This document shows positions 1-64,000 of a stretch of 64,000 bases of DNA, in pieces. The notes beneath the pieces were generated by a model. That model saw nothing but the letters and a program-made list of their open reading frames with translations. It had not been told where the DNA came from and ran no database searches. Origin of the DNA: Gramella sp. Hel_I_59 (lineage in GTDB: Bacteria > Bacteroidota > Bacteroidia > Flavobacteriales > Flavobacteriaceae); the NCBI RefSeq assembly GCF_006714895.1, contig NZ_VFME01000001.1, positions 1-64,000 on the forward strand, written 5' to 3'. The position numbers and the translations under genes were made by a program. Every line of letters begins with the position of its first letter. Positions within the stretch are counted from its first letter, which is position 1.

Positions 1-1177
1 AGATAAAGCTCGAACTCATGCAAAAGCTTTAGAAGAAACTTTTGGAACAGATTTTAAAGAGACCTTAAAATCAGCTAAAGCATTTCAAAAGAGTTTGAAA
101 TAGAATTTTCTGAGGCTATGGACAAAATTGAAGCGGGTCTTATTAAAGGCGGTGCTGCTAATGATGAGTATTTTGATAGCATTCGAGAATATTCAACCTT
201 TTTCGCTCAGGCTGGGTATAGTGCTGAAGAATTTATTAATATCGTTAATACCGGTTTTGATCTGGGGATCTACCAGGACAAACTTCCTGACGCACTTAAA
301 GAAGCAGATCTCAGTTTAAAGGAGCAAACCAAGTCTACAAGAGATTCATTAGTTAAATGCCTTTGGAGCTCCGTTTACAGATGAGATTTTAGAAAAAGTT
401 CGCTCTGGTGAAATGACTACCAAGGATGCTTTAAAAGCGATCTCTGAGGAATCTGTTCGCACGAATATTAATGTCCAGCAAAACGCTCAACTTTCCGCTG
501 ATATTTTTCGCGGGGCAGGAGAGGACGCTGGGGGAGCTCTTAAGATATTCCAGGCAGTCAACAAATCTTATGAAGAACAAACAAAGGCTTTAACACCACT
601 AGAACAACAAATTAAGAATGTTGCCGATGCCAACAGAGAACTTGAAGAAGCTCAGGATAGAGCGCTAAAATCTGATAAATACATTGCATTTACTAATGAG
701 ATCGAAGTAAGCTGGATAAAGTTTAAAACCAGCTTTTTCAATGGTGTAGATGGATTACTTAACGGCTTGTTAGATGCAGATACGGCAATAAGAAAATTTT
801 TCTTTCAGACAGTTCAATATACTAAAACAGCATTTTCAGGCGAAGATGCAGACTGGGATAAAATTGGGGCACGATTCGACGAAATTGAAAGACGTAGAAG
901 AAAACTTGCAGAGCAGCAACAAAAAGAAGAACAGGAACGCCAAAAAAATGGATCTGGAGTTTCGGGAAATTCAGATAGCGGAGATGAATACCAGGCCGAA
1001 TTAGAAGCTGCTAAAAAAGCCGCTGAAAAACGTGCAGAAGATCTTCGAAAACTTGAAGATGATTTTTACAGGGAAAGAGAAAATAGGTTAGCAAAATCTA
1101 ATGAGGCAATGGCAATCCTGGAAAGAGACCGCCAGATTCAGGAAGCTAAGAATGCAGGTGCTAGTCAGGAATTTTAA
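1..1177 (+). pseudogene. Phage tail tape-measure protein, N-terminal and middle part, frameshifted
   Basis: The gene enters from beyond the left edge and is read in three successive frames. Frame one (from base 2) runs into a TAG near 103. Continuity resumes in another frame through 384, then a third frame runs 358-1177. The pieces join into one charged, helical protein if an A is added near 95-98, one A is removed near 355-357, and one A is added near 1170. The translation is rich in Glu, Lys, Ala and Arg with long predicted coiled coil at the end, as in tail tape-measure proteins, which set tail length and line the tail tube. Its position just before other tail genes supports this. True decay and homopolymer sequencing errors cannot be separated here. 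The family call rests on composition, size and context, not on a catalytic motif. Confidence 0.6.
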
Positions 1178-2367
1178 AGCAGATACAGGAAGAGAACCAG
1201 ATTAAGATTGATGAAGCAAAAAACAAAGATGAAGAAAAAGAACTGGAGAGAATCGCTGCATTTGAAGCGAGAAAGAAAGCCTTAAAAGATGAGATTGCTC
1301 TGAGTAATGCAGAAAGTGATAAAGAAAAAGATCTTTTAGCAGCTGAACAGAAATTTGAGGAAGAAGAGGCGAAGCTGGAAGCAGAAATAGAGCGTCTGGA
1401 ACTCGAGGAAACTCAAAAGAATGAGCTCAAAAAAATACTGAAAGAAAAGCAAGAAGCCGAAATAGCAGAGATTGAAGCGAGATATGATGCCATTAGAGCG
1501 AAAGAAGATGAACAGAATAAAGCTGCCCAGCTAAAAAGGGAACAACATTTTGCCAGGGAATCTGCTCGAGCAACAGAGACGCTAGAACGTGCAAAATCTG
1601 ATGCACAGCGGGCAGGTTTACAAATGTTAATGAGTTTTGCCGGTCAAAAATCTGGTGTCTACAAGGCTTTATTTCTTTTAGAAAAAGGATTGGCAATTAG
1701 CGAAATTATAAATAACGGAGCAAAAGGTATTGCTATCGCTAAGGCTAACCACGCTGCAGTTCCAGCAGTAATTCCTGGAACAATTTTACCTAACCCAACC
1801 TGGATGGTTTCCCTTCAAAATATGCTTACCAATGTTGCTTCTGTAAAATTAAATACAGGATTACAGCTGGCAGAAGTTGGAATGACTACCCTAAAAGGTG
1901 TTACTGGATTTGAAAAAGGAAAATATCCAGACTACATGGATGTAACCAGGACAGATGGTAAACGTTTCCGTGCGAGGAACATGGGAAATGCCGGTACCAG
2001 AATTGTAAACGAACCAACTTACTTCCGGGATAATGATTATCTAACGGGTGAAAACGGTACCGAGATGATCATAGATAATGCTGTATTCCGTCAACTGGAT
2101 CCACGTCTTATTAATGAGATCTTATATACCAGGCAGCGAGTAAAAGGTTTTGAAGGTGGAATGTACAAAAATCCTGCAGCCGCCGGTATGGGGCAGCAAA
2201 TGCCAACTTCAGATCCAGAACTAAAAGCCATGCTGCTCAAACTAATGCTAAGGCTGGATGAACCTATAGATGCCCGTGTAAATTGGGGATATGATGAAGC
2301 TGAAAAAGATGCAGAGCTTAAAGGTGAAATAGATAGCAGTAAAAACAACGGTAAAATTACCTCATGA
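1171..2367 (+). pseudogene. Phage tail tape-measure protein, C-terminal part
   Basis: This is one open frame from the third frameshift to the stop. It begins inside the gene and has no in-frame ATG before 1624. The first 150 codons are an almost pure charged coiled coil (Glu, Lys, Ala, Gln). Next comes a hydrophobic, Ala/Gly-rich stretch (about bases 1624-1900) that could be the membrane-active part of a tape measure. The last part, with many Asn and Gly, resembles C-terminal domains of tape-measure proteins in phages of Bacteroidota. The stop overlaps the start of the next gene by 4 bases (ATGA), which suggests translational coupling in a tail operon. Probably the same gene as the preceding fragment; alone it would lack a normal start. 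Confidence 0.6.
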
Positions 2368-4466
2368 TAGAATTATTACAGTCTCCAGATAAAAACAGGG
2401 TCATTGCAGATGGGAATGATACCGAGATATTATTGCAAGCGCGACAGGATCCAGATTATTTTGTGCGCGTAAAAGTCTTTATAAACGATGCAGCAGAGCC
2501 GTTCCTGGAACAAGGTTGGAGTAAAGATGAAAATGGTTTTTGCGAATTCAATTTAAAACATCTGTACCATTCTTATTTTATGAATGATACCGAGTGTACC
2601 TATACCACTGGATTCCATTCTAAAGAAGGTCTATTCAAGAAAGTCCAGGTAGTGGCAGAAGAGTACCAGATAGGAGCTTTGGTTCCAGTCGCTAGTCTTG
2701 AACTACCGCTATTCTATATTTTGAAAAATCACAGACCGGTACAGTTTAATGATGAATTGGAACTTCAGTTTCTTGGGCTTCCGCAGGAAAATATTAGCGT
2801 AGATAGAAATACCGGTTTTATTTTTCCCTTATACCTGCGCACCAATGAGCTATTAACGGTTTCTGTACGCAATGAACTCAATGAAGAAATTTATACCGAA
2901 GCCCTGGAAAACTTCCCGCTACAGCTCACGCAGTACGAAATCAATTTTCAAGATATAAACATCGCAGGTCTGGAATTTATATACGTAAGATTCAGTACTT
3001 CTGCAGGTGCCATCCAGAAGAAACTGGTATTTACAGATAAGTCATTATACCCTCCAAAAACTATCTTCTATCTTAATAATTATGGTTTTTACCTTTCAGC
3101 ATGCCTGTTTGGTCGCAAGGAAGATATCTCTACACTGTCTCCAAAATCGTATATGCAAAAAGATGGTACCAGGGTAACGTATGATGTAGAAGATACCAAA
3201 GAACTGGAGTTGTATTCTGGCTATGGCTATAAATCGGTAACAGCACTAATTCATGCGATCGCCACGAGCACAGATGTAAGAATGCAACTGGAAAATAGCT
3301 GGGAACGCGTGGAGAGTACCACCAAGAAAGTAATTCACCAGGTAGACAACCAATATGTATATGGAGACGCTTTAAGGTTCGACAGGGTAAATATTCCAAG
3401 TTTCACCAACAGGAATACGTATGCGATGGTACCGGAAATAATAGATATTGTAGCTACAGGCGACGAGAACGAATCTATAGAAATTAGCAAGGCAGCGTTT
3501 TTAACGGCCTACACCGCTATTCAACCGGCAACTGTCCTGCAAATTAGGGAAGTACCGGTAAATGGAAAAATAAGTTTTGTAGACGGTGCCGGCATTAAAG
3601 AACTATCAGATCTAGTGGCGAATAATCCGGATATTTTGCCATATAGTATTCCGCTATCAGATTTTGTGAAGTTTATCTACGAACCAGACCAGAGAAAAGA
3701 TGGGCTTCCACTCGACGAGATCGATTTTAAAATGGGAACAGAAGTAATATTGAGTAATACGGCTACCATTAACTATAACGTAAATGATATTCCAGATACA
3801 GATCTCCCTCCAGAAATTGTAGTAAACACGATCAAATACATTGCCCTGGACAATTCTAATAATGGTACCGGGCAGATAGACGCGACAGTAAATGTAGCTG
3901 AAGGTCACACAGCTACAATACTTTGGGAAGTTTTGGGAGGTGCGCCAATAACTTTTAATGATTCCAGCCTGGAAGACCCAACGCTGAGTTTAAGCAATGC
4001 CCAGGCAGATACTACGTACCAGGTTAAAATTACAGCGACAGACAACGTAAACGGTTTATCCAGTAGCAAAACGGTAAATGTCAATACAAGTTCTTTCCAG
4101 GTAAAAGTGGAGAAAATCAACTATCCCGAACAATCACAAAGTGAACAGGTTGATTTTAAATTTACAGGAGGGCAGCCCGGCGGACAGATAACATTTAAAT
4201 TCACGGTACTCATGTACATGATAGTTTTTGGAGGTGCCAGATACGTATTGTATAAATATGGGTTGCCAGATGAAGCCATAAAATATACGGGTTCTGAGGA
4301 TATTACTATAGACCTGGATGGGAATGGTGAATACTTACTACCGTGCCAGATTGTAAATGGTGCATTTTCTGAAGTTTCGGTAGAAGTAGAAATTATCGAT
4401 GCTGTAGACCCTCAAATTATCGATCCCAACCAATTCAAAGTAACCGAAAAATTCTCAGGAGCATAA
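2364..4466 (+). CDS. Putative phage tail structural protein with an Ig/PKD-like segment
   Basis: An intact 700-residue protein without signal peptide or membrane segment. It starts in a 4-base overlap with the tape-measure gene and ends directly before the next gene, so the three form one operon. Residues about 1-470 are beta-rich with no motif I recognise. Residues about 475-570 look like an Ig/PKD-type sandwich (alternating hydrophobics, an Asp/Asn-rich loop, a VKITATDN-type strand). By position after the tape measure it would be a distal-tail or tail-tip component, where such domains often help bind the host surface. The product name is inferred from context; I do not recognise the family. 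The frame is intact, unlike its upstream neighbour. Confidence 0.5.
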   Translation: MIELLQSPDKNRVIADGNDTEILLQARQDPDYFVRVKVFINDAAEPFLEQGWSKDENGFCEFNLKHLYHSYFMNDTECTYTTGFHSKEGLFKKVQVVAEEYQIGALVPVASLELPLFYILKNHRPVQFNDELELQFLGLPQENISVDRNTGFIFPLYLRTNELLTVSVRNELNEEIYTEALENFPLQLTQYEINFQDINIAGLEFIYVRFSTSAGAIQKKLVFTDKSLYPPKTIFYLNNYGFYLSACLFGRKEDISTLSPKSYMQKDGTRVTYDVEDTKELELYSGYGYKSVTALIHAIATSTDVRMQLENSWERVESTTKKVIHQVDNQYVYGDALRFDRVNIPSFTNRNTYAMVPEIIDIVATGDENESIEISKAAFLTAYTAIQPATVLQIREVPVNGKISFVDGAGIKELSDLVANNPDILPYSIPLSDFVKFIYEPDQRKDGLPLDEIDFKMGTEVILSNTATINYNVNDIPDTDLPPEIVVNTIKYIALDNSNNGTGQIDATVNVAEGHTATILWEVLGGAPITFNDSSLEDPTLSLSNAQADTTYQVKITATDNVNGLSSSKTVNVNTSSFQVKVEKINYPEQSQSEQVDFKFTGGQPGGQITFKFTVLMYMIVFGGARYVLYKYGLPDEAIKYTGSEDITIDLDGNGEYLLPCQIVNGAFSEVSVEVEIIDAVDPQIIDPNQFKVTEKFSGA

Positions 4467-6347
4467 ATGAAGTCATTCAGAATTATTACCAACGGAGTAG
4501 AATTAGATCACGTTCGTGAAGACGCAAAAATTCGCGAAGAAAACAGTTCCTTTTCCGGAGAAATTAAGGTGAAGCATAATACCAGGCCTTTAAGAATTAT
4601 AGAGAATAGCAACACGCTTAAAGCGATGGGTGAGTTCGAAATTCATTCTGCAGGGAAACGAAAATATTTTAGATCATTGGTGGTAATAGGAGCGATTCGT
4701 CAAAACGCTGTAATTACACAACTGGAGAAATTGAATGGATTCAGGAAGTGTGATTTAAAGTTTGGCTCTGAAGTGAATGAGATCATGGATAAACCGATTG
4801 CTTCTTTCTTTCCGAAATTTAGTGTGATTGGTTCACCATTCCCAGAAAATTATAAATCAGAAGCTTCCCAGGAATATGGACATCAGCAAGCCTGGGTCAA
4901 TCATGCAGAATTCATATCTAGAAAAATTTATCCTGAAGTAAAATGGCAACTTCCAGAAATTAGGTATCAGAATAAATTCGGTACAGATCTCAAAAGTGAT
5001 GATCCACATTTTTTCTATCGTGGTCAAATTAACGGGCGGGACCTCGAAGGCTTAACGAAGAATTACCTTGTTTCAAACTCCAAGTATTTTACCGTACACA
5101 ATAACAATGTCATTGCTCCGCATGTATTTTGGCTTGCTCCTATAGAATACGCTTTCGATTCGCTAGGATATAAACTCACCGGTTCGGTTCCGTTTCATCC
5201 ATTCTTCAAAAGGTTGCTAATGGTTCCAGAGAATGACAATATGGTGAAAATTCCTAGGAAGCCACCAGGTGAGCCACTGGACATTACTTCAGTTCCCTGG
5301 GAGCAGGACTTCGTAAATGGAGTGGTAGATGGTATTCCCTACAGAACCTATGTGAAGAAAATAGAATTTACACCTGTAAATGCCGGTGAGCATGTATTGC
5401 GCTACGATATGTTTATCCAGGGAAATAACTTTCATGGAGTACAAATAGAACAGGCTGGGTTTTTAATTGCAAATGATTCTCGACTTTATGGTGGCACCTT
5501 AGAAGGAACTTTAAATTTTAACGTAGAAGAACCTGAACAAGATCAGCCGTTCCCAACATATACCTTCATATACCACAGCTTTGATAAATTCATTCCTGCC
5601 GAATTTGAAATAGGCTGGTACCAGGATCTTAGTGAACTCGATTTCTATGACATGCATCCCACCGTAGATTTCAGCCGGTATATTCCAGATTGGAATGTAG
5701 CAGATTACCTGAATAAATTTGCAACACTGTTCAACCTAAAGATTGATATTGATGATATTGAGAAAAGTATAGCCATTAATTTCAATGAAGAAGATTATTT
5801 AAAACACGGGAAAGTGGTGCCTATATTTAAAAGTCTTTATATAGCCCAACCTAAAAATATAGAAGCTGAAAGTTATTTCCTGAAGTATGCAAATAATACA
5901 GACCTGGGAAAATTCCAGGCTAACCATGAGGATGTAGAAAATGATGAGAACACTCAAAAGATCGAAACCGCATTTAAATATATTCCATGGCGGGTTCGAA
6001 CTTCTGAAATGTCACAGGAGATCGAAGATAGAGATGGTGTAGGATTAGTACTTTACGATCCCGCCTTTCATCCTGGTACCGTAATTAGTTTTGAAGGTAC
6101 CAATTTAAGTATACCTGGAGAAGGAGGAATCTTTGAAAGCTTCCACAAGCGATGGATATTTTTTAAGCTGAACGCCGCAAATATCACCTTGAAAGGACCC
6201 TTCTCTAAAACCGAATTATACCAGATATCGAAATATAAAAAGATCATGGTAGACGGGCAGCTCTACCTGGTAAAAGCGATTGATTATTCAGAAAATAGCC
6301 TTTCCCTTTTTGAAACTGAGCTTGAAGTTGCTTCTGTGAGTTATTAG
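4467..6347 (+). CDS. Putative phage tail/baseplate protein
   Basis: An intact 626-residue protein whose ATG follows the previous stop with no gap (TAA-ATG). It has no signal peptide or transmembrane segment. It is rich in aromatic residues and mixed alpha/beta in character. As the last large gene of the tail operon it could be a baseplate hub or tail-fibre attachment protein. No catalytic motif, collagen-like repeat or lytic domain is visible. The family is not recognised; the call comes only from the neighbourhood. It faces the minus-strand integrase operon across a short gap holding an inverted repeat. Confidence 0.45.
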   Translation: MKSFRIITNGVELDHVREDAKIREENSSFSGEIKVKHNTRPLRIIENSNTLKAMGEFEIHSAGKRKYFRSLVVIGAIRQNAVITQLEKLNGFRKCDLKFGSEVNEIMDKPIASFFPKFSVIGSPFPENYKSEASQEYGHQQAWVNHAEFISRKIYPEVKWQLPEIRYQNKFGTDLKSDDPHFFYRGQINGRDLEGLTKNYLVSNSKYFTVHNNNVIAPHVFWLAPIEYAFDSLGYKLTGSVPFHPFFKRLLMVPENDNMVKIPRKPPGEPLDITSVPWEQDFVNGVVDGIPYRTYVKKIEFTPVNAGEHVLRYDMFIQGNNFHGVQIEQAGFLIANDSRLYGGTLEGTLNFNVEEPEQDQPFPTYTFIYHSFDKFIPAEFEIGWYQDLSELDFYDMHPTVDFSRYIPDWNVADYLNKFATLFNLKIDIDDIEKSIAINFNEEDYLKHGKVVPIFKSLYIAQPKNIEAESYFLKYANNTDLGKFQANHEDVENDENTQKIETAFKYIPWRVRTSEMSQEIEDRDGVGLVLYDPAFHPGTVISFEGTNLSIPGEGGIFESFHKRWIFFKLNAANITLKGPFSKTELYQISKYKKIMVDGQLYLVKAIDYSENSLSLFETELEVASVSY

Positions 6348-6368
6348 TATATAATTAATTCTGCCGTT

Positions 6369-6406
6369 GAAGGAAAGCTACTTATCGCGAATATTCACTT
6401 TCCTTC
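6369..6406. terminator. Inverted repeat between convergent operons, possible terminator
   Basis: GAAGGAAAG (6369-6377) is perfectly complementary to CTTTCCTTC (6398-6406), with a 20-base loop. It lies 22 bases past the last tail gene and between that operon and the end of the minus-strand integrase operon. There is no long T-run on either side, so classical intrinsic termination is uncertain; a transcript-end stabilising hairpin is equally possible. Confidence 0.35.
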
Positions 6407-6472
6407 CAGACTTGCAGATTAACGCCTGTAAAGTCTATAGAGGTAAATTTACCTTTTATCGTCATCCTGAAC

Positions 6473-6619
6473 TTAATCAGGGTCTTGTTTTATAAAGTAT
6501 TGGTTGATCAATTTGCCATCTTGAAATAAAAGAACATGAGAAAAAGATTCCTTCTTAGCAGGAAGAACACCTTCAGGAAGATTTAATGTGATGCCGTCAT
6601 CATATTTAAATTTCGCCAT
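6473..6619 (-). CDS. Small hypothetical protein of 48 residues
   Basis: A short frame reads from an ATG at 6619 to a TAA at 6473-6475. The translation begins MAKFKYDDGI and ends YFIKQDPD. It starts 2 bases after the stop of the 108-residue gene upstream, so the spacing fits the last gene of the integrase operon. The product is soluble, with mixed charge, no Cys, no membrane segment and no recognised motif. Evidence for coding is the tight spacing and protein-like composition. It may be an accessory or modulator protein of the element. It is easily missed because of its length. Confidence 0.5.
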   Translation of the reverse strand: MAKFKYDDGITLNLPEGVLPAKKESFSHVLLFQDGKLINQYFIKQDPD

Positions 6620-6621
6620 AA

Positions 6622-6948
6622 TTAGCTATCTAGTTTTAAGATGACTGATTCTAACAATGGTATTATATCTCTCTTGTCAGTACCAACTAATGCAGATTTA
6701 ATATGTTTTAATTGAGAGCATATTTCCCACATTTCTTTATTATCGAAAGCATGGATAGAACATTCTGCTCTAAATTTTGGAGCATCAAGTAAAATCAAAT
6801 CATCACCCACAATGGTGGATTCTATATTACGTAATTCTAATTTAGGATAAAATGCTTCAGCTAATTTTCGTGATGCAAATTCTTTTATTTTTTCTTCTCG
6901 TGGAATTTCTTCATGAAAATCTATGTTTAATTGAAAATTGTATTTCAT
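6622..6948 (-). CDS. Hypothetical protein of 108 residues
   Basis: Soluble, mixed alpha/beta protein with no signal peptide. The sequence pattern (an N-terminal beta strand, a basic helix, then strands rich in Ile and Leu, then a C-terminal helix) gives no recognisable family. The start ATG is 2 bases from the stop of the zinc-ribbon-like gene upstream and its stop is 2 bases from the 48-residue gene. It is therefore part of the same minus-strand operon that begins with the integrase. Function is unknown; as cargo or a moron gene of the element it may act in defence, regulation or excision, but nothing in the sequence selects among these. Confidence 0.6.
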   Translation of the reverse strand: MKYNFQLNIDFHEEIPREEKIKEFASRKLAEAFYPKLELRNIESTIVGDDLILLDAPKFRAECSIHAFDNKEMWEICSQLKHIKSALVGTDKRDIIPLLESVILKLDS

Positions 6949-6950
6949 AG

Positions 6951-7580
6951 TTAATTCTTTTGAGTAAAATAATATTGATCACCGCCAATTTTTTCAGAAA
7001 ATTCCAAAGTGATCCCTTTATACGAAGTCGTTCCCTTCGGGAAATAATACCTGGCGATTTCTGGTAAAATAGCTTTGAATTTTTCTTCTTTGCCGGGGAA
7101 CTTTTGAAGGCATTCATCTAAAAACTGTGGCGCAGTTAGGGTCTTAGGAAAAACACCTGGGGAGTTTTTTAGAAAACTATCCAGTTCATCCCGAACCTTC
7201 ATCCAATCACCTGGCGCTTTGCTAGGTTCTATAATTTCAGGCTTTCCCTCTCCAGCTATACAGCCCTTGGTAATCTCATCATGATCAAAAATTACGATAT
7301 CATTTTTGAATGCTGGATAACTTACAACTTTTCCGGGTTCTGCCACCACTTGCTCTTCATCTAATTTAATGGGTTCCATAGCACCACCAGATAACTGAGA
7401 ATCTTCAGGACTCAATGCTGTTACCTCAATTTTATCTGAAAGCTTGTAAATTTTTTTACAGTTTCCGCAGGCAATTTCATAGGCAAAATAACCATCATAG
7501 TGATTCGCTTCACCACATGAACACGTAAAGTCCAGGCAGATATCGGTATTTTTAAATTGCATGAATGCTTCCATACCCAA
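6951..7580 (-). CDS. Hypothetical protein with a putative zinc ribbon
   Basis: 209 residues from the first ATG. Two later in-frame ATGs (residues 3 and 7) are possible starts, and the third would put the protein start at MQFKNTDICL. Near the N-terminus a pair of cysteines (FTCSCG) is followed about 17 residues later by ACGNCK, a Cys-x-Cys plus Cys-x-x-Cys arrangement typical of a small zinc ribbon. The rest is acidic and Pro-rich in the middle, with a helical then beta C-terminus. No signal peptide. It belongs to the integrase operon. A nucleic-acid or protein-binding role is only inferred from the ribbon; I do not recognise the family. Confidence 0.6.
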   Translation of the reverse strand: MGMEAFMQFKNTDICLDFTCSCGEANHYDGYFAYEIACGNCKKIYKLSDKIEVTALSPEDSQLSGGAMEPIKLDEEQVVAEPGKVVSYPAFKNDIVIFDHDEITKGCIAGEGKPEIIEPSKAPGDWMKVRDELDSFLKNSPGVFPKTLTAPQFLDECLQKFPGKEEKFKAILPEIARYYFPKGTTSYKGITLEFSEKIGGDQYYFTQKN

Positions 7581-7606
7581 ATATAAAAAATTAACCTATA
7601 AGTTAA

Positions 7607-7912
7607 TTAACTGGGCTTTGCATGAATATCCTGCATCCTTTTACTCCAGTGCTCATTGGTTTTAAACTTTGTATTATGATCATAGAAATAGCCTACACTC
7701 TCCCCTTGATCATAAGGTCCGTTGTAGTTCCATTGGATGCTTCTGGTAAGTTTATCCTGGTTTTCCAAAATAACACAATCTTCCAGATCTTCCGGATACT
7801 TCAAAAAACGCAGTTCAAAAGCTTTCTTTATTTGATCTTCGGTTCCTTCAGGAATTTCCAGTTTCTTTACAATGCTTCGGTTAAACCGGGTGCCTATATA
7901 TGATTTCTCCAT
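7607..7912 (-). CDS. Hypothetical protein of 101 residues, second gene of the integrase operon
   Basis: Small soluble protein, basic at the N-terminus and rich in aromatic residues at the C-terminus. It starts 10 bases after the integrase stop and has an AGGAAGG purine tract directly before its ATG, unusually good for this type of genome. Position next to the integrase is where recombination directionality factors or element regulators often sit. However, there is no clear helix-turn-helix or winged-helix pattern, so this is only a possibility. No homologous family recognised. Confidence 0.55.
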   Translation of the reverse strand: MEKSYIGTRFNRSIVKKLEIPEGTEDQIKKAFELRFLKYPEDLEDCVILENQDKLTRSIQWNYNGPYDQGESVGYFYDHNTKFKTNEHWSKRMQDIHAKPS

Positions 7913-7922
7913 CCTTCCTAAT

Positions 7923-9212
7923 TTAAATATCTATTGAGTAAACGTCAGAATGATCTGGAGGTAACGCATAACTATATTGCCTGAGGTATTTTTTCACCCC
8001 TTCAATAGAACGGTGGCCAGTATGCCCCATTAATTTCGGATAGATTTCATGCTCGGCTAATCCGTCATTTAAATAGCTCTGGTAAAGATCCATGATAGCG
8101 GTATGCCTGATGCTGTACAAACCGTACTCCCTCCCGAAACCTAGTTTGTTTTTCACTTCAGAAAACCTACGCCCCATCGTGTCTACTTTGGTCTTCAGCT
8201 TTTTCGGTTCCCAGACGCCCGGCTCATTCCAATAAGTGAATACATGGTAATGTCCAGGCTTCCCCTTAATATCCAGAGCCTGTATCGCAGGTTTAATCTT
8301 TTCAATAATTCTTCTTCTGGACCTGCTTTCAGTTTTAGTTTTTACTTCCAGCAACCAGTCTTCAGTATTAAGATCTTGGATGCGCAGTCGTAAAACTTCC
8401 CTTGGCCGCAGTAATGCATAAAATATGAGCTGTACAATGGGGATCATATAGGGATCGTCGCTGGACAGCGTCTTGATCACTTTCACTAATTCTTCCGGAG
8501 TAAACGCTTTATTGTTTTGCGGATCCTCATCTTCCAGCGGAATCCCAATAATGAAGTTATCATTAATGAGCCGCTCATTTTTCATAGTGCTGAAAAGTGC
8601 AGAAAGCGAACGTTTATGGTTGTTAATAGAAGTACCGCTTAACGGCTGCTTATCATCTTTGATATACTCAAAACGCAGCCAGTCCCAAAACTCATAAAAA
8701 TGATCGATCCCAAATTGCTTTACATCCATTCCCGAAATTCCGTTTGTAGAGCTCCACTCATTAAACCGGTCCAGGTGAAACTTATAGCCGTCCACGGTGG
8801 GCTGGCTCTTTCCCTTCTTCTTAATGTCGAAGGCATATTGTAGAGCATCTTTTAATGAAACAATTTTCTTTCGCCTACTACTACCTGAAATGCTTTTGGT
8901 TTCCGGGTTCCAGCCTTTCTTTAAAGCTTCGTGATATTGTTCTGCCATTAAATTCCCTGCAGCTTTCCGTTCTTTGACGGTTTTGAGGTAGTTCAGATTT
9001 CTCTTAAATCTAGGTTGGTAATCGAAAGGACCTTCAGGATTTTTACGCCACCAGAAGTAGACATACCAGTACTGCCCAGGAGCTACAGAAGGTTTTCCAT
9101 CTACTTTGGGTGTAAACAATTTTGGTTTAGAGTATCGTTTCTTTGCCACGAATATTTCTAAGCTACTGTGATCGTTTCTGTGTACGACTTTTATTGGATC
9201 GCTTTTTTTCAT
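7923..9212 (-). CDS. Tyrosine recombinase/integrase
   Basis: Site-specific recombinase that would integrate and excise the element. The frame is open further upstream to 9302, but that extension translates the tRNA-Leu and its terminator. The ATG at 9212 (MKKSDPIKVV) is chosen, giving 429 residues. An N-terminal SAM-like core-binding region (about 130-240) is followed by the catalytic domain. Visible active-site motifs are the first Arg in LLRPREVLRLR, the second Arg in LYSIRHTA, the His in LMGHTGHRS and the nucleophile Tyr in KKYLRQY. The first His of the usual HxxR motif is Tyr here, a variant I believe is common in Bacteroidota integrases. It lies immediately downstream of a tRNA gene, a classic integrase position. 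Confidence 0.93.
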   Translation of the reverse strand: MKKSDPIKVVHRNDHSSLEIFVAKKRYSKPKLFTPKVDGKPSVAPGQYWYVYFWWRKNPEGPFDYQPRFKRNLNYLKTVKERKAAGNLMAEQYHEALKKGWNPETKSISGSSRRKKIVSLKDALQYAFDIKKKGKSQPTVDGYKFHLDRFNEWSSTNGISGMDVKQFGIDHFYEFWDWLRFEYIKDDKQPLSGTSINNHKRSLSALFSTMKNERLINDNFIIGIPLEDEDPQNNKAFTPEELVKVIKTLSSDDPYMIPIVQLIFYALLRPREVLRLRIQDLNTEDWLLEVKTKTESRSRRRIIEKIKPAIQALDIKGKPGHYHVFTYWNEPGVWEPKKLKTKVDTMGRRFSEVKNKLGFGREYGLYSIRHTAIMDLYQSYLNDGLAEHEIYPKLMGHTGHRSIEGVKKYLRQYSYALPPDHSDVYSIDI

Positions 9213-9239
9213 AATGAAAATGGCAGCGAAAAAAACTAA

Positions 9240-9265
9240 AAAACCCCTGTGTTTGCAGGGGTTTT
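9240..9265 (-). terminator. Intrinsic terminator of tRNA-Leu
   Basis: On the minus strand a stem AAAACCCCTG/CAGGGGTTTT with a 6-base loop ends in a T-run, 10 bases after the tRNA discriminator base. It would stop tRNA transcription before the integrase start at 9212. It also shows that the longer integrase frame is not coding. Confidence 0.8.
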
Positions 9266-9275
9266 CAAAGTCTAG

Positions 9276-9320
9276 TACTCGAGGCGGGAATCGAACCCGC
9301 ACTTCCGAAAAAACTGGATT
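9276..9320. other. Predicted attachment site (right-hand junction) in the tRNA-Leu 3' half
   Basis: Elements with tyrosine integrases commonly recombine in the T-arm and 3' end of a tRNA and restore it. Here the integrase gene points away from the tRNA 3' end and phage tail genes follow, so the junction should lie in or just past this stretch. The other attachment copy is outside the window, so the core sequence cannot be defined. Confidence 0.45.
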
Positions 9321-9357
9321 TTGAATCCAGCGCGTCTACCAATTCCGCCACTCGAGC
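9276..9357 (-). tRNA. tRNA-Leu (anticodon CAA)
   Basis: An 82-base class II tRNA read from 9357 down to 9276. The acceptor GCTCGAG pairs with CTCGAGT (first pair G-U) and the discriminator is A; CCA is not encoded. The anticodon stem CTGGA/TCCAG encloses the loop TTCAAAA, giving anticodon CAA for UUG codons. The long variable region and the T-arm GCGGG-TTCGATT-CCCGC are clear. An integrase follows its 3' end, so it is the likely integration target and has been kept intact. Confidence 0.97.
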
Positions 9358-9367
9358 TTGTGGACGG

Positions 9368-9395
9368 CAAAAATATAAAAAAAATGTAACCGCAA
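9368..9395 (-). promoter_or_regulatory. Bacteroidota-type promoter of tRNA-Leu
   Basis: On the minus strand TTG (9395-9393), a 17-bp spacer and TATTTTTG (9375-9368) match the consensus TTG-N17-23-TAnnTTTG exactly. The -7 element ends 11 bases before the mature tRNA 5' end. Confidence 0.75.
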
Positions 9396-9580
9396 CTTAT
9401 AAATTGCAGAAAATGTAGAGAAACACATCTATACATTCGTTTTAAAACTCAATCAGTTTTATCAACCTCTTAACTAACTAAATACTAGGGTTTTGTGAAA
9501 TGTAGAAAATTTTTATCACCGATGTAAAAGCAATTGAATTTTGACATACATTCGCCCGATTTTAAATTATATCACATAAA

Positions 9581-9814
9581 ATGAAAAAACAATTTTTTGG
9601 TGCTTTAGCACTTGCTCTTATGGTTGCAACCATCTCTTGTACAGACAAGAAAGAAGATTCTACTGAAACTCCTATCTCTCCGGTAGCAACTCCGGTAGAT
9701 GCTGAAGCTTCTCTAGATCAGGATTCTGAGACTACATCTGAAATGATGAGCTCTGAAACTGCGATGGATACTACTGTAACGCCTGAAGCAACTTCTGAAG
9801 TTCCACAAATCTAA
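9581..9814 (+). CDS. Small acidic lipoprotein
   Basis: 77 residues. The N-terminus is MKKQFFG plus a hydrophobic stretch ending in ATISC, a lipobox-like cleavage site with Cys20 as the lipidated residue. After KK the mature part is a low-complexity, Ser/Thr/Glu/Pro-rich acidic chain without Cys or fold-like pattern, as seen in many small flavobacterial envelope lipoproteins. A strong terminator follows, so it is a single-gene transcript. Function unknown. Real coding is supported by the signal peptide and the terminator 22 bases downstream. Confidence 0.75.
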   Translation: MKKQFFGALALALMVATISCTDKKEDSTETPISPVATPVDAEASLDQDSETTSEMMSSETAMDTTVTPEATSEVPQI

Positions 9815-9836
9815 GAATATTACTTCCTAAGATTAG

Positions 9837-9859
9837 AGCCCTGTTTACAGGGCTTTTTT
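9837..9859 (+). terminator. Intrinsic terminator after the small lipoprotein gene
   Basis: Perfect 7-bp stem AGCCCTG/CAGGGCT with a TTTA loop, followed directly by a T-rich tail. It follows the lipoprotein stop by 22 bases. Confidence 0.85.
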
Positions 9860-10066
9860 ATTTTTCATCACTTCCTGAATTTCAGATTCAAATCAGAGTT
9901 TTCTATTTTCTGAGGTGATGAACAGCTTTCTTCATATTCAAGCCTGAACATTATATTGCAATAGACTCATTCAGAAGTCATCATTAAGAAGCTACCATAA
10001 GCCGGCTAAGACCTAAGGATGATATTTCAAGTCCTGGAACCATTCCAGAAAGGCTTAGGTTCATCT

Positions 10067-10096
10067 TTGCAATTTTATGAATTAGTCGTACTTTCG
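10067..10096 (+). promoter_or_regulatory. Likely promoter of the HupE/UreJ-like gene
   Basis: TTG (10067-10069), a 19-bp spacer and TACTTTCG (10089-10096) match the Bacteroidota consensus with one difference in the -7 box. The predicted transcript start is about 14 bases before the ATG at 10117. Confidence 0.5.
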
Positions 10097-10116
10097 ATGC
10101 CCTATAACAGCGTACT

Positions 10117-10704
10117 ATGTCACAATTTTGGGTTTATTTCGAGCTTGGTTTAGATCATGTTTTAGATTGGCAGGCTTATGACCACGTTCTTTTTCTAGTT
10201 GTCCTGGTAGCTTCTTATGGTTTCACGACCTGGAAAAGAGTACTTGGCCTGGTAACTTTATTTACTGTTGGACATACTCTCGCATTGTTTCTTTCGGTTT
10301 ACAAGATCCTCAAAGTAGATCCCAATTATGTAGAGTTTCTAATTCCAGTTACGATACTCGCTACTGCGATTTTCGATATTGCCACTGCCGGTAAAAAAGT
10401 TCGGAATACAAATTACAACCTTCTCTATTTTACAACTGCTTTTTTCGGACTCGTTCACGGACTTGGTTTTTCTTCCTATTTTAAAATGATCGCTTCCGGG
10501 ACCAGCAATAAGTTCTGGCCTCTGGTGGAGTTCGCTCTCGGGATCGAAGCTGCACAGATACTCGTAGTGCTGGCCGTGATGATCATTGGATTTGTTTGTC
10601 AGAATCTATTAAAGGTCTCTAAAAGGGACTGGATCATAGTTACTGCTTCTATCGTGATTGGAGTCATTTTACCAATTCTGCAGGAAACCTATCTCGCATT
10701 GTAG
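10117..10704 (+). CDS. HupE/UreJ-family membrane protein
   Basis: 195-residue integral membrane protein with about six hydrophobic segments. Conserved family-like motifs are visible: YDHVLFL near residue 22, LFTVGHTLAL near 49-58, FGLVHGLGFSSYF near 111-123 and a later GIEAAQ. Histidines in these helices could bind a metal. HupE and UreJ proteins are linked to nickel or cobalt transport for hydrogenase and urease, but no such genes are nearby. In Bacteroidota this short form stands alone, so the substrate is uncertain. It has its own predicted promoter and is followed, after a gap of about 90 bases, by dCMP deaminase. Confidence 0.8.
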   Translation: MSQFWVYFELGLDHVLDWQAYDHVLFLVVLVASYGFTTWKRVLGLVTLFTVGHTLALFLSVYKILKVDPNYVEFLIPVTILATAIFDIATAGKKVRNTNYNLLYFTTAFFGLVHGLGFSSYFKMIASGTSNKFWPLVEFALGIEAAQILVVLAVMIIGFVCQNLLKVSKRDWIIVTASIVIGVILPILQETYLAL

Positions 10705-10792
10705 ATTTAAACACTACGAATCATAAAGTTTCGCAATAATCTTTTAATTTGCAGGTAATTAATAATGCATTGCAAAGAGCTAGTGAATACCT

Positions 10793-11227
10793 ATGAATCA
10801 GCAAAAACAACTCAAATTTGATCGGGCATATCTTCGTATCGCCCGGGAATGGAGCAAATTATCACATTGTAATAGAAAACAGGTTGGCGCGTTAATAGTT
10901 AAAGACAGAATGATCATTTCTGATGGATACAATGGTACCCCAAGTGGATTTGAAAACTTCTGTGAAGATGATGAAGGCTACACAAAATGGTATGTCCTGC
11001 ACGCTGAAGCAAACGCGATTTTAAAGGTAGCTGGTTCCACGCAGAGTTGTAAAGATGCCACTTTATACATTACGATGTCACCTTGCAAGGATTGTAGTAA
11101 GCTTATTCATCAATCCGGGATTAAACGCCTGGTTTATCAAATTGATTATAAAGATAATGCCGGGCTGGACTTTCTTCGGAAAGCTGGCGTGGAGCTGGAG
11201 CAGATCACTGAACTGGAAGAAAATTGA
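10793..11227 (+). CDS. dCMP/CMP deaminase family protein (ComEB-like)
   Basis: 144 residues, the usual length of zinc-dependent deoxycytidylate deaminases. The zinc and catalytic signature is complete: His70-Ala-Glu72 and, further on, SPCKDC with Cys98 and Cys101. The segment DGYNGTPSGF (residues 44-53) is typical of dCMP deaminases, which convert dCMP to dUMP for thymidylate synthesis. The enzyme acts in the cytosol. Its stop overlaps the TTG start of the S41 protease by 4 bases (TTGA), so the two are co-transcribed, an arrangement I recall as common in Flavobacteriia. High confidence in family; dCMP versus related substrates is inferred from the motif. Confidence 0.93.
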   Translation: MNQQKQLKFDRAYLRIAREWSKLSHCNRKQVGALIVKDRMIISDGYNGTPSGFENFCEDDEGYTKWYVLHAEANAILKVAGSTQSCKDATLYITMSPCKDCSKLIHQSGIKRLVYQIDYKDNAGLDFLRKAGVELEQITELEEN

Positions 11228-12816
11228 AGAGAAGAAATAAAATATATACCCCTTTACTTTTAAGTATCGCCTGTGCCGCGGGATTGATCCTGGGCGCAAG
11301 ACTTAACTTCGATACCGGCGATGAATTATTCTCTGCCAACCCAAAAAAGCAGAAGTTAAATCGGCTTATCGATTATATAGATTATGAGTATGTTGATGAT
11401 GTAAACACAGATAGCATCGTAGATATTACTGTCAACAAAATTCTTGAAAACCTAGATCCACATTCGGTATATATTCCGAAGGATGAGTATGCGAAAGTCA
11501 GCGAGAACATGAAAGGTGATTTCGTTGGAATTGGCGTAAGCTTTTACCAGGTGAATGATACAATCGTTGTCATACAGGCTCTCGAAGGGGGACCCAGTGC
11601 AAAGATCGGGATTCGCGGCGGAGACCGGATATTATATGCTAACGGGAAAGCTCTTTTCAAAAGTGATGTGACAGAGGACTCCGTCATCGCACAACTAAAG
11701 GGAAAGGAAAACTCAAAAGTTGCTCTAAAAGTTCTTCGGAAGGGAAGCGACGAGTTGCTTACATTCAATGTAAGAAGAGGTGTTGTCCCCATAAAAAGCG
11801 TCGATGCCAGTTATATGCTTACCAAAGAGCTTGGTTATATAAAGATCGATCGTTTTTCTGAAACTACTTATGAAGAATTTAGTGAAGCCATACAGGAACT
11901 AAAAGCCAGTGGCGCTACACAAATTGCATTAGATCTAAGAGACAACCCTGGAGGATACCTTTCTGAAGCCATCAATATAGCCGACGAATTTATCAAGGAC
12001 GACAAACTAATTCTGTTCACTAAAAATAAAAGTGGCTCTATCGAAGAAACCTTTGCTCAGAGGGAAGGTGAATTTGAAAACGGGAAAGTTTTCGTCCTTA
12101 TTAATGAAAATTCCGCTTCCGCCAGTGAAGTGGTAGCCGGAGCTTTACAGGATAATGATGTAGGAACTATCGTTGGGCGTCGCTCCTATGGAAAAGGTTT
12201 GGTACAACGCGAAATGGAACTGGGTGACGGTAGCGCTGTAATACTTACCATAGCGAGATATTATACTCCTACGGGAAGATCTATTCAGAAACCATATGAT
12301 AATGGCAATGAGTCCTACTTCAATGATTATATGGAAAGATATGAAAATGGGGAATTAAGCAGCAGGGATTCTATCGTTACCAATGACAGTCTTCGTTATA
12401 TCACTCCCGGTGGAAAAGTCGTATATGGCGGCGGCGGAATCATCCCGGATATTTTTGTTCCCAAGGATACGAACCTGGAAAAGGAAAAACTCACCTTACT
12501 CCTAAGAGGTGGTTATATGAGCCGATTTATATTTGATCTTCTGGAAAAGGACCGGACATTTTACAACAATATTACCAGGAAAAATTACCGCGAGAAGATC
12601 GAAATCACAGATAAGATGATTTATGATTTTAATCGCTATTTAAAATATCAAAACATTGGTTTAGGAAATGTTAGTGAAGAGCGTAAGCCTATTTTGAAGA
12701 AATATTTAAAGGCTGAAATTGCACAGCAACTATTTGGCACTAATGTATTTGAACGGTATTTAAATGAAGATGATCGATTAATCGAGAAAATAATCCAGTT
12801 GTCGATGGAAAAATAA
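11224..12816 (+). CDS. S41-family C-terminal processing peptidase with PDZ domain
   Basis: 530 residues beginning with a TTG codon inside the upstream stop. An N-terminal signal anchor (residues 8-25) places it at the inner membrane or periplasm. Order of parts: N-terminal helical region, PDZ domain (about 98-185) with EGGPSAKIGIRGGD, then the protease core. The catalytic serine lies in NSASASE (Ser299) and the lysine in SYGKGLVQ (Lys324), the 25-residue spacing of CtpA-type Ser/Lys peptidases. Such enzymes trim or degrade envelope proteins from the C-terminus. The C-terminal 100 residues are helical and charged. Coupled to dCMP deaminase by overlap. Family certain; physiological substrate unknown. 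Confidence 0.95.
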   Translation: MKRRNKIYTPLLLSIACAAGLILGARLNFDTGDELFSANPKKQKLNRLIDYIDYEYVDDVNTDSIVDITVNKILENLDPHSVYIPKDEYAKVSENMKGDFVGIGVSFYQVNDTIVVIQALEGGPSAKIGIRGGDRILYANGKALFKSDVTEDSVIAQLKGKENSKVALKVLRKGSDELLTFNVRRGVVPIKSVDASYMLTKELGYIKIDRFSETTYEEFSEAIQELKASGATQIALDLRDNPGGYLSEAINIADEFIKDDKLILFTKNKSGSIEETFAQREGEFENGKVFVLINENSASASEVVAGALQDNDVGTIVGRRSYGKGLVQREMELGDGSAVILTIARYYTPTGRSIQKPYDNGNESYFNDYMERYENGELSSRDSIVTNDSLRYITPGGKVVYGGGGIIPDIFVPKDTNLEKEKLTLLLRGGYMSRFIFDLLEKDRTFYNNITRKNYREKIEITDKMIYDFNRYLKYQNIGLGNVSEERKPILKKYLKAEIAQQLFGTNVFERYLNEDDRLIEKIIQLSMEK

Positions 12817-12831
12817 TATTTTAGGACGCTC

Positions 12832-13134
12832 ATGAATGAATTCCTGGAATACCTTTCAGCGATCTGGCCGCTTACCCCGTTACTGCTATTTATACTTGCA
12901 GTAACTTTCCGACTATTAGATAACAGTACTTCCTTATTTCTACAAAAAGATATTCTTGTGAATCATTCCAATGTTTCCAGGGGATTGATGCGTGACGCCA
13001 TGAAACATAATGAGGATGAACGCTTTAAGAGCAAACTCAAAACCGCACTTATCTTTAGGAATCTGCATCACGGGCTTATGATCCTTGCCGCAATTACACT
13101 TCCAATAAGTTTGATCCTGTTCTTTCTACGCTAG
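12832..13134 (+). CDS. Small membrane protein, hypothetical
   Basis: 100 residues with two hydrophobic segments (about 9-27 and 79-98) separated by a charged, helical loop containing RGLMRDAMKH. No signal peptidase site or known motif. It starts 15 bases after the S41 protease stop and may be the third gene of that operon. Its stop overlaps the end of the convergent oxidoreductase gene by 9 bases. Function not recognised. Confidence 0.65.
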   Translation: MNEFLEYLSAIWPLTPLLLFILAVTFRLLDNSTSLFLQKDILVNHSNVSRGLMRDAMKHNEDERFKSKLKTALIFRNLHHGLMILAAITLPISLILFFLR

Positions 13135-13743
13135 CTTATCATGGATTTTGCTATGCTCACCGTTATTCCACTCAGTTAGAATATCAGTTGCAACTGCTGC
13201 ACCACTGCCCGCAGCAATTGAATATTGACTACGCCAACCTGCTAAAGTTCCAGCTACATAGAGTCCCTTGGTTACCAAATGATCAACATTCTGTAACTGG
13301 ATTCGTTCTTTCTCTGCTTTTGCTTTTTTATGCGGAATCACATACTCCTCCAAACCTTTAATTCGCATTGGACTTGTGTAACCAGTAGCGATAACAAGTC
13401 TTTCTGAAGTATACACATTCTTGTTTGTAGTTAACTGGAATCCTTCAGATAAAGACAAAATTTCTTTCGCTTTCTCCTTCGGAATAAGTTCTACATCTGG
13501 ATAAAGTTTTTCTAAATGCAGAATACTTTTCTCAAGGAGCACCTTACCATTGGTTCCGGGAGCTATTCCGAAGGCATTATTGAGCAAAGCCGAGTTTAGG
13601 TGAGAGTTCCTGTGATGTAACAAAATACCTACTTTTCGATTTAAAGCGTAAGGCTTCTCGAGAGCAGAACCAAGCACGAGTGCACAGGAAATACCTGCTA
13701 CTCCAGCTCCAACAATTAATACATCATAATGGAAATTACCCAT
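13126..13743 (-). CDS. Compact FAD-dependent oxidoreductase, thioredoxin-reductase-like
   Basis: 205 residues with an N-terminal dinucleotide-binding motif VGAGVAG (residues 11-17), a middle segment LVIATGYTSP and a C-terminal GLYVAGTLAGW, the second FAD contact of the thioredoxin-reductase fold. It is about two thirds the length of thioredoxin reductase. The separate NADPH domain and the CxxC redox pair are missing, so ordinary thioredoxin reduction is unlikely. Such short FAD proteins occur in Bacteroidota and are usually annotated only as oxidoreductases. The start overlaps the small membrane gene upstream by 8 bases, placing it last in a marC operon. Substrate unknown. Confidence 0.8.
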   Translation of the reverse strand: MGNFHYDVLIVGAGVAGISCALVLGSALEKPYALNRKVGILLHHRNSHLNSALLNNAFGIAPGTNGKVLLEKSILHLEKLYPDVELIPKEKAKEILSLSEGFQLTTNKNVYTSERLVIATGYTSPMRIKGLEEYVIPHKKAKAEKERIQLQNVDHLVTKGLYVAGTLAGWRSQYSIAAGSGAAVATDILTEWNNGEHSKIHDKLA

Positions 13744-13930
13744 GTTTTCGTGAAATCGTTCTGGAAACCAGAAGGATCGACATCAAAATGATCACACAAA
13801 GACTTGCAAGAATAACGATAAGCGCATTTGCACTATCACCTTCAAGAAGAGCATTGAGATCAAGTGAACTTACGCTCACTCCAATAAAAACAACAGCTAG
13901 GAAAATGATGAAATAAATAAAATACTTCAT
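13736..13930 (-). CDS. Small two-helix membrane protein
   Basis: 64 residues with two hydrophobic segments (about 3-22 and 36-56) joined by an acidic loop and ending in a basic tail RTISRKHG, which predicts a cytoplasmic C-terminus. It overlaps the marC-type gene by one base and the oxidoreductase by 8, so all three are translationally coupled. No family recognised; coupling suggests a function linked to one of its neighbours. Confidence 0.7.
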   Translation of the reverse strand: MKYFIYFIIFLAVVFIGVSVSSLDLNALLEGDSANALIVILASLCVIILMSILLVSRTISRKHG

Positions 13931-14508
13931 TAGAATAAATTCTGAATATTTGCGGCGAAAAGCTTCACGGCGATAGCAAGTAAGATCACTCCAAAAACTT
14001 TTCTAATTACATTAATACCCTGAGATCCAAGAATCTTCTCGATACGTCCGGAAGATTTAAGAACCAGGTATACAAATATAATATTGAATATGATAGCGAC
14101 AATGATATTTATTGTTTCATATTCTGCCTGCAAAGAAACCAGAGTAGTCATCGTTCCCGCTCCTGCAACCAATGGGAATGCCAAAGGTACTATAGACGCA
14201 GATTCCGGAGCATCGTCTTTATAAAGACTAATTCCCAGGATCATTTCCAAAGCCAGGAAAAATAAGATAAAGGAACCGGCCACAGCAAATGAGTTCACAT
14301 CAATTCCAATCAAATTCAGGATCTCTTTTCCCAGGAAGAGAAAGACTACCATAAGACAACCGGCTACGATCGATGCTTTTTCACTCTGTATGTGACCTAC
14401 TTTTTTACGCAGATCTATAATGATAGGAATACTTCCTACGATATCTATTACCGCAAAAAGAATCATCCCAGCGGTGAATATTTGCTTGAAGTCCAATACT
14501 TTAAACAT
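13930..14508 (-). CDS. MarC-family (UPF0056) integral membrane protein
   Basis: 192 residues with six hydrophobic segments, the normal size and topology of MarC proteins. Characteristic pieces are visible: FAVIDIVGSIPI near residue 18-29, LALEMILGI in the middle and PLAFPLVAGAGTMTTLV near 127-143. MarC proteins were once linked to multiple antibiotic resistance, but the transported substrate is unknown. It is first in a three-gene minus-strand operon with a small membrane protein and a compact FAD oxidoreductase. Divergent from the DUF3109 gene. Family assignment strong; function open. Confidence 0.9.
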   Translation of the reverse strand: MFKVLDFKQIFTAGMILFAVIDIVGSIPIIIDLRKKVGHIQSEKASIVAGCLMVVFLFLGKEILNLIGIDVNSFAVAGSFILFFLALEMILGISLYKDDAPESASIVPLAFPLVAGAGTMTTLVSLQAEYETINIIVAIIFNIIFVYLVLKSSGRIEKILGSQGINVIRKVFGVILLAIAVKLFAANIQNLF

Positions 14509-14630
14509 AGTCTAAATCTTTAAAAATAAGCGGCAAAAGTAATTCAAGATTTCTGATTGACAATCGATGAGATTATTAATTTTCTATAAATTTTGGAGGC
14601 CATTTCTTTAGGTCTATAAAAGGATAGATT

Positions 14631-14638
14631 TATCTTTG
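14631..14638 (+). promoter_or_regulatory. -7 element directly before the DUF3109 gene
   Basis: TATCTTTG matches the Bacteroidota -7 consensus TAnnTTTG exactly but lies only 4 bases before the ATG at 14643. The transcript would then be leaderless or nearly so. A convincing TTG at -33 is missing. Confidence 0.45.
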
Positions 14639-14642
14639 CAGC

Positions 14643-15215
14643 ATGTTTCAATTAGGTAAGACTTTAGTTTCTGAGGAGATCATCAAGAATGATTTTTTGT
14701 GTAATCTTTCTGCATGCAAAGGCGCATGCTGTATAGATGGTGAAGCCGGTGCTCCGGTAGAGCCAGAAGAACGTGAGATCATGGAAAGGATTTACCCTAA
14801 AGTGAAGCAATATCTTCGTCCTGAAGGTATAGAAGCCATCGAACGCCAGGGTGTTTATATCACCCGCGAAAACGGGGAAATTGAAACTCCGCTAATCAAT
14901 GATGCAGATTGCGCTTACGTAACCTTTGATGAAAAGGGTACAGCACTCTGCGGAATTGAAGAAGCTTATAACCAGGGCGATATTGACTGGAAAAAACCTG
15001 TAAGCTGTCATTTATACCCGGTTAGAATCCAGGAATACACTTCATTTTCCGCAGTGAATTATCATCGCTGGGAAATTTGTGATGATGCCTGCAGTCTCGG
15101 AGCAGAACTACAGGTGCCCATTTACAAATTTGTTAAAGAGGCTCTGGTTAGAAAATTTGGCGAAGAATGGTATCAGGAATTAACTGTTATCGCAGACGAG
15201 ATTCAGAAAAAATAG
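14643..15215 (+). CDS. DUF3109 family cysteine-rich protein
   Basis: 190 residues, soluble. Cysteines occur in clusters: CNLSACKGACC near residues 20-30, DADC near 90, an isolated CGIE, SCHLYPVR near 120 and CDDAC near 145. This arrangement resembles zinc- or iron-sulfur-binding YkgJ-like proteins and matches what I know of DUF3109, widespread in Bacteroidota. The SCHLYPVR motif is typical of that group. Function is unknown; a metal-cluster oxidoreductase or metal-handling role is only inferred. Single gene, divergent from the marC operon. Confidence 0.88.
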   Translation: MFQLGKTLVSEEIIKNDFLCNLSACKGACCIDGEAGAPVEPEEREIMERIYPKVKQYLRPEGIEAIERQGVYITRENGEIETPLINDADCAYVTFDEKGTALCGIEEAYNQGDIDWKKPVSCHLYPVRIQEYTSFSAVNYHRWEICDDACSLGAELQVPIYKFVKEALVRKFGEEWYQELTVIADEIQKK

Positions 15216-15631
15216 ATCACCGGATTCCCCTTTTTAGCGTTTCTGAAATTTATCTGTGCTGTTAATAATTCTCTATTTTGTTTAATCTTTTACGCCCAAT
15301 CTTTTTCAAAAATTGATCTTGATGACTTGTTCTTACCTTGAATAAGATGAATTTACAACCATTTTCTACAGATCAAAACCATTAAACAAAGCCCCCAAAA
15401 ACGCTCTATACTGATGGTTTTCTTAAATAACCATTAACACATTATAGTTTTCTGTATACCAATGTTTTAGTTCGTTATTTTAACAATTATCTAAGAATAA
15501 TAGCACTTTTCACTGTTGAAAACTTTGTTGAAAAGGTTCCACCCTATTTCCCCTTTTATATGGCTGATTTTTAAATCTTTGTTAGAGAACGAAAGAACAA
15601 AAATCACCGATATACTTAAAACCTCCCATTT
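15216..15631. other. 416-bp intergenic region upstream of nrdB
   Basis: AT-rich, with no open frame I would defend. It must hold the nrd promoter, but no exact TTG-N17-23-TAnnTTTG match is visible. Two direct copies of AACCATTAA (15377-15385 and 15429-15437) lie 52 bp apart, with a near-inverted copy TGATGGTT between them. No clear NrdR-box pair was found by eye. Confidence 0.5.
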
Positions 15632-16609
15632 ATGTCTCAAATAGAACCAATTTTACAGGAAAACAAAGATCGATTTGTGATCTTTCCGATCAAACATAAT
15701 GACATTTGGGACTGGTATAAAAAAATGGAAGCTTGCTTCTGGACTGCGGAAGAAATTGATCTTCACCAGGATCTTACCGACTGGTCCAATAAATTGAACG
15801 CCGACGAGCGTTACTTTATAAAACATATCCTCGCCTTCTTCGCTGCTTCAGATGGTATTGTAAATGAAAACCTTGCTGAAAATTTCGTGAACGAAGTACA
15901 ATACTCGGAAGCTAAGTTTTTCTACGGTTTCCAAATCATGATGGAAAACATTCATTCTGAAACCTATTCGCTTTTAATTGATACCTACGTTAAAGATGAA
16001 AAGGAAAAGAATCAGCTTTTTACAGCTATCGAAGTTTTCCCGGCTATCAAGAAAAAGGCAGACTGGGCACTAAACTGGATCGAATCAGATTCGTTTGCTG
16101 AAAGACTGATCGCTTTTGCTGCGGTAGAAGGTATTTTTTTTAGCGGAGCCTTCTGCTCTATATTCTGGTTAAAGAAACGCGGACTCATGCCCGGACTTAC
16201 GTTCTCCAATGAATTGATCTCCAGGGATGAAGGAATGCATTGTGATTTTGCGGTACATCTGCATAATAATCACCTTGTAAATAAGGTTCCGAAGGAAAAA
16301 ATACGCAAGATCATTATCGATGCTCTTAATATTGAACGTGAATTTGTAACTGAATCACTTCCAGTGAGCCTGATTGGGATGAATGCGAAATTAATGACCC
16401 AGTATCTTGAATTTGTAACCGACCGACTTCTGGTAGAACTGGAATGTGAGAAAGAATTTAATGTTACGAATCCATTCGATTTTATGGACATGATTAACCT
16501 GCAGGGAAAAACGAACTTTTTCGAGAAAAGAGTGAGCGAATATCAGAAGGCAGGAGTGATGAATAAGGATAAAGAATCAGATGAAATCAGCTTTGATGCC
16601 GATTTCTAA
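15632..16609 (+). CDS. nrdB: Ribonucleoside-diphosphate reductase, beta subunit (class Ia)
   Basis: 325 residues, cytosolic. It carries the diiron-tyrosyl radical cofactor that activates NrdA for reducing ribonucleotides. Iron-ligand motifs are visible: Asp43 in [10 protein letters not shown], Glu105 and His108 in MENIHSETY, and the later VEG and RDEGMH segments. The radical tyrosine is Tyr112, four residues after His108, as in the eukaryotic-type R2 proteins whose YGFQ-MENIHSE-YSLLID block it shares. The conserved C-terminal Phe ending (DADF) fits the tail that docks onto the alpha subunit. Followed by nrdA after 146 bases containing hairpins. Confidence 0.97.
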
Positions 16610-16755
16610 AGTCCAACTGCGCTGCGCCCCCCAATGCAGCGCTTGTTGAGCTTTTCTAAGAATACCATTTAAAATCTAAAATTATTAATCCGGTTACAAA
16701 ACCGGGCAGGGATGCCTATGTTCAGACTTAAGCTCCCAAAAAACAATTCCAGCTT
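16610..16755 (+). promoter_or_regulatory. Structured intergenic RNA between nrdB and nrdA
   Basis: Hairpin one pairs GCGCTGC (16619-16625) with GCAGCGC (16636-16642). Hairpin two pairs CCGGTT (16690-16695) with AACCGG (16700-16705). Hairpin three is GGCA-GGGA-TGCC (16705-16716), with a GNRA-type loop. GAGCTT (16648-16653) can also pair with AAGCTC (16730-16735), enclosing the second and third. There is no T-run after the first hairpin, so it may process or tune the transcript rather than end it. A cis-regulatory RNA is possible but unproven. Confidence 0.45.
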
Positions 16756-19215
16756 ATGTATGTTGTAAAAAGAGACGGCCATAAAGAACCTGTAATGTTC
16801 GATAAGATCACCGCCAGGGTTAAGAAACTTTGCTACGGTCTCAATGAACTTGTAGATCCTGTAAAAGTTGCTATGCGTGTGATCGAGGGTCTATACGATA
16901 ATGTTTCTACCAGTGAACTCGATAATCTCGCTGCTGAAATTGCCGCGACGATGACCACTTCTCATCCAGATTATGCGAAACTCGCTGCCAGGATCTCGGT
17001 TTCGAATCTTCATAAGAACACGAAAAAAAGTTTTTCTGAAGTGATGACAGATCTGTATGAGTATGTGAATCCGCGTACCAATGAAAAGGCAGCCTTACTT
17101 TCAGAAGAAGTATATGAGGTGATCCTGGAAAACAAAGAGAAACTAGATTCCACCATTATTTACAACCGGGATTTCAATTATGACTATTTCGGCTTTAAAA
17201 CTTTGGAAAGATCCTATCTTTTAAAACTGGACGGTAAGATCGTGGAAAGACCTCAGCATATGTTGATGCGTGTTTCAATTGGGATTCATCCTGATGATCT
17301 TGATAGCGCCATTGAGACCTATGAACTTATGTCTAAAAAGTTCTTTACCCATGCTACCCCAACACTTTTTAACAGCGGAACACCAAAACCCCAAATGTCT
17401 TCCTGTTTTCTACTTAGTATGATAGACGACAGCATTGATGGCATTTACGACACGCTGAAGCAGACTGCAAAGATCTCTCAATCTGCTGGAGGTATAGGCC
17501 TATCTATCCACAATGTGAGAGCGACTGGGTCTTATATTTCAGGAACTAATGGTACTTCCAATGGAATTGTGCCGATGCTTAGGGTATTTAATGATACCGC
17601 CAGATATGTGGATCAGGGAGGTGGAAAAAGAAAAGGTTCATTTGCGATGTACGTGGAACCATGGCATGCTGATATTTTCGATTTTCTGGACCTTAAAAAG
17701 AACCACGGAAAAGAAGAAATGCGTGCGCGTGACCTCTTTTACGCTATGTGGATCCCAGATCTATTTATGAAAAGGGTACAGGAAAATGGCAGCTGGACGC
17801 TTATGTGTCCGCATGAATGTCCTGGTCTTTTCGATACTTACGGAGATAATTTTGAAGCGCTTTACGAAAAATATGAAGCTGAAGGAAAAGGCCGAAGAAC
17901 TATTAAAGCAAGAGAGTTGTGGGAAAAAATCATGGAGTCTCAAATAGAAACTGGAACTCCATACATGCTCTATAAGGATGCCGCTAATAGAAAATCTAAT
18001 CAAAAGAACTTAGGAACGATTCGTTCTTCTAATCTTTGTACAGAAATTATTGAATATACCAGCAAGGATGAAGTCGCCGTATGCAACCTTGCCTCTATCG
18101 CCTTGCCTATGTTCATTAAGAACAATGAATTTGATCACAAGGAACTTTTCAAGATCACGAAGAGAGTGATCAAGAACCTAAATAAGGTGATCGACAGGAA
18201 TTACTACCCGGTTAAGGAAGCTGAAAATTCCAATATGCGTCATCGCCCGGTTGGCCTGGGAGTTCAGGGACTTGCCGATACATTTATTAAACTACGATTG
18301 CCATTTACGAGTGACGAAGCAAAAAAACTGAACCAGGAGATCTTCGAAACTCTTTATTTCGCTGCGGTTACGGCATCTATGGAACTTGCAAAAATTGAAG
18401 GTCCATACTCTACGTACGAAGGTTCGCCAATTAGCCAGGGAGAATTCCAGTTTAATATGTGGGGGATTAAAGATGAAGAACTAAGCGGTCGCTGGGATTG
18501 GGGTAAACTTAGAAAGCAGATCGAGGAAAATGGAGTTCGAAACTCCTTATTGCTCGCACCAATGCCAACTGCTTCCACTTCCCAAATATTAGGAAATAAC
18601 GAAGCTTTTGAACCTTATACCTCCAATATTTATACAAGAAGAGTACTCTCTGGAGAGTTTATCGTGGTGAACAAGCATTTACTAGAGGACCTTGTTTCAA
18701 GAGATCTTTGGACAGAAGATGTGAAAAATGCTATCATGAGAAACAACGGTTCTGTTCAGGATATCGATGTGATTCCGCAGGACCTTAAAGAACTTTATAA
18801 AACGGTCTGGGAAATGAGCATGAAGGATATTATCGATATGTCCAGGCATCGTGGTTATTTTATTGATCAGTCTCAATCGTTAAATCTATTCATGGAAAAC
18901 GCGAATTACAGCAAACTGACTTCCATGCATTTCTACGCCTGGAAAAGCGGACTTAAAACAGGAATGTATTACCTGAGAACGAAATCGGCGGTAGACGCTA
19001 TTAAGTTTACACTCGAAAAAGAGAAAAAGCAGGAACCGGTTGCGGTTACTTCGGAAGCTCCTATGCGAGCTGCTGAAAAACTTCAGGAGAATGCACAGCC
19101 TGTAGTTTCAGACAAAACAGAAGCGGAAGGAGCGCTGTCTCCGGAAGAACTTAAAGCACTCATTGCACAATCCAAAGAAGCTGAAGGTGACGACTGCCTG
19201 ATGTGCGGATCTTAA
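16756..19215 (+). CDS. nrdA: Ribonucleoside-diphosphate reductase, alpha subunit
   Basis: 819 residues, the catalytic subunit that reduces NDPs to dNDPs. It starts with an ATP-cone (residues 1-90, [13 protein letters not shown]), the allosteric activity site, so dATP feedback is expected. The core holds the active-site cysteines, including SSCFLLSM near 216 and NLCTE near 425, and the tyrosine relay near the end. The extreme C-terminus DDCLMCGS gives the CxxC pair that takes electrons from thioredoxin or glutaredoxin. Between the core and this tail is a low-complexity Ala/Glu-rich linker of about 60 residues. Partner of nrdB upstream; a terminator follows. Confidence 0.97.
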
Positions 19216-19249
19216 AGAATTTTGGCTAATTCAAATTTGAATGCGGGAA

Positions 19250-19276
19250 GGGAGGCAGTTATTGCTTCCCTTTTTT
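19250..19276 (+). terminator. Intrinsic terminator of the nrd operon
   Basis: GGGAGGCA pairs with TGCTTCCC (one G-U) around a 5-base loop and runs into six T residues. It lies 35 bases after the nrdA stop and inside the over-long frame of the dGTPase, supporting the later dGTPase start. Confidence 0.85.
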
Positions 19277-19306
19277 ATATTTTTGAACCTCAACAACTGG
19301 AAAATC

Positions 19307-20653
19307 ATGACCTGGGATCAACTTTTATCACTTAAACGTTTCGGAGACAAGAACAAACGACTGCGTATTGAGCAAAATGAAACACGTTTAGGTTTTGAAG
19401 TAGATTATGATCGTATCATATTTTCTTCAGCATTTAGAAGCCTGCAGGACAAAACACAGGTAATTCCACTTTCCAAGACAGATTTTGTGCATACCAGGCT
19501 AACGCACAGCCTCGAAGTTTCAGTTGTTGGAAGGTCGCTGGGAAGATTAACGGGTCAGAAATTATTACAGAAACATCCACATCTGAGGGATTCTTCAGGT
19601 TACCAGATGAATGATTTTGGGGCTATTGTCGCAGCGGCAGCTCTTGCCCATGATATTGGAAATCCACCTTTTGGACATTCCGGAGAGAAAGCAATTGGAG
19701 AATACTTCAGCCATGGAAACGGTAAAAGGTTTAAAGAATCTCTTTCAGAAGCTGAATATCAGGATCTGGTGAAATTTGAAGGAAATGCGAATGGTTTCAG
19801 AATACTTACAGAAAACAGACCAGGAATTAGCGGTGGCCTGCGATTGTCCTACGCTACTTTAGGAGCATTCACAAAATACCCCAAGGAATCCCTTCCGCAT
19901 AAACCAAGTTCCAGGATCGAAGATAAAAAGTTTGGATTTTTCCAGAGTGAAAAAGAAACTTTTGAGGATATCGCTGAAGAACTGGGATTGAAAATCACGC
20001 GCGAAGGCAAACACATTGGATATGCCCGGCATCCTCTGGCCTTTCTGGTTGAGGCCGCAGATGATATTTGTTATACGATCATTGATTTTGAAGACGGAAT
20101 TAATCTTGGACTTATCGATGAAGATTATGCTTTGGAATACCTCATCAAACTCGTAAAGGATAGTATCAATACTTCCAAATATCATGAACTTCAAACTACT
20201 TCAGACAGGCTGGCGTATTTGCGTGCTTTAGCTATCAACACGCTAATTACAGAAGCCGCAGAGATCTTTTTAAAGAATGAAGATGCCATTCTGGAAGGTG
20301 AATTTCATGAAGCTTTATTCGATAAAAGCAAGTACGAAGCTCAAATTCGGGATATTATTAAGATAAGTGTGGAAAAAATCTATCAAAGCGAAGAGGTGAT
20401 CGGGAAGGAAATTGCCGGCTTTAAAATGCTTTCTTATTTGCTGGATATTTATACTCAGGCTTTCCTTGCCGATACTGAAAATGAAGATTCCAACTTCACG
20501 AAGCTGGTCAAAAAATCTGTTCCACAGTTAAGTTATTTGAATGAAGAAGATTCGATTTATGATAAATTGATCGCTATATGTTCATACATTGCTTCGCTAA
20601 CCGACGGTCTTACCGTAGCCTCATTTAAAAGATTTCAAGGTTTAGATGCTTAA
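19307..20653 (+). CDS. dgt: Deoxyguanosinetriphosphate triphosphohydrolase
   Basis: 448 residues from the ATG at 19307 (MTWDQLLSLK). An upstream in-frame ATG at 19241 would translate through the nrdA terminator and is rejected. HD-domain metal and catalytic residues are present: His67 in HTRLTHSLEV, His115-Asp116 in AHDIGNPPFGHSGE and a later Asp in EAADDICYTI. The enzyme splits dGTP (often other dNTPs) into deoxynucleoside and triphosphate, lowering or balancing dNTP pools. Placement directly after ribonucleotide reductase is functionally consistent. Length and motifs fit the dGTPase family well. Confidence 0.93.
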   Translation: MTWDQLLSLKRFGDKNKRLRIEQNETRLGFEVDYDRIIFSSAFRSLQDKTQVIPLSKTDFVHTRLTHSLEVSVVGRSLGRLTGQKLLQKHPHLRDSSGYQMNDFGAIVAAAALAHDIGNPPFGHSGEKAIGEYFSHGNGKRFKESLSEAEYQDLVKFEGNANGFRILTENRPGISGGLRLSYATLGAFTKYPKESLPHKPSSRIEDKKFGFFQSEKETFEDIAEELGLKITREGKHIGYARHPLAFLVEAADDICYTIIDFEDGINLGLIDEDYALEYLIKLVKDSINTSKYHELQTTSDRLAYLRALAINTLITEAAEIFLKNEDAILEGEFHEALFDKSKYEAQIRDIIKISVEKIYQSEEVIGKEIAGFKMLSYLLDIYTQAFLADTENEDSNFTKLVKKSVPQLSYLNEEDSIYDKLIAICSYIASLTDGLTVASFKRFQGLDA

Positions 20654-20674
20654 AACGTTAAAAAATTAACGTTT
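20653..20674. promoter_or_regulatory. Perfect palindrome at the dgt stop codon
   Basis: AAACGTTAA and TTAACGTTT are exact inverted copies separated by AAAA. The site begins at the last base of the dgt stop and lies about 95 bp before the histidine kinase. It could be an operator for the kinase gene or a weak hairpin ending dgt; it lacks a T-run. Confidence 0.4.
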
Positions 20675-20768
20675 AGTATTATTTATTCTTTGCAGTCTAA
20701 AGTAATTTCACGACTTAAGCTTCTGGTTCTTCAATATTTAAGTTTCAGATACTTACATAGTTAGTGTT

Positions 20769-21911
20769 ATGAAAAAGGTTACTCAAATTTTAAAGAACAA
20801 TTCTCAGCTTATCATCGAGGATTGGGAGCGACAGGTGTTCGAACTTGTAAAATCATCAACTTCGGCCAATAGGATCGCACTTCGGGATCATGTTCCAAAC
20901 ATCCTGAATGATATTATTGGAATCATGGAAGAATACGATATAATTGACTGGAATCTTGAGGATCCTAAAATTGCATTAATCGAAAGCAATAGTATAGATC
21001 ATGGCAGGCATCGTGCCAGTTCTGGAAGCTTTTCTGCAGATGAGATCCTTCACGAATATATCATCTTCCACAACGTGATTCTCAGGGTGCTCAATATAAA
21101 TGGCGTCAAAGATCATAATACCTATAATATTTTAAAGTGCTGTGTTGATAAATCTATGATGAAAAGCCTGGAGGCCTACACAAAGTCAATCCAAGAGATG
21201 CAAAGCAAATTAGTTGCTACTCTTGCACACGATATTAGGAATCCCCTCTCTGCCGCGAGATTGGGAATCGAAATGCTCAATTCAGAGGATATAGATCAGG
21301 ATCGAAGTATTAGGGTCAAGAAAATGACCATGCATAGTGTGAATAAAGCTCTTGAAATGCTGGAAGGATTACTGGATAGTATTACTGTAAAGGCTGGTGA
21401 AGGGATGATGCTTACTTATGCTGAAATAGATCTGTATAGCGATATAGAAACCATTTACCAGGAAGCTTCAGAGATCTATTCTGAAGAGATCATTTTAGAA
21501 TGTCCGGACAAGGATCTTTATGGTATTTATGACGCTGTAGCTGTACGCAGAATGTTAGAAAATCTAATTACCAACGCGATCAAATATGGTGATAATAATA
21601 CCCCAATCACCATGAAAATCGAGAAGGATGGGGACGATCAATTACTGCTTTCTGTACATAACTATGGAAATCCTATTCCGCAGGAAAAACAAAAGGCGAT
21701 CTTTGATTTTCTGCAATACGGAAAGCAAACTAAAAAGCCTAAGCTCAAAAGCTGGGGCATAGGACTTACACTGGTTAAAATGGTTGCTGAAGCGCACGGT
21801 GGTGCAGTTGAACTCACCAGTGAGAAAAATAAAGGAACTGAATTTATTATTAGAATTTCTAATAAAGCGAATCAACCCGGAAAAATACGTACAAAACTCA
21901 ACCTGGTTTAA
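20769..21911 (+). CDS. Sensor histidine kinase (orphan, soluble)
   Basis: 380 residues without signal peptide or transmembrane segment, so it is a cytosolic kinase. Residues 1-135 form an all-helical input region with several His residues, somewhat like the N-terminal domain of RsbR or globin-like sensors. The HisKA motif is LAHDIRNPLSAARLG with phosphorylatable His154. The ATPase domain shows the N-box NLITNAIKYGD and the G-box SWGIGLTLVKMVAEAHGG. No response regulator is adjacent, so its partner is encoded elsewhere. The stop codon shares the palindrome TTAA with the convergent DUF3078 gene. Signal unknown. Confidence 0.9.
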   Translation: MKKVTQILKNNSQLIIEDWERQVFELVKSSTSANRIALRDHVPNILNDIIGIMEEYDIIDWNLEDPKIALIESNSIDHGRHRASSGSFSADEILHEYIIFHNVILRVLNINGVKDHNTYNILKCCVDKSMMKSLEAYTKSIQEMQSKLVATLAHDIRNPLSAARLGIEMLNSEDIDQDRSIRVKKMTMHSVNKALEMLEGLLDSITVKAGEGMMLTYAEIDLYSDIETIYQEASEIYSEEIILECPDKDLYGIYDAVAVRRMLENLITNAIKYGDNNTPITMKIEKDGDDQLLLSVHNYGNPIPQEKQKAIFDFLQYGKQTKKPKLKSWGIGLTLVKMVAEAHGGAVELTSEKNKGTEFIIRISNKANQPGKIRTKLNLV

Positions 21912-22900
21912 AACTCATAAACTACACCAACTCCAAGCATTTGCTTTAGCTGGATTCTGGCGCCAGAAGTTTCGAGTTTACCATCGCCATTGGTATCTTC
22001 CTTGAATTTGACGTCATCATCATAGCGGATATGCGTGCCTACATTGGCTTTAACGAAATCATTCACCTTCATATTTACTGCCAGTTGCCAGTCGACATCC
22101 ACATTTCCGAAGTTATTGAGATAATCTGAATACAGACTTAGCTGATTACTCAAATCAATGTTCTCAAAAACTTCCTTATTATATTCGCTGGTAAAGAGAA
22201 AACCAAATTCTGTTCTAAGCATCTCACCTTCTTTGATAATATTCCCGAGTTCATCGGTCACTGCAGGCTCCACACCAAACATTCCTTCATTAGCAAGTCT
22301 CTGGTCCAGTACGAAAGTTGATTTTACAGTAACAGGAGAAAGGTAAATAGTAAGATCCTCTACAGGATGCGAAAATTCTGTTCCTCCCCCAAGAAAGGTA
22401 TAACCGGGAGCCATTAATTTCGAAATTGGAACTTCGGTATCAGGGTATTTATAACCGTTGGTGAATTGTGTGTTGAAACTAAATTTACCTGAATAATACC
22501 AGTTCGAAGTACTGTCGGTTCTAAAACCAAAAGAGGAACTTAATCTTAATTCATCTTCTGTCTTTCTAATTTCCCTGCCTTCCTGCGCATTAATTCCATA
22601 CCTCAGCTTTGCCGAATTCTTCCAGATGGTATAATCTTTTTCAAAATCCCGTTCAAAACCGGCATATAATAAAGCCGAAATTGAGTTGTTTCCCCCAGCA
22701 TTCCAGTTTACAAAAGCCACTTCACTTAGATTCATTCCGAAGGTATTCTTCTCGGTCCAGTAGATCAACATGGAATCTGATGCTGTGGTATCCTTCGCTG
22801 CCGTTGCTGTAGTATCATTCACCCTAACATGTTTAATATGAGCAGCTGAACTACAGAATGAAGTAAATATAAATAGAAGGCTTAAAAGGTAAAATTTCAT
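21908..22900 (-). CDS. DUF3078 outer-membrane-type protein
   Basis: Start chosen at the ATG at 22900 (MKFYLLSLLF), giving 330 residues with a clear signal peptide. The upstream ATG at 22924 adds eight residues but lies before the predicted transcript start. The mature part begins with a charged segment. It then shows the pattern typical of DUF3078: WTEKNTFGMNLSEVAF, NWNAGGNNSISAL and many alternating strands ending in aromatic residues, consistent with an outer-membrane beta-barrel. The final residue is Phe, as in BAM substrates. DUF3078 proteins are common in Flavobacteriia and of unknown function. Located directly downstream of dxs. Confidence 0.85.
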   Translation of the reverse strand: MKFYLLSLLFIFTSFCSSAAHIKHVRVNDTTATAAKDTTASDSMLIYWTEKNTFGMNLSEVAFVNWNAGGNNSISALLYAGFERDFEKDYTIWKNSAKLRYGINAQEGREIRKTEDELRLSSSFGFRTDSTSNWYYSGKFSFNTQFTNGYKYPDTEVPISKLMAPGYTFLGGGTEFSHPVEDLTIYLSPVTVKSTFVLDQRLANEGMFGVEPAVTDELGNIIKEGEMLRTEFGFLFTSEYNKEVFENIDLSNQLSLYSDYLNNFGNVDVDWQLAVNMKVNDFVKANVGTHIRYDDDVKFKEDTNGDGKLETSGARIQLKQMLGVGVVYEF

Positions 22901-22921
22901 CAGGTAGGAATTACAGAATCG

Positions 22922-22929
22922 CAAAAATA
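22922..22929 (-). promoter_or_regulatory. -7 element upstream of the DUF3078 gene
   Basis: TATTTTTG on the minus strand matches TAnnTTTG exactly and predicts a transcript start near 22915. That is between the two candidate start codons and favours the ATG at 22900. The -33 TTG is not at the right distance. Confidence 0.35.
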
Positions 22930-22934
22930 TAAAA

Positions 22935-24707
22935 TCAGTTCAAAGTTTCCAGCTTTTGCCGTATTCCTTCAACGTTAATTCCGGCGATTTCTTGTAATTC
23001 ATTGATATTTCCGTGTTCTATAAAATTATCGGGCACCCCCATAATATCAATTTTACCCTTATAATCAAGTTGCATGGCAAGCTCCAGAATCGCACTTCCA
23101 AAACCTCCGGAAATAACACCATCCTCAATAGTGATGATTTTATCAAATTTTTCGAAAATCTCTTTTAGCAGATCTCTATCGAGCGGTTTGATAAATTTCA
23201 TATCATAATGCGCAATACTCCCTAAGCCTTGATAATTTTTAATTGCTTCGGAAGCATTTACAGCCATATTACCAATCGTTAAAATAGCGATGTCGGTTCC
23301 TTGCTGAAGGCATTCAGCTTTACCAATAATAGTCTTTTGAAAGGGAGTTTTCCATTCAATCTGAGATCCTCTTCCACGAGGATAACGAATTACCAGTGGT
23401 TTATTTAAACCAAGCTGAGCCGTGTAGAGAAGGTTTCTAAGCTCGGTTTCATTTCTTGGAGCAGCAATCATAAGATCTGGAATAAGTCGGCAATAAGCGA
23501 TATCAAAAACACCATGGTGCGTAGCTCCATCTTCACCTACCAAACCAGCACGATCCAGGCAAAATATTATCGGCAATTTTTGCAACGCAACATCGTGAAT
23601 TAACTGATCGTATGCACGTTGAAGGAAAGTAGAATAAATAGCACAAAAAACAGTAAATCCTTGGGTGGCCATTCCGGCAGATAAAGTCACAGCATGCTGC
23701 TCTGCGATACCTACATCAAATGCCCTGTCAGGAAATGCATCCATCATATATTTAAGGGAACTACCTGTAGGCATCGCTGGGGTGACCCCTATAATTTTGT
23801 CATTTTTTTCCGCCAGTTCAACTAGAGTTAAACCAAAAACATCCTGAAATTTTATGGGTAAACCTTCGGTTTCATACTTCAGTAATTCGCCAGTTGCAGG
23901 TTCGAACTTACCGGGAGCATGATATTTTACCTGGTCTTCTTCAGCTTTCTTTAAACCTTTCCCCTTTTTGGTAATAACATGTAGAAATTTAGGTCCGCTA
24001 ATTTCTTTCATCTCCTGTAAAACCTTCAGTAATCCAGGTAAATCATGACCATCTACAGGTCCGAAATATTGAAAATTGAGCGCTTCAATGATATTATCGC
24101 TGGCAGGTTTATGTCCAACTCTTGCTTTGGTAAGATATTCTTTCAAAGCCCCAACGCTGGGATCGATACCAATTGCGTTATCGTTTAAAATAACCAGCAA
24201 GTTCGCTTTGGTTACTCCAGCATGATTTAATCCTTCGAAAGCCATTCCGCTAGCGATGGAAGCATCTCCAACCACTGCGATATGTTGTTTTTGATGCTCG
24301 CTTTTAAGCTGGGAAGCGATCGCCATTCCAAGCGCTGCTGAGATGGAAGTAGAAGAATGCCCTACGCCAAAAGTATCGAATTCACTTTCATCCCTTTTCG
24401 GGAATCCGCTAATTCCATTCAGCTGTCGGTTAGTATGAAAAGTATTCTTTCTTCCAGTTAGTATTTTATGGCCATAAGCCTGGTGACCAACATCCCACAC
24501 CAGCAGATCTTCAGGCGTATTAAAAATGTAATGTAATGCGATGGTAAGTTCTACAACACCCAGACTTGCCCCAAGATGACCTTCCTTGGTTGCTACGATT
24601 TCGATGATAAATTCTCTAAGTTCCCTGGCCAGATCCTGTAGGCCGGCTTCCGGAAGCTTTCGCAGATCCTGCGGAAAGTTGATGGTTTCTAATAGTTTTC
24701 TGGTCAT
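22935..24707 (-). CDS. dxs: 1-deoxy-D-xylulose-5-phosphate synthase
   Basis: 590 residues from the ATG at 24707 (MTRKLLETIN); a TTG eight codons earlier is less likely. It condenses pyruvate and glyceraldehyde-3-phosphate in the first step of the MEP isoprenoid pathway, using thiamine diphosphate. Visible elements are the WDVGHQAYGHKI segment, the TPP-binding GDASIASGMAFEGLNHAG with NDN, the catalytic Glu in GIAEQHAVTLSAG, and DRAGLVGEDGATHHG. Domain order (TPP-binding, pyrimidine-binding, transketolase C-terminal) and length match the family. The next gene, DUF3078, follows after 34 bases. Confidence 0.97.
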   Translation of the reverse strand: MTRKLLETINFPQDLRKLPEAGLQDLARELREFIIEIVATKEGHLGASLGVVELTIALHYIFNTPEDLLVWDVGHQAYGHKILTGRKNTFHTNRQLNGISGFPKRDESEFDTFGVGHSSTSISAALGMAIASQLKSEHQKQHIAVVGDASIASGMAFEGLNHAGVTKANLLVILNDNAIGIDPSVGALKEYLTKARVGHKPASDNIIEALNFQYFGPVDGHDLPGLLKVLQEMKEISGPKFLHVITKKGKGLKKAEEDQVKYHAPGKFEPATGELLKYETEGLPIKFQDVFGLTLVELAEKNDKIIGVTPAMPTGSSLKYMMDAFPDRAFDVGIAEQHAVTLSAGMATQGFTVFCAIYSTFLQRAYDQLIHDVALQKLPIIFCLDRAGLVGEDGATHHGVFDIAYCRLIPDLMIAAPRNETELRNLLYTAQLGLNKPLVIRYPRGRGSQIEWKTPFQKTIIGKAECLQQGTDIAILTIGNMAVNASEAIKNYQGLGSIAHYDMKFIKPLDRDLLKEIFEKFDKIITIEDGVISGGFGSAILELAMQLDYKGKIDIMGVPDNFIEHGNINELQEIAGINVEGIRQKLETLN

Positions 24708-24713
24708 TTGCAA

Positions 24714-24721
24714 CAAAGTTA
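24714..24721 (-). promoter_or_regulatory. -7 element directly before dxs
   Basis: TAACTTTG on the minus strand fits TAnnTTTG and lies 6 bases before the ATG at 24707, so transcription would begin at or next to the start codon. No TTG at the usual upstream distance. Confidence 0.35.
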
Positions 24722-24797
24722 CATCATGCAAACTGAATTATAAACCTGAAATTAAAACGTAATTTTCAAAATTGATATCTTGCATGAAAACCAGGGA

Positions 24798-25247
24798 ATG
24801 ATCAATCCATACGATGACACTTACTTTATGCGGAAAGCGCTGGAAGAAGCGGAAACTGCTTATGAAAAAGGGGAAATACCCGTTGGAGTGGTCGTGGTCA
24901 TCAACGACAGGATCATTGCAAGAGGACATAATCTTACAGAAACGCTGAACGATGTAACTGCTCATGCCGAAATGCAGGCTATCACAGCTGCAGCAAGCTT
25001 TCTGGGCGGTAAATATCTTAAAGATTGTACCATGTACATCACCCTGGAACCCTGCCAGATGTGTGCCGGCGCTCTTTACTGGAGTCAGATCTCCAAGATC
25101 GTTTTTGCTGCTGAAGATAGCACAAGAGGCTATAGAAAAAATGGAGTCCAGCTTCACCCAAAGACTAAAGTGACATCAGGAATTCTGGAAGAAGAAGCTT
25201 CCACTTTACTGAAGCGCTTTTTTATAGAAAAAAGAAATCTTAATTAA
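24798..25247 (+). CDS. tadA: tRNA-specific adenosine deaminase
   Basis: 149 residues from the ATG at 24798; a TTG six codons upstream is an alternative. The zinc-deaminase signature is complete: His56-Ala-Glu58 in TAHAEMQA and Cys86/Cys89 in EPCQMCAGAL. FMRKALEEA at the start and the EIPVGVVVV strand are typical of TadA, which converts A34 to inosine in tRNA-Arg(ACG). The short C-terminal helix ends FFIEKRN, as usual. Divergent from dxs and ended by a strong bidirectional terminator. Cytidine or guanine deaminases share the fold, but the residue pattern favours TadA. Confidence 0.94.
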   Translation: MINPYDDTYFMRKALEEAETAYEKGEIPVGVVVVINDRIIARGHNLTETLNDVTAHAEMQAITAAASFLGGKYLKDCTMYITLEPCQMCAGALYWSQISKIVFAAEDSTRGYRKNGVQLHPKTKVTSGILEEEASTLLKRFFIEKRNLN

Positions 25248-25272
25248 AAAAGCCCCGATATCGGGGCTTTTT
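25247..25272. terminator. Bidirectional intrinsic terminator between tadA and the PUL
   Basis: A 12-bp perfect stem, AAAAAGCCCCGA/TCGGGGCTTTTT with a TA centre, has A-run and T-run flanks, so it can end both tadA and the convergent PUL operon. Confidence 0.92.
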
Positions 25273-25275
25273 ACT

Positions 25276-26052
25276 TTAATATTCTTCAGGCAATTCAGTT
25301 ACCTTGATATGATCTATATAGAATTTGTCTGGCAATGCCGACTCATCTATTTCCGCACCTCCAAGATTTCCTCCAACGGCCATATTTATAAGGAAATAGA
25401 AATCCTTCTTAAAAGGATACTCATCTTCATTATAGTTTTCCGGAGTAAAGCGGTATAACTGATTCCCGTCTACAAAAAATTTGATATAATCTGGCGTCCA
25501 CACCGCTTTGTAGGTGTGATAACCTTCTTCGATATCTGTAATTTTCGTTTTCTTAGTATTAATCGTGTTCCCGTGACTTGCCGGAGTATGCAAGGAAGTA
25601 AAAACGATTCCCGGCTCTCTGCCTATATATTCCACAATATCGATCTCGCCACTGGCAGGCCATCCAACCTCACTAATGTCTGCACCCAACATCCAGATAG
25701 CTGGCCAGAGACCTTTACCCGTAGCAAGTTTTGCTTTTACTTCAATAACACCATAAGTAAACTCAACGTTGTCTTTGGAGTTGATCTTTCCTGAATAGTA
25801 GGTATCACCTTTTTTTTCCGCAGTGATTACCAGTTTGCCATCTTCCAGGGCAACATAATCGCGGTTGTAGATCTGCTTTTCGTTGTTCCCCCAACCACAA
25901 AGATCAGGGCAACCGTCCCCTTCTTCATAATTCCAGATCTCCATATTTAGAGTATCTGCGTTGAAGTCCTCTTCGAAAATTATTTTTTCCTGTGCACAGG
26001 CCGCAGAAACTAAGACAAGGCACAGGATTAAAAAGGAGTAGGGTCCTCTCAT
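25276..26052 (-). CDS. GH16 family beta-glucanase (laminarinase type), single domain
   Basis: 258 residues, last gene of the PUL. An N-terminal signal sequence (residues 1-20) contains SAACAQ, which may be a weak lipobox or a signal peptidase I site. The rest is one GH16 jelly-roll. Catalytic motif GEIDIVE gives Glu136 as nucleophile, Asp138, and Glu141 as acid/base. LWPAIWML before it and the final DHIKVTE strand are typical of bacterial endo-beta-1,3-glucanases. It would cut laminarin or its oligosaccharides. The start overlaps the GH3 stop by one base. Family sure; exact linkage specificity is inferred from the PUL. Confidence 0.93.
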   Translation of the reverse strand: MRGPYSFLILCLVLVSAACAQEKIIFEEDFNADTLNMEIWNYEEGDGCPDLCGWGNNEKQIYNRDYVALEDGKLVITAEKKGDTYYSGKINSKDNVEFTYGVIEVKAKLATGKGLWPAIWMLGADISEVGWPASGEIDIVEYIGREPGIVFTSLHTPASHGNTINTKKTKITDIEEGYHTYKAVWTPDYIKFFVDGNQLYRFTPENYNEDEYPFKKDFYFLINMAVGGNLGGAEIDESALPDKFYIDHIKVTELPEEY

Positions 26053-28328
26053 TATTTCTGAAAATTAAGGGTTACTGTTTGTAGCTCTTCTGAATTGGTT
26101 CCAACCATCAATCTGAACTCTCCTTCTTCAGCTTCCCACTTTTCCTGAGCGGTATAAAACTGAAGCATCTCTTCTGAAATTTCAAACTCTACAGTTTTAG
26201 TTTCACCCGCTTCCAGTTCGATCATCTCAAAACCTTTCAATTCCTTTACAGGTCTGCTCGTGCTAGCCACCATATCACGCACATATAATTGCACAACTTC
26301 TTTTCCTTTGGTATCACCAGAATTTGTAACTGCAACACTCAAAGTCGCAGTTTCACCTGAAGTTAGTATAGCTGAACTCAAAGTTGGTTTTGCGTAATCG
26401 AAAGCTGTGTAACTAAGCCCATAACCGAATGGAAATAAAGGTCCGTTTTCAATATCTGTATAATGCGAGTAGGTCACATGCTGTTCGCTGTATGGTCTTC
26501 CTGTGTTTTTGTAATTATAATACAATGGCTCCTGTCCCACAGCTCTAGGAAAAGAAACCGGTAATTTCCCGGAAGGATTATATTTTCCAAGAAGTACATC
26601 TGCAATTGCATTTCCACTTTCGGATCCAAGCTGCCAGGCTTCCACGATAGCAGGGATATTTTCAGCAGACCAGCTTAACTCCATTGGTCTTCCATTTATA
26701 AGTACCAGAACGATATTCTTATTTACATCGTAAACTTTTTTCAAAAGCTCTAGTTGCAGTCCGGCGAAACCAATATTTGCCTGACTTCTACCTTCCCCAG
26801 ATTGAAATGCATCTTCACCAAGTACCATGACCACCACCTCAGCGTCTCTGGCATTTTTAACTGCCTCACCCATTCCTGTAGTATCGGTCTTGTTGATCTT
26901 GAGCGGCATTAGAAAGCTACGCTCTCCCATCCCTAACTTTACTCCTTCAGAATAAACAATATCAGAGTCTGGTAATTGGTTTTTTAAACCCTCTACTACA
27001 GATACTGCAGAGTTCGCTTCACCCTGTGCTCTCCAGTTTCCAATTGGCGTGTCCTTGTCATTAGCAAGCGGACCAATCACCGCGATCTTTCCTGCGGAAG
27101 CTGACATTGGCAAAAGATCGTTCTCATTCTTCAGAAGAACAATGGATTTTCTGGCAATATCACGTGCTGTTTCAAGATGTTGCTCATAAGGCACATCCTT
27201 TTTTACTTCAGCATTGATATAACGATAAGGATCTTCGAAAAGACCCATCATAAATTTAACTCTCAGGATTCTGCGAACTGCATCATTGATAAGCTCTTCA
27301 TCAACTTTTCCTTCAGCAACCAATTGCTCCAGTCCGGCCTGATAAGCTCCGCCTTCCATATCCATGTCGCTTCCTGCTTTTACAGCAATTTCTGCAGCAT
27401 GAACTTTGTCGCGGGCAAATCCATGAGGTATCATTTCTGAAATAGAACCCCAGTCTGAAACTATAAATCCATCCCAACCCCATTCAGTTTTTAGTAACTC
27501 GCGCTGAAGGCTTTCACTACCAGTCGCAGGAATACCGTCAATCGTGTTGAAGGCATTCATAAAAGTTGCAGCTCCAGCATCTGCCGCAGCTTTAAACGGT
27601 GGCAGAATGACATTATGAAGTTCGTTCTTACCAATATTCACGGTGTTATAATCCTTTCCACCTTCAGCAAAACCATATCCAGCAAAATGCTTAGCGGTTG
27701 CTGCGATCGTATTAGGATTTGCAAGGTCATCTCCCTGGTATCCATTTACTTTGGCAACTGCAACCTGAGAGGTTAAATAAGGATCTTCCCCGGAACCTTC
27801 CATGATTCGTCCCCAGCGAGCATCGCGTGAAACATCGATCATTGGCGAAAACGTCCAGTTCACACCTTCTGCGACAGATTCTAAAGCGGCAATTCGAGCC
27901 GACTCCTCTGCAGCTTCCATATCCCAACTGGCAGTTTCTGCCAACGGCACCGGAAAAATTGTTTTGTATCCATGGATCACATCATATCCAAAAATAATCG
28001 GAATCTTGATACGTGAATTTTCCATGTTCAGCTTTTGTGCTTTTTCGGTCGCTTCTACTGAAAGAACATTCAGCATAGATCCAACCAGACCTTTTTTAAG
28101 TCTGTCTTCTTTTTGTTTATTACCGGTTTCAGAAGCGGGTCCTGTAAGATCCCAACTTCCGTTGTACTGGATCATCTGGCCTACTTTCTCTTCCAGGGTC
28201 ATAATGTTTAAAACCGAATCTACTTTGGCTTCGACATTCTTTACCGAACTTTTGAGACCTGATTCCTGGGCATGGAGCCCTATGGTCCCAAGCACGAGTG
28301 AAAGGGTACTTAAGAATAACTTTCTCAT
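26052..28328 (-). CDS. GH3 family beta-glucosidase
   Basis: 758 residues with a signal peptide ending near LHAQ (residue 21), so probably periplasmic. Three-domain GH3 layout: a TIM-like barrel with TAKHFAGYG near 211-219 and the nucleophile Asp292 in GFIVSDWGS, an alpha/beta sandwich, then a fibronectin III-like C-terminal domain. This is the BglX type, which removes glucose from the non-reducing end of beta-linked oligosaccharides. In the PUL it would finish digestion of beta-1,3-gluco-oligosaccharides brought in by SusC/SusD. A hairpin with T-run lies just upstream, so its expression may be lower than that of the proximal genes. Confidence 0.95.
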   Translation of the reverse strand: MRKLFLSTLSLVLGTIGLHAQESGLKSSVKNVEAKVDSVLNIMTLEEKVGQMIQYNGSWDLTGPASETGNKQKEDRLKKGLVGSMLNVLSVEATEKAQKLNMENSRIKIPIIFGYDVIHGYKTIFPVPLAETASWDMEAAEESARIAALESVAEGVNWTFSPMIDVSRDARWGRIMEGSGEDPYLTSQVAVAKVNGYQGDDLANPNTIAATAKHFAGYGFAEGGKDYNTVNIGKNELHNVILPPFKAAADAGAATFMNAFNTIDGIPATGSESLQRELLKTEWGWDGFIVSDWGSISEMIPHGFARDKVHAAEIAVKAGSDMDMEGGAYQAGLEQLVAEGKVDEELINDAVRRILRVKFMMGLFEDPYRYINAEVKKDVPYEQHLETARDIARKSIVLLKNENDLLPMSASAGKIAVIGPLANDKDTPIGNWRAQGEANSAVSVVEGLKNQLPDSDIVYSEGVKLGMGERSFLMPLKINKTDTTGMGEAVKNARDAEVVVMVLGEDAFQSGEGRSQANIGFAGLQLELLKKVYDVNKNIVLVLINGRPMELSWSAENIPAIVEAWQLGSESGNAIADVLLGKYNPSGKLPVSFPRAVGQEPLYYNYKNTGRPYSEQHVTYSHYTDIENGPLFPFGYGLSYTAFDYAKPTLSSAILTSGETATLSVAVTNSGDTKGKEVVQLYVRDMVASTSRPVKELKGFEMIELEAGETKTVEFEISEEMLQFYTAQEKWEAEEGEFRLMVGTNSEELQTVTLNFQK

Positions 28329-28344
28329 AATCTTAAAAAATAAA

Positions 28345-28369
28345 TCCCGGAACCTGAAAGATCCCGGGA
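28345..28369 (-). terminator. Terminator-like hairpin inside the PUL operon
   Basis: On the minus strand TCCCGG pairs with CCGGGA around a 13-base loop and is followed by TTTATTTTTT. It sits between the GH16 lipoprotein and GH3, so partial termination could reduce the distal genes. Confidence 0.6.
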
Positions 28370-28386
28370 GTTGTTAGCTAAACAAA

Positions 28387-30036
28387 CTATTTATATACTC
28401 TGATGTAATCCACTTCCATAGAAGCTTCGCTAAATTCTGCAGGGATATTACCGCCAAGTGCGCCACCCATTGCTACATTCATAATCAGGAAGAAATCCTT
28501 GTTGAACGGCAGAGAAGATTCATTGGTAAACGTAAAGTTCACCTCGTTATCTACCAGAAAAGTGATTTCATCTGCTGTCCATTCTACGGCATATGTATGC
28601 CACTCTGTAGCTGCAAATTGAATATCGGTTGCTTCGAAAATTGCATTACCGCCGGAATTTCCAGGGAAATGTAATGCTGAAGAAACTTCATTTGGTTTGT
28701 TACCTACAAATTCCATGATGTCGATCTCACCGGTAGCAGGCCATCCAACTACATCAAAATCGGCTCCAAGCATCCAGATCGCTGGCCATGTTCCACCACC
28801 TTCAGGCATCTTGGCACGAGCTTCTACACGACCGTAAGTCACTTCAAACTTGTCCATAGTAGTAATTCTTGCAGAAGTGAAATCAAATCCGCTCTCAGCT
28901 TCTCTTCGAGCTGTAATAACAAGACTTCCGTCTGCTACAGACACATTATCTTCAGTATAATATTGTACTTCGCCATTACCCCAACCATTAGTTCCGTTTC
29001 CGGTTTCGTAGTTCCAGATAGTAGTATCCAGTGCATCGCCATCAAATTCATCGCTCCAGAAGATTTCATTGAATTGAGAAACAAATGCTTCTTCTTCCTC
29101 TTCTTCTCCTCCAGTACCAGCTTGTTGCTGCTCAAAAGGAGTAGTTGTGAATTTAAGATACCAGGCAAGATCAGGATTGCTTCCTGGAATTGCTCTTACA
29201 TACATGGTATTTTCAGTAATACTTAGAACCTCATAGTTACTTGCTCCAATGTAATAGCTCATAAATCCACCGCCACCTAATTGGATTTCAGTTCCAGTCG
29301 TAGCATCTGCAGGAACTCCATTTTCTGCCGGAGCCAGGGTAACAGACTTATCGCCAGAAGTATCGTAATCGATACATTCATCCTGACCACCGCCGCCACC
29401 AAACTCGGTTACGTAGTCTACATTGAAAAACGTTTGACCCATGTTGTCCTGATTGTATGTGATATTCTCACCATTTTCAGTAAAAGTCAGCTCATCTGTA
29501 TAAAAACATGAAGAGATCTCATCACCCGCTTTTTCGAATGGTGCTGCCTGATAAAATTCAGGAAAAGCACTAGCAACTCCGTCTGCTACAAAATTGGGTC
29601 CTACTCCAAGATGTCCAGCTTCAACTGCCGCAACATACCAGGTTTTAGAACTTCCTCCAGTAAGGAATTGTTTAGTATCAGGATCATTAAAATCACTTTC
29701 AACTTCAACTTCCAGAGACATGGAGCTACTAACACCACCTTTACCGTAGGCTACTACGGTTACCAGGTACGTATTCAGTCCTGTTCTGGTGAAACGTTTT
29801 GTATAGTTTCCACTTGGAGCAACAGCAGAAGAGCCATCGCTAAAGTTGTATTCATATGTGATCGCATCGTTGGCGGTAGCATTAAACTCTACCATCCCAG
29901 AGCCATCGTCACTAATATTTGTACTCACCTGAAGATCTGTAGGAACTACGATCGTATCGAGGGTGAGATCATCTTCCTGGCAACTCATGATAAAGAGAGT
30001 TGCAAACAGGAAGCTTATTAATTTAATATATCTCAT
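28387..30036 (-). CDS. GH16 surface lipoprotein with PKD-like domain
   Basis: 549 residues. The lipobox LFIMSC makes Cys19 the lipid anchor, followed by acidic QEDD, which fits the surface-export signal of Bacteroidota lipoproteins. Order: PKD-like domain (32-112), a middle domain of about 180 residues (120-300) containing SKTWYVAAVEAGHLGVG and a Gly-rich patch, an acidic linker GTGGEEEEEE, then GH16 (320-549). Catalytic residues Glu437, Asp439 and Glu442 are in GEIDIME. It would be the outer-surface endo-glucanase that cuts laminarin before import. The final YIRVYK strand is typical of GH16. Confidence 0.94.
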   Translation of the reverse strand: MRYIKLISFLFATLFIMSCQEDDLTLDTIVVPTDLQVSTNISDDGSGMVEFNATANDAITYEYNFSDGSSAVAPSGNYTKRFTRTGLNTYLVTVVAYGKGGVSSSMSLEVEVESDFNDPDTKQFLTGGSSKTWYVAAVEAGHLGVGPNFVADGVASAFPEFYQAAPFEKAGDEISSCFYTDELTFTENGENITYNQDNMGQTFFNVDYVTEFGGGGGQDECIDYDTSGDKSVTLAPAENGVPADATTGTEIQLGGGGFMSYYIGASNYEVLSITENTMYVRAIPGSNPDLAWYLKFTTTPFEQQQAGTGGEEEEEEAFVSQFNEIFWSDEFDGDALDTTIWNYETGNGTNGWGNGEVQYYTEDNVSVADGSLVITARREAESGFDFTSARITTMDKFEVTYGRVEARAKMPEGGGTWPAIWMLGADFDVVGWPATGEIDIMEFVGNKPNEVSSALHFPGNSGGNAIFEATDIQFAATEWHTYAVEWTADEITFLVDNEVNFTFTNESSLPFNKDFFLIMNVAMGGALGGNIPAEFSEASMEVDYIRVYK

Positions 30037-30050
30037 AGTTTTTCTTTTTT

Positions 30051-32735
30051 CTAGTTCTGTTCGATATCGTCTATATAGAATTCACCAGCGGTAAATTCAG
30101 CAAAGGCAAGAAAGAGTGATACCTCATCAAATTGTCCATTAGGTACTGCAGGCTGCCCATTATTCGCATCGTCATTCGTGACAAAACTGTTTCTTGCATC
30201 ATTAGCGAAGTCAAAAGTTAGTTCTTCCCAACCTGTTCCGCCGTGACTAACCTCAACCTCTACAGCTCTTTCTCCATTAACACCAGTCTCTAATTTGAAA
30301 ACTACCTGGTAAGCAATTTCAGAATAAACTTTCATGGTGATCGTTTTATTTGATCCTGAAAAGTCTATTGGTTCGTCCAATATGAAAGTAAGTGCCTCAT
30401 ATTGACCACCGCCATTGGTAACTTTTCCAACTGCATTTGCTGTGGCATTGATTCCTGATTGCTCAGGATTTGTAACTATCTCGAAAGGAACACTGTTAGC
30501 ACCAAGAGTGAAATCATCGCTTTCAAAGTCAAGTGGCAGAGCGAAATCTCCACTAGCTGAACCACCATCTGTACCACCTCCTGTAGAAGAATTCAAAGTA
30601 ATATTATCGAAATATGTAACAGATTCAGATGTTCTCACTTCAAAGTCTGGGAATACAACTAGTCCTGTAATGTCAGTATTGTTAGGATCTCCAATAACTC
30701 CAGAAAAGTCGAAAGTCAATTCTTCCCATTCATTCGTTTTAGTATTCGCTACCTTGATTTCTCCTGTGGAACCTCCGGCTCCATTCTCGAACTTAATTCC
30801 TACATCACTAATCTTACTCTTCCAAACCCATACTTTCACGATACTATTAGAAGCATCTAATGTAAATGGCGTATTGAGCGTGGTAACAGTACCAGCATAA
30901 GATTCTCCGTCAGGTCGTGCAGTAAATTTAGCAACGCTCATAGAAGTATTTCCAGTCATGTCAGGATTTGTGATAATTTCCAAAGCAGGATTGTCGCCGT
31001 TTTCGAAAACTCTCCAGCTTGAAGAAAGTCCACCATTCGCGGCAGATTCGAAATCTACCGGGAAGCTTGTTGTTGTAGCAGCTGGTTCTCCACCATCTGT
31101 ACCTTCACCTTGCATGATATCATCAAAATAATAAACTGAACCATCACCTGCTGGTTGTGCAGCATCATCAAACTCAGGGAAGATTACGAACTTATCGTAA
31201 CCATCAGCCGGATCTACTAATGCTGAGAAATCATAAGTTAAAGTAACCCATTGGTTTGCTTCAGTAATTGTTTCATCAATGAAAACATTTGCAGGGTTTT
31301 CTTCCCCTTCTTTTTCCAACTGGAATCTTACATTAATTCCTGCTTTTGGAGACCACATTTTAAAACTGAATGTAGTTCCCTGTGATAGATCTATATTTTG
31401 AGGGAAGATTTGGAAGATCCCTGAATACCATGGTGAACCTTCACCTTTTACAAATTCGTATACGGTAGCAGAATTATTTCCATTCATATCTGGATTAGCA
31501 ATTGGAGTTCCAGTAACATTTCCACCTTCGAATACACCTGATAGTGTTGTGTTATCTTCAAAACCTATTGGAAGATTTTCAGCAGCCATTGGAGCTCCGG
31601 TAACATCGCCATCACGCATTAGATCATCAACATAGAAAGTTCCAGCTGTAGAACCACCCTGGTCAAGAAATAAAGATATTCTATCAAACTGACCATCTGG
31701 AACAATCGCAGCTCCACCAGTGTCATTATTATCTATATAACTTGTAGTGGCATCTGTAGCGAAATTGAAGGTTAAGGTTTCCCATCCTGTACCACCGTGC
31801 TGTGCATCAACTTCGTTTGATCGCTCATCGTTCACACCAGTTTCTAATTTAAGAAGTACTGGAAAAGCTACTTCAGAATAAATTTTTACTGTAAGTGTTT
31901 TATTATCACCAGAAAAGTCCACGGCTTCACCAAGATTGAAGGTCACACCTTCAAATTGAGCTCCTGCCTTTGTGATAGCACCAACCATAGATTCTGTATC
32001 GTTAGTTCCAGATAATTGGGGATTTGCAACGATCTCGAAAGCAGTCTCTGCAGCTCCAAATGGAGTTACTGCATATCCAACAAGGGGATCATCAAATGTT
32101 ACTGGTAATTTTAAAGGATCTGAAGCCTCAGGTACTTCAACTTCTACAGTTTCTTCTGCAGTCGCTGCACCAGCTCCTTTAGCTACCACTCTAATTGTAT
32201 AAGTTCCAGCCGCAGCATAAGTATAAGAGATAGTTTCTCCTGGCATTAACTGAGTTGGCTCCTCATCGTCTGTATCTCCAAAATACACATCAAAACTTGC
32301 TGCATTGTCTGCCGTTGCGCTTACCTCTACCATTGCCGGGTTTGCGGGTAACTGGTTTACATTCACTTCCAGATTCTCCGGAGCTTTAAATGCGATAGTT
32401 AGACGTTGATTAAACTCGCTGGTTAGACCAGTAGAGCCTACAGCAACAACTTTTACTAGGTAAACACCCTCATCGTACACAGTAGTTGCAGTTTCTCCGT
32501 TGGCAAGTTCAGCGGTTTCTCCATTTCCAAAGTCAACCTGAAAAGTCTGAGCACCCACTCCACTAGGAGTAATAGTTACCGTACCGGTATCATCCTGGCT
32601 AATATCAAAATCTGCTGTTACATCTGTTGGAGCAGAGATTTCCTGGAACGCGTAGTTCGTAATTTCATCATCTTCACATCCTGTAAAAAGCAGAAGCGAG
32701 ATGGTAAGCATTGCTAAAATTCTGAATATTTTCAT
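30051..32735 (-). CDS. Surface glycan-binding lipoprotein with PKD and four CBM-like modules
   Basis: 894 residues. The lipobox LLLFTGC (Cys20) is followed by EDDE, suggesting surface display. Two PKD-like domains (about 35-115 and 118-202) precede four beta-sandwich modules starting near 209, 385, 555 and 733. The first and last modules are close copies (FSGDNKTLTVKIYSE, ETGVN-ER, HGGTGWE, DGQFD-ISLFL). The two central ones form a second pair (FDFS, FPEFD/FPDFE, YFDDI/YFDNI). No catalytic glutamate motif is present. As the third gene after SusC and SusD it is most likely the glycan-binding protein of the laminarin system. Confidence 0.85.
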   Translation of the reverse strand: MKIFRILAMLTISLLLFTGCEDDEITNYAFQEISAPTDVTADFDISQDDTGTVTITPSGVGAQTFQVDFGNGETAELANGETATTVYDEGVYLVKVVAVGSTGLTSEFNQRLTIAFKAPENLEVNVNQLPANPAMVEVSATADNAASFDVYFGDTDDEEPTQLMPGETISYTYAAAGTYTIRVVAKGAGAATAEETVEVEVPEASDPLKLPVTFDDPLVGYAVTPFGAAETAFEIVANPQLSGTNDTESMVGAITKAGAQFEGVTFNLGEAVDFSGDNKTLTVKIYSEVAFPVLLKLETGVNDERSNEVDAQHGGTGWETLTFNFATDATTSYIDNNDTGGAAIVPDGQFDRISLFLDQGGSTAGTFYVDDLMRDGDVTGAPMAAENLPIGFEDNTTLSGVFEGGNVTGTPIANPDMNGNNSATVYEFVKGEGSPWYSGIFQIFPQNIDLSQGTTFSFKMWSPKAGINVRFQLEKEGEENPANVFIDETITEANQWVTLTYDFSALVDPADGYDKFVIFPEFDDAAQPAGDGSVYYFDDIMQGEGTDGGEPAATTTSFPVDFESAANGGLSSSWRVFENGDNPALEIITNPDMTGNTSMSVAKFTARPDGESYAGTVTTLNTPFTLDASNSIVKVWVWKSKISDVGIKFENGAGGSTGEIKVANTKTNEWEELTFDFSGVIGDPNNTDITGLVVFPDFEVRTSESVTYFDNITLNSSTGGGTDGGSASGDFALPLDFESDDFTLGANSVPFEIVTNPEQSGINATANAVGKVTNGGGQYEALTFILDEPIDFSGSNKTITMKVYSEIAYQVVFKLETGVNGERAVEVEVSHGGTGWEELTFDFANDARNSFVTNDDANNGQPAVPNGQFDEVSLFLAFAEFTAGEFYIDDIEQN

Positions 32736-32759
32736 TTTTATTCTTTTTAATGGTAGTTT

Positions 32760-34232
32760 TTAGTATCCTGGATTTTGCTCCCAATTGTTTCCTGCAAGCT
32801 CAATTTCGATAGCCGGGATAGGGAATAATTCGTGTTTTCCTGTAACGAAACCGTCGATTTCATCTGCTGCTCTTCCTGTTCTTACCAGGTCGAAGAAACG
32901 ATGTCCTTCTCCTACAAGTTCCAGTCTGCGATCTTCATAGATCTGATTTAGCAGATTATTTCCAGAAAATGAAACATCTTCCAGTCCTGCTCTGTCTCTT
33001 ACTCTGTTCAAATAAGTTCTAGCACGATCTTCATTTCCAGATTTAAAATTAGCTTCCGAAGCCATTAGTAGCACATCAGCGAAACGAATTGAGCGGTAGT
33101 TATTTGGATTTGTAAGGTTTTGGTCACCGGTATTCAAATCCCCAGCTCTCGCGATATATTTTCTGTTATAATATCCAGTATGTTCGTATCCTATAGCATA
33201 GCTTGCTCCAGTTGCAGCAGCATGTGCTTCGATATCAAGAATAGCTACATCTTTACGAATATCATCATCTGAAAACTCGTCAACTACTTCTTGTACGGGA
33301 ACATTGAAACTAAATCCAGAATCAAATACAGCATCATCTGGATTAGGATAAGAAATGTTTCTTACACCATTAAATCCAACAGCCACATTTCCTTCTGAAC
33401 ATTGAAGACATCCAAAACCGGCACCTTCTTCATCTGAATACTGAACTTCAAAAATTGACTCCGCATTATTTTCACCTTCTGGCTCAAATATGAAGTTATA
33501 ATCCTGCACGAGAGAGTAAGGTCCACTAATAACAGGTTCGAAAACAGTAGCTGCTTCAGCAAATTTATTCTGAAATAAATAGGCTTTTCCAAGCAAAGCC
33601 TGAGCTGCTCCTGAAGTTACACGACCTTTTACGCTTTGTACAGCCGGAAGGTTTGCCGCAGCGAACATTAGATCCTGCTCAATCTGAGCATATACTTCAG
33701 CTCTTGGAGTTCTAGGAATATCGAATTGTTCTCCAAACTGGATTCTGTTATCTACCGCTAATGGCACATCTCCAAACCATTTTACCAGTTCGAAATAATA
33801 ATAAGCTCTTAGAAATCTTGCCTGAGCAACGATTTCAGTCTTACCTTCAAAGTCTAAAGCATCCTGAAATTCCAGTACGTAGTTTGCACGATTTACACCG
33901 GCGAACATCCAGCTCCAGATATCTCTTAATTGCTGGTTTACAGGAGTATGCTCCATATTGTCAATTTCCTGAATTCCAGGAGTATCGTTCGCACTCTCAC
34001 CACCCGCAAGGGTATTATCTGAAGCGATCTCGCCCAGCATCACATTAAGGTAAGTAGATTGAAGCAGGTCATAAGCTCCAACCAATGCAAGGTCATAATC
34101 TTCGGGTGTATTAAAGAAATCCTCAGAATTTTCATCCTGGCTGTCTACATCCACGAAGTCATCACTACATCCAGATAGCGCCAAAAAAGCAAAGGCGAGT
34201 ATCCAATTGATTGTATATAATTTCGTTCTCAT
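32760..34232 (-). CDS. SusD/RagB-family surface lipoprotein
   Basis: 490 residues. The signal sequence ends at LSGCSDDF, giving a lipidated Cys22 with an acidic export signal. The helical TPR-like SusD fold is indicated by typical segments: FLRAYYYFELVKWFGDVPL near 140, ALLGKAYLF near 215, FADVLLMASEA near 385 and YEDRRLELVGEGHRFFDLVRTG near 435. SusD forms the lid of the SusC transporter and binds the oligosaccharide. Its start lies 4 bases after the SusC stop, the universal SusCD order. In this PUL the ligand should be beta-1,3-glucan. Confidence 0.96.
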   Translation of the reverse strand: MRTKLYTINWILAFAFLALSGCSDDFVDVDSQDENSEDFFNTPEDYDLALVGAYDLLQSTYLNVMLGEIASDNTLAGGESANDTPGIQEIDNMEHTPVNQQLRDIWSWMFAGVNRANYVLEFQDALDFEGKTEIVAQARFLRAYYYFELVKWFGDVPLAVDNRIQFGEQFDIPRTPRAEVYAQIEQDLMFAAANLPAVQSVKGRVTSGAAQALLGKAYLFQNKFAEAATVFEPVISGPYSLVQDYNFIFEPEGENNAESIFEVQYSDEEGAGFGCLQCSEGNVAVGFNGVRNISYPNPDDAVFDSGFSFNVPVQEVVDEFSDDDIRKDVAILDIEAHAAATGASYAIGYEHTGYYNRKYIARAGDLNTGDQNLTNPNNYRSIRFADVLLMASEANFKSGNEDRARTYLNRVRDRAGLEDVSFSGNNLLNQIYEDRRLELVGEGHRFFDLVRTGRAADEIDGFVTGKHELFPIPAIEIELAGNNWEQNPGY

Positions 34233-34236
34233 CTAA

Positions 34237-37200
34237 TTAAAATTTCATATTAATTCCTAACATATAAATTCTTGGTACTGGATAGAATCCCTGGTCTATA
34301 CCACCACCAATTGGAGCTCCATTAGAAGCTGAAGGATCATACCCGCTGTATTCCGTAAGCGTAAAGGCATTATTTACTGAAGCGTATACTCTAAATTTTT
34401 CTACACCAGTATTTGCGATAAGATCTGAATCCAGTGTATATCCAACCTGTACGTTCTGTAATCTCAGGTAAGACCCATCTTCTACGAAGAAATCTGAAAA
34501 CTGGTTATTACTTGTAGCACCAATAGTCACTCTTGGGAAGCTATCTGTCGTTCCTGGTCCAGTCCATCTACCTAAGAAAGCATTAGTTCTATTCGTATTT
34601 GGCTGATTTCTTTCAAAGTTTCTTACGATCTCATTTCCGAGGGAAGCAAAAGCATATGCGTTAAAATCCCAGTTCTTGAAGGTGAATCCAATATTTGCAC
34701 CCATGGTAAGGTCTGGAATTGGATCTCCAATATCTGTTCTGTCATCACTATCTATAACACCATCACCGTTTTGATCTACAAAACGAATATCTCCTGGTGC
34801 AGCGTTCGCTTGCGTTGCAGCAGCATCAACTTCAGCTTGCGTCTGGAAAATTCCATTGGTTTCTAATCCATAGAAATACCCAATTGGTTTTCCTGGCTCC
34901 ATTCTGGATGGTGGTTCCTGTCCTATTCCAAAAACTCCTCCGGGAATGAACCCGCTTTCACTGTTTACGTAAAGCACTTCATTTTTAAGAGCTGTAAGGT
35001 TATAGTTTACATTGAACTTAAAATTATCGTTTACAACCTGATTGTATCCAATAGAGAATTCAAGTCCCTCGTTTTCAACTCCACCACCATTTACAAACGG
35101 TGCAGAAGATCCAGGAGCAGCAACTCCTAAAATTCCTGATACCTGCGGAATTACAAGAAGGTCTTCAGTTTTCTTTTTAAAATAATCGATAGTAACATCA
35201 ACACTGGAATTAAAGAACCTGGCATCAAGTCCAATATCAAGAGTCTTCTGCTTTTCCCATTTAATTTCAGGGTTTCCTAGAGCTCCACTTGCTTTTCCGA
35301 AGATAATTTCATCATCAAATACATACGCACCTTCTCCATTCAGCAAAGAGGCATATCTAAAAGCTGGAATTCTATCATTTCCAATAATCCCGTAACTACC
35401 TCTTAACTTCAAGAAGTTTAAAGCGCCGCTATCATTGATAAAATCTTCATCTGAAATTACCCAACCTACAGAAGCAGAAGGGAACCATCCAAATTTGTTT
35501 TCAGGACCAAAAGCAGTCGAACCATCACGTCTTATCAAACCAGAAAATAGATATTTTCCCTCATAGTCATATTGAACACGTGTGAAGTACGACAATAATC
35601 GAGTATCGAAAGTATCTCCACCGTTCTGATAGTTATCTACGATTTCCGCAGCATTTGAAACTCTAGCTGAGCCATATTCATTAGATGGAAGTTCAAATCC
35701 TGTTAAAGAAGCAAGATCTCCGGTAGTTTTAAAAACAGACATCCCCAATAACCACTTAAGATTATGATCACCAAAGCTGTCATTATAGGTTAAGAAGTTA
35801 TCCCAGGTATAATCTCTATAGATCTCAAAGTTCTCGGTAACATTGTTACGGTCTACGTTGAAAACCTTTCCAGATCCGTAAAAAACCTCTGGAGAGAAAT
35901 ATCTTCCATCAACTTCTGAATAATTGAACTGGAATTGAGTTTTCGCAGTTAGCTTATCCCAGATAGTATATTCCAGTCCACCAACACCACTAATTTTATC
36001 TACTCGTGTATCATTGAAAGAATCATTGATCTGGGCGAGTGGATTGATCACTTCATTTCCTAGCCCTTCAGCGAGAGAGAAATTTCCATCAGCATCTCGT
36101 ATAGGAATATTTGGATTCATGTTCACCGCATTAAAGAGTACAGAACCAAGTGCATTTTCAGCTAAAGTCTTACGGTTACTATTGGTATAGATACCTGATA
36201 AATTAAGTTTCAGGTTATCTATAATTTCAAGATTATAATTTACACGTCCTGTAAAACGATCATAATTGGACTTACTTCCACCAACGATACCATCCTGGTT
36301 AAAGTAAGATGCTCCAAAGGAATACTTTGATCGATCTCCACCACCAGAAATATTCAGGTTCATATCAGACATTGGTGCTGTTGTAAATACCTCATCCTGA
36401 TAATCTGTTCCTTCTCCAAGATTTCTATAATTTGGAAAAGGAGGATTCTGACCATCTGCTGCATAAGCTTCGTTTACGATAACCGCATATTCGGTTGCGT
36501 TCAAAGCAGGTAATCTTCGTGTAGTTTGTTGAACACCTGTATAAGCATCAAACTCTACCTGAAGATCTGCATTGTAAGAGCCCGTTTTAGTAGTAATAAG
36601 AATTACCCCGTTAGCAGCTCTTACTCCATATATACCAGCAGTTGCATCTTTCAACACATTAATGCTTTCAATATCGTTAGGGTTAATAACACTAAGATCT
36701 TCGATCACGTTACCATCTACAAGGATAAGAGGACGGTTATCACCATTGGTACTTATACCCCTAATGTTAATAGTGGATGCGCTTCCTGGAGAACCTGAAG
36801 TAGAGGTGATGTTCACCCCTGCTACTCTACCCTGTAAGGCTTGTTCCACACGTGCCGGGTTCAAATCCTCTATGGTTTCTGAACCTACTACGCTTACAGC
36901 ACCGGTTATTTCCTTTCTTGACTGAGTACCATACCCAATCACTACTACTTCATTTAATGCTTCTGAATCTGTTTGAAGCGTTACATTGATCGTTTGTTGA
37001 TCATTCACTGTAATTTCCTGGGTCTGAAAACCTAAATAACTGAACTGAAGTACATCTCCAGAGGAGATATTCTGCACCGTATAATTTCCGTCAAAATCTG
37101 TAGTAGTACCTCTTGACTCATTTTTTACGATAACATTTACTCCCAGTAAAGGCATTTTGTTCTCATCGGTGATGGTTCCGCTAACCGAAAACGATTGCGC

Positions 37201-37257
37201 GTAAGCACCGAAAAACCCGCTTAGAAATACAATCAAAAGACAGGTAAATTTCCTCAT
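34237..37257 (-). CDS. SusC/RagA-family TonB-dependent transporter
   Basis: 1006 residues. A signal peptide (1-20) is followed by a carboxypeptidase-D regulatory-like domain (about 24-108: GTITDENKMPLLGVNV), then EVVVIGYGTQ, the usual start of the SusC plug (110-230: NIRGISTNGDNRPLILVDG). The remainder is a 22-strand barrel ending in aromatic-rich YMLGINMKF. It imports oligosaccharides with energy from TonB-ExbBD. It is the first gene of the PUL enzyme operon. About 240 bp of regulatory sequence with repeated TGTAGA half-sites separate it from the sensor/regulator gene upstream. Confidence 0.97.
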   Translation of the reverse strand: MRKFTCLLIVFLSGFFGAYAQSFSVSGTITDENKMPLLGVNVIVKNESRGTTTDFDGNYTVQNISSGDVLQFSYLGFQTQEITVNDQQTINVTLQTDSEALNEVVVIGYGTQSRKEITGAVSVVGSETIEDLNPARVEQALQGRVAGVNITSTSGSPGSASTINIRGISTNGDNRPLILVDGNVIEDLSVINPNDIESINVLKDATAGIYGVRAANGVILITTKTGSYNADLQVEFDAYTGVQQTTRRLPALNATEYAVIVNEAYAADGQNPPFPNYRNLGEGTDYQDEVFTTAPMSDMNLNISGGGDRSKYSFGASYFNQDGIVGGSKSNYDRFTGRVNYNLEIIDNLKLNLSGIYTNSNRKTLAENALGSVLFNAVNMNPNIPIRDADGNFSLAEGLGNEVINPLAQINDSFNDTRVDKISGVGGLEYTIWDKLTAKTQFQFNYSEVDGRYFSPEVFYGSGKVFNVDRNNVTENFEIYRDYTWDNFLTYNDSFGDHNLKWLLGMSVFKTTGDLASLTGFELPSNEYGSARVSNAAEIVDNYQNGGDTFDTRLLSYFTRVQYDYEGKYLFSGLIRRDGSTAFGPENKFGWFPSASVGWVISDEDFINDSGALNFLKLRGSYGIIGNDRIPAFRYASLLNGEGAYVFDDEIIFGKASGALGNPEIKWEKQKTLDIGLDARFFNSSVDVTIDYFKKKTEDLLVIPQVSGILGVAAPGSSAPFVNGGGVENEGLEFSIGYNQVVNDNFKFNVNYNLTALKNEVLYVNSESGFIPGGVFGIGQEPPSRMEPGKPIGYFYGLETNGIFQTQAEVDAAATQANAAPGDIRFVDQNGDGVIDSDDRTDIGDPIPDLTMGANIGFTFKNWDFNAYAFASLGNEIVRNFERNQPNTNRTNAFLGRWTGPGTTDSFPRVTIGATSNNQFSDFFVEDGSYLRLQNVQVGYTLDSDLIANTGVEKFRVYASVNNAFTLTEYSGYDPSASNGAPIGGGIDQGFYPVPRIYMLGINMKF

Positions 37258-37303
37258 GTGTTTTAAAATTAAATTTGCTTTTACAATATATTAACATGAA
37301 GTG

Positions 37304-37499
37304 TGTAGAGAGGATTTTCAACCTTTACAAAATATCTACAATTACAGATCTATCAATTTTTAGCGGCTTGAATTAAGGAAATCGCAATAAGGATAGGCAT
37401 TGGATGCCATATTCAAGAGCCCTCGCTAAAGTGTTAAACTTTAGTAATTTAGCAGAATGTAGAGGTGATGTAGAGTTATTTTCTACAGTTGTAAAGGTT
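37304..37499. promoter_or_regulatory. Candidate operator array upstream of the SusC operon
   Basis: TGTAGAG occurs at 37304-37310, 37458-37464 and 37469-37475. The inverse TCTACA occurs at 37335-37340 and 37482-37487. AACCTTTACAA (37320-37330) is an exact inverted copy of TTGTAAAGGTT (37489-37499), 158 bp away. All lie in the gap between the regulator and susC, the natural place for binding by that regulator. Confidence 0.5.
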
Positions 37500-40338
37500 A
37501 TAGAGAGAGAATGTACTCGGTTAAATTCGTTTCGCGATCAAGATTCATCTTTTTACGCAAACGATATCGTTTAATTTCTACACTTTTTACCGAAATATTT
37601 AGCAGAGGGGCAATTTCTTTAGAGCTAAGATTCAGTCTTAAATATGCACATAGTTTGAGATCATTAGAAGTGAGCTCAGGATGTCGAGATTTGATCTTTT
37701 TGAAGAAGTCTTTATCGGCATTGCTAAAAGCTTTCTTGAAGAATTTCCAGTTGTCTTCTTCACTAATATCCTTATCGATAGTTTGTATCACCGATTGAAC
37801 CTTTCCGGTTTTTTCGTACTCCTTCAGTTGATCCTTGATCTTGGTTAGAAACTCATTCTTCTTAATTAGGCTCATGGTCGTTACCGCCAGTTCCCGGTTT
37901 TTACCTGTCATCTCCTGTTCCAGTTTCTCATTTTGCAACTTAATGATCTCCTTTTCGGCCTCCAGGTTCTTTAGTTTAAGGGCGCGTTCGTTCTCTGCCA
38001 GATATTTGCGGTGATGTCTTCTGTTCATTAAATGAACCGCATAAAGGATGAGAAGAAAGATCAGCACATATAAAATGACAGCGAGAGTACTTAAATAAAA
38101 AGGTCTTTCAACAGTAAAAGATAGGCTTGCAGGTTCAGTTTCAGAATTACCAACCCGGGCTTTAACCTCAAAAATATAATCCCCGAAATTCAAATTTTCG
38201 TAAGACACTTCATGTTCTTCCCTCCATGTACTCCAGTTTGAAGATAAACCAACGAGACGGTAACTGTATTTGGTATTGGTATATTTCTTAAAGACCGGCG
38301 CGCTAAACTCAAATTTCAGGTTATTACGCTGGAATGGAAGTTCTATCACTTCCGAAGAATTTAAAGAAACTCCGAGAGAATCTATAGAGCTTGCGGTAAT
38401 TCGATCTATACTTATCTCGAAATCTGCAAAATTTGAGTCTGCAGCTGAATCATCAAAACTTACATAACCATTGGCAACTCCAAGTAAATACCTGTCATTT
38501 TTTAATCTGGTGATATTCTCATATCCTACCGCGATATTCCTATAGTCCTGGTCAATAAAAATATAGTCAAGTTGATAATCCTTGCCAATTCCTTCAGGTT
38601 CTATAGAAAAAATCCCTTCTTCGGAAAAACCCCAAAGAACATCATCTTCCTCGACGATCATTCTACCGGAAACTCTTTCCACATCGGTTACCAGAAGATT
38701 TAAAGAATTATCTGGATCGAATCGATTTTCAACCGGATCAAATTTGTAGATATTGGTTAGGCTACTATAATACAGACTATCATTAAACTGAAATACCCCG
38801 GAAGTTATTCCAGATTCCTCGTCAAATTTGTAGTTGGTGGTATTAGAGGCTGCATCTAGCGAATCATTGAGCTGAAGATTAAAAACTCCCTTATGTTCGT
38901 TACCAATCCATATACTGAGATCATCAGCAACCACAATACTTTTAGAGGAATGTGGAAAATTATTCAGCATGGGCAGATCTTCAAATCCTGAATCCTGCTT
39001 CCGTAGAAAACTGATACCATTATAATGTCCCTGAATATAGAGATCCTTCTTATATTTCTTAACGATCCAGGTCCCAAGACGCTCACTGATCTTTGTTGCA
39101 GTGGCTCCTTCCACCAGGAAAGTCCCACTATTATGCCCACAAAACAGGTTCCCTTCGATTTCGTTCAGAAACCAGACCTGTCCATTCGTTCCCGGAATCA
39201 GCTGAAATTCTTCGGAACCATCCATTTTAACATACAATCCCTGGTTTGTCCCCAGGTACAACAAATTGTTCTTTTCATAGGAATCGTAGACGGAGCCAAC
39301 TTTCCCCCGGTTATCCTGAAAGGATCTGAAGCTAGATCCCAGATCAATCACACTAATTCCATGATCAAGCCCTGCCCATACATTCCCAGACTGATCAAGG
39401 TGCAGATCCAGGGTTGTATTATTTTGCAGAATATTATTCTGATCAAATCTACCAATGATCTTACCATCCCGATCGATTTCGAGCACACCACTTCCTACAG
39501 TTCCAAGGACTAGATTACCATTGTCAAGATCCAGTGCGTCGAGCGCATTTGGCTTTCCAATGCTTTCACTAAGCTGTATATTAAACTGCTCAAGCTCACC
39601 CGCGCGAATTTTATAAAATTCAGAATTACCGGTAATAATAGACAGACCATCATCAGCCAGATCGTATAAATGCATGATCGCAATATCTCCTAATTGCTCT
39701 CCGGTTATGATTTGTCTAGGCTGACCTTTTTCAAATTTATACAATCCATCACCAGCAAGCTGAAAATAAAGCTCATCTTCAAAATTGAAAATATTGGAAA
39801 CGGGTTTCCCGCCTGGGTTAGCCATTTTCGCAATCTCATTTCGTTCAAGATCGTAGAGGTAAATGCCCGCAAAACTTCTAAAAACCACCTGTCCGTCTAT
39901 ATATTCGACGTCCCAGAATTGTTCGCCATCGCTAAGACCAGGGAATTTTGAAATCAGACTTTGAAAAACCAGATCTCCGTTATCTGTTGGAATCCAGTAG
40001 CCAGCTTCCATATAAGCTCCCGTAAAAATTTTGCCCTCTACGACTTTTACAGATCGAACTATAGATTTATTGGGAACCGGGTACAATCTCCAGCGCTCGC
40101 CATTATATTCCAGCAGACCCGTGCTATTTGCAAAATACAGATTCTTGTTATCAGCCTGTGAAATCATCCAGTTCTGATTTCCTGCGGAATAATCATTAGG
40201 GCTGAAATTGGTAACCGGCGGGAGTTCCTGTCCATATGCTGACAGATTACCTAAGGCCAGTCCGCTAACAATAAGCAGGAATAGCATTATTGAATGCTGA
40301 ATCTCAAAAAAATTAAACTTAAACTGAAGCCTGGACAA
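37498..40338 (-). CDS. Transmembrane PUL sensor/regulator: propeller, Y_Y_Y domain and C-terminal HTH
   Basis: 946 residues from a TTG start; an ATG 17 codons later (40287) is the alternative, but the longer form has a more basic signal-peptide head. After the signal sequence come repeated propeller-like blades (about 50-640; for example LYFANSTGLLEYNG, VWAGLDHGISVID, LYLGTNQGLYV). A Y_Y_Y-type domain follows (about 660-745), then one membrane helix (about 750-772), a coiled coil (785-850) and a C-terminal LuxR-like HTH (ELTSNDLKLCAYLRLNLSSKEIA). There is no kinase or receiver domain, so signal and DNA-binding are in one chain. It lies directly upstream of susC and likely controls it in response to a laminarin oligosaccharide. 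Confidence 0.88.
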   Translation of the reverse strand: MSRLQFKFNFFEIQHSIMLFLLIVSGLALGNLSAYGQELPPVTNFSPNDYSAGNQNWMISQADNKNLYFANSTGLLEYNGERWRLYPVPNKSIVRSVKVVEGKIFTGAYMEAGYWIPTDNGDLVFQSLISKFPGLSDGEQFWDVEYIDGQVVFRSFAGIYLYDLERNEIAKMANPGGKPVSNIFNFEDELYFQLAGDGLYKFEKGQPRQIITGEQLGDIAIMHLYDLADDGLSIITGNSEFYKIRAGELEQFNIQLSESIGKPNALDALDLDNGNLVLGTVGSGVLEIDRDGKIIGRFDQNNILQNNTTLDLHLDQSGNVWAGLDHGISVIDLGSSFRSFQDNRGKVGSVYDSYEKNNLLYLGTNQGLYVKMDGSEEFQLIPGTNGQVWFLNEIEGNLFCGHNSGTFLVEGATATKISERLGTWIVKKYKKDLYIQGHYNGISFLRKQDSGFEDLPMLNNFPHSSKSIVVADDLSIWIGNEHKGVFNLQLNDSLDAASNTTNYKFDEESGITSGVFQFNDSLYYSSLTNIYKFDPVENRFDPDNSLNLLVTDVERVSGRMIVEEDDVLWGFSEEGIFSIEPEGIGKDYQLDYIFIDQDYRNIAVGYENITRLKNDRYLLGVANGYVSFDDSAADSNFADFEISIDRITASSIDSLGVSLNSSEVIELPFQRNNLKFEFSAPVFKKYTNTKYSYRLVGLSSNWSTWREEHEVSYENLNFGDYIFEVKARVGNSETEPASLSFTVERPFYLSTLAVILYVLIFLLILYAVHLMNRRHHRKYLAENERALKLKNLEAEKEIIKLQNEKLEQEMTGKNRELAVTTMSLIKKNEFLTKIKDQLKEYEKTGKVQSVIQTIDKDISEEDNWKFFKKAFSNADKDFFKKIKSRHPELTSNDLKLCAYLRLNLSSKEIAPLLNISVKSVEIKRYRLRKKMNLDRETNLTEYILSL

Positions 40339-40486
40339 TTGCAGATGTACCTTAATTAGTAAAAATTTTAGGAGTGGTTGTTAAAGTATTATAAAGAGCT
40401 ATGACATCCTAAATTAATTGAATTTTTTTGAAGGTTATTAGCAGAATACTACTACTATACTGAATTCAATCAAACTCTTACCTTCA

Positions 40487-43400
40487 ATGAGCATAATTAC
40501 TAAACTAACCCTACAAACACAAGTCGGCAGCAAAACTTTATTTCTTGGAATGCTATTAGCATTTCTGGGAAATCTAACCGGATATTCTCAAACGAATTCT
40601 AAAGAAGTCGTGCATTCAGTTTATGTCACTTCCAATACGGGACTTCGTTCTAACGAAGATAATAAGCAGATACTCGATAAAATCGTAAAATCTTCCCAGG
40701 CGAATGAATCTAACAGCCTGGTAATGGTTGGTAATATTGTACCAGAAGACGGGTTTCCAGATAAAGATAATGGACGTTCTAAGGTTGAAGAAGATCTTAA
40801 GAAAAATCTACTTGATGAGATCAAGGATTTCAACGGAAAAATAATTTACACTCCTGGATATAATGAGTGGCAGGAAGACGCCCCGGATAATATAGATGAT
40901 CTGGAATCTTTTTTACAGGATACCCTGGAATCTGATTTCTGGCCCAATGATGGTTGCCCTATTGAGAGCGAAAGTCTTAGTGATGACGTGCAGCTTATAA
41001 TGATAGATTCTCAATGGTATATTGAAAACTGGGATGATCACCCATATATCAACAATAAATGTGAGATCAAAACAAGGCTTCAGTTTCTGGATGAATTCAA
41101 TGATGAATTAGAAGATAGCCAGAGAAAAACAGTTCTTGTTGCGGTTCATCATCCTGTGATGACACAAACCAAAATCGGATTTCTAGAGAAGATGTTGGGC
41201 CATGGGACTCAAACGAGTCGTAACCCGCAATTAAAAGAATTGATGGGTAGCCTTGAAGCACTTGCCAGACAATATAATGATGTGATTTTCTTATCTGGAA
41301 AAGATAAAAACCTTCAATTCGTACAGGATGATGGGATCGAACAAATCATTACTGGTGTCACTAAAGAAATTGCGAAGGCAAGACCAGATAAGGAAGAAGG
41401 CGACTTCGTGAGTTATGAACTTGGTTATGCCAGGGTCAATATCTACAAGAATGGATCTTCAAACGTAGAATATTTCTCAGTATCCCCAGAAGGTGAAAAG
41501 CTGATCTATAGCTACGAAATAGCCAGAGAACGACCAACTTTAGACGAAGTAGAATGGCCAGAGACCAAGTTAGGTAAAACTACTACTACCTCTGTTTACA
41601 CTGCAGAGGAAACCGATAAAGACGGACTTTACAAAGCACTTTGGGGAGAACACTACAGATCTCTTTACAGCAAAAAATTTGAATTCCCTGTTCTTTATTT
41701 AGATACCATTCCTGGGAATATGAAAGTATTGGGTGCCGGAGGTGGACATCAATCAAGATCGCTCGGATTTATAGATGACGATGGTCACGAATATACCATG
41801 AGAGCTTTGAAAAAAAGTGCGCTTCAGTTTTTACAAACTACCGTGATCACAAATCACTATGTAGAAGATTATTTAGAAAACACGGTAGCTGAGCGATATG
41901 TACAGGATTTTTACACAACAGCTTTTCCTTACGGTACTTTCCCGGCAGGAAAATTCATGGACGAACTAAATATCTTCCATCCAAATTCTGAACTTTACTA
42001 TGTTCCGAAGCAGGAAGCACTGGGAGTTTATAATGAGGAATATGGTGACGAACTATATATGTTCGAAGCACATATTGGAGGAGAAAATAAAGATCTTCCA
42101 ATATTTGATGGAGCTGAGGATATCCTGAACTCATCTGATCTACTTCTGGAAATGCAGGAATCAAAAGAGGCTTATGTAGATGAGGATATGTACATTAGAG
42201 CAAGGCTTCTCGATATGTTCCTGGGTGACTGGGACAGACATGAAGGACAATACGAATGGGCAGAATTCGAGGATGAAGAAGGTAAGAAAAGATACGTACC
42301 TATCGCAAAAGACCGTGATCAGGTATTTTCAAAAACAGACGGTTTTATTCTTTCTTTACTTCGTGTAGGTTTCCCTCAAATTAGAGCGATGGAACCTTTT
42401 ACAGAAACTGTGAAAAGACCAAAATGGTTTAACCACGCCGGATACCCGTTAGATAAAGCAGTAATTAGAGAGAATAACTGGAATACCTGGAAGGAACAGG
42501 CTGAATATCTTCAGAATACACTTACAGACAAAGTTATTCAGGAAGCTTTCGATGTATTACCTTCAGATATAGCAGATGATGAATATGTGATGGATATCAA
42601 AAGCACTCTTGAGGTAAGAAGAGGTAATATGATGGAGATCGCACGTGAGTACTACGATTACCTGGTGAAATTCGATATCTTCCTTGGAACCGAAGATGAT
42701 GATGCTTTCCTTATTACTCGTAAACCTGACGGAATTACGCAAATTGAGCTAACCAATGAAGATGGTGAAGTAGTTGCTCAAAAAACTTACGACAGTGATG
42801 AAACCAAAGAAGTTTGGATCTATGGACTTGACGGCGATGATGAATTTAAGATCGTAGGCGAAGGTTCTTCACTGGTAAAACTGAAAGTTATTGGTGGAGA
42901 AGAAAATGATATCTACGACTTTCAGAATACAAAAAAGGCGAAACTTTACGATTACAAGAGCAAGGATAACACGATAAAAACTTCAGGCGCAAATAAAATG
43001 CTTGTAGATTCTTATGATATTAATAATTACGATCCTAAAAAGAGAAAAAGTAACCAATTTACTTTTTTCCCCAGTGCCGACTTTAATTCAGATCAGGGAT
43101 TCAGCTTAGGGGTTAAAAACACCTTTACGACCTATGGTCTGGTTCGAAATCCATTTACATCTCAACACAACCTTTCTGCAAACTATTATTTTGCAACCCA
43201 GGGATTTGATGTTGGTTACTATGGTGAATTCGCAAACGTGTTCTACAAATGGAATTTTGGAGTAGATGCTTATTATTCGAGTCCGAATTTCGTGATTAAC
43301 TATTTTGGAACAGGAAACGATACAGAGTACGATGACGACGATGTTTCCAGAGATTTCAACCGGGTGAGAATTGAACAATGGAGACTTGCACCTTCAATTA

Positions 43401-44101
43401 TTTATAGAAAGAACAATAATGTATTCTTCAGTATTAAGCCTATGATAGAATCCAAGCAGGTTTCTTACGATACAAATAGAATTATAGCTGAAACTTTTGA
43501 TCAGGATAATGATGTTTTTGAAGAACAACTTTATGCTGGTGCAGAGGTGAACTACAATTATTATAATAAGGATAGAGCAGCATTTCCATCAAGAGGGATC
43601 GAAGTAGATCTAACCGCGGGTTATAAAAGTAATATTGATGAGTTTGATAACAAATTCGCTTACGTGAGACCAATGCTATCTTTGAATTACCCATTACACG
43701 AAAGTGGTTTCGCGGCTATTGCAACAAAAATAGGTGGGGAAGCGATCCTGGGAGATGAGTACGAATTCTATCATGCGGCTACACTTGGCGGTGGTAATAG
43801 AAATACGCTTAGAGGATACCGTAATGAACGTTTTAATGGTAAATATGCATTCTATCAGAATATTGATATTCGAAGTGGAATCGCACAATTCAGAACTAAT
43901 TTTATCCCGATTCGTATGGGAGCAAGCATTGGATACGATTACGGTAGAGTTTGGGTAGATGAAGATGATAGTAACGAATGGCATTCTAACGTGGGTGGAT
44001 CGATTTTCATCAACGCTTTCAAAGCCTTTACAGGAAACATTGGATACTATGTTGGAGACGAGGGAGGTCGTTTGAACTTCACCGTGAACTTTGACTTCTA
44101 G
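40487..44101 (+). CDS. Outer-membrane protein: degenerate metallophosphoesterase, kinase-like middle, Omp85-type barrel
   Basis: 1204 residues with a signal peptide (about 15-35). Residues 42-340 align by pattern with the metallophosphoesterase domain of Bacteroidota proteins, but the metal ligands are changed. TSNTG stands where GDTG is usual, VGNIVP for GDNIYP, PGYNEW for PGNHDW and SGKDKN for SGHEHN; only the HH pair (His221-His222) remains. Residues about 380-690 contain DWDRHEGQ (Asp581, Asp583) and KDRDQ (Asp609, Asp611), a spacing reminiscent of FAM20/HipA-like kinases. The last 350 residues form a surface-antigen (Omp85-like) barrel with GGGNRNTLRGY and a terminal Phe. It is divergent from the PUL regulator. 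Activity is unknown. Confidence 0.8.
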   Translation: MSIITKLTLQTQVGSKTLFLGMLLAFLGNLTGYSQTNSKEVVHSVYVTSNTGLRSNEDNKQILDKIVKSSQANESNSLVMVGNIVPEDGFPDKDNGRSKVEEDLKKNLLDEIKDFNGKIIYTPGYNEWQEDAPDNIDDLESFLQDTLESDFWPNDGCPIESESLSDDVQLIMIDSQWYIENWDDHPYINNKCEIKTRLQFLDEFNDELEDSQRKTVLVAVHHPVMTQTKIGFLEKMLGHGTQTSRNPQLKELMGSLEALARQYNDVIFLSGKDKNLQFVQDDGIEQIITGVTKEIAKARPDKEEGDFVSYELGYARVNIYKNGSSNVEYFSVSPEGEKLIYSYEIARERPTLDEVEWPETKLGKTTTTSVYTAEETDKDGLYKALWGEHYRSLYSKKFEFPVLYLDTIPGNMKVLGAGGGHQSRSLGFIDDDGHEYTMRALKKSALQFLQTTVITNHYVEDYLENTVAERYVQDFYTTAFPYGTFPAGKFMDELNIFHPNSELYYVPKQEALGVYNEEYGDELYMFEAHIGGENKDLPIFDGAEDILNSSDLLLEMQESKEAYVDEDMYIRARLLDMFLGDWDRHEGQYEWAEFEDEEGKKRYVPIAKDRDQVFSKTDGFILSLLRVGFPQIRAMEPFTETVKRPKWFNHAGYPLDKAVIRENNWNTWKEQAEYLQNTLTDKVIQEAFDVLPSDIADDEYVMDIKSTLEVRRGNMMEIAREYYDYLVKFDIFLGTEDDDAFLITRKPDGITQIELTNEDGEVVAQKTYDSDETKEVWIYGLDGDDEFKIVGEGSSLVKLKVIGGEENDIYDFQNTKKAKLYDYKSKDNTIKTSGANKMLVDSYDINNYDPKKRKSNQFTFFPSADFNSDQGFSLGVKNTFTTYGLVRNPFTSQHNLSANYYFATQGFDVGYYGEFANVFYKWNFGVDAYYSSPNFVINYFGTGNDTEYDDDDVSRDFNRVRIEQWRLAPSIIYRKNNNVFFSIKPMIESKQVSYDTNRIIAETFDQDNDVFEEQLYAGAEVNYNYYNKDRAAFPSRGIEVDLTAGYKSNIDEFDNKFAYVRPMLSLNYPLHESGFAAIATKIGGEAILGDEYEFYHAATLGGGNRNTLRGYRNERFNGKYAFYQNIDIRSGIAQFRTNFIPIRMGASIGYDYGRVWVDEDDSNEWHSNVGGSIFINAFKAFTGNIGYYVGDEGGRLNFTVNFDF

Positions 44102-44121
44102 TTCTCGACACTATAAATTTA

Positions 44122-44148
44122 AGCCACACATCACAGTGTGGCTTTTTT
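44122..44148 (+). terminator. Intrinsic terminator of the 1204-residue protein gene
   Basis: AGCCACAC and GTGTGGCT form an 8-bp perfect stem with a 6-base loop, followed by a T-run. It lies 20 bases after the stop. Confidence 0.88.
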
Positions 44149-44149
44149 G

Positions 44150-44815
44150 TTATAATTCTTTTGCCAGTTGTTCGATCGAATCTACCATTAGATCAGGATC
44201 TTTCGCCAGTCTAAATGGAAATTTCCCTGGCCTGCGCACGAAAGCTGTTTGCAATCCAGCCCTTCCTGCTCCGGCGATGTCCCAGCCATGAGCTGCAACC
44301 ATCATACAATCGCTTTTATTTACTTCGGAAGCTTCTACAATGTATTTATAACTATCAAGATGAGGTTTGTATTTCTTCACGTTCTCAACGCTTACAATAT
44401 GATCGAAGAATTGATCAATTTCAGCAAATTCCAATTGTTTTTGAAGTACATCTGGTTTACCGTTGCTGTAAGCTATCAATTTAAATCCTGAACTTTTCAA
44501 ATCCTTTAAACCTGGCATCACATCTGGATATGCTGTAAGACTGGTTATGGGTTTCAATGTCTCCTGTAATTCTTCTTCAGAAAGTTCTAAATCATATTTC
44601 AGGGCGTTCATCCTTAATACCTCCTGGGCTATTTGGCTAAAGTTGTGATAGGAATCACTTACCGTTTCTACCAGTGAATACTGTACTAGTTCAGCAAACC
44701 AGATATCAGCCGCATATTCGTTACCCAGGGTTTTATTGATGCTTTCCTTTAGCGGAGACAGATCAAGAAGAGTTTCGTTCACATCGAAGATGAGTACTTT
44801 AGGAGTTGATTTCAT
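44150..44815 (-). CDS. HAD-superfamily hydrolase, haloacid dehalogenase type II-like
   Basis: 221 residues from the ATG at 44815 (MKSTPKVLIF); an ATG eight codons upstream is possible. Motif I FDVNETLLD supplies the nucleophile Asp, motif II is the Ser in IAYSNGKP, motif III is a Lys in VKKYKPHLDSY, and motif IV is replaced by VAAHGWDIAGAG with an Asp. The LIFDVNETLL start and AAHGWD ending are typical of L-2-haloacid dehalogenase-like proteins. Without assay the substrate (haloacid or a phosphate ester) stays open. Cytosolic, single gene, convergent with the outer-membrane protein. Confidence 0.9.
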   Translation of the reverse strand: MKSTPKVLIFDVNETLLDLSPLKESINKTLGNEYAADIWFAELVQYSLVETVSDSYHNFSQIAQEVLRMNALKYDLELSEEELQETLKPITSLTAYPDVMPGLKDLKSSGFKLIAYSNGKPDVLQKQLEFAEIDQFFDHIVSVENVKKYKPHLDSYKYIVEASEVNKSDCMMVAAHGWDIAGAGRAGLQTAFVRRPGKFPFRLAKDPDLMVDSIEQLAKEL

Positions 44816-44889
44816 TTCGTTTTTTAGATAAAAATACAAATCTTAATCCCGAAATAAGACCAGGTAATATTAAAGCTGAAGAAGCCTAG

Positions 44890-45117
44890 CTAAAAAGGTG
44901 CTGGCGGATTCAAAGCCGAAGTATTACTCAACTGCTCTCCTTCAAACTCCTTTTGATGATCTATTGATCCTGAATCTGAATAGGTACTGGAAGTAATTAA
45001 AAATACAAGCAGACTGATGGCAATTAGAAATAGTACTTTAGTGAGGCCAGATAAATACTGAACTTGTCTATCAATTTTAACTTCGTCCTGAAGACTTGTA
45101 ACTACGGTTGGTTTCAT
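44890..45117 (-). CDS. Small single-pass membrane protein, hypothetical
   Basis: 75 residues from the ATG at 45117; a GTG ten codons upstream would extend it. One hydrophobic helix (about residues 28-45, VLFLIAISLLVFLI) is flanked by a charged N-terminal region and a polar tail rich in Ser, Glu and Pro. No motif, no homologous family recognised. The protein-like composition is modest evidence of coding. Confidence 0.45.
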   Translation of the reverse strand: MKPTVVTSLQDEVKIDRQVQYLSGLTKVLFLIAISLLVFLITSSTYSDSGSIDHQKEFEGEQLSNTSALNPPAPF

Positions 45118-45147
45118 AGCATGAATACTATGTAGCAAATAGGGCAC

Positions 45148-45509
45148 TACTGGTTAATAATAAGTTCTTTCCAGGTAGGGTTAATTTGGATAGCTTAATT
45201 TAGTAATCTAATAGACTGACTACAAGACAATTGTATATTTAAATCAGGAGGATATTAACAGGTAGAAAACTCCGAATTGCTGATATTTACTGCATTAAAC
45301 CGACTTATAAACAATTTAACACCTTGCTATGATATCGATTAATTGCAAATAAACCGGTTAAAAGGTGATAGTCGCTATAAAACTAACTGCATATAAATTA
45401 CCGAATTACATCTTCGTCTTATATTTAACCTTTGCAAATATAATTCTGATTCGAGGTATTGGAATCAAGGAAAAATAATGGACCTGAGTTTTTATAGATG
45501 AAGAATTTG
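45148..45509. other. Intergenic region between the small membrane protein and tRNA-Arg
   Basis: AT-rich, 362 bp. I see no defensible gene, hairpin with T-run, or repeat. Its 3' part could hold downstream processing signals of the tRNA on the minus strand. Confidence 0.5.
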
Positions 45510-45581
45510 TAGCCTCACCAGGAATCGAACCTGGATCTAAAGTTTAGGAAACTTCTATTCTATCCATTGAACTATGAGGCC
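45510..45581 (-). tRNA. tRNA-Arg (anticodon CCT)
   Basis: 72 bases read from 45581 down to 45510. Acceptor GGCCTCA pairs with TGAGGCT (first pair G-U), discriminator A, no encoded CCA. D-stem GTTC/GAAT, anticodon stem GAAGT/ACTTT around TTCCTAA, giving anticodon CCT for AGG codons. Variable loop of four bases and T-arm CCAGG-TTCGATT-CCTGG are complete. Confidence 0.96.
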
Positions 45582-45679
45582 GTTGAACGAATTTATAAAA
45601 ATCGGCATTGACTTCGCTACTACATAATTCTAAAATTTACAGTCTTATTCTATATCTTTAGACTTTAAGTTCCTTAAGT

Positions 45680-46663
45680 ATGAAAAAATTAGTTTTAGCA
45701 GTTTTCTGTTTATCGATATTCAGTACTCACGCACAGAATATTGGTCACGAAAAAAGTGCTTTTGCACATACATTTTCAATTGTTGCCAGAGATACTGTCA
45801 CCGGTGAAATGGCTGTAGGCGTTCAAAGTCACTGGTTTTCGGTGGGTTCTATAGTTTCCTGGGGCAAATCTGGTGTTGGAGTGGTTGCCACTCAATCCTT
45901 TGTAAATCCGGCCTACGGTCCTCAGGGACTTGAATTAATGGAAAACGGAATGCCAGCAGATATAGCGCTGGCTAAAATGGTAGATGAAGATGAAGGCCAT
46001 GCTTTCCGTCAGGTTGCATTTCTGGATGTAAACGGTAACGTTTCTGCCTATACTGGTGATAAATGCGTTCAGGCTGCGGAAGACATACAGGGTAATAATT
46101 TTTCTGTACAGGCAAATATGATGTTAAATGAGAATGTAGTTCCTGCCATGGCGAATGCCTATGCTACGAATTCAGATCTTCCTTTAGCTGAAAGAGTGGT
46201 TGCTGTGATGCTGGCCGCACAGGAAGCCGGTGGTGATATACGAGGAAAACAATCTGCTGCTCTTATTGTCGTAGGTCCTGAAAAAACCGAAAAAAGCTGG
46301 GAAGATAAAAAGGTGGATCTTAGAGTGGATGATCACGAAAATCCAATCAAGGAACTTGGAAGATTACTGAAGGTGCATCGTGCTTACGAACATATGAATA
46401 AAGGAGACCTTGCTGTAGAAGCCAACGATATGGAAAAAGCACTTGAGGAATATGGTGCTGCAGAAAAAATGTTTCCTGAAAACCTGGAAATGAAATACTG
46501 GAAAGCTGTAGCTCTTGCCAATAGTGGGAGAATGGATGAAGCTAGACCAATTTTCAAAAAAGTTTTTGCTGCAGATGAAAACTGGAAAGAAATGACCACA
46601 AGGTTGCCTGCATCAGGACTACTGAATATTTCAGAAGAAGAATTAGAGACCCTTACTAAATAA
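45680..46663 (+). CDS. DUF1028 family secreted protein with TPR-like C-terminus
   Basis: 327 residues with a signal peptide (MKKLVLAVFCLSIFSTHAQ). The DUF1028 core (about 25-230) shows HTFSIVARD, GEMAVGVQSHWF, VVATQSFVNPAYG and GGDIRGKQSAAL, characteristic of this family of Ntn-hydrolase-like fold. Residues 235-327 form helical TPR-like repeats (AYEHMNKGDLAVEANDMEKA, MKYWKAVALANSGRMDEA), a fusion that suggests protein binding. The family has no established reaction; amidase or peptidase activity is a guess from the fold. Followed 9 bases later by a small lipoprotein, probably co-transcribed. Confidence 0.9.
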   Translation: MKKLVLAVFCLSIFSTHAQNIGHEKSAFAHTFSIVARDTVTGEMAVGVQSHWFSVGSIVSWGKSGVGVVATQSFVNPAYGPQGLELMENGMPADIALAKMVDEDEGHAFRQVAFLDVNGNVSAYTGDKCVQAAEDIQGNNFSVQANMMLNENVVPAMANAYATNSDLPLAERVVAVMLAAQEAGGDIRGKQSAALIVVGPEKTEKSWEDKKVDLRVDDHENPIKELGRLLKVHRAYEHMNKGDLAVEANDMEKALEEYGAAEKMFPENLEMKYWKAVALANSGRMDEARPIFKKVFAADENWKEMTTRLPASGLLNISEEELETLTK

Positions 46664-46672
46664 GATAGCCAT

Positions 46673-47032
46673 ATGATTAAATTGATGAAAATTAGTTTTT
46701 TAAGCCTTCTGTTTATAGCATTCGTTGCTTGTGAAGAAACTAAAAAAGAAGAAGAGAAAACTTCCGAAGAAAAAGAAACCGTTAGCACTGCCAATTCGAT
46801 GAAAACGAATATGGAAGCAGATAGTGAGCTAAAATATAATCCTGCTCATGGCGTAGAAGGTCATCGTTGTGAACTACCGGTAGGTGCTCCTCTTACAAAT
46901 GAGGGAAATACTCCGGCTCAACCTATGACCACAAGTCCTGTTAGAATGCAGAGCGCCACTCCAACGATTAATCCTCCACACGGGCAACCTGGGCATGACT
47001 GTTCAGTAGCAGTGGGTGCTGAGCTCAATTAG
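46673..47032 (+). CDS. Small lipoprotein with a duplicated NPxHG-GHxC-VGA motif
   Basis: 119 residues. The signal sequence ends AFVAC (Cys20 as lipid anchor) followed by an extremely charged Glu/Lys stretch. Two copies of one motif follow: NPAHGVEGHRCELPVGAPL near residue 60 and NPPHGQPGHDCSVAVGAEL at the C-terminus. They share NP-HG--GH-C---VGA. The His, His and Cys could bind a metal or haem in each copy. I recall similar motifs in small Bacteroidota proteins of unknown function. It follows DUF1028 by 9 bases. An ATG four codons in is an alternative start. Confidence 0.7.
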   Translation: MIKLMKISFLSLLFIAFVACEETKKEEEKTSEEKETVSTANSMKTNMEADSELKYNPAHGVEGHRCELPVGAPLTNEGNTPAQPMTTSPVRMQSATPTINPPHGQPGHDCSVAVGAELN

Positions 47033-47077
47033 TTCTAAAATCCGAAATTTTTACACATCCATTTCGACAGAAGTTCT

Positions 47078-48232
47078 ATGATGGACAAGCATCGTAATTT
47101 CTATACCGAAGTCCCGATTAGTGATCTGGCTATTCATGAACTTTTTCGGGACAGAAGCAATTTCCAGGAGGTTCCACCAACATGGCATGTCCTGGTTGCA
47201 GATATTCGGGATTCTACCAAAGCGGTGAACGATGGCAGGCATGAAGAAGTGAACCTTGTGGCTACCGGCTGTGTGATCGCGATACTCAATTTATCCATTT
47301 CTGAAGGGGTCACTGTTCCTTTCTTTTTTGGAGGGGATGGAGCTACATTCTTAATACCTGATAGTCTTACAACTAAAGCTTTATCTGTTCTTGAGAAACA
47401 CAACAGAAACGTTCAGAAGAATTTTAAATTCGAACTTTCATTGGGAACTTATCGCGTAAAAGATCTTTATCGGGATGGGATCGAATTAAAGATAGCCCGA
47501 GTAAGTACTACAGAATCTCTGGTGATCCCAATTATCATGGGTCAGGGATTACTAATTGCTGAAAAGCTTATAAAAGAAAGTCCTAACAGTTTACCTATCG
47601 AGATCGATGAAGTGCCTGTTAATCTATCCGGGATGGATTGTAAATGGGACAAGATCAAACCACCTTTGGAAAACCAGGAAGTTTTAAGCCTTCTTATAGC
47701 CGGATGCGGTGATGCGAACTACCCGGAAGTTTATTCAGATATTCTCGAAAAGCTCAACGAGATCTACGGTTCCACACAGCGCAGAAGACCAATCTCTACA
47801 GACAAGCTTAAAATGTCCACCAGTTTTGACCGTATTAGCAATGATGTAAAGGTTAAGTGGGGTGAAGGTAATATCCCGGAATTTCTAAAAGGAGTATTGA
47901 TTAGCCTGTTCGGGGAGTTTTATCTTAGGAACACCAATCTTGGTAAAACTTATTTAAAGCGTATGGTGGAATTATCTGATAATCTAAGCCTTGATGGCAG
48001 AATTAATACTGTAATTACAGGCAGCGCAGACCAAAGAAAAGAACTTTTCAAATACCTTGATAGTGTTGAAGCACAAGGCCTCATTAAATATGGTTTTCAT
48101 ATTAGTGAAGAAAGTATCATGTCCTGCTATGTTCGCAATATGAAGACAGACGAACATATTCACTTTATAGATGGTGGAAATGGCGGATATACAAAAGCGG
48201 CCAATGTGCTCAAAAAGAAATTGGCAAATTGA
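47078..48232 (+). CDS. DUF3095 family protein, nucleotidyl-cyclase-like
   Basis: 384 residues, no signal peptide. The N-terminal half contains VLVADIRDSTKAV (residues 38-50) and PFFFGGDGATFLIP (81-94), which look like the two metal-binding strands of class III nucleotidyl cyclases (usual patterns FADISGFT and GDGVMAVF). DUF3095 is a family of such cyclase-like proteins without known activity. The second Asp of the usual pair is matched by Asp87, so a metal site is plausible. The C-terminal third is helical and unrecognised. It follows the small lipoprotein by 45 bases. A second messenger role is inference. Confidence 0.85.
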   Translation: MMDKHRNFYTEVPISDLAIHELFRDRSNFQEVPPTWHVLVADIRDSTKAVNDGRHEEVNLVATGCVIAILNLSISEGVTVPFFFGGDGATFLIPDSLTTKALSVLEKHNRNVQKNFKFELSLGTYRVKDLYRDGIELKIARVSTTESLVIPIIMGQGLLIAEKLIKESPNSLPIEIDEVPVNLSGMDCKWDKIKPPLENQEVLSLLIAGCGDANYPEVYSDILEKLNEIYGSTQRRRPISTDKLKMSTSFDRISNDVKVKWGEGNIPEFLKGVLISLFGEFYLRNTNLGKTYLKRMVELSDNLSLDGRINTVITGSADQRKELFKYLDSVEAQGLIKYGFHISEESIMSCYVRNMKTDEHIHFIDGGNGGYTKAANVLKKKLAN

Positions 48233-48256
48233 CCGCTTTAGTAATGTTCTAATTAA

Positions 48257-49813
48257 TTAGTCTTCTTCCAGACCTCCTCTACGAGTAGCATCGCGTGGCT
48301 CTGGCCAGGTCATCTGCTCTCCGGTTCTACGACTTTTTGGTAAGCTAATCTGTTCTCTGGATGTTTTTTCAGGATCTTCACTAGCCATATAAGCAAGTAC
48401 CGCTGTAAGGATCACATTATTTCTAACATCATCAAAAACGATCTTATCATAGGTATCCCTGTTGGTATGCCAGGTGTAATTCCAGTAATCCCAGCTCAAT
48501 GAACTCAGGTTGAATGCTGGTGCTCCAGCCGCAACAAAAGAAGCATAGTCAGATCCTCCTCTTCCTGGAGATCCAGGGAAATTGGTTTCAATATGTGTAG
48601 TTATATCTTCTGGAACTTCGTACAACCAGCGTCCTATATAATCATAGGCATGCAGGAATCCGTTTCCAGAAATATTCACTACCCTTCCAGTTCCGTTATC
48701 CTGGTTAAACAAAGCTTGCGTATTTTCAACGATTTCCGGATGATCTTTTACGAATGCTCTGGATCCATTCAATCCCTGCTCTTCACTACCCCAATGTCCT
48801 ACCAGAATTGTTCTTTTTGGGTTAGGATACAACTTTTTAAGAATTCTCATCGCTTCCATCATTACGATGGTTCCTGTTCCATTATCAGTTGCACCAGTTG
48901 CACCATCCCAGCTATCAAAGTGTGCTGAAAGAATTACATATTCTTCAGGCTTTTCTGAACCTTTAATCTCTGCAATTGTATTGAAAGTTGGAACTTCTCC
49001 CAGCTCCTGAGATTCAGCTACTACTTTAAGTTCAGGTTTATCGCCATATTCTGCTAGTCTGTATAACATCCCGTAATCCTCCAGTGAAATATCAATGGTT
49101 GGAATTTCTTCGGTATATGAAGAGAATACTTTGTTTACTCCAAATCCACGTGACCAGTAAGATGAAATGATCCCAGCTGCTCCTGCTTTTTCCAGTGCCT
49201 GAGGTAATTCTCTTCTGGATAATCCGCTAGCTGAAGTACGTTCTCTCCAAACTTCACTTAAACTATCACGATCCTTTTTCATTTTTTCGAATGACTCTTC
49301 TGTAGCCCATTCTTCCCAGTTATCGTCTGGTCTTCCTGTTGGTTGTGGCATTGAGATCATCACGAATTTCCCTTTAACCGACTTCAATTTATTTACAAAG
49401 TCCATAGAGTCTTTTGCTGCCGGAAGGATAATTACTTCAGCCTGCACTCCTTTTTTGCCGGTAGATGGACTCCAGGCTAGCTGTCGTGCTTCAAGGCTCT
49501 GAATCCTTGGAGAGATAAGATCTACATGCGTGATTCCGCGTTCCCAGCCTTTCCACTTTCCCCATTCTTCATTTCTGGCGTCAATATCCCAGCTCTTATA
49601 TTTATTTACCGCCCAGTCGTTAGCCTGTTTCATTTGAGGCGTTCCAACAAGTCTTGGACCTACAACGTCCAGTAATTCATGCGCAAGATTCTCAAGTTCT
49701 GAATTGCCTTCTGCTTCTTTTACGATCTTCTCCACCATTTCCTGGGTGCTTTGCGCAAATGCAGCCGAAAAGGAGATGAAAAATAAAAAGGCTAAGGATA
49801 ATTTTTTTGTCAT
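48257..49813 (-). CDS. M28-family zinc aminopeptidase/carboxypeptidase Q-like
   Basis: 518 residues with a signal peptide ending AAFAQ (residue 21). The M28 zinc site is complete: His in LSAHFDSWDG, Asp in GATDNGTGT, Glu-Glu in HWGSEEQGLNGS, Asp in NQDNGTGRV and His in YTWHTNRDTYD. A protease-associated (PA)-type insertion lies about residues 115-240. The C-terminus ends with a charged, Arg-rich tail. It would release amino acids from peptides in the periplasm or outside the cell. Neighbouring S9 peptidase on the opposite strand suggests a shared peptide-use function. Confidence 0.93.
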   Translation of the reverse strand: MTKKLSLAFLFFISFSAAFAQSTQEMVEKIVKEAEGNSELENLAHELLDVVGPRLVGTPQMKQANDWAVNKYKSWDIDARNEEWGKWKGWERGITHVDLISPRIQSLEARQLAWSPSTGKKGVQAEVIILPAAKDSMDFVNKLKSVKGKFVMISMPQPTGRPDDNWEEWATEESFEKMKKDRDSLSEVWRERTSASGLSRRELPQALEKAGAAGIISSYWSRGFGVNKVFSSYTEEIPTIDISLEDYGMLYRLAEYGDKPELKVVAESQELGEVPTFNTIAEIKGSEKPEEYVILSAHFDSWDGATGATDNGTGTIVMMEAMRILKKLYPNPKRTILVGHWGSEEQGLNGSRAFVKDHPEIVENTQALFNQDNGTGRVVNISGNGFLHAYDYIGRWLYEVPEDITTHIETNFPGSPGRGGSDYASFVAAGAPAFNLSSLSWDYWNYTWHTNRDTYDKIVFDDVRNNVILTAVLAYMASEDPEKTSREQISLPKSRRTGEQMTWPEPRDATRRGGLEED

Positions 49814-49956
49814 AATGTAAAGATTGGTTGATGTGTTTTACAATATCGTTCTTTTTAGAACAATTGCTCTGAAATTAGACCGCAGTGGTACGAAAACGTT
49901 TAATGCGGAGTTAAAATTTGGCTATATTGGCCTTCCAAAATCGTAAATTTTCACCA

Positions 49957-52326
49957 ATGCTTCAAAGATTCGCGTTTCTCGCCATACTATGCCTATCATT
50001 TTTACAGCTAAATGCCCAGACTTCAGAACTTAGCGTCGAGAAGATCATGCAGGATCCGCAATGGATGGGTAATTTCCCTGATAGAGTTCGATGGGGAATT
50101 CATAGTGAAAATGTCTATTTTCAATACAATCCTGAAGGAAATGCTGTAGACAGTCTTTATAAAATTGAGATAGATAATCCTCAAAAAATCTTAAAGGTTT
50201 CTCCGGAAGAATCTAAAGCAATGATCCCAACTTACGGTGACTTCAGTAGTGACCGAAAGAAAATGCTGTATACAGATGATGGAAAACTTATTATCTATGA
50301 TATGAATGATCGATCCAAAAAGGAATTGATCAGTTTGCCCTTCAGAATAAGTGATCCTGAATTTTCAGCTTCAGAAAATGAAATCCTATTCCAGGCTGAA
50401 GACAATGCATTCTTGTATCATCTCGAAAACGGAACGCTTCAGCAACTTACCAATATCAAATCTGGATCGAAAAAAGCTTCCGCAGATAAGAAATTAGACG
50501 AAAAGGATCAATGGCTTCAGGATGAAAATCTTGATCTTTTACAGGTTGTTAGAGAACGAAAAGAGAACAGGGAAGCATCGAAAAAGTACCGCGAATCTAC
50601 CAGCGATCCTGAAGAATTTACTTTTTACCTGGACAATAAGAACATGAGCAATTTTGTGATCTCGCCAAATGCTAAATATGCTGCATTCAGCCTGATCGAC
50701 CGGGAAAGCGGAAAGAACACGGGTGTTCCTAATTACGTAAATGAAAGTGGTTATACCGAAGATCTTTCTGCCAGAAGCAAGGTTGGAGATCTTAAATATT
50801 CCGCAGAACTGGCACTTTATCAAATTGAGAAGGATACCGTTCTAAAGTTTGATTTCAGCAGTTTACCAGGAATTTCAAAACTACCTGATTATACTGCAGA
50901 CTATCCTGAAAAAGAATGGAAAAAAGAGCCGCGCCCGGTAATTCCATCTTCCATGAAATTTAGTCCTGAAGGAGACAAAGCTGTAGTAAACATACGTTCT
51001 ACAGACAATAAGGACCGCTGGATCGTGGCAGTTGATCTTGAAACCGGAACATTTGAAACGCTCGACCATCAACGTGATGAAGCATGGCTCGCAGGACCGG
51101 GAATTGGTTATACTTATTACGGATATGAAACTATGGGATGGTTGCCAGAAAATAAGCATATTTATTTTCAAACTGAAGAATCAGGTTATTCTCATTTAGT
51201 GATCCTTAATACGAAAACAGGAAAAAAGAAAGATCTTACTCCCGGAAATTATGAAGTTTTTGATCCTATGATCTCGAATGATGGAAAGCACTGGTATTTC
51301 ACTTCTTCGAAAGTTCATGCCGGGGAAAGACATTTTTATAAAATGCCTTTAATGGGCGGTGATATGGAGCAACTTACTTCCATGACCGGGAATAACGATG
51401 TACGATTATCTCCAGATGAATCGCAAATGGCGATCACTTATTCCTATATGAACAAACCGGAAGAACTATTTCTAAAAGAAACCTCAACAACTGCTGAAAC
51501 GATCCAGATAACCGATGGCAGATCTGAAGCCTTTAAAGCCTATGACTGGCGTGAACCTCAACTTATTAAATTTACGGCGCAGGATGGAGCGAAAGTTCCA
51601 GCCAGACTATATCTTCCTGAAGAGGATGTGAAAAATGATGCCGCAATTGTATTTGTACATGGTGCTGGTTATTTGCAAAATGCTCACAAATGGTGGTCCA
51701 GTTATTTTCGCGAATATATGTTCCATAACCTTTTAACTGATCTTGGTTACACCGTTATCGATATCGACTATCGTGGGAGCGCCGGTTATGGAAGGGATTG
51801 GAGAACTGGAATTTACAGGCATATGGGCGGGAAAGACCTAAGTGACCAGGTAGATGGTGCAAATTATCTTATAGAAGAATATGATATCAATCCTGAAAAA
51901 GTGGGTATTTATGGTGGTAGTTATGGCGGATTTATCACCTTGATGGCTTTATTTACTGAAGCTGAAACTTTCCAGGCAGGTGCTGCTTTAAGGTCTGTAA
52001 CAGACTGGGCACACTACAATCATGGTTATACCAGCAATATTCTTAACGAACCTTCCCAGGATCCAATTGCCTACAAACGCTCTTCACCTATTTATTTTGC
52101 TGAAGGACTTGAAGGTGATTTATTGATCGCTCATGGAATGGTAGATGTAAATGTGCATTTTCAGGATGTGGTGAGATTAAGTCAGCGTTTGATCGAATTA
52201 GGTAAAGAGAACTGGGAGCTTGCCGTTTATCCAGTGGAGGACCACGGATTCGTGGAGCCTAGTAGCTGGACTGATGAATACAGAAGAATACTGGAATTAT
52301 TTAATGAAAACCTATTGGAAGAATGA
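49957..52326 (+). CDS. S9-family serine peptidase (dipeptidyl peptidase IV-like)
   Basis: 789 residues from the ATG at 49957 (MLQRFAFLAILC), which gives a proper signal peptide; a TTG 13 codons earlier is less likely. An N-terminal beta-propeller (about 40-520) with WD-like blades is followed by an alpha/beta-hydrolase domain. Catalytic triad: Ser in GIYGGSYGGF, Asp in HGMVDVNV and His in EDHGFVEP. HGAGYLQNAHKWW matches the oxyanion region of S9 enzymes. It cleaves dipeptides or oligopeptides in the periplasm. The stop overlaps the start of the class V aminotransferase-like gene by 4 bases (ATGA). Confidence 0.94.
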   Translation: MLQRFAFLAILCLSFLQLNAQTSELSVEKIMQDPQWMGNFPDRVRWGIHSENVYFQYNPEGNAVDSLYKIEIDNPQKILKVSPEESKAMIPTYGDFSSDRKKMLYTDDGKLIIYDMNDRSKKELISLPFRISDPEFSASENEILFQAEDNAFLYHLENGTLQQLTNIKSGSKKASADKKLDEKDQWLQDENLDLLQVVRERKENREASKKYRESTSDPEEFTFYLDNKNMSNFVISPNAKYAAFSLIDRESGKNTGVPNYVNESGYTEDLSARSKVGDLKYSAELALYQIEKDTVLKFDFSSLPGISKLPDYTADYPEKEWKKEPRPVIPSSMKFSPEGDKAVVNIRSTDNKDRWIVAVDLETGTFETLDHQRDEAWLAGPGIGYTYYGYETMGWLPENKHIYFQTEESGYSHLVILNTKTGKKKDLTPGNYEVFDPMISNDGKHWYFTSSKVHAGERHFYKMPLMGGDMEQLTSMTGNNDVRLSPDESQMAITYSYMNKPEELFLKETSTTAETIQITDGRSEAFKAYDWREPQLIKFTAQDGAKVPARLYLPEEDVKNDAAIVFVHGAGYLQNAHKWWSSYFREYMFHNLLTDLGYTVIDIDYRGSAGYGRDWRTGIYRHMGGKDLSDQVDGANYLIEEYDINPEKVGIYGGSYGGFITLMALFTEAETFQAGAALRSVTDWAHYNHGYTSNILNEPSQDPIAYKRSSPIYFAEGLEGDLLIAHGMVDVNVHFQDVVRLSQRLIELGKENWELAVYPVEDHGFVEPSSWTDEYRRILELFNENLLEE

Positions 52327-53555
52327 TAGATATTAAATTTGTAAGAGAACAATTTCCTGCTCTTGAACGGGATTTCGTTTTTATGGATAATGCTGGAGGA
52401 TCACAGGTTTTAAAGCAGGTCACTGACAAGATCACAGATTACCTGCTTCACTCCAATGTACAACTTGGTGCTTCTTACGCTGTTTCCCAGGAAGCCGGAG
52501 ACAGACTAAAAGCTTCTACGAAAGTTGTTTCAGAGCTTATCAATGCTTCCAGACCTGAGGAGATCGTGATTGGTTCCAGTACGACCATGCTAATGCGAAT
52601 TCTCAGCCTGAGCATTAGTAAGAACTGGCAAAAGGGAGATGAGGTCATTGTGAGTAATACAGACCATGAGGCTAATGTTTCTCCATGGACAGATCTTGAA
52701 AAGTCTGGCTTCAAGTTTAAAATATGGCAGGTAAATCCAGAATCTCTGGAACTTGATACTAAAGATCTTGAAAATTTATTGACAGAAAAGACGAGACTCG
52801 TTGCGGTTACTCACGCCTCCAATGTGCTGGGAACGATCAATCCTGTTAAGCAATACGCTGAAATTGTCCACAAAGCCGGTGCTTTGATCTGTGTAGACGG
52901 TGTCGCCTATGCACCGCATAGAAAAGTTGACGTTCAGGAGCTGGATGCCGACTTCTATACGTTTAGCTGGTACAAGACTTACGGACCACACCTGGCCATG
53001 ATGTATGGTAAATATGATCTACTGAAAGAGCTGGAAAGTATCAACCATTATTTTATAGATAAAGATGCTGTTCCATATAAACTGCAACCCGGAAATTTTA
53101 ATTTCGAACTTACTTATGCGGTTTCCGGAATTACCGATTACTATGCTGAATTGCACGATCATCATTTCGACGGAAAAGATCTTCAGTTTAAGGAAAAATT
53201 GAATAAAACCTACGAGCTTATTTCTGCCCATGAAGAGAAGTTGGCCACAAGACTTCTGGATTATTTGAATTCAGTTTCAGAAATAAAGATCATTGGACTA
53301 CCCAGTGCTGCTGCTGAAAAAAGAGTGCCTACTATTTCATTTGTGCACAACAACTTCCGAAGTAATGAAATTGTAGAGGCAGTAAATCCTCATAATATTG
53401 GGATCAGGTTTGGTGATTTCTATGCTAAAAAATTAATTCAGGACCTTCAGCTGGAAGATAAGAACGGCGTGGTAAGAGTGAGCCTGGTTCATTACAATAC
53501 GCTGGAAGAAGTTGATAAACTAATAGAAGTTTTTAAGACGATCTTTAAGTCTTAA
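52323..53555 (+). CDS. Class V aminotransferase / cysteine desulfurase-like PLP enzyme
   Basis: 410 residues, cytosolic. Typical fold-type I features are visible: DNAGGSQ near the N-terminus, GSSTTMLMR, THASNVLG (phosphate/ring contact), Asp192 in CVDGVAYAPHR and the PLP lysine Lys218 in FSWYKTYGPH. The DxxAYAPH segment is closer to the selenocysteine lyase or isopenicillin-N-epimerase-like branch than to IscS/SufS, and the mobile catalytic Cys loop of IscS is not evident. No SufE or IscU is nearby. Reaction therefore uncertain. Coupled by overlap to the S9 peptidase, and its stop shares TTAA with the convergent barrel gene. Confidence 0.88.
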   Translation: MIDIKFVREQFPALERDFVFMDNAGGSQVLKQVTDKITDYLLHSNVQLGASYAVSQEAGDRLKASTKVVSELINASRPEEIVIGSSTTMLMRILSLSISKNWQKGDEVIVSNTDHEANVSPWTDLEKSGFKFKIWQVNPESLELDTKDLENLLTEKTRLVAVTHASNVLGTINPVKQYAEIVHKAGALICVDGVAYAPHRKVDVQELDADFYTFSWYKTYGPHLAMMYGKYDLLKELESINHYFIDKDAVPYKLQPGNFNFELTYAVSGITDYYAELHDHHFDGKDLQFKEKLNKTYELISAHEEKLATRLLDYLNSVSEIKIIGLPSAAAEKRVPTISFVHNNFRSNEIVEAVNPHNIGIRFGDFYAKKLIQDLQLEDKNGVVRVSLVHYNTLEEVDKLIEVFKTIFKS

Positions 53556-54157
53556 CGGTAATTTCCGAAGACACGATTAAAAGGTACTTTGAATCCCAGT
53601 AAAATGGAATTTCTTCGTACCTGATCCCGTACTACTTCCAGTACCTCTGCCTGTGCGGAGATTTCAAATGTAAATTGGTTACGAACCCGGTATGATACAG
53701 ATAATTTCGCCGGGATCGTGATCACCCGAATGTCTCTCTCCAGCACATTACCGTAATCTGGAGCATTTTGAATAAAAGAAGCTCCAATTCCCGCCCCAAA
53801 AAGTACATTTTCGATCTGGTTGAAGGGATCGAAATTAACATAGGGCATGAAAGTCAACGAGTTGTAATGCTCATTATCACTAAGATCTGAAGCTGAAGTT
53901 CGTTGCCAGTATAACTCGGCTCCAAAACCTGCTTTAGGCAAAAGATAATAGATCGCGTAGATTCCCACCGCGTAGTTAGGCTCAAAACCTGAATTGGTAA
54001 AGCTGTCGCTCTCCCCGCTGTCAAAAACATTTTGAGAAAGATATAAGGAGGTATGGGCATAGCTAATGCTTGGACCCACCTCAAAATCCCGGTATCTCTG
54101 GCTGAAGCAATTTAAACCAATTATAAGGAATAGAATTACGAAGCTATTTTTGTTCAT
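53552..54157 (-). CDS. Outer-membrane beta-barrel protein, paralogue 1
   Basis: 201 residues with a signal peptide (MNKNSFVILFLIIGLNCFSQ). The mature part alternates hydrophobic and polar residues in eight likely strands, with Gly-rich turns (GAELYW, LFGAGIGASFIQ) as in OmpW/OmpA-like small barrels. Strongly related to the neighbouring 54223-54852 gene: shared segments include EVGPS/EIGPM, YYL/YYF-GAELY, SLTFMPYVNF/SITFLPFINL, FGAG-G-SFIQ and RRNS. A tandem duplication is therefore clear. Function unknown. Confidence 0.8.
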   Translation of the reverse strand: MNKNSFVILFLIIGLNCFSQRYRDFEVGPSISYAHTSLYLSQNVFDSGESDSFTNSGFEPNYAVGIYAIYYLLPKAGFGAELYWQRTSASDLSDNEHYNSLTFMPYVNFDPFNQIENVLFGAGIGASFIQNAPDYGNVLERDIRVITIPAKLSVSYRVRNQFTFEISAQAEVLEVVRDQVRRNSILLGFKVPFNRVFGNYR

Positions 54158-54222
54158 TATAATTCAATGTTGCCCTGAAAGATAGGAGCAAGAATTTAGA
54201 TGATTGTAAGATAGAGAACAAA

Positions 54223-54852
54223 TTAAAGATATCTGGCATCAGTGAGAATTCGATTTATCGGAATTTTCACTCCTACGAAGAATGAATTTCTTCTTGCGAG
54301 ATCTTTCACTACTCCCAATATTTCTCCATGGACTCCGGTTTCAAAGGTGATTCTATTCTTAAATCTATAACTTGCTGAAAGTTTTAGCGGTATTGTTATT
54401 TCCCTAATATCTTCAGGATCTACCTCAGGCCCATATTCTGGGATTTCTTGTATAAATGAAACTCCGCCACCAGCTCCAAAATATAGATTTTCAACACTTT
54501 CGATAAAATTTAAATTTATAAAAGGGAGAAATGTAATAGAAGTGTAATAATTCTCACTTTCAAAGTCAGTCGACATTATTTTATCGTAATACAATTCTGC
54601 TCCCAAAGCGATTCTAGATTCGAAATAATACATTCCATATACTCCTCCAGAAAAATTAGTATCATATCCTGAATCTTTCCATTCCTCTTTCACTTCGCCG
54701 GTATTGGTTATGACAAGTTCACCGGTATTTACATAAATAGTTGAATATTCAAGATTAAACATTGGTCCTATCTCAAAATGTCCGCCGCGTCTTTGAGCAA
54801 AAGTTTGAGTAGATAAAAATAAAAAGAGAAGTACGATTAGAGTTCGTAGCAT
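54223..54852 (-). CDS. Outer-membrane beta-barrel protein, paralogue 2
   Basis: 209 residues from the ATG at 54852 (MLRTLIVLLFLF), which gives a signal peptide of the same length as its paralogue; an ATG nine codons upstream is possible. The mature part has the same strand pattern, GAELYY and FGAGGGVSFIQ turns and a C-terminal RRNSFFVGVKIP block. It is the first of two tandem copies, 65 bases from the second. Expected location is the outer membrane. No ligand is indicated. Confidence 0.8.
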   Translation of the reverse strand: MLRTLIVLLFLFLSTQTFAQRRGGHFEIGPMFNLEYSTIYVNTGELVITNTGEVKEEWKDSGYDTNFSGGVYGMYYFESRIALGAELYYDKIMSTDFESENYYTSITFLPFINLNFIESVENLYFGAGGGVSFIQEIPEYGPEVDPEDIREITIPLKLSASYRFKNRITFETGVHGEILGVVKDLARRNSFFVGVKIPINRILTDARYL

Positions 54853-54903
54853 TGTGTTCGGTTGAATTGAAATTTTCATTCTGGTAATGTGCTGAGAAAG
54901 ATA

Positions 54904-57102
<2,199 letters not shown>

Positions 57103-58245
57103 TTATCCAATAGCCTGTCGAAGATCTTCGATTAAGTCTTCTTCATCTTCGATTCCCACGCTAAGTCTAATCAAGGAATCCACCACACCGGTTTTTTCTC
57201 TTTCTTCCTTCGGAATTGAGGCATGGGTCATACTGGCGGGATGTCCTGCAAGTGATTCTACACCACCCAGAGATTCGGCAAGTGTGAAAACTTTCAATTT
57301 TTCGACGATTTTACGGGCGCTTTCCAGCGTGTTTTCTTTTGTATTAAAGGAGATCATTCCTCCAAAATCTGACATTTGCTTTTTCGCGATCTCGTGATTG
57401 GGATGGTCTTCAAAACCCGGCCAGTAAACGTCTTTTACTTTATCATTGGACTTCAGAAAACCTGCAATGGCTCGACCATTCTCGCAGTGTCTTTGCATCC
57501 GGATATGCAGGGTTTTGATTCCTCGCAAAACAAGGAAACTATCCTGGGGACCGCAAATCGCACCACTTGCATTCTGGATAAAATAAAGTTCATCGGCAAG
57601 TTTCTTGTCCTTCACGACCAGTCCGCCCATCACCACATCACTGTGGCCTCCCAGATATTTGGTAGCACTGTGCATTACGATATCGGCTCCAAGTTCCAAT
57701 GGTCTTTGCAGGTATGGTGTGGCAAACGTATTATCAACCGCCAAAAGCAGTTCGTGCTGCTTCGCAACCTTTGAAACTGCCTCGATATCGATAATGTTCA
57801 TCATTGGATTGGTAGGAGTTTCTACCCAGATGAGCTTTGTTTTTTCATTGATATGCTGCTCAATATCTCCTGCAGCTTGCATTCCCACGAATTTGAATTT
57901 TATTCCAAGACCTTCAAAAATCTTCGTAAACAATCGGTAGGAACCCCCGTAAAGATCATTTGTGGAGATGATCTCATCACTTGGTTTAAACAATTTAAGC
58001 ACTGCATCTATCGCTGCCAGTCCGGAACCAAATGCCAAACCATATTCACCATTTTCAAGACTGGCGAGTGATTTCTCCAATGCCGTCCTGGTCGGGTTTC
58101 CACTTCGGGAGTATTCATAACCCTTGTGTTCACCGGGTGAACTTTGAGAATAGGTCGTGGTTTGGTAGATAGGTGGCATCACAGATCCATAAGCTGGATC
58201 CACATTGTCCTGTCCTCCATGTATAGTCTTGGTATTGAACTTCAA
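57103..58245 (-). CDS. metB: Cystathionine gamma-synthase family PLP enzyme
   Basis: 380 residues from a TTG start. Typical Cys/Met metabolism PLP-enzyme signature: YSRSGNPTR near residue 45, SGLAAIDAVL, the NDLYGGSYRLF loop, and the PLP lysine Lys196 in MHSATKYLGGHSD. The family joins O-succinyl- or O-acetyl-homoserine with cysteine (transsulfuration). Length matches MetB; cystathionine gamma-lyase and O-acetylhomoserine sulfhydrylase share these motifs and cannot be excluded from sequence. Single gene, cytosolic. Confidence 0.85.
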   Translation of the reverse strand: MKFNTKTIHGGQDNVDPAYGSVMPPIYQTTTYSQSSPGEHKGYEYSRSGNPTRTALEKSLASLENGEYGLAFGSGLAAIDAVLKLFKPSDEIISTNDLYGGSYRLFTKIFEGLGIKFKFVGMQAAGDIEQHINEKTKLIWVETPTNPMMNIIDIEAVSKVAKQHELLLAVDNTFATPYLQRPLELGADIVMHSATKYLGGHSDVVMGGLVVKDKKLADELYFIQNASGAICGPQDSFLVLRGIKTLHIRMQRHCENGRAIAGFLKSNDKVKDVYWPGFEDHPNHEIAKKQMSDFGGMISFNTKENTLESARKIVEKLKVFTLAESLGGVESLAGHPASMTHASIPKEEREKTGVVDSLIRLSVGIEDEEDLIEDLRQAIG

Positions 58246-58398
58246 ATTGCAGTATTTTTAATTATGAATAGTGCTCGAATTCGCTCTCGAACATTAGCCT
58301 TCCAATGCATGAAAATCGTAGTAAACAAATGTAATCAGCTCGTTGAGCATTCACAAAATTCAATTTACCTTTATACTCTAATTTAACACCCAATAGCC

Positions 58399-59178
58399 TT
58401 GAAAAAAGCAATTCTTTCAGCTTTAATGATCCTGATTCTATTCTCCTGTGCAGATGAGGATAAAAAAGAAGAAATAGAAATCCTGGAATTTAAGCAGGAA
58501 ACCGTTGAGAACAGTTATAAGGATTGTGATCCTGAGAATGGCGATTGCACTTTTATAAGTCTCAGCTACCCGGTCGCAAATAATGATGGAAAGACTTCAA
58601 AAAAGATCAATTTAGAGGTAGAAAGCTTCCTCCAGAACACTGTGGATTTCACGGAGGCTGATAGCATACAATCTCCCCGGAAACTGGTAGATCAATTTTT
58701 GCAAAATTATGAAAGAACCGCGACCGACTTTCCCGATTACGAGATTCCATGGGAAGCTACGATCCTCGGAAAAGTAATTCAGCAGAACGAAGAGCTGGTT
58801 TCCATGGAATTTACTACAGATATGTTTACCGGTGGAGCACATGGCTACAATAGTGTGAGTTACCTCAATTTTGATGCTGAAACGGGCAAGTTATTAGTCG
58901 TAGAAGACCTATTTTCTTCGGAATTTACCAAAAAAGCAGAGCAGGATTTTCGTGTGAAACAGAACATTCCTGAAGGTGCGAGCATTAATAACACGGGGTT
59001 CTTTTTTGAAAATGAAAAGTTTCACCTTCCGGCTAATATTGGGATCTATCCAGGAAAGATCGTATTGCATTACAACGCTTATGAGATCGCTCCGTATTCC
59101 GCAGGAAGCTTCAGAATGACTTATTCCAGAGCAGAAATTTCAGAATATCTAAAGACTGAAGAAACTTTAGAGGAATAA
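58399..59178 (+). CDS. DUF3298/DUF4163 (RsiV-like) lipoprotein
   Basis: 259 residues from a TTG start. Lipobox LILFSC (Cys17) followed by ADEDKKEE. The body has a DUF4163-like N-terminal half (CDPENGDCTFISLSYPV) and a DUF3298 C-terminal half with TDMFTGGAHGYNSVSYLNFDAETGK and the VLHYNAYEIAPYSAG strand, both as in RsiV-type proteins. In Bacillus RsiV this fold binds lysozyme; here no anti-sigma domain is attached, so a peptidoglycan- or lysozyme-related role is only a suggestion. Confidence 0.85.
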   Translation: MKKAILSALMILILFSCADEDKKEEIEILEFKQETVENSYKDCDPENGDCTFISLSYPVANNDGKTSKKINLEVESFLQNTVDFTEADSIQSPRKLVDQFLQNYERTATDFPDYEIPWEATILGKVIQQNEELVSMEFTTDMFTGGAHGYNSVSYLNFDAETGKLLVVEDLFSSEFTKKAEQDFRVKQNIPEGASINNTGFFFENEKFHLPANIGIYPGKIVLHYNAYEIAPYSAGSFRMTYSRAEISEYLKTEETLEE

Positions 59179-59211
59179 AATACCTGTCACCTGAATTCGC
59201 TTCAATTTAAA

Positions 59212-59822
59212 TTACTCGCTACTCGCATTTTCAAAATTAGCGGACTTCCATAAATAATAGGAAACCACTGCAGGCCAGATCACCAGTAGGCTACAAATAA
59301 ATCGCTCGTAAGCTCCGTTGATATCATCGGGCATTAATGGCAAAAGTGGCGCCAGAAGGAGCCATAATACTCCAACCCATATCGTGAACTTTCTCAGAAA
59401 AGGTTTTAAGGATTTTATATAGGGATAAACCAGAATATGAAGGATCAAAAATAGTCCGGCAAGGATATAGACCAATTTTCGATGGATCTTTTCTCCTGGA
59501 CGTCCCGCATATTGATTATGTTCTGCGATCATCATCAGATCTGCGCCAATAAGAACCAGGACCACCAGACCGATCAACCACCTTACATTATTCTTTTTCC
59601 AGGTGAAAAGTCCGATTGCCAGTGCAACATAGCCCATCGCAAGAAAGTCCAGACCCAGATCCTGTATCCAGCCATATTTACCAATGGCCAGCATACTTAT
59701 GGTGTTTTTAAAGGATTGTGCTCTTCATGAAGAATGATGCCAATAATATCTGCTGCTATGACCGCGAAGCAACCAAAAAGGCATAGTACTGCCGAGAGTT
59801 TATAGATCGTAGATGTCTTCAA
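59212..59822 (-). pseudogene. DUF998-type membrane protein with one frameshift
   Basis: The main frame (59212-59694, 160 residues) starts inside the protein. Upstream on the same strand, a TTG at 59822 opens a frame that reads a membrane helix and HEEHNPLK, then hits a TAA. Adding one A to the five-A run (59705-59709, T on the + strand) joins the two into about 203 residues with PLKNTISMLAIGKYGWIQDLG, a block typical of DUF998. The joined protein has six or so hydrophobic segments. Either the genome carries a real one-base deletion or the base is missing from the assembly. Function of DUF998 is unknown. Confidence 0.65.
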
Positions 59823-60009
59823 ACTTTATGAATTTTGACTCTATTAAATGATAGTTAGGAATTCAAATTAAGATTTTTTGACGTTTTTTAAGCGTAAATC
59901 TTCGGAATCTAATTAATATTTCTGTTTTTTCTGAAGATTAAGGATGGCGTAGAATATATGTTTTCCCGACAAAATATTCGTTCTTTGCATTTTGCGAAAA
60001 CTCTCAGTT

Positions 60010-60363
60010 ATGAAAAAAGTCTACCATCTTTCCACCTGTGATACCTGTAAACGAATCTTGAAGGAGCTGGACCTTCCAGATGATTTTGAACTTCAGGACA
60101 TCAAGACCGAAGCTATTTCTAAGGAACAATTGGAACAAATGCATGTATTGGCCGGATCTTATGAGAGTCTTTTCAGTAAAAGGGCGAGGTTGTATAAAGA
60201 GCGTGATCTAAAAAATAAGTCTTTAGAGGAACCTGATTATAAGGAACTTATTCTGGAGCATTATACATTCCTGAAGCGACCGGTGATCATTAACGAAGAC
60301 AAGATTTTTATTGGGAATTCTAAAAAGACCGTGGAAGCTGCAAAAAGTTCAGTACATGGATAA
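60010..60363 (+). CDS. ArsC/Spx-family (arsenate reductase-like) protein
   Basis: 117 residues from the ATG at 60010 (MKKVYHLSTC). A thioredoxin-like fold is suggested by STCDTCKRI, a Cys-x-x-Cys at the first helix, then DFELQDIKTE and FLKRPVIINEDKIFIGN, the Arg-Pro loop typical of ArsC/YffB/Spx proteins. The CxxC form is the Spx/YffB pattern rather than the single Cys of glutaredoxin-linked arsenate reductase, so a redox role other than arsenate reduction is likely. Its last bases overlap the transporter start by 8. Confidence 0.85.
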   Translation: MKKVYHLSTCDTCKRILKELDLPDDFELQDIKTEAISKEQLEQMHVLAGSYESLFSKRARLYKERDLKNKSLEEPDYKELILEHYTFLKRPVIINEDKIFIGNSKKTVEAAKSSVHG

Positions 60364-61255
60364 CACCAGATTATTAGCCATTCTGGCCGCTATTGGAGCG
60401 AGCACCATTTACGGGATCAATCATACCCTTGCCAAAGGTTTAATGCCTTTGTATATCGAGCCTTTCGGTTTTATATTACTTCGAGTGACCGGTGCAGCGA
60501 TCCTTTTCTGGTCTATAAGTATTTTTGCTCCAAAGGAAAAGATCGCCACTTCCGACTGGCCACGTATTATTGGCTGTGCTATTTTTGGGATGGTTATCAA
60601 TATGCTGTTCTTTTTTAAAGGACTCAGCCTTTCAACACCTATTAATAGTTCGGTTATCATCACTTTATCGCCAGTAATGGTTTTGATTCTTGCGTCTATC
60701 CTGATAAAAGAGCGCATCACTTTATTAAAAACTATTGGGATCATTATAGGAATGGCCGGTGCGCTAGTGTTGGTGCTTTTTAGCTCAGACCAGAACCAGA
60801 ATGCTCCGAACATCCCGCTTGGAAATGTACTCTTTATCGTCAATGCCTTTTCCTATGGTCTATATCTCATTCTCGTAAAACCGCTTACTAAGAAATATCA
60901 TGCGATTACTTTGATGAAGTGGCTATTCTTAATCGCTGTATTTATCAATCTTCCCATCACTTATACTGAATTTGTTGCTGTAGATTGGAGTAATTTACCA
61001 TTTGACGCAATCTGGAAAATGGGCTACGTGGTTCTTGGAACAACTTTTATGACCTATTTACTGAACATTTATGCGCTGAAGCAGCTTTCAGCATCTACCA
61101 TAAGTGCATTTATATACCTGCAACCACTTATCGCGATCACTTTTGCGATCATGGTTGGTGCAGATTCCCTGAACTGGACTAAAGGTATTGCGGCTACACT
61201 GGTATTCGTTGGTGTGTATATGGTAAGTATGAAAAAGACAAAAGTAAAGGCCTGA
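60356..61255 (+). CDS. EamA/DMT-family transporter
   Basis: 299 residues from the ATG at 60356 (MDNTRLLAILAA). Ten hydrophobic segments form two EamA repeats (about 5-140 and 155-290); IYGINHTLAKGLMP and PLGNVLFIVNAFSYGLYLI mark the two starts. DMT carriers export or import small metabolites such as amino acids or nucleotide sugars; the substrate cannot be told from sequence. Overlap with the ArsC-like gene suggests co-translation. The C-terminus is basic (KKTKVKA), predicting a cytoplasmic end. Confidence 0.93.
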   Translation: MDNTRLLAILAAIGASTIYGINHTLAKGLMPLYIEPFGFILLRVTGAAILFWSISIFAPKEKIATSDWPRIIGCAIFGMVINMLFFFKGLSLSTPINSSVIITLSPVMVLILASILIKERITLLKTIGIIIGMAGALVLVLFSSDQNQNAPNIPLGNVLFIVNAFSYGLYLILVKPLTKKYHAITLMKWLFLIAVFINLPITYTEFVAVDWSNLPFDAIWKMGYVVLGTTFMTYLLNIYALKQLSASTISAFIYLQPLIAITFAIMVGADSLNWTKGIAATLVFVGVYMVSMKKTKVKA

Positions 61256-61306
61256 TATTATAGAGTAATTCTACAATACAGACCTTTCTATAAAACTTGA
61301 TTCTGC

Positions 61307-61804
61307 TTATAGTTTAGCCAGCTCCTCGCTGCTTAAATTATCTGGTCGTTTCCCGTATTTACGGGTATCTTCCTTGGTGAGAGTTCTAAATTCTTTAGTT
61401 TTTGGTGTACTGTCCAACTGCTTGAAAAGCTCTTCCGGCAGGGTGGTAAGTTTGCGTTCTTCCAGGTCTATCCACGATCCCATCATCTCACAAGTTGCAC
61501 AATTCCTACCCTTGTGATCATAGATCTTATGAATAAATTCAAAGTACATCCCATCTTCAGAAAGTCCGTTTAACTCAAGACTCACTGTTACCGGTTCACC
61601 TGCAAATATCTCTTTGAAATAATATATATGCTCATAAAATACGATAGGTCCCAGATTGTAATGAGCGAGTTGCTTTTGACCAAAACCATTTTCCATCAAA
61701 AAGCCCATTCTTGTATGGCTCATAAAATTTATATATGCAGAATTGGCAAGGTGCCTGTTCGCATCAAGGTCGCTCCATCGTATCTCGAATTTCTTAGTAT
61801 ACAT
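61307..61804 (-). CDS. Acyl-CoA thioesterase, 4HBT hotdog fold
   Basis: 165 residues from the ATG at 61804 (MYTKKFEIRW). The YbgC/FadM-like pattern WSDLDANRHLANSAYINFMSHTRMGF holds the catalytic Asp of the 4-hydroxybenzoyl-CoA thioesterase family. The central helix and GPIVFYEHIYYFKEI strand follow. It hydrolyses acyl-CoA thioesters in the cytosol; exact chain length unknown. A longer frame from 61849 lies partly upstream of the predicted transcript start and is rejected. Confidence 0.88.
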   Translation of the reverse strand: MYTKKFEIRWSDLDANRHLANSAYINFMSHTRMGFLMENGFGQKQLAHYNLGPIVFYEHIYYFKEIFAGEPVTVSLELNGLSEDGMYFEFIHKIYDHKGRNCATCEMMGSWIDLEERKLTTLPEELFKQLDSTPKTKEFRTLTKEDTRKYGKRPDNLSSEELAKL

Positions 61805-61819
61805 GATCTTACTTTTATT

Positions 61820-61854
61820 CAAAACTACCAATAAATAGTATGCATGCATAACAA
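61820..61854 (-). promoter_or_regulatory. Possible promoter of the thioesterase gene
   Basis: TAGTTTTG (61827-61820, minus strand) fits the -7 consensus; a TTG lies 24 bp upstream (61854-61852), slightly longer than usual spacing. Predicted transcript start is about 9 bases before the ATG at 61804. Confidence 0.35.
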
Positions 61855-61885
61855 ATTTTACCTAAGTTTATATTAAATTAGATAC

Positions 61886-62848
61886 ATGCCGCTTCTCTCA
61901 AGCAACTATCATCCTACTGGAATTTTCAAAAATGCAGACGCTTCAACCATTTACGCTGGGAAACTCAGGAAGGTAGATCTAAGCTATACCAGGGAACGTA
62001 TCACTATTAGTGACGGAGATTTTATAGATCTGGACTGGAGCAAAAGCAAAGAAGATTCAGAAATGCTGGTGATCCTGCTTCATGGTTTAGCAGGTAGTGC
62101 AGATAGACCCTATATGCAGGGAATGGCGCTTGCCTTCAATAACCTGCAATGGGATTCCGTAGCCATGAACTTTAGGGGATGTAGTGAAGAAATGAACAGG
62201 TTTTTTCAAAGTTATCATGCCGGTGCAAGCGATGATCTGGCGGAAGTGATAACCCATGTATTATCTCTGAAAAAATATAAGAAAATCGCTCTGGTAGGAT
62301 TTAGCCTTGGAGGAAATTTACTCATGAAATACCTGGGTGAACAGCGCAGCAGACCTAAGGAAATCATTGGCGCTGCGGGAGTTTCTGTTCCATGTGACCT
62401 TGCAGGATCACTGGGAGCGATCAATAGAATGCGAAATTTTATTTATAGTAAGAGATTCGAGATCAATTTAAAGCAGCACCTGAACAAACGTGCAGAACTG
62501 TTTCCGGATCATCTCGATAAAAGTAAGGTAGCTTCCTGTAATTCTCTTCGGGATATTGATGAACTCTATACTTCCAGAGCTCATGGCTACAAAAATGCCG
62601 ATGACTACTATGCTCAGGCGAGTGCCCAAAATTTTCTGGAGGATATAGAAGTCCCCACTTTATTGATAAGTGCTAAGAATGATAGTTTTCTATCTCCAGG
62701 TTGTTATCCTGAAGAAGTTGCAGAAAATTCAGAAAATATACATCTCGAGATGCCTGCTTTTGGTGGCCATGTAGGCTTTGTAACCAGAACCAATGTTTAT
62801 TATCATGAAAAAAGGGTCACGGAGTTTATTAGTTCTCTTTTAGATTAG
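61886..62848 (+). CDS. YheT-type alpha/beta-hydrolase
   Basis: 320 residues, cytosolic. The nucleophile elbow GFSLGGNLLMKYLGE holds the catalytic Ser; the oxyanion segment LLHGLAGSADRPYMQG and MNFRGCSEEMNR are characteristic of the YheT/ABHD1 group. The acid is likely the Asp in AKNDSFLSP and the base the His in FGGHVGFV. These enzymes act as esterases of unknown natural substrate. It lies 81 bases from the thioesterase start on the opposite strand and just before the yicC promoter. Confidence 0.9.
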   Translation: MPLLSSNYHPTGIFKNADASTIYAGKLRKVDLSYTRERITISDGDFIDLDWSKSKEDSEMLVILLHGLAGSADRPYMQGMALAFNNLQWDSVAMNFRGCSEEMNRFFQSYHAGASDDLAEVITHVLSLKKYKKIALVGFSLGGNLLMKYLGEQRSRPKEIIGAAGVSVPCDLAGSLGAINRMRNFIYSKRFEINLKQHLNKRAELFPDHLDKSKVASCNSLRDIDELYTSRAHGYKNADDYYAQASAQNFLEDIEVPTLLISAKNDSFLSPGCYPEEVAENSENIHLEMPAFGGHVGFVTRTNVYYHEKRVTEFISSLLD

Positions 62849-62870
62849 ACTGCATCTACCGGGCATACAA

Positions 62871-62900
62871 TTGTACATGCTATAGAATTGATTATCTTTG
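62871..62900 (+). promoter_or_regulatory. Bacteroidota-type promoter of yicC-gmk
   Basis: TTG (62871-62873), 19-bp spacer and TATCTTTG (62893-62900) match the consensus exactly. Predicted transcript start is about 16 bases before the yicC ATG. Confidence 0.75.
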
Positions 62901-62922
62901 CGCAAGCTTTTAAAATTCAGGC

Positions 62923-63780
62923 ATGATCCAATCGATGACAGGCTTTGGGAAGAGCGTTACACAAATTCCCGCCAAGAAAATCACTGTTGAACTCAAATCT
63001 CTCAACAGTAAGAATTTTGACCTGAATGCCCGCATTCCGTCGCAATACCGTGAAAAGGAACTCGAACTTCGAAATATTATCTCCGATTCTCTTGGTCGCG
63101 GTAAAGTAGATCTTTCCATTTATGTGGAATCCACCGCAGAGCAAACCTCTACAAATGTAAATACTGAAGCAGTTAAGATCTATATGGATCAACTTCGGAA
63201 GATTGTCGATACCAGTGAAATTGAGCTATTGAAGATGGCGGTAAAAATGCCCGATGCTCTTAAAACTGAACGTGAGGAGATCGATGAAGAGGAATTCATT
63301 GTGATCGAAACTGCAGTAAAAGATGCTTTAAAAGAGATCAATAAATTTAGAACAGATGAAGGTGAAGCGCTCGAAAAGGATCTTCAACTTCGTATTAATA
63401 ATATAAAATCTTTGCTGGACGATGTGATTAGGATCGATCCAGACCGTGTAGAAGCTGTTAGAGAAAGACTTCGGAAGGGTATAGAAGAGATAAAGGAGCA
63501 AGCCGATGAAAATCGTTTTGAGCAGGAGATCGTATACTATATCGAAAAATTTGATATTACTGAAGAAAAGGTAAGACTGGATAACCATCTGGATTATTTT
63601 CAGAAAACACTGGATTCTTCAGATTCAAATGGACGTAAACTTGCTTTCATCTCCCAGGAAATAGGAAGAGAGATCAATACCATAGGTAGCAAATCAAATT
63701 ATGCACCAATGCAACAAATGGTGGTGCAAATGAAGGACGAACTTGAAAAGATTAAGGAACAGATCTTAAACGTATTGTAA
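62923..63780 (+). CDS. yicC: YicC/YloC-family endoribonuclease
   Basis: 285 residues. The conserved start MIQSMTGFGKS and SLNSKNFDLNARIP, the GKVDLSIYVE strand, and the C-terminal block FISQEIGREINTIGSKSNYAPMQQMVVQMKDELEKIKEQ are hallmarks of YicC, the family N-terminal and DUF1732 domains. YicC proteins cut RNA and are usually encoded next to gmk, as here. Its TAA overlaps the gmk ATG by one base. Confidence 0.95.
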   Translation: MIQSMTGFGKSVTQIPAKKITVELKSLNSKNFDLNARIPSQYREKELELRNIISDSLGRGKVDLSIYVESTAEQTSTNVNTEAVKIYMDQLRKIVDTSEIELLKMAVKMPDALKTEREEIDEEEFIVIETAVKDALKEINKFRTDEGEALEKDLQLRINNIKSLLDDVIRIDPDRVEAVRERLRKGIEEIKEQADENRFEQEIVYYIEKFDITEEKVRLDNHLDYFQKTLDSSDSNGRKLAFISQEIGREINTIGSKSNYAPMQQMVVQMKDELEKIKEQILNVL

Positions 63781-64000
63781 TGGACGATGGTAAATTGATC
63801 GTATTTTCAGCTCCTTCAGGATCCGGTAAAACTACTATAGTTAGACATCTACTGAAACATGAGGAATTGAAACTTGATTTTTCAATTTCAGCAACCTCGA
63901 GAGAAGCCAGAGGTGAAGAACAACATGGGCAGGACTATTATTTTCTGTCTCTTTCAGATTTTAAACAAAAGATCAAAAACGACGAATTCCTGGAATGGGA
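63780..64000 (+). CDS. gmk: Guanylate kinase, N-terminal part (cut by the window end)
   Basis: The ATG at 63780 overlaps the last base of the yicC stop and the frame stays open to the edge, 73 residues so far. The P-loop SAPSGSGKTT (residues 10-19) and the GMP-binding start SISATSREARGEEQHGQDYYF are diagnostic. The enzyme phosphorylates GMP to GDP with ATP. yicC-gmk is a common operon across bacteria. The rest lies beyond the window. Confidence 0.95.
   Translation, partial: MDDGKLIVFSAPSGSGKTTIVRHLLKHEELKLDFSISATSREARGEEQHGQDYYFLSLSDFKQKIKNDEFLEW

What the first reader, a model, noticed from the sequence alone, without database searches (positions are those of the whole stretch)
40487..44101. 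Pseudo-phosphoesterase joined to a kinase-like region and an Omp85-type barrel
The N-terminal domain keeps the order of metallophosphoesterase motifs but nearly all metal ligands are replaced (N50, the V81-G82 pair, Y125/N126, K272/K274). The middle has DWDRHEGQ and, 26 residues on, KDRDQ, like catalytic and metal Asp motifs of FAM20/HipA-type kinases. The C-terminus is an outer-membrane barrel. A surface- or periplasm-facing kinase on a barrel with a dead phosphatase as a sensor would be a new kind of envelope protein. It is divergent from a laminarin PUL.
Basis: partly seen in the sequence, partly recalled or inferred. Interest (0 to 1): 0.72.

Follow-up and report, generated by a model that had tools for sequence, protein, structure and literature searches.

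The report
Barrel-anchored kinase-like protein with dead phosphatase
A bacterium related to the marine genus Christiangramia makes a large outer-membrane barrel protein that carries, apparently on its inner side, a decayed phosphatase and a well-kept domain folded like a protein kinase, which is unexpected because the space under the outer membrane is not thought to hold ATP.

The parts
40487..44101 (+). whole gene, 1204 aa: pseudo-PAP + kinase-fold + beta linker + Omp85 barrel
   Evidence: ORF; 1011 homologues at E<=1e-3, best 120 listed
40487..40594 (+). N-terminal signal peptide, about aa 1-36, no lipobox seen
   Evidence: read by eye from the sequence; relative L034 starts alike
40598..41542 (+). 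pseudo-purple-acid-phosphatase domain (aa 38-352)
40634..40636 (+). N50 in place of the first metal Asp
40730..40735 (+). G82-N83, GD motif with Asp replaced by Asn
40859..40864 (+). Y125-N126 in place of Asn-His of GNHD/E
41147..41152 (+). H221-H222, the one retained ligand motif (HHP)
41300..41308 (+). K272-x-K274 in place of H-x-H of GHxH
41579..42676 (+). kinase-fold domain (aa 365-730 as folded; best matches span about aa 398-724)
41738..41746 (+). glycine-rich loop G418-G420 between beta1 and beta2
   Evidence: 81 of 81; strands
41801..41815 (+). R439 (at the beta3-Lys position) to K443
   Evidence: 81 of 81 each; strand
42224..42250 (+). catalytic-loop motif GDWDRHEGQ (aa 580-588), D583 proposed catalytic base, Q588 at the Asn(+5) position
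42311..42319 (+). DRD (aa 609-611), proposed metal-binding Asp motif
42671..43024 (+). nearly all-beta linker (aa 729-846; one short helix at its end) with two RTX-like motifs (GLDGDDEF, GGEENDIY) read by eye; not a POTRA-like helix pattern
   Evidence: AF2 secondary structure; G803, G804, D808 81 of 81
43049..44092 (+). 16-strand Omp85 barrel (aa 855-1202)
   Evidence: NCBIfam Omp85_fam 8.2e-14, under its cut-off
43808..43822 (+). LRGYR (aa 1108-1112) in the loop between strands 11 and 12, like the Omp85 L6 VRGF/Y motif
   Evidence: name and place of the motif in Omp85 recalled

Best explanation
[quoted passage not shown] SHOWN by prediction or comparison: the soluble part is a PAP-fold domain plus an atypical kinase-fold domain of the CotH/PI4KII/HipA type; the PAP ligand set is gone here; the kinase-type residues are kept as a set. 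INFERRED: the ancestral form (like paralogue L002) is a phosphatase-kinase pair that adds and removes phosphate on one envelope substrate (protein, glycan or lipid); in the window clade the phosphatase half lost catalysis and stays as a docking or sensing scaffold, while the kinase half still binds a nucleotide or other phosphoryl donor, with D583 as base and D609/D611 as metal ligands. The barrel anchors it at the outer membrane and may present membrane-embedded substrate, as proposed for PlpD. The phosphate donor in the periplasm is the least certain step.
For: Folds. Intact-phosphatase paralogue and kinase-only paralogue in the same genome. Catalytic set kept in 81 of 81 (56 intact-PAP, 25 scored degenerate, of which L062 only for unread bases). 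Phosphatase state changes about three times while the kinase motif stays. PAP and kinase-like domain as separate adjacent genes in L132. In five distant proteins without the usual motif the GGG loop is lost in all five, at least one Asp of DRD in all five and the catalytic Asp in four, much as expected of one functional site. Profile comparison: a clean 38-row profile against CotH gives E 4.5e-5 to 3.7e-3 over five template choices (probability 9 to 69%), HipA 0.0068 to 0.052, APH 0.15 to 0.53, unrelated PAP-part control 0.036; the CotH alignment pairs GDWD with GHWD and DRD with YDLD. CtkA is the top non-barrel PDB sequence match, E 0.081. Cys157 and Cys192 both present in 76 of 81 suggests a disulfide and so an extracytoplasmic site. 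Enzyme-bearing Omp85 precedent in the periplasm: PlpD, passages read.
Against: No assay. The beta3 position is Arg in 81 of 81 where kinases usually have Lys; the Asn at +5 is Gln. ATP is not expected in the periplasm (recalled). Sequence links to known kinases are weak: an 82-row profile gives CotH only 0.0027 to 0.0086 and HipA 0.03 to 0.11 against 0.054 for the unrelated control; HipA_C in 4 of 49 rows (best 0.034) is no better than unrelated families in the same list, such as EnY2 0.0017 in 4 rows and DUF1598 0.008 in 6. No CotH-model match anywhere in the genome. One distant protein (L131) keeps the catalytic Asp while losing the rest. Some distant relatives look like pseudokinases, so a non-catalytic role is possible.
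Confidence: 0.58

Rival explanations
1. The kinase-fold domain is a non-catalytic binding module: it senses a ligand (nucleotide, phosphorylated lipid or glycan) and the whole soluble part is a receptor or scaffold on the barrel.
For: Arg at the beta3 position and Gln at +5; a periplasmic location without known ATP (recalled); distant relatives with lost catalytic residues exist (5 proteins); the neighbouring domain is already dead.
Against: A full catalytic and metal Asp set kept in 81 of 81, and mostly lost together with the glycine loop where lost, is more than binding usually needs.
Confidence: 0.2
2. The domain has a kinase fold but another chemistry, such as AMPylation or glutamylation, as in SelO and SidJ (recalled).
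For: Unusual beta3 residue and location; a kinase fold with other chemistry is known (Black et al. 2019, seen only as a reference entry).
Against: No specific sequence or structural sign of it was looked for or seen here.
Confidence: 0.1
3. It is mainly an outer-membrane assembly or translocation factor, BamA- or TamA-like, with the soluble domains standing in for POTRAs.
For: Omp85-type barrel with an L6-like motif; Heinz and Lithgow call this the most conservative hypothesis for such subfamilies.
Against: The genome has POTRA-bearing Omp85 genes of its own, one with 5 POTRA matches at C1:2994491-2997019; the kinase-like domain also exists without a barrel.
Confidence: 0.12
4. The soluble part is exported through the barrel and works on the cell surface (type Vd-like).
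For: This was first proposed for PlpD (described).
Against: Later PlpD work placed the enzyme domain in the periplasm; the predicted domains are large and compact.
Confidence: 0.06

Closest known systems
'Metallo' subfamily of Omp85 proteins (Heinz and Lithgow 2014, PMC4104836; abstract and section 10 read, other passages searched)
   Same: N-terminal PF00149 domain on an Omp85 barrel, listed among non-POTRA architectures; paralogue L002 has PF00149
   Different: They call the domain a metalloprotease; 'kinase' has 0 occurrences in the main text; the window protein has no detectable PF00149 match and a dead site. Their sequence lists were not seen, so that L002 is in their set is inferred
CotH atypical kinases (PF08757; PDB 5jda, 5jd9)
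   Different: No match to the Pfam model in the window protein or its genome; Arg for Lys; part of a barrel protein
HipA/CtkA and PI4KII kinases
   Different: No family-model match over a cut-off; no barrel
Purple acid phosphatases; GAP50 (PDB 3tgh) as a PAP-fold anchor protein
   Different: Metal ligands replaced in the window clade; PAPs are active enzymes
PlpD, patatin-Omp85 (PMC11116518, passages read)
   Same: Enzyme domain N-terminal to an Omp85 barrel; there shown to lie in the periplasm
   Different: Phospholipase with a POTRA, not kinase or phosphatase

Membership tests
Omp85 superfamily | 16-strand C-terminal barrel | tested here: met
Omp85 superfamily | VRGF/Y-like Arg motif in L6 and partner Asp in strand 13 (recalled) | tested here: met
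   R1109 in 78 of 81 and D1151 in 77 of 81, 3 rows gapped at each; positions
Omp85 superfamily | match to a family sequence model over its cut-off | tested here: not met
   NCBIfam Omp85_fam 51.9 bits against 200; no Pfam match; PF01103 finds three other genes of the genome, not this one. 2 of the first 120 relatives carry PF01103 among P0109, P0011, P0114 and others listed
Omp85 superfamily | at least one POTRA domain (in the PlpD paper's wording; Heinz and Lithgow define by the barrel) | tested here: not met
   No Pfam POTRA match; the stretch before the barrel is almost all beta
'Metallo' Omp85 subfamily | N-terminal PF00149 domain with an Omp85 barrel | tested here: inconclusive
   PF00149 in paralogue L002 (2.4e-10); window protein has no PF00149 match but is 36% identical to L002 over 1188 columns and has the PAP fold
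Active purple acid phosphatase/metallophosphoesterase | metal-ligand set | tested here: not met
   N50, N83, Y125, N126, K272, K274 in place of ligands
Protein-kinase-like superfamily | bilobal kinase fold | tested here: met
   (predicted model)
Protein-kinase-like superfamily | catalytic-loop Asp and metal-binding Asp | tested here: met
   D583 and D609/D611, 81 of 81; aligned with the CotH Asp motifs by profile
Protein-kinase-like superfamily | beta3 lysine | tested here: not met
   R439 in 81 of 81; invariant K443 lies 4 residues on
Protein-kinase-like superfamily | phosphotransfer activity | not testable with these tools
   needs an assay
CotH family PF08757 | match to the family model over its cut-off | tested here: not met
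   no match for the window protein; none in its genome; not among the 25 of 30 families shown for the 49 rows of A3; 11.0 bits against 23.8 in distant L123
HipA_C family PF07804 | match to the family model over its cut-off | tested here: not met
   none for the window segment; 4 of 49 rows at best E 0.034; in the genome only another gene at C1:1592957-1593655 matches
Fam20 kinases | specific relationship to Fam20 | tested here: inconclusive
   a Fam20 complex (5yh2) is Foldseek rank 17, E 6.5e-3; no Fam20 profile was compared

The most novel reading that the evidence does not exclude
Bacteroidota carry an outer-membrane phosphorylation device: a kinase and a phosphatase on one Omp85 barrel that reversibly modify an envelope substrate in the periplasm, using a phosphoryl donor available there, with a kinase-only signalling branch (the window clade) in which the phosphatase became a sensor.
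Probability: 0.3. Interest if true: 0.87.

Novelty: new variant of a known kind. Interest (0 to 1): 0.66.

Why it matters
Phosphorylation outside the cytoplasm of Gram-negative bacteria is hard to explain because no ATP is expected there. A widespread family (112 of 296 genomes of the phylum sampled) with a well-kept kinase-type site tied to the outer membrane makes the question directly testable, including what donor is used. It also corrects the reading of an Omp85 subfamily and shows how a phosphatase half can decay while its partner half is kept.

Tried and rejected
Sequence search of the PDB with single proteins gave no useful match. Pfam gave nothing for the window protein; NCBIfam the barrel and two chance-level matches. 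Considered and rejected: an intact phosphatase (ligands gone); a POTRA before the barrel; BamA itself (POTRA-bearing Omp85 genes exist elsewhere in the genome); a functional tie to the laminarin-type locus as the main reading (2 of 18 relatives; two of the 18, L037 and L050, are cut inside the gene and L036, L044 and L047 hold only a short upstream stretch, so 2 is a lower bound); the Riemerella metallophosphoesterase as a characterised relative (its paper is not held; a review lists that protein as a type IX secretion effector; no sequence was compared). Literature searches for this architecture; no listed title or abstract start described a kinase domain on an Omp85 barrel. The lists are capped and most subscription papers are not held, so this is no proof of absence.

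The distant rows of A3 and A4 were hand-picked and chosen for having the motif.

Full report
CHECK OF THE OBSERVATION. The ORF at 40487-44101 (+) encodes 1204 aa. In 120 aligned rows (the query and 119 of the 120 listed homologues; P0047 was dropped for its length) D583, R584, H585, Q588, D609 and D611 are invariant, and several replaced phosphatase positions are themselves conserved: N50 117, G82 120, N83 119, N126 113 of 120. So both halves of the observation describe a family, not one odd sequence. The family is large: 1011 homologues at E<=1e-3, the best 120 listed; most of those with a source name are named 'metallophosphatase'.

PARALOGUES. The genome holds two other matches. L002 is a 1238-aa protein, 36% identical over 1188 columns, with a lipobox-like N-terminus (by eye), an intact phosphatase motif set (GDGG, GDNIY, GNHDW, HHP, GHEH) and a Pfam Metallophos match at 2.4e-10, over the cut-off. 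L003 is about 426 aa and matches only aa 383-726 (E 4.9e-42, 28%), so the middle region is an independent domain. Neither Pfam nor NCBIfam assigns it a kinase family.

KINASE-TYPE RESIDUES. In 81 rows (80 loci from named genomes plus the query and L002, less L037 without phosphatase data) R439, K443, D474, R573, D576, G580, W582, D583, R584, H585, Q588, D609, D611, G619, D656 and R711 are each 81 of 81; the loop G418-G420 is 81 of 81. Profile comparison by hhalign, several templates each: the 38-row profile A4 gives CotH E 4.5e-5 to 3.7e-3 (probability 9 to 69%), HipA 0.0068 to 0.052, APH 0.15 to 0.53, and 0.036 for the unrelated phosphatase part of the same proteins; an 82-row profile without distant members gives CotH 0.0027 to 0.0086, HipA 0.03 to 0.11, APH 0.093 to 0.71, control 0.054. 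So CotH stands out in both, modestly, and HipA hardly. The CotH alignment pairs GDWD with GHWD and DRD with YDLD. A profile of 49 rows has CtkA as its top non-barrel PDB match, E 0.081. 4 of 49 rows weakly match HipA_C (best 0.034), but unrelated families score as well or better in the same list (EnY2 0.0017, DUF1598 0.008), so I give it no weight. One of 9 distant proteins weakly matches CotH in the motif region (0.29). Against full competence: R439 occupies the beta3-lysine position in every row, and Gln replaces the Asn at +5. CotH is reported to keep the equivalents of PKA D166, N171 and D184 (PMC12189002, passage).

DECAY OF THE PHOSPHATASE. In 321 aligned proteins 175 keep the full set of nine compared letters. 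On a tree of 82 rows built from the kinase and barrel part only, the 18 scored rows of the 19-row window clade (support 99) are degenerate; L050 was scored on six of nine letters. A separate clade of five (Marixanthomonas, UBA3356 and Aequorivita, support 100) and Hanstruepera L085 (partial loss) are degenerate too; 56 rows are intact. The tool counts 4 changes; L062 was scored degenerate only because of unread bases, which leaves about three. The tree alone does not give direction, but regain of a lost metal site is unlikely. The kinase motif stayed intact in all 81.

DISTANT RELATIVES. A scan of 296 genomes of the window's phylum (Bacteroidota, judged by its named relatives) with a middle-domain profile found 112 with a match at E<=1e-6. 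Of 140 matches, 82 lie in open frames of 1100 aa or more (PAP-kinase-barrel size), 42 in 700-1099 (kinase-barrel size), 15 in 400-699 and one in 259 (length is only a proxy for architecture). Of 20 distant loci picked by hand, 16 have at least one ORF with the DWDRH motif. The other four loci and one further ORF in L122 lack it: in these five proteins the GGG loop is gone in all, at least one Asp of DRD in all, and the catalytic Asp in four, L131 keeping it. L132 shows the PAP (Metallophos 1.4e-6) and the kinase-like gene side by side as separate genes, which supports a functional pairing.

SITE OF ACTION. A signal peptide (by eye), the Omp85 topology and the Cys157/Cys192 pair, both present in 76 of 81, point to the periplasm; that the two cysteines touch was not measured. 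PlpD, an enzyme-bearing Omp85 protein, has its enzyme domain in the periplasm, and its deletion changes membrane lipids (PMC11116518, passages). ATP is not expected there (recalled), so the donor is an open question.

CONTEXT. The gene is divergent from a Y_Y_Y/LuxR-type regulator next to SusC-like, SusD-like, PKD, GH16 and GH3 genes. Among 18 window-type loci the regulator with SusC and SusD recurs in L034 (Christiangramia sabulilitoris) and L043 (Salinimicrobium sediminis) only; five of the 18 hold little or no upstream sequence. The 62 other loci have a conserved neighbour family in 58, directly upstream and divergent in 34; by eye it resembles the HD+PycTM gene beside L002.

WHAT IS KNOWN. 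Heinz and Lithgow 2014 (abstract and section 10 read) list a 'Metallo' Omp85 subfamily with N-terminal PF00149, which they call a metalloprotease; PF00149 is the calcineurin-like phosphoesterase. 'Kinase' and 'phosph' have no occurrence in the main text. In ten library searches no listed title or abstract start described a kinase-fold domain on an Omp85 barrel.

VERDICT. Anatomy: near certain as prediction. Pseudo-phosphatase: near certain. Kinase fold: very likely. Catalysis: likely but untested. Sensor role and PUL link: speculative.

Noticed in passing
L002:44-1276 (-) and loci L048-L113 without the window-type ones: The gene beside L002 has HD and PycTM (Pycsar effector) domains. A neighbour family that resembles it by eye is found in 58 of 62 L002-type loci, directly upstream and divergent in 34. 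A link between such a protein and an outer-membrane phosphatase-kinase is unexplained.
   Followed up: partly
flanks of L048-L113 (L002-type loci): A protein family of about 800 aa (GAF-like by eye, not scanned) lies near the gene in 53 of 62 loci, and a lipoprotein-like family of about 300 aa in 39 of 62.
   Followed up: no
L122:452-3112 and 3123-5687: Two adjacent barrel genes: one with the kinase-like motif and one with the motif lost, suggesting a kinase and pseudokinase pair.
   Followed up: partly
L132:1-2529 (-): PAP-like gene and kinase-like gene, both with lipoprotein-like starts by eye, as separate adjacent genes: the split form of the fusion.
   Followed up: partly
window 46673-47032: Small secreted or lipoprotein-like ORF (119 aa) with two copies of a motif like NPxHGxxGHxCxxxVGAxL, read by eye.
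   Followed up: no
window 45680-46663: DUF1028 protein with C-terminal TPR repeats.
   Followed up: no
window 30054-32735: Large protein in the PUL-like locus in which Pfam finds only PKD domains.
   Followed up: no
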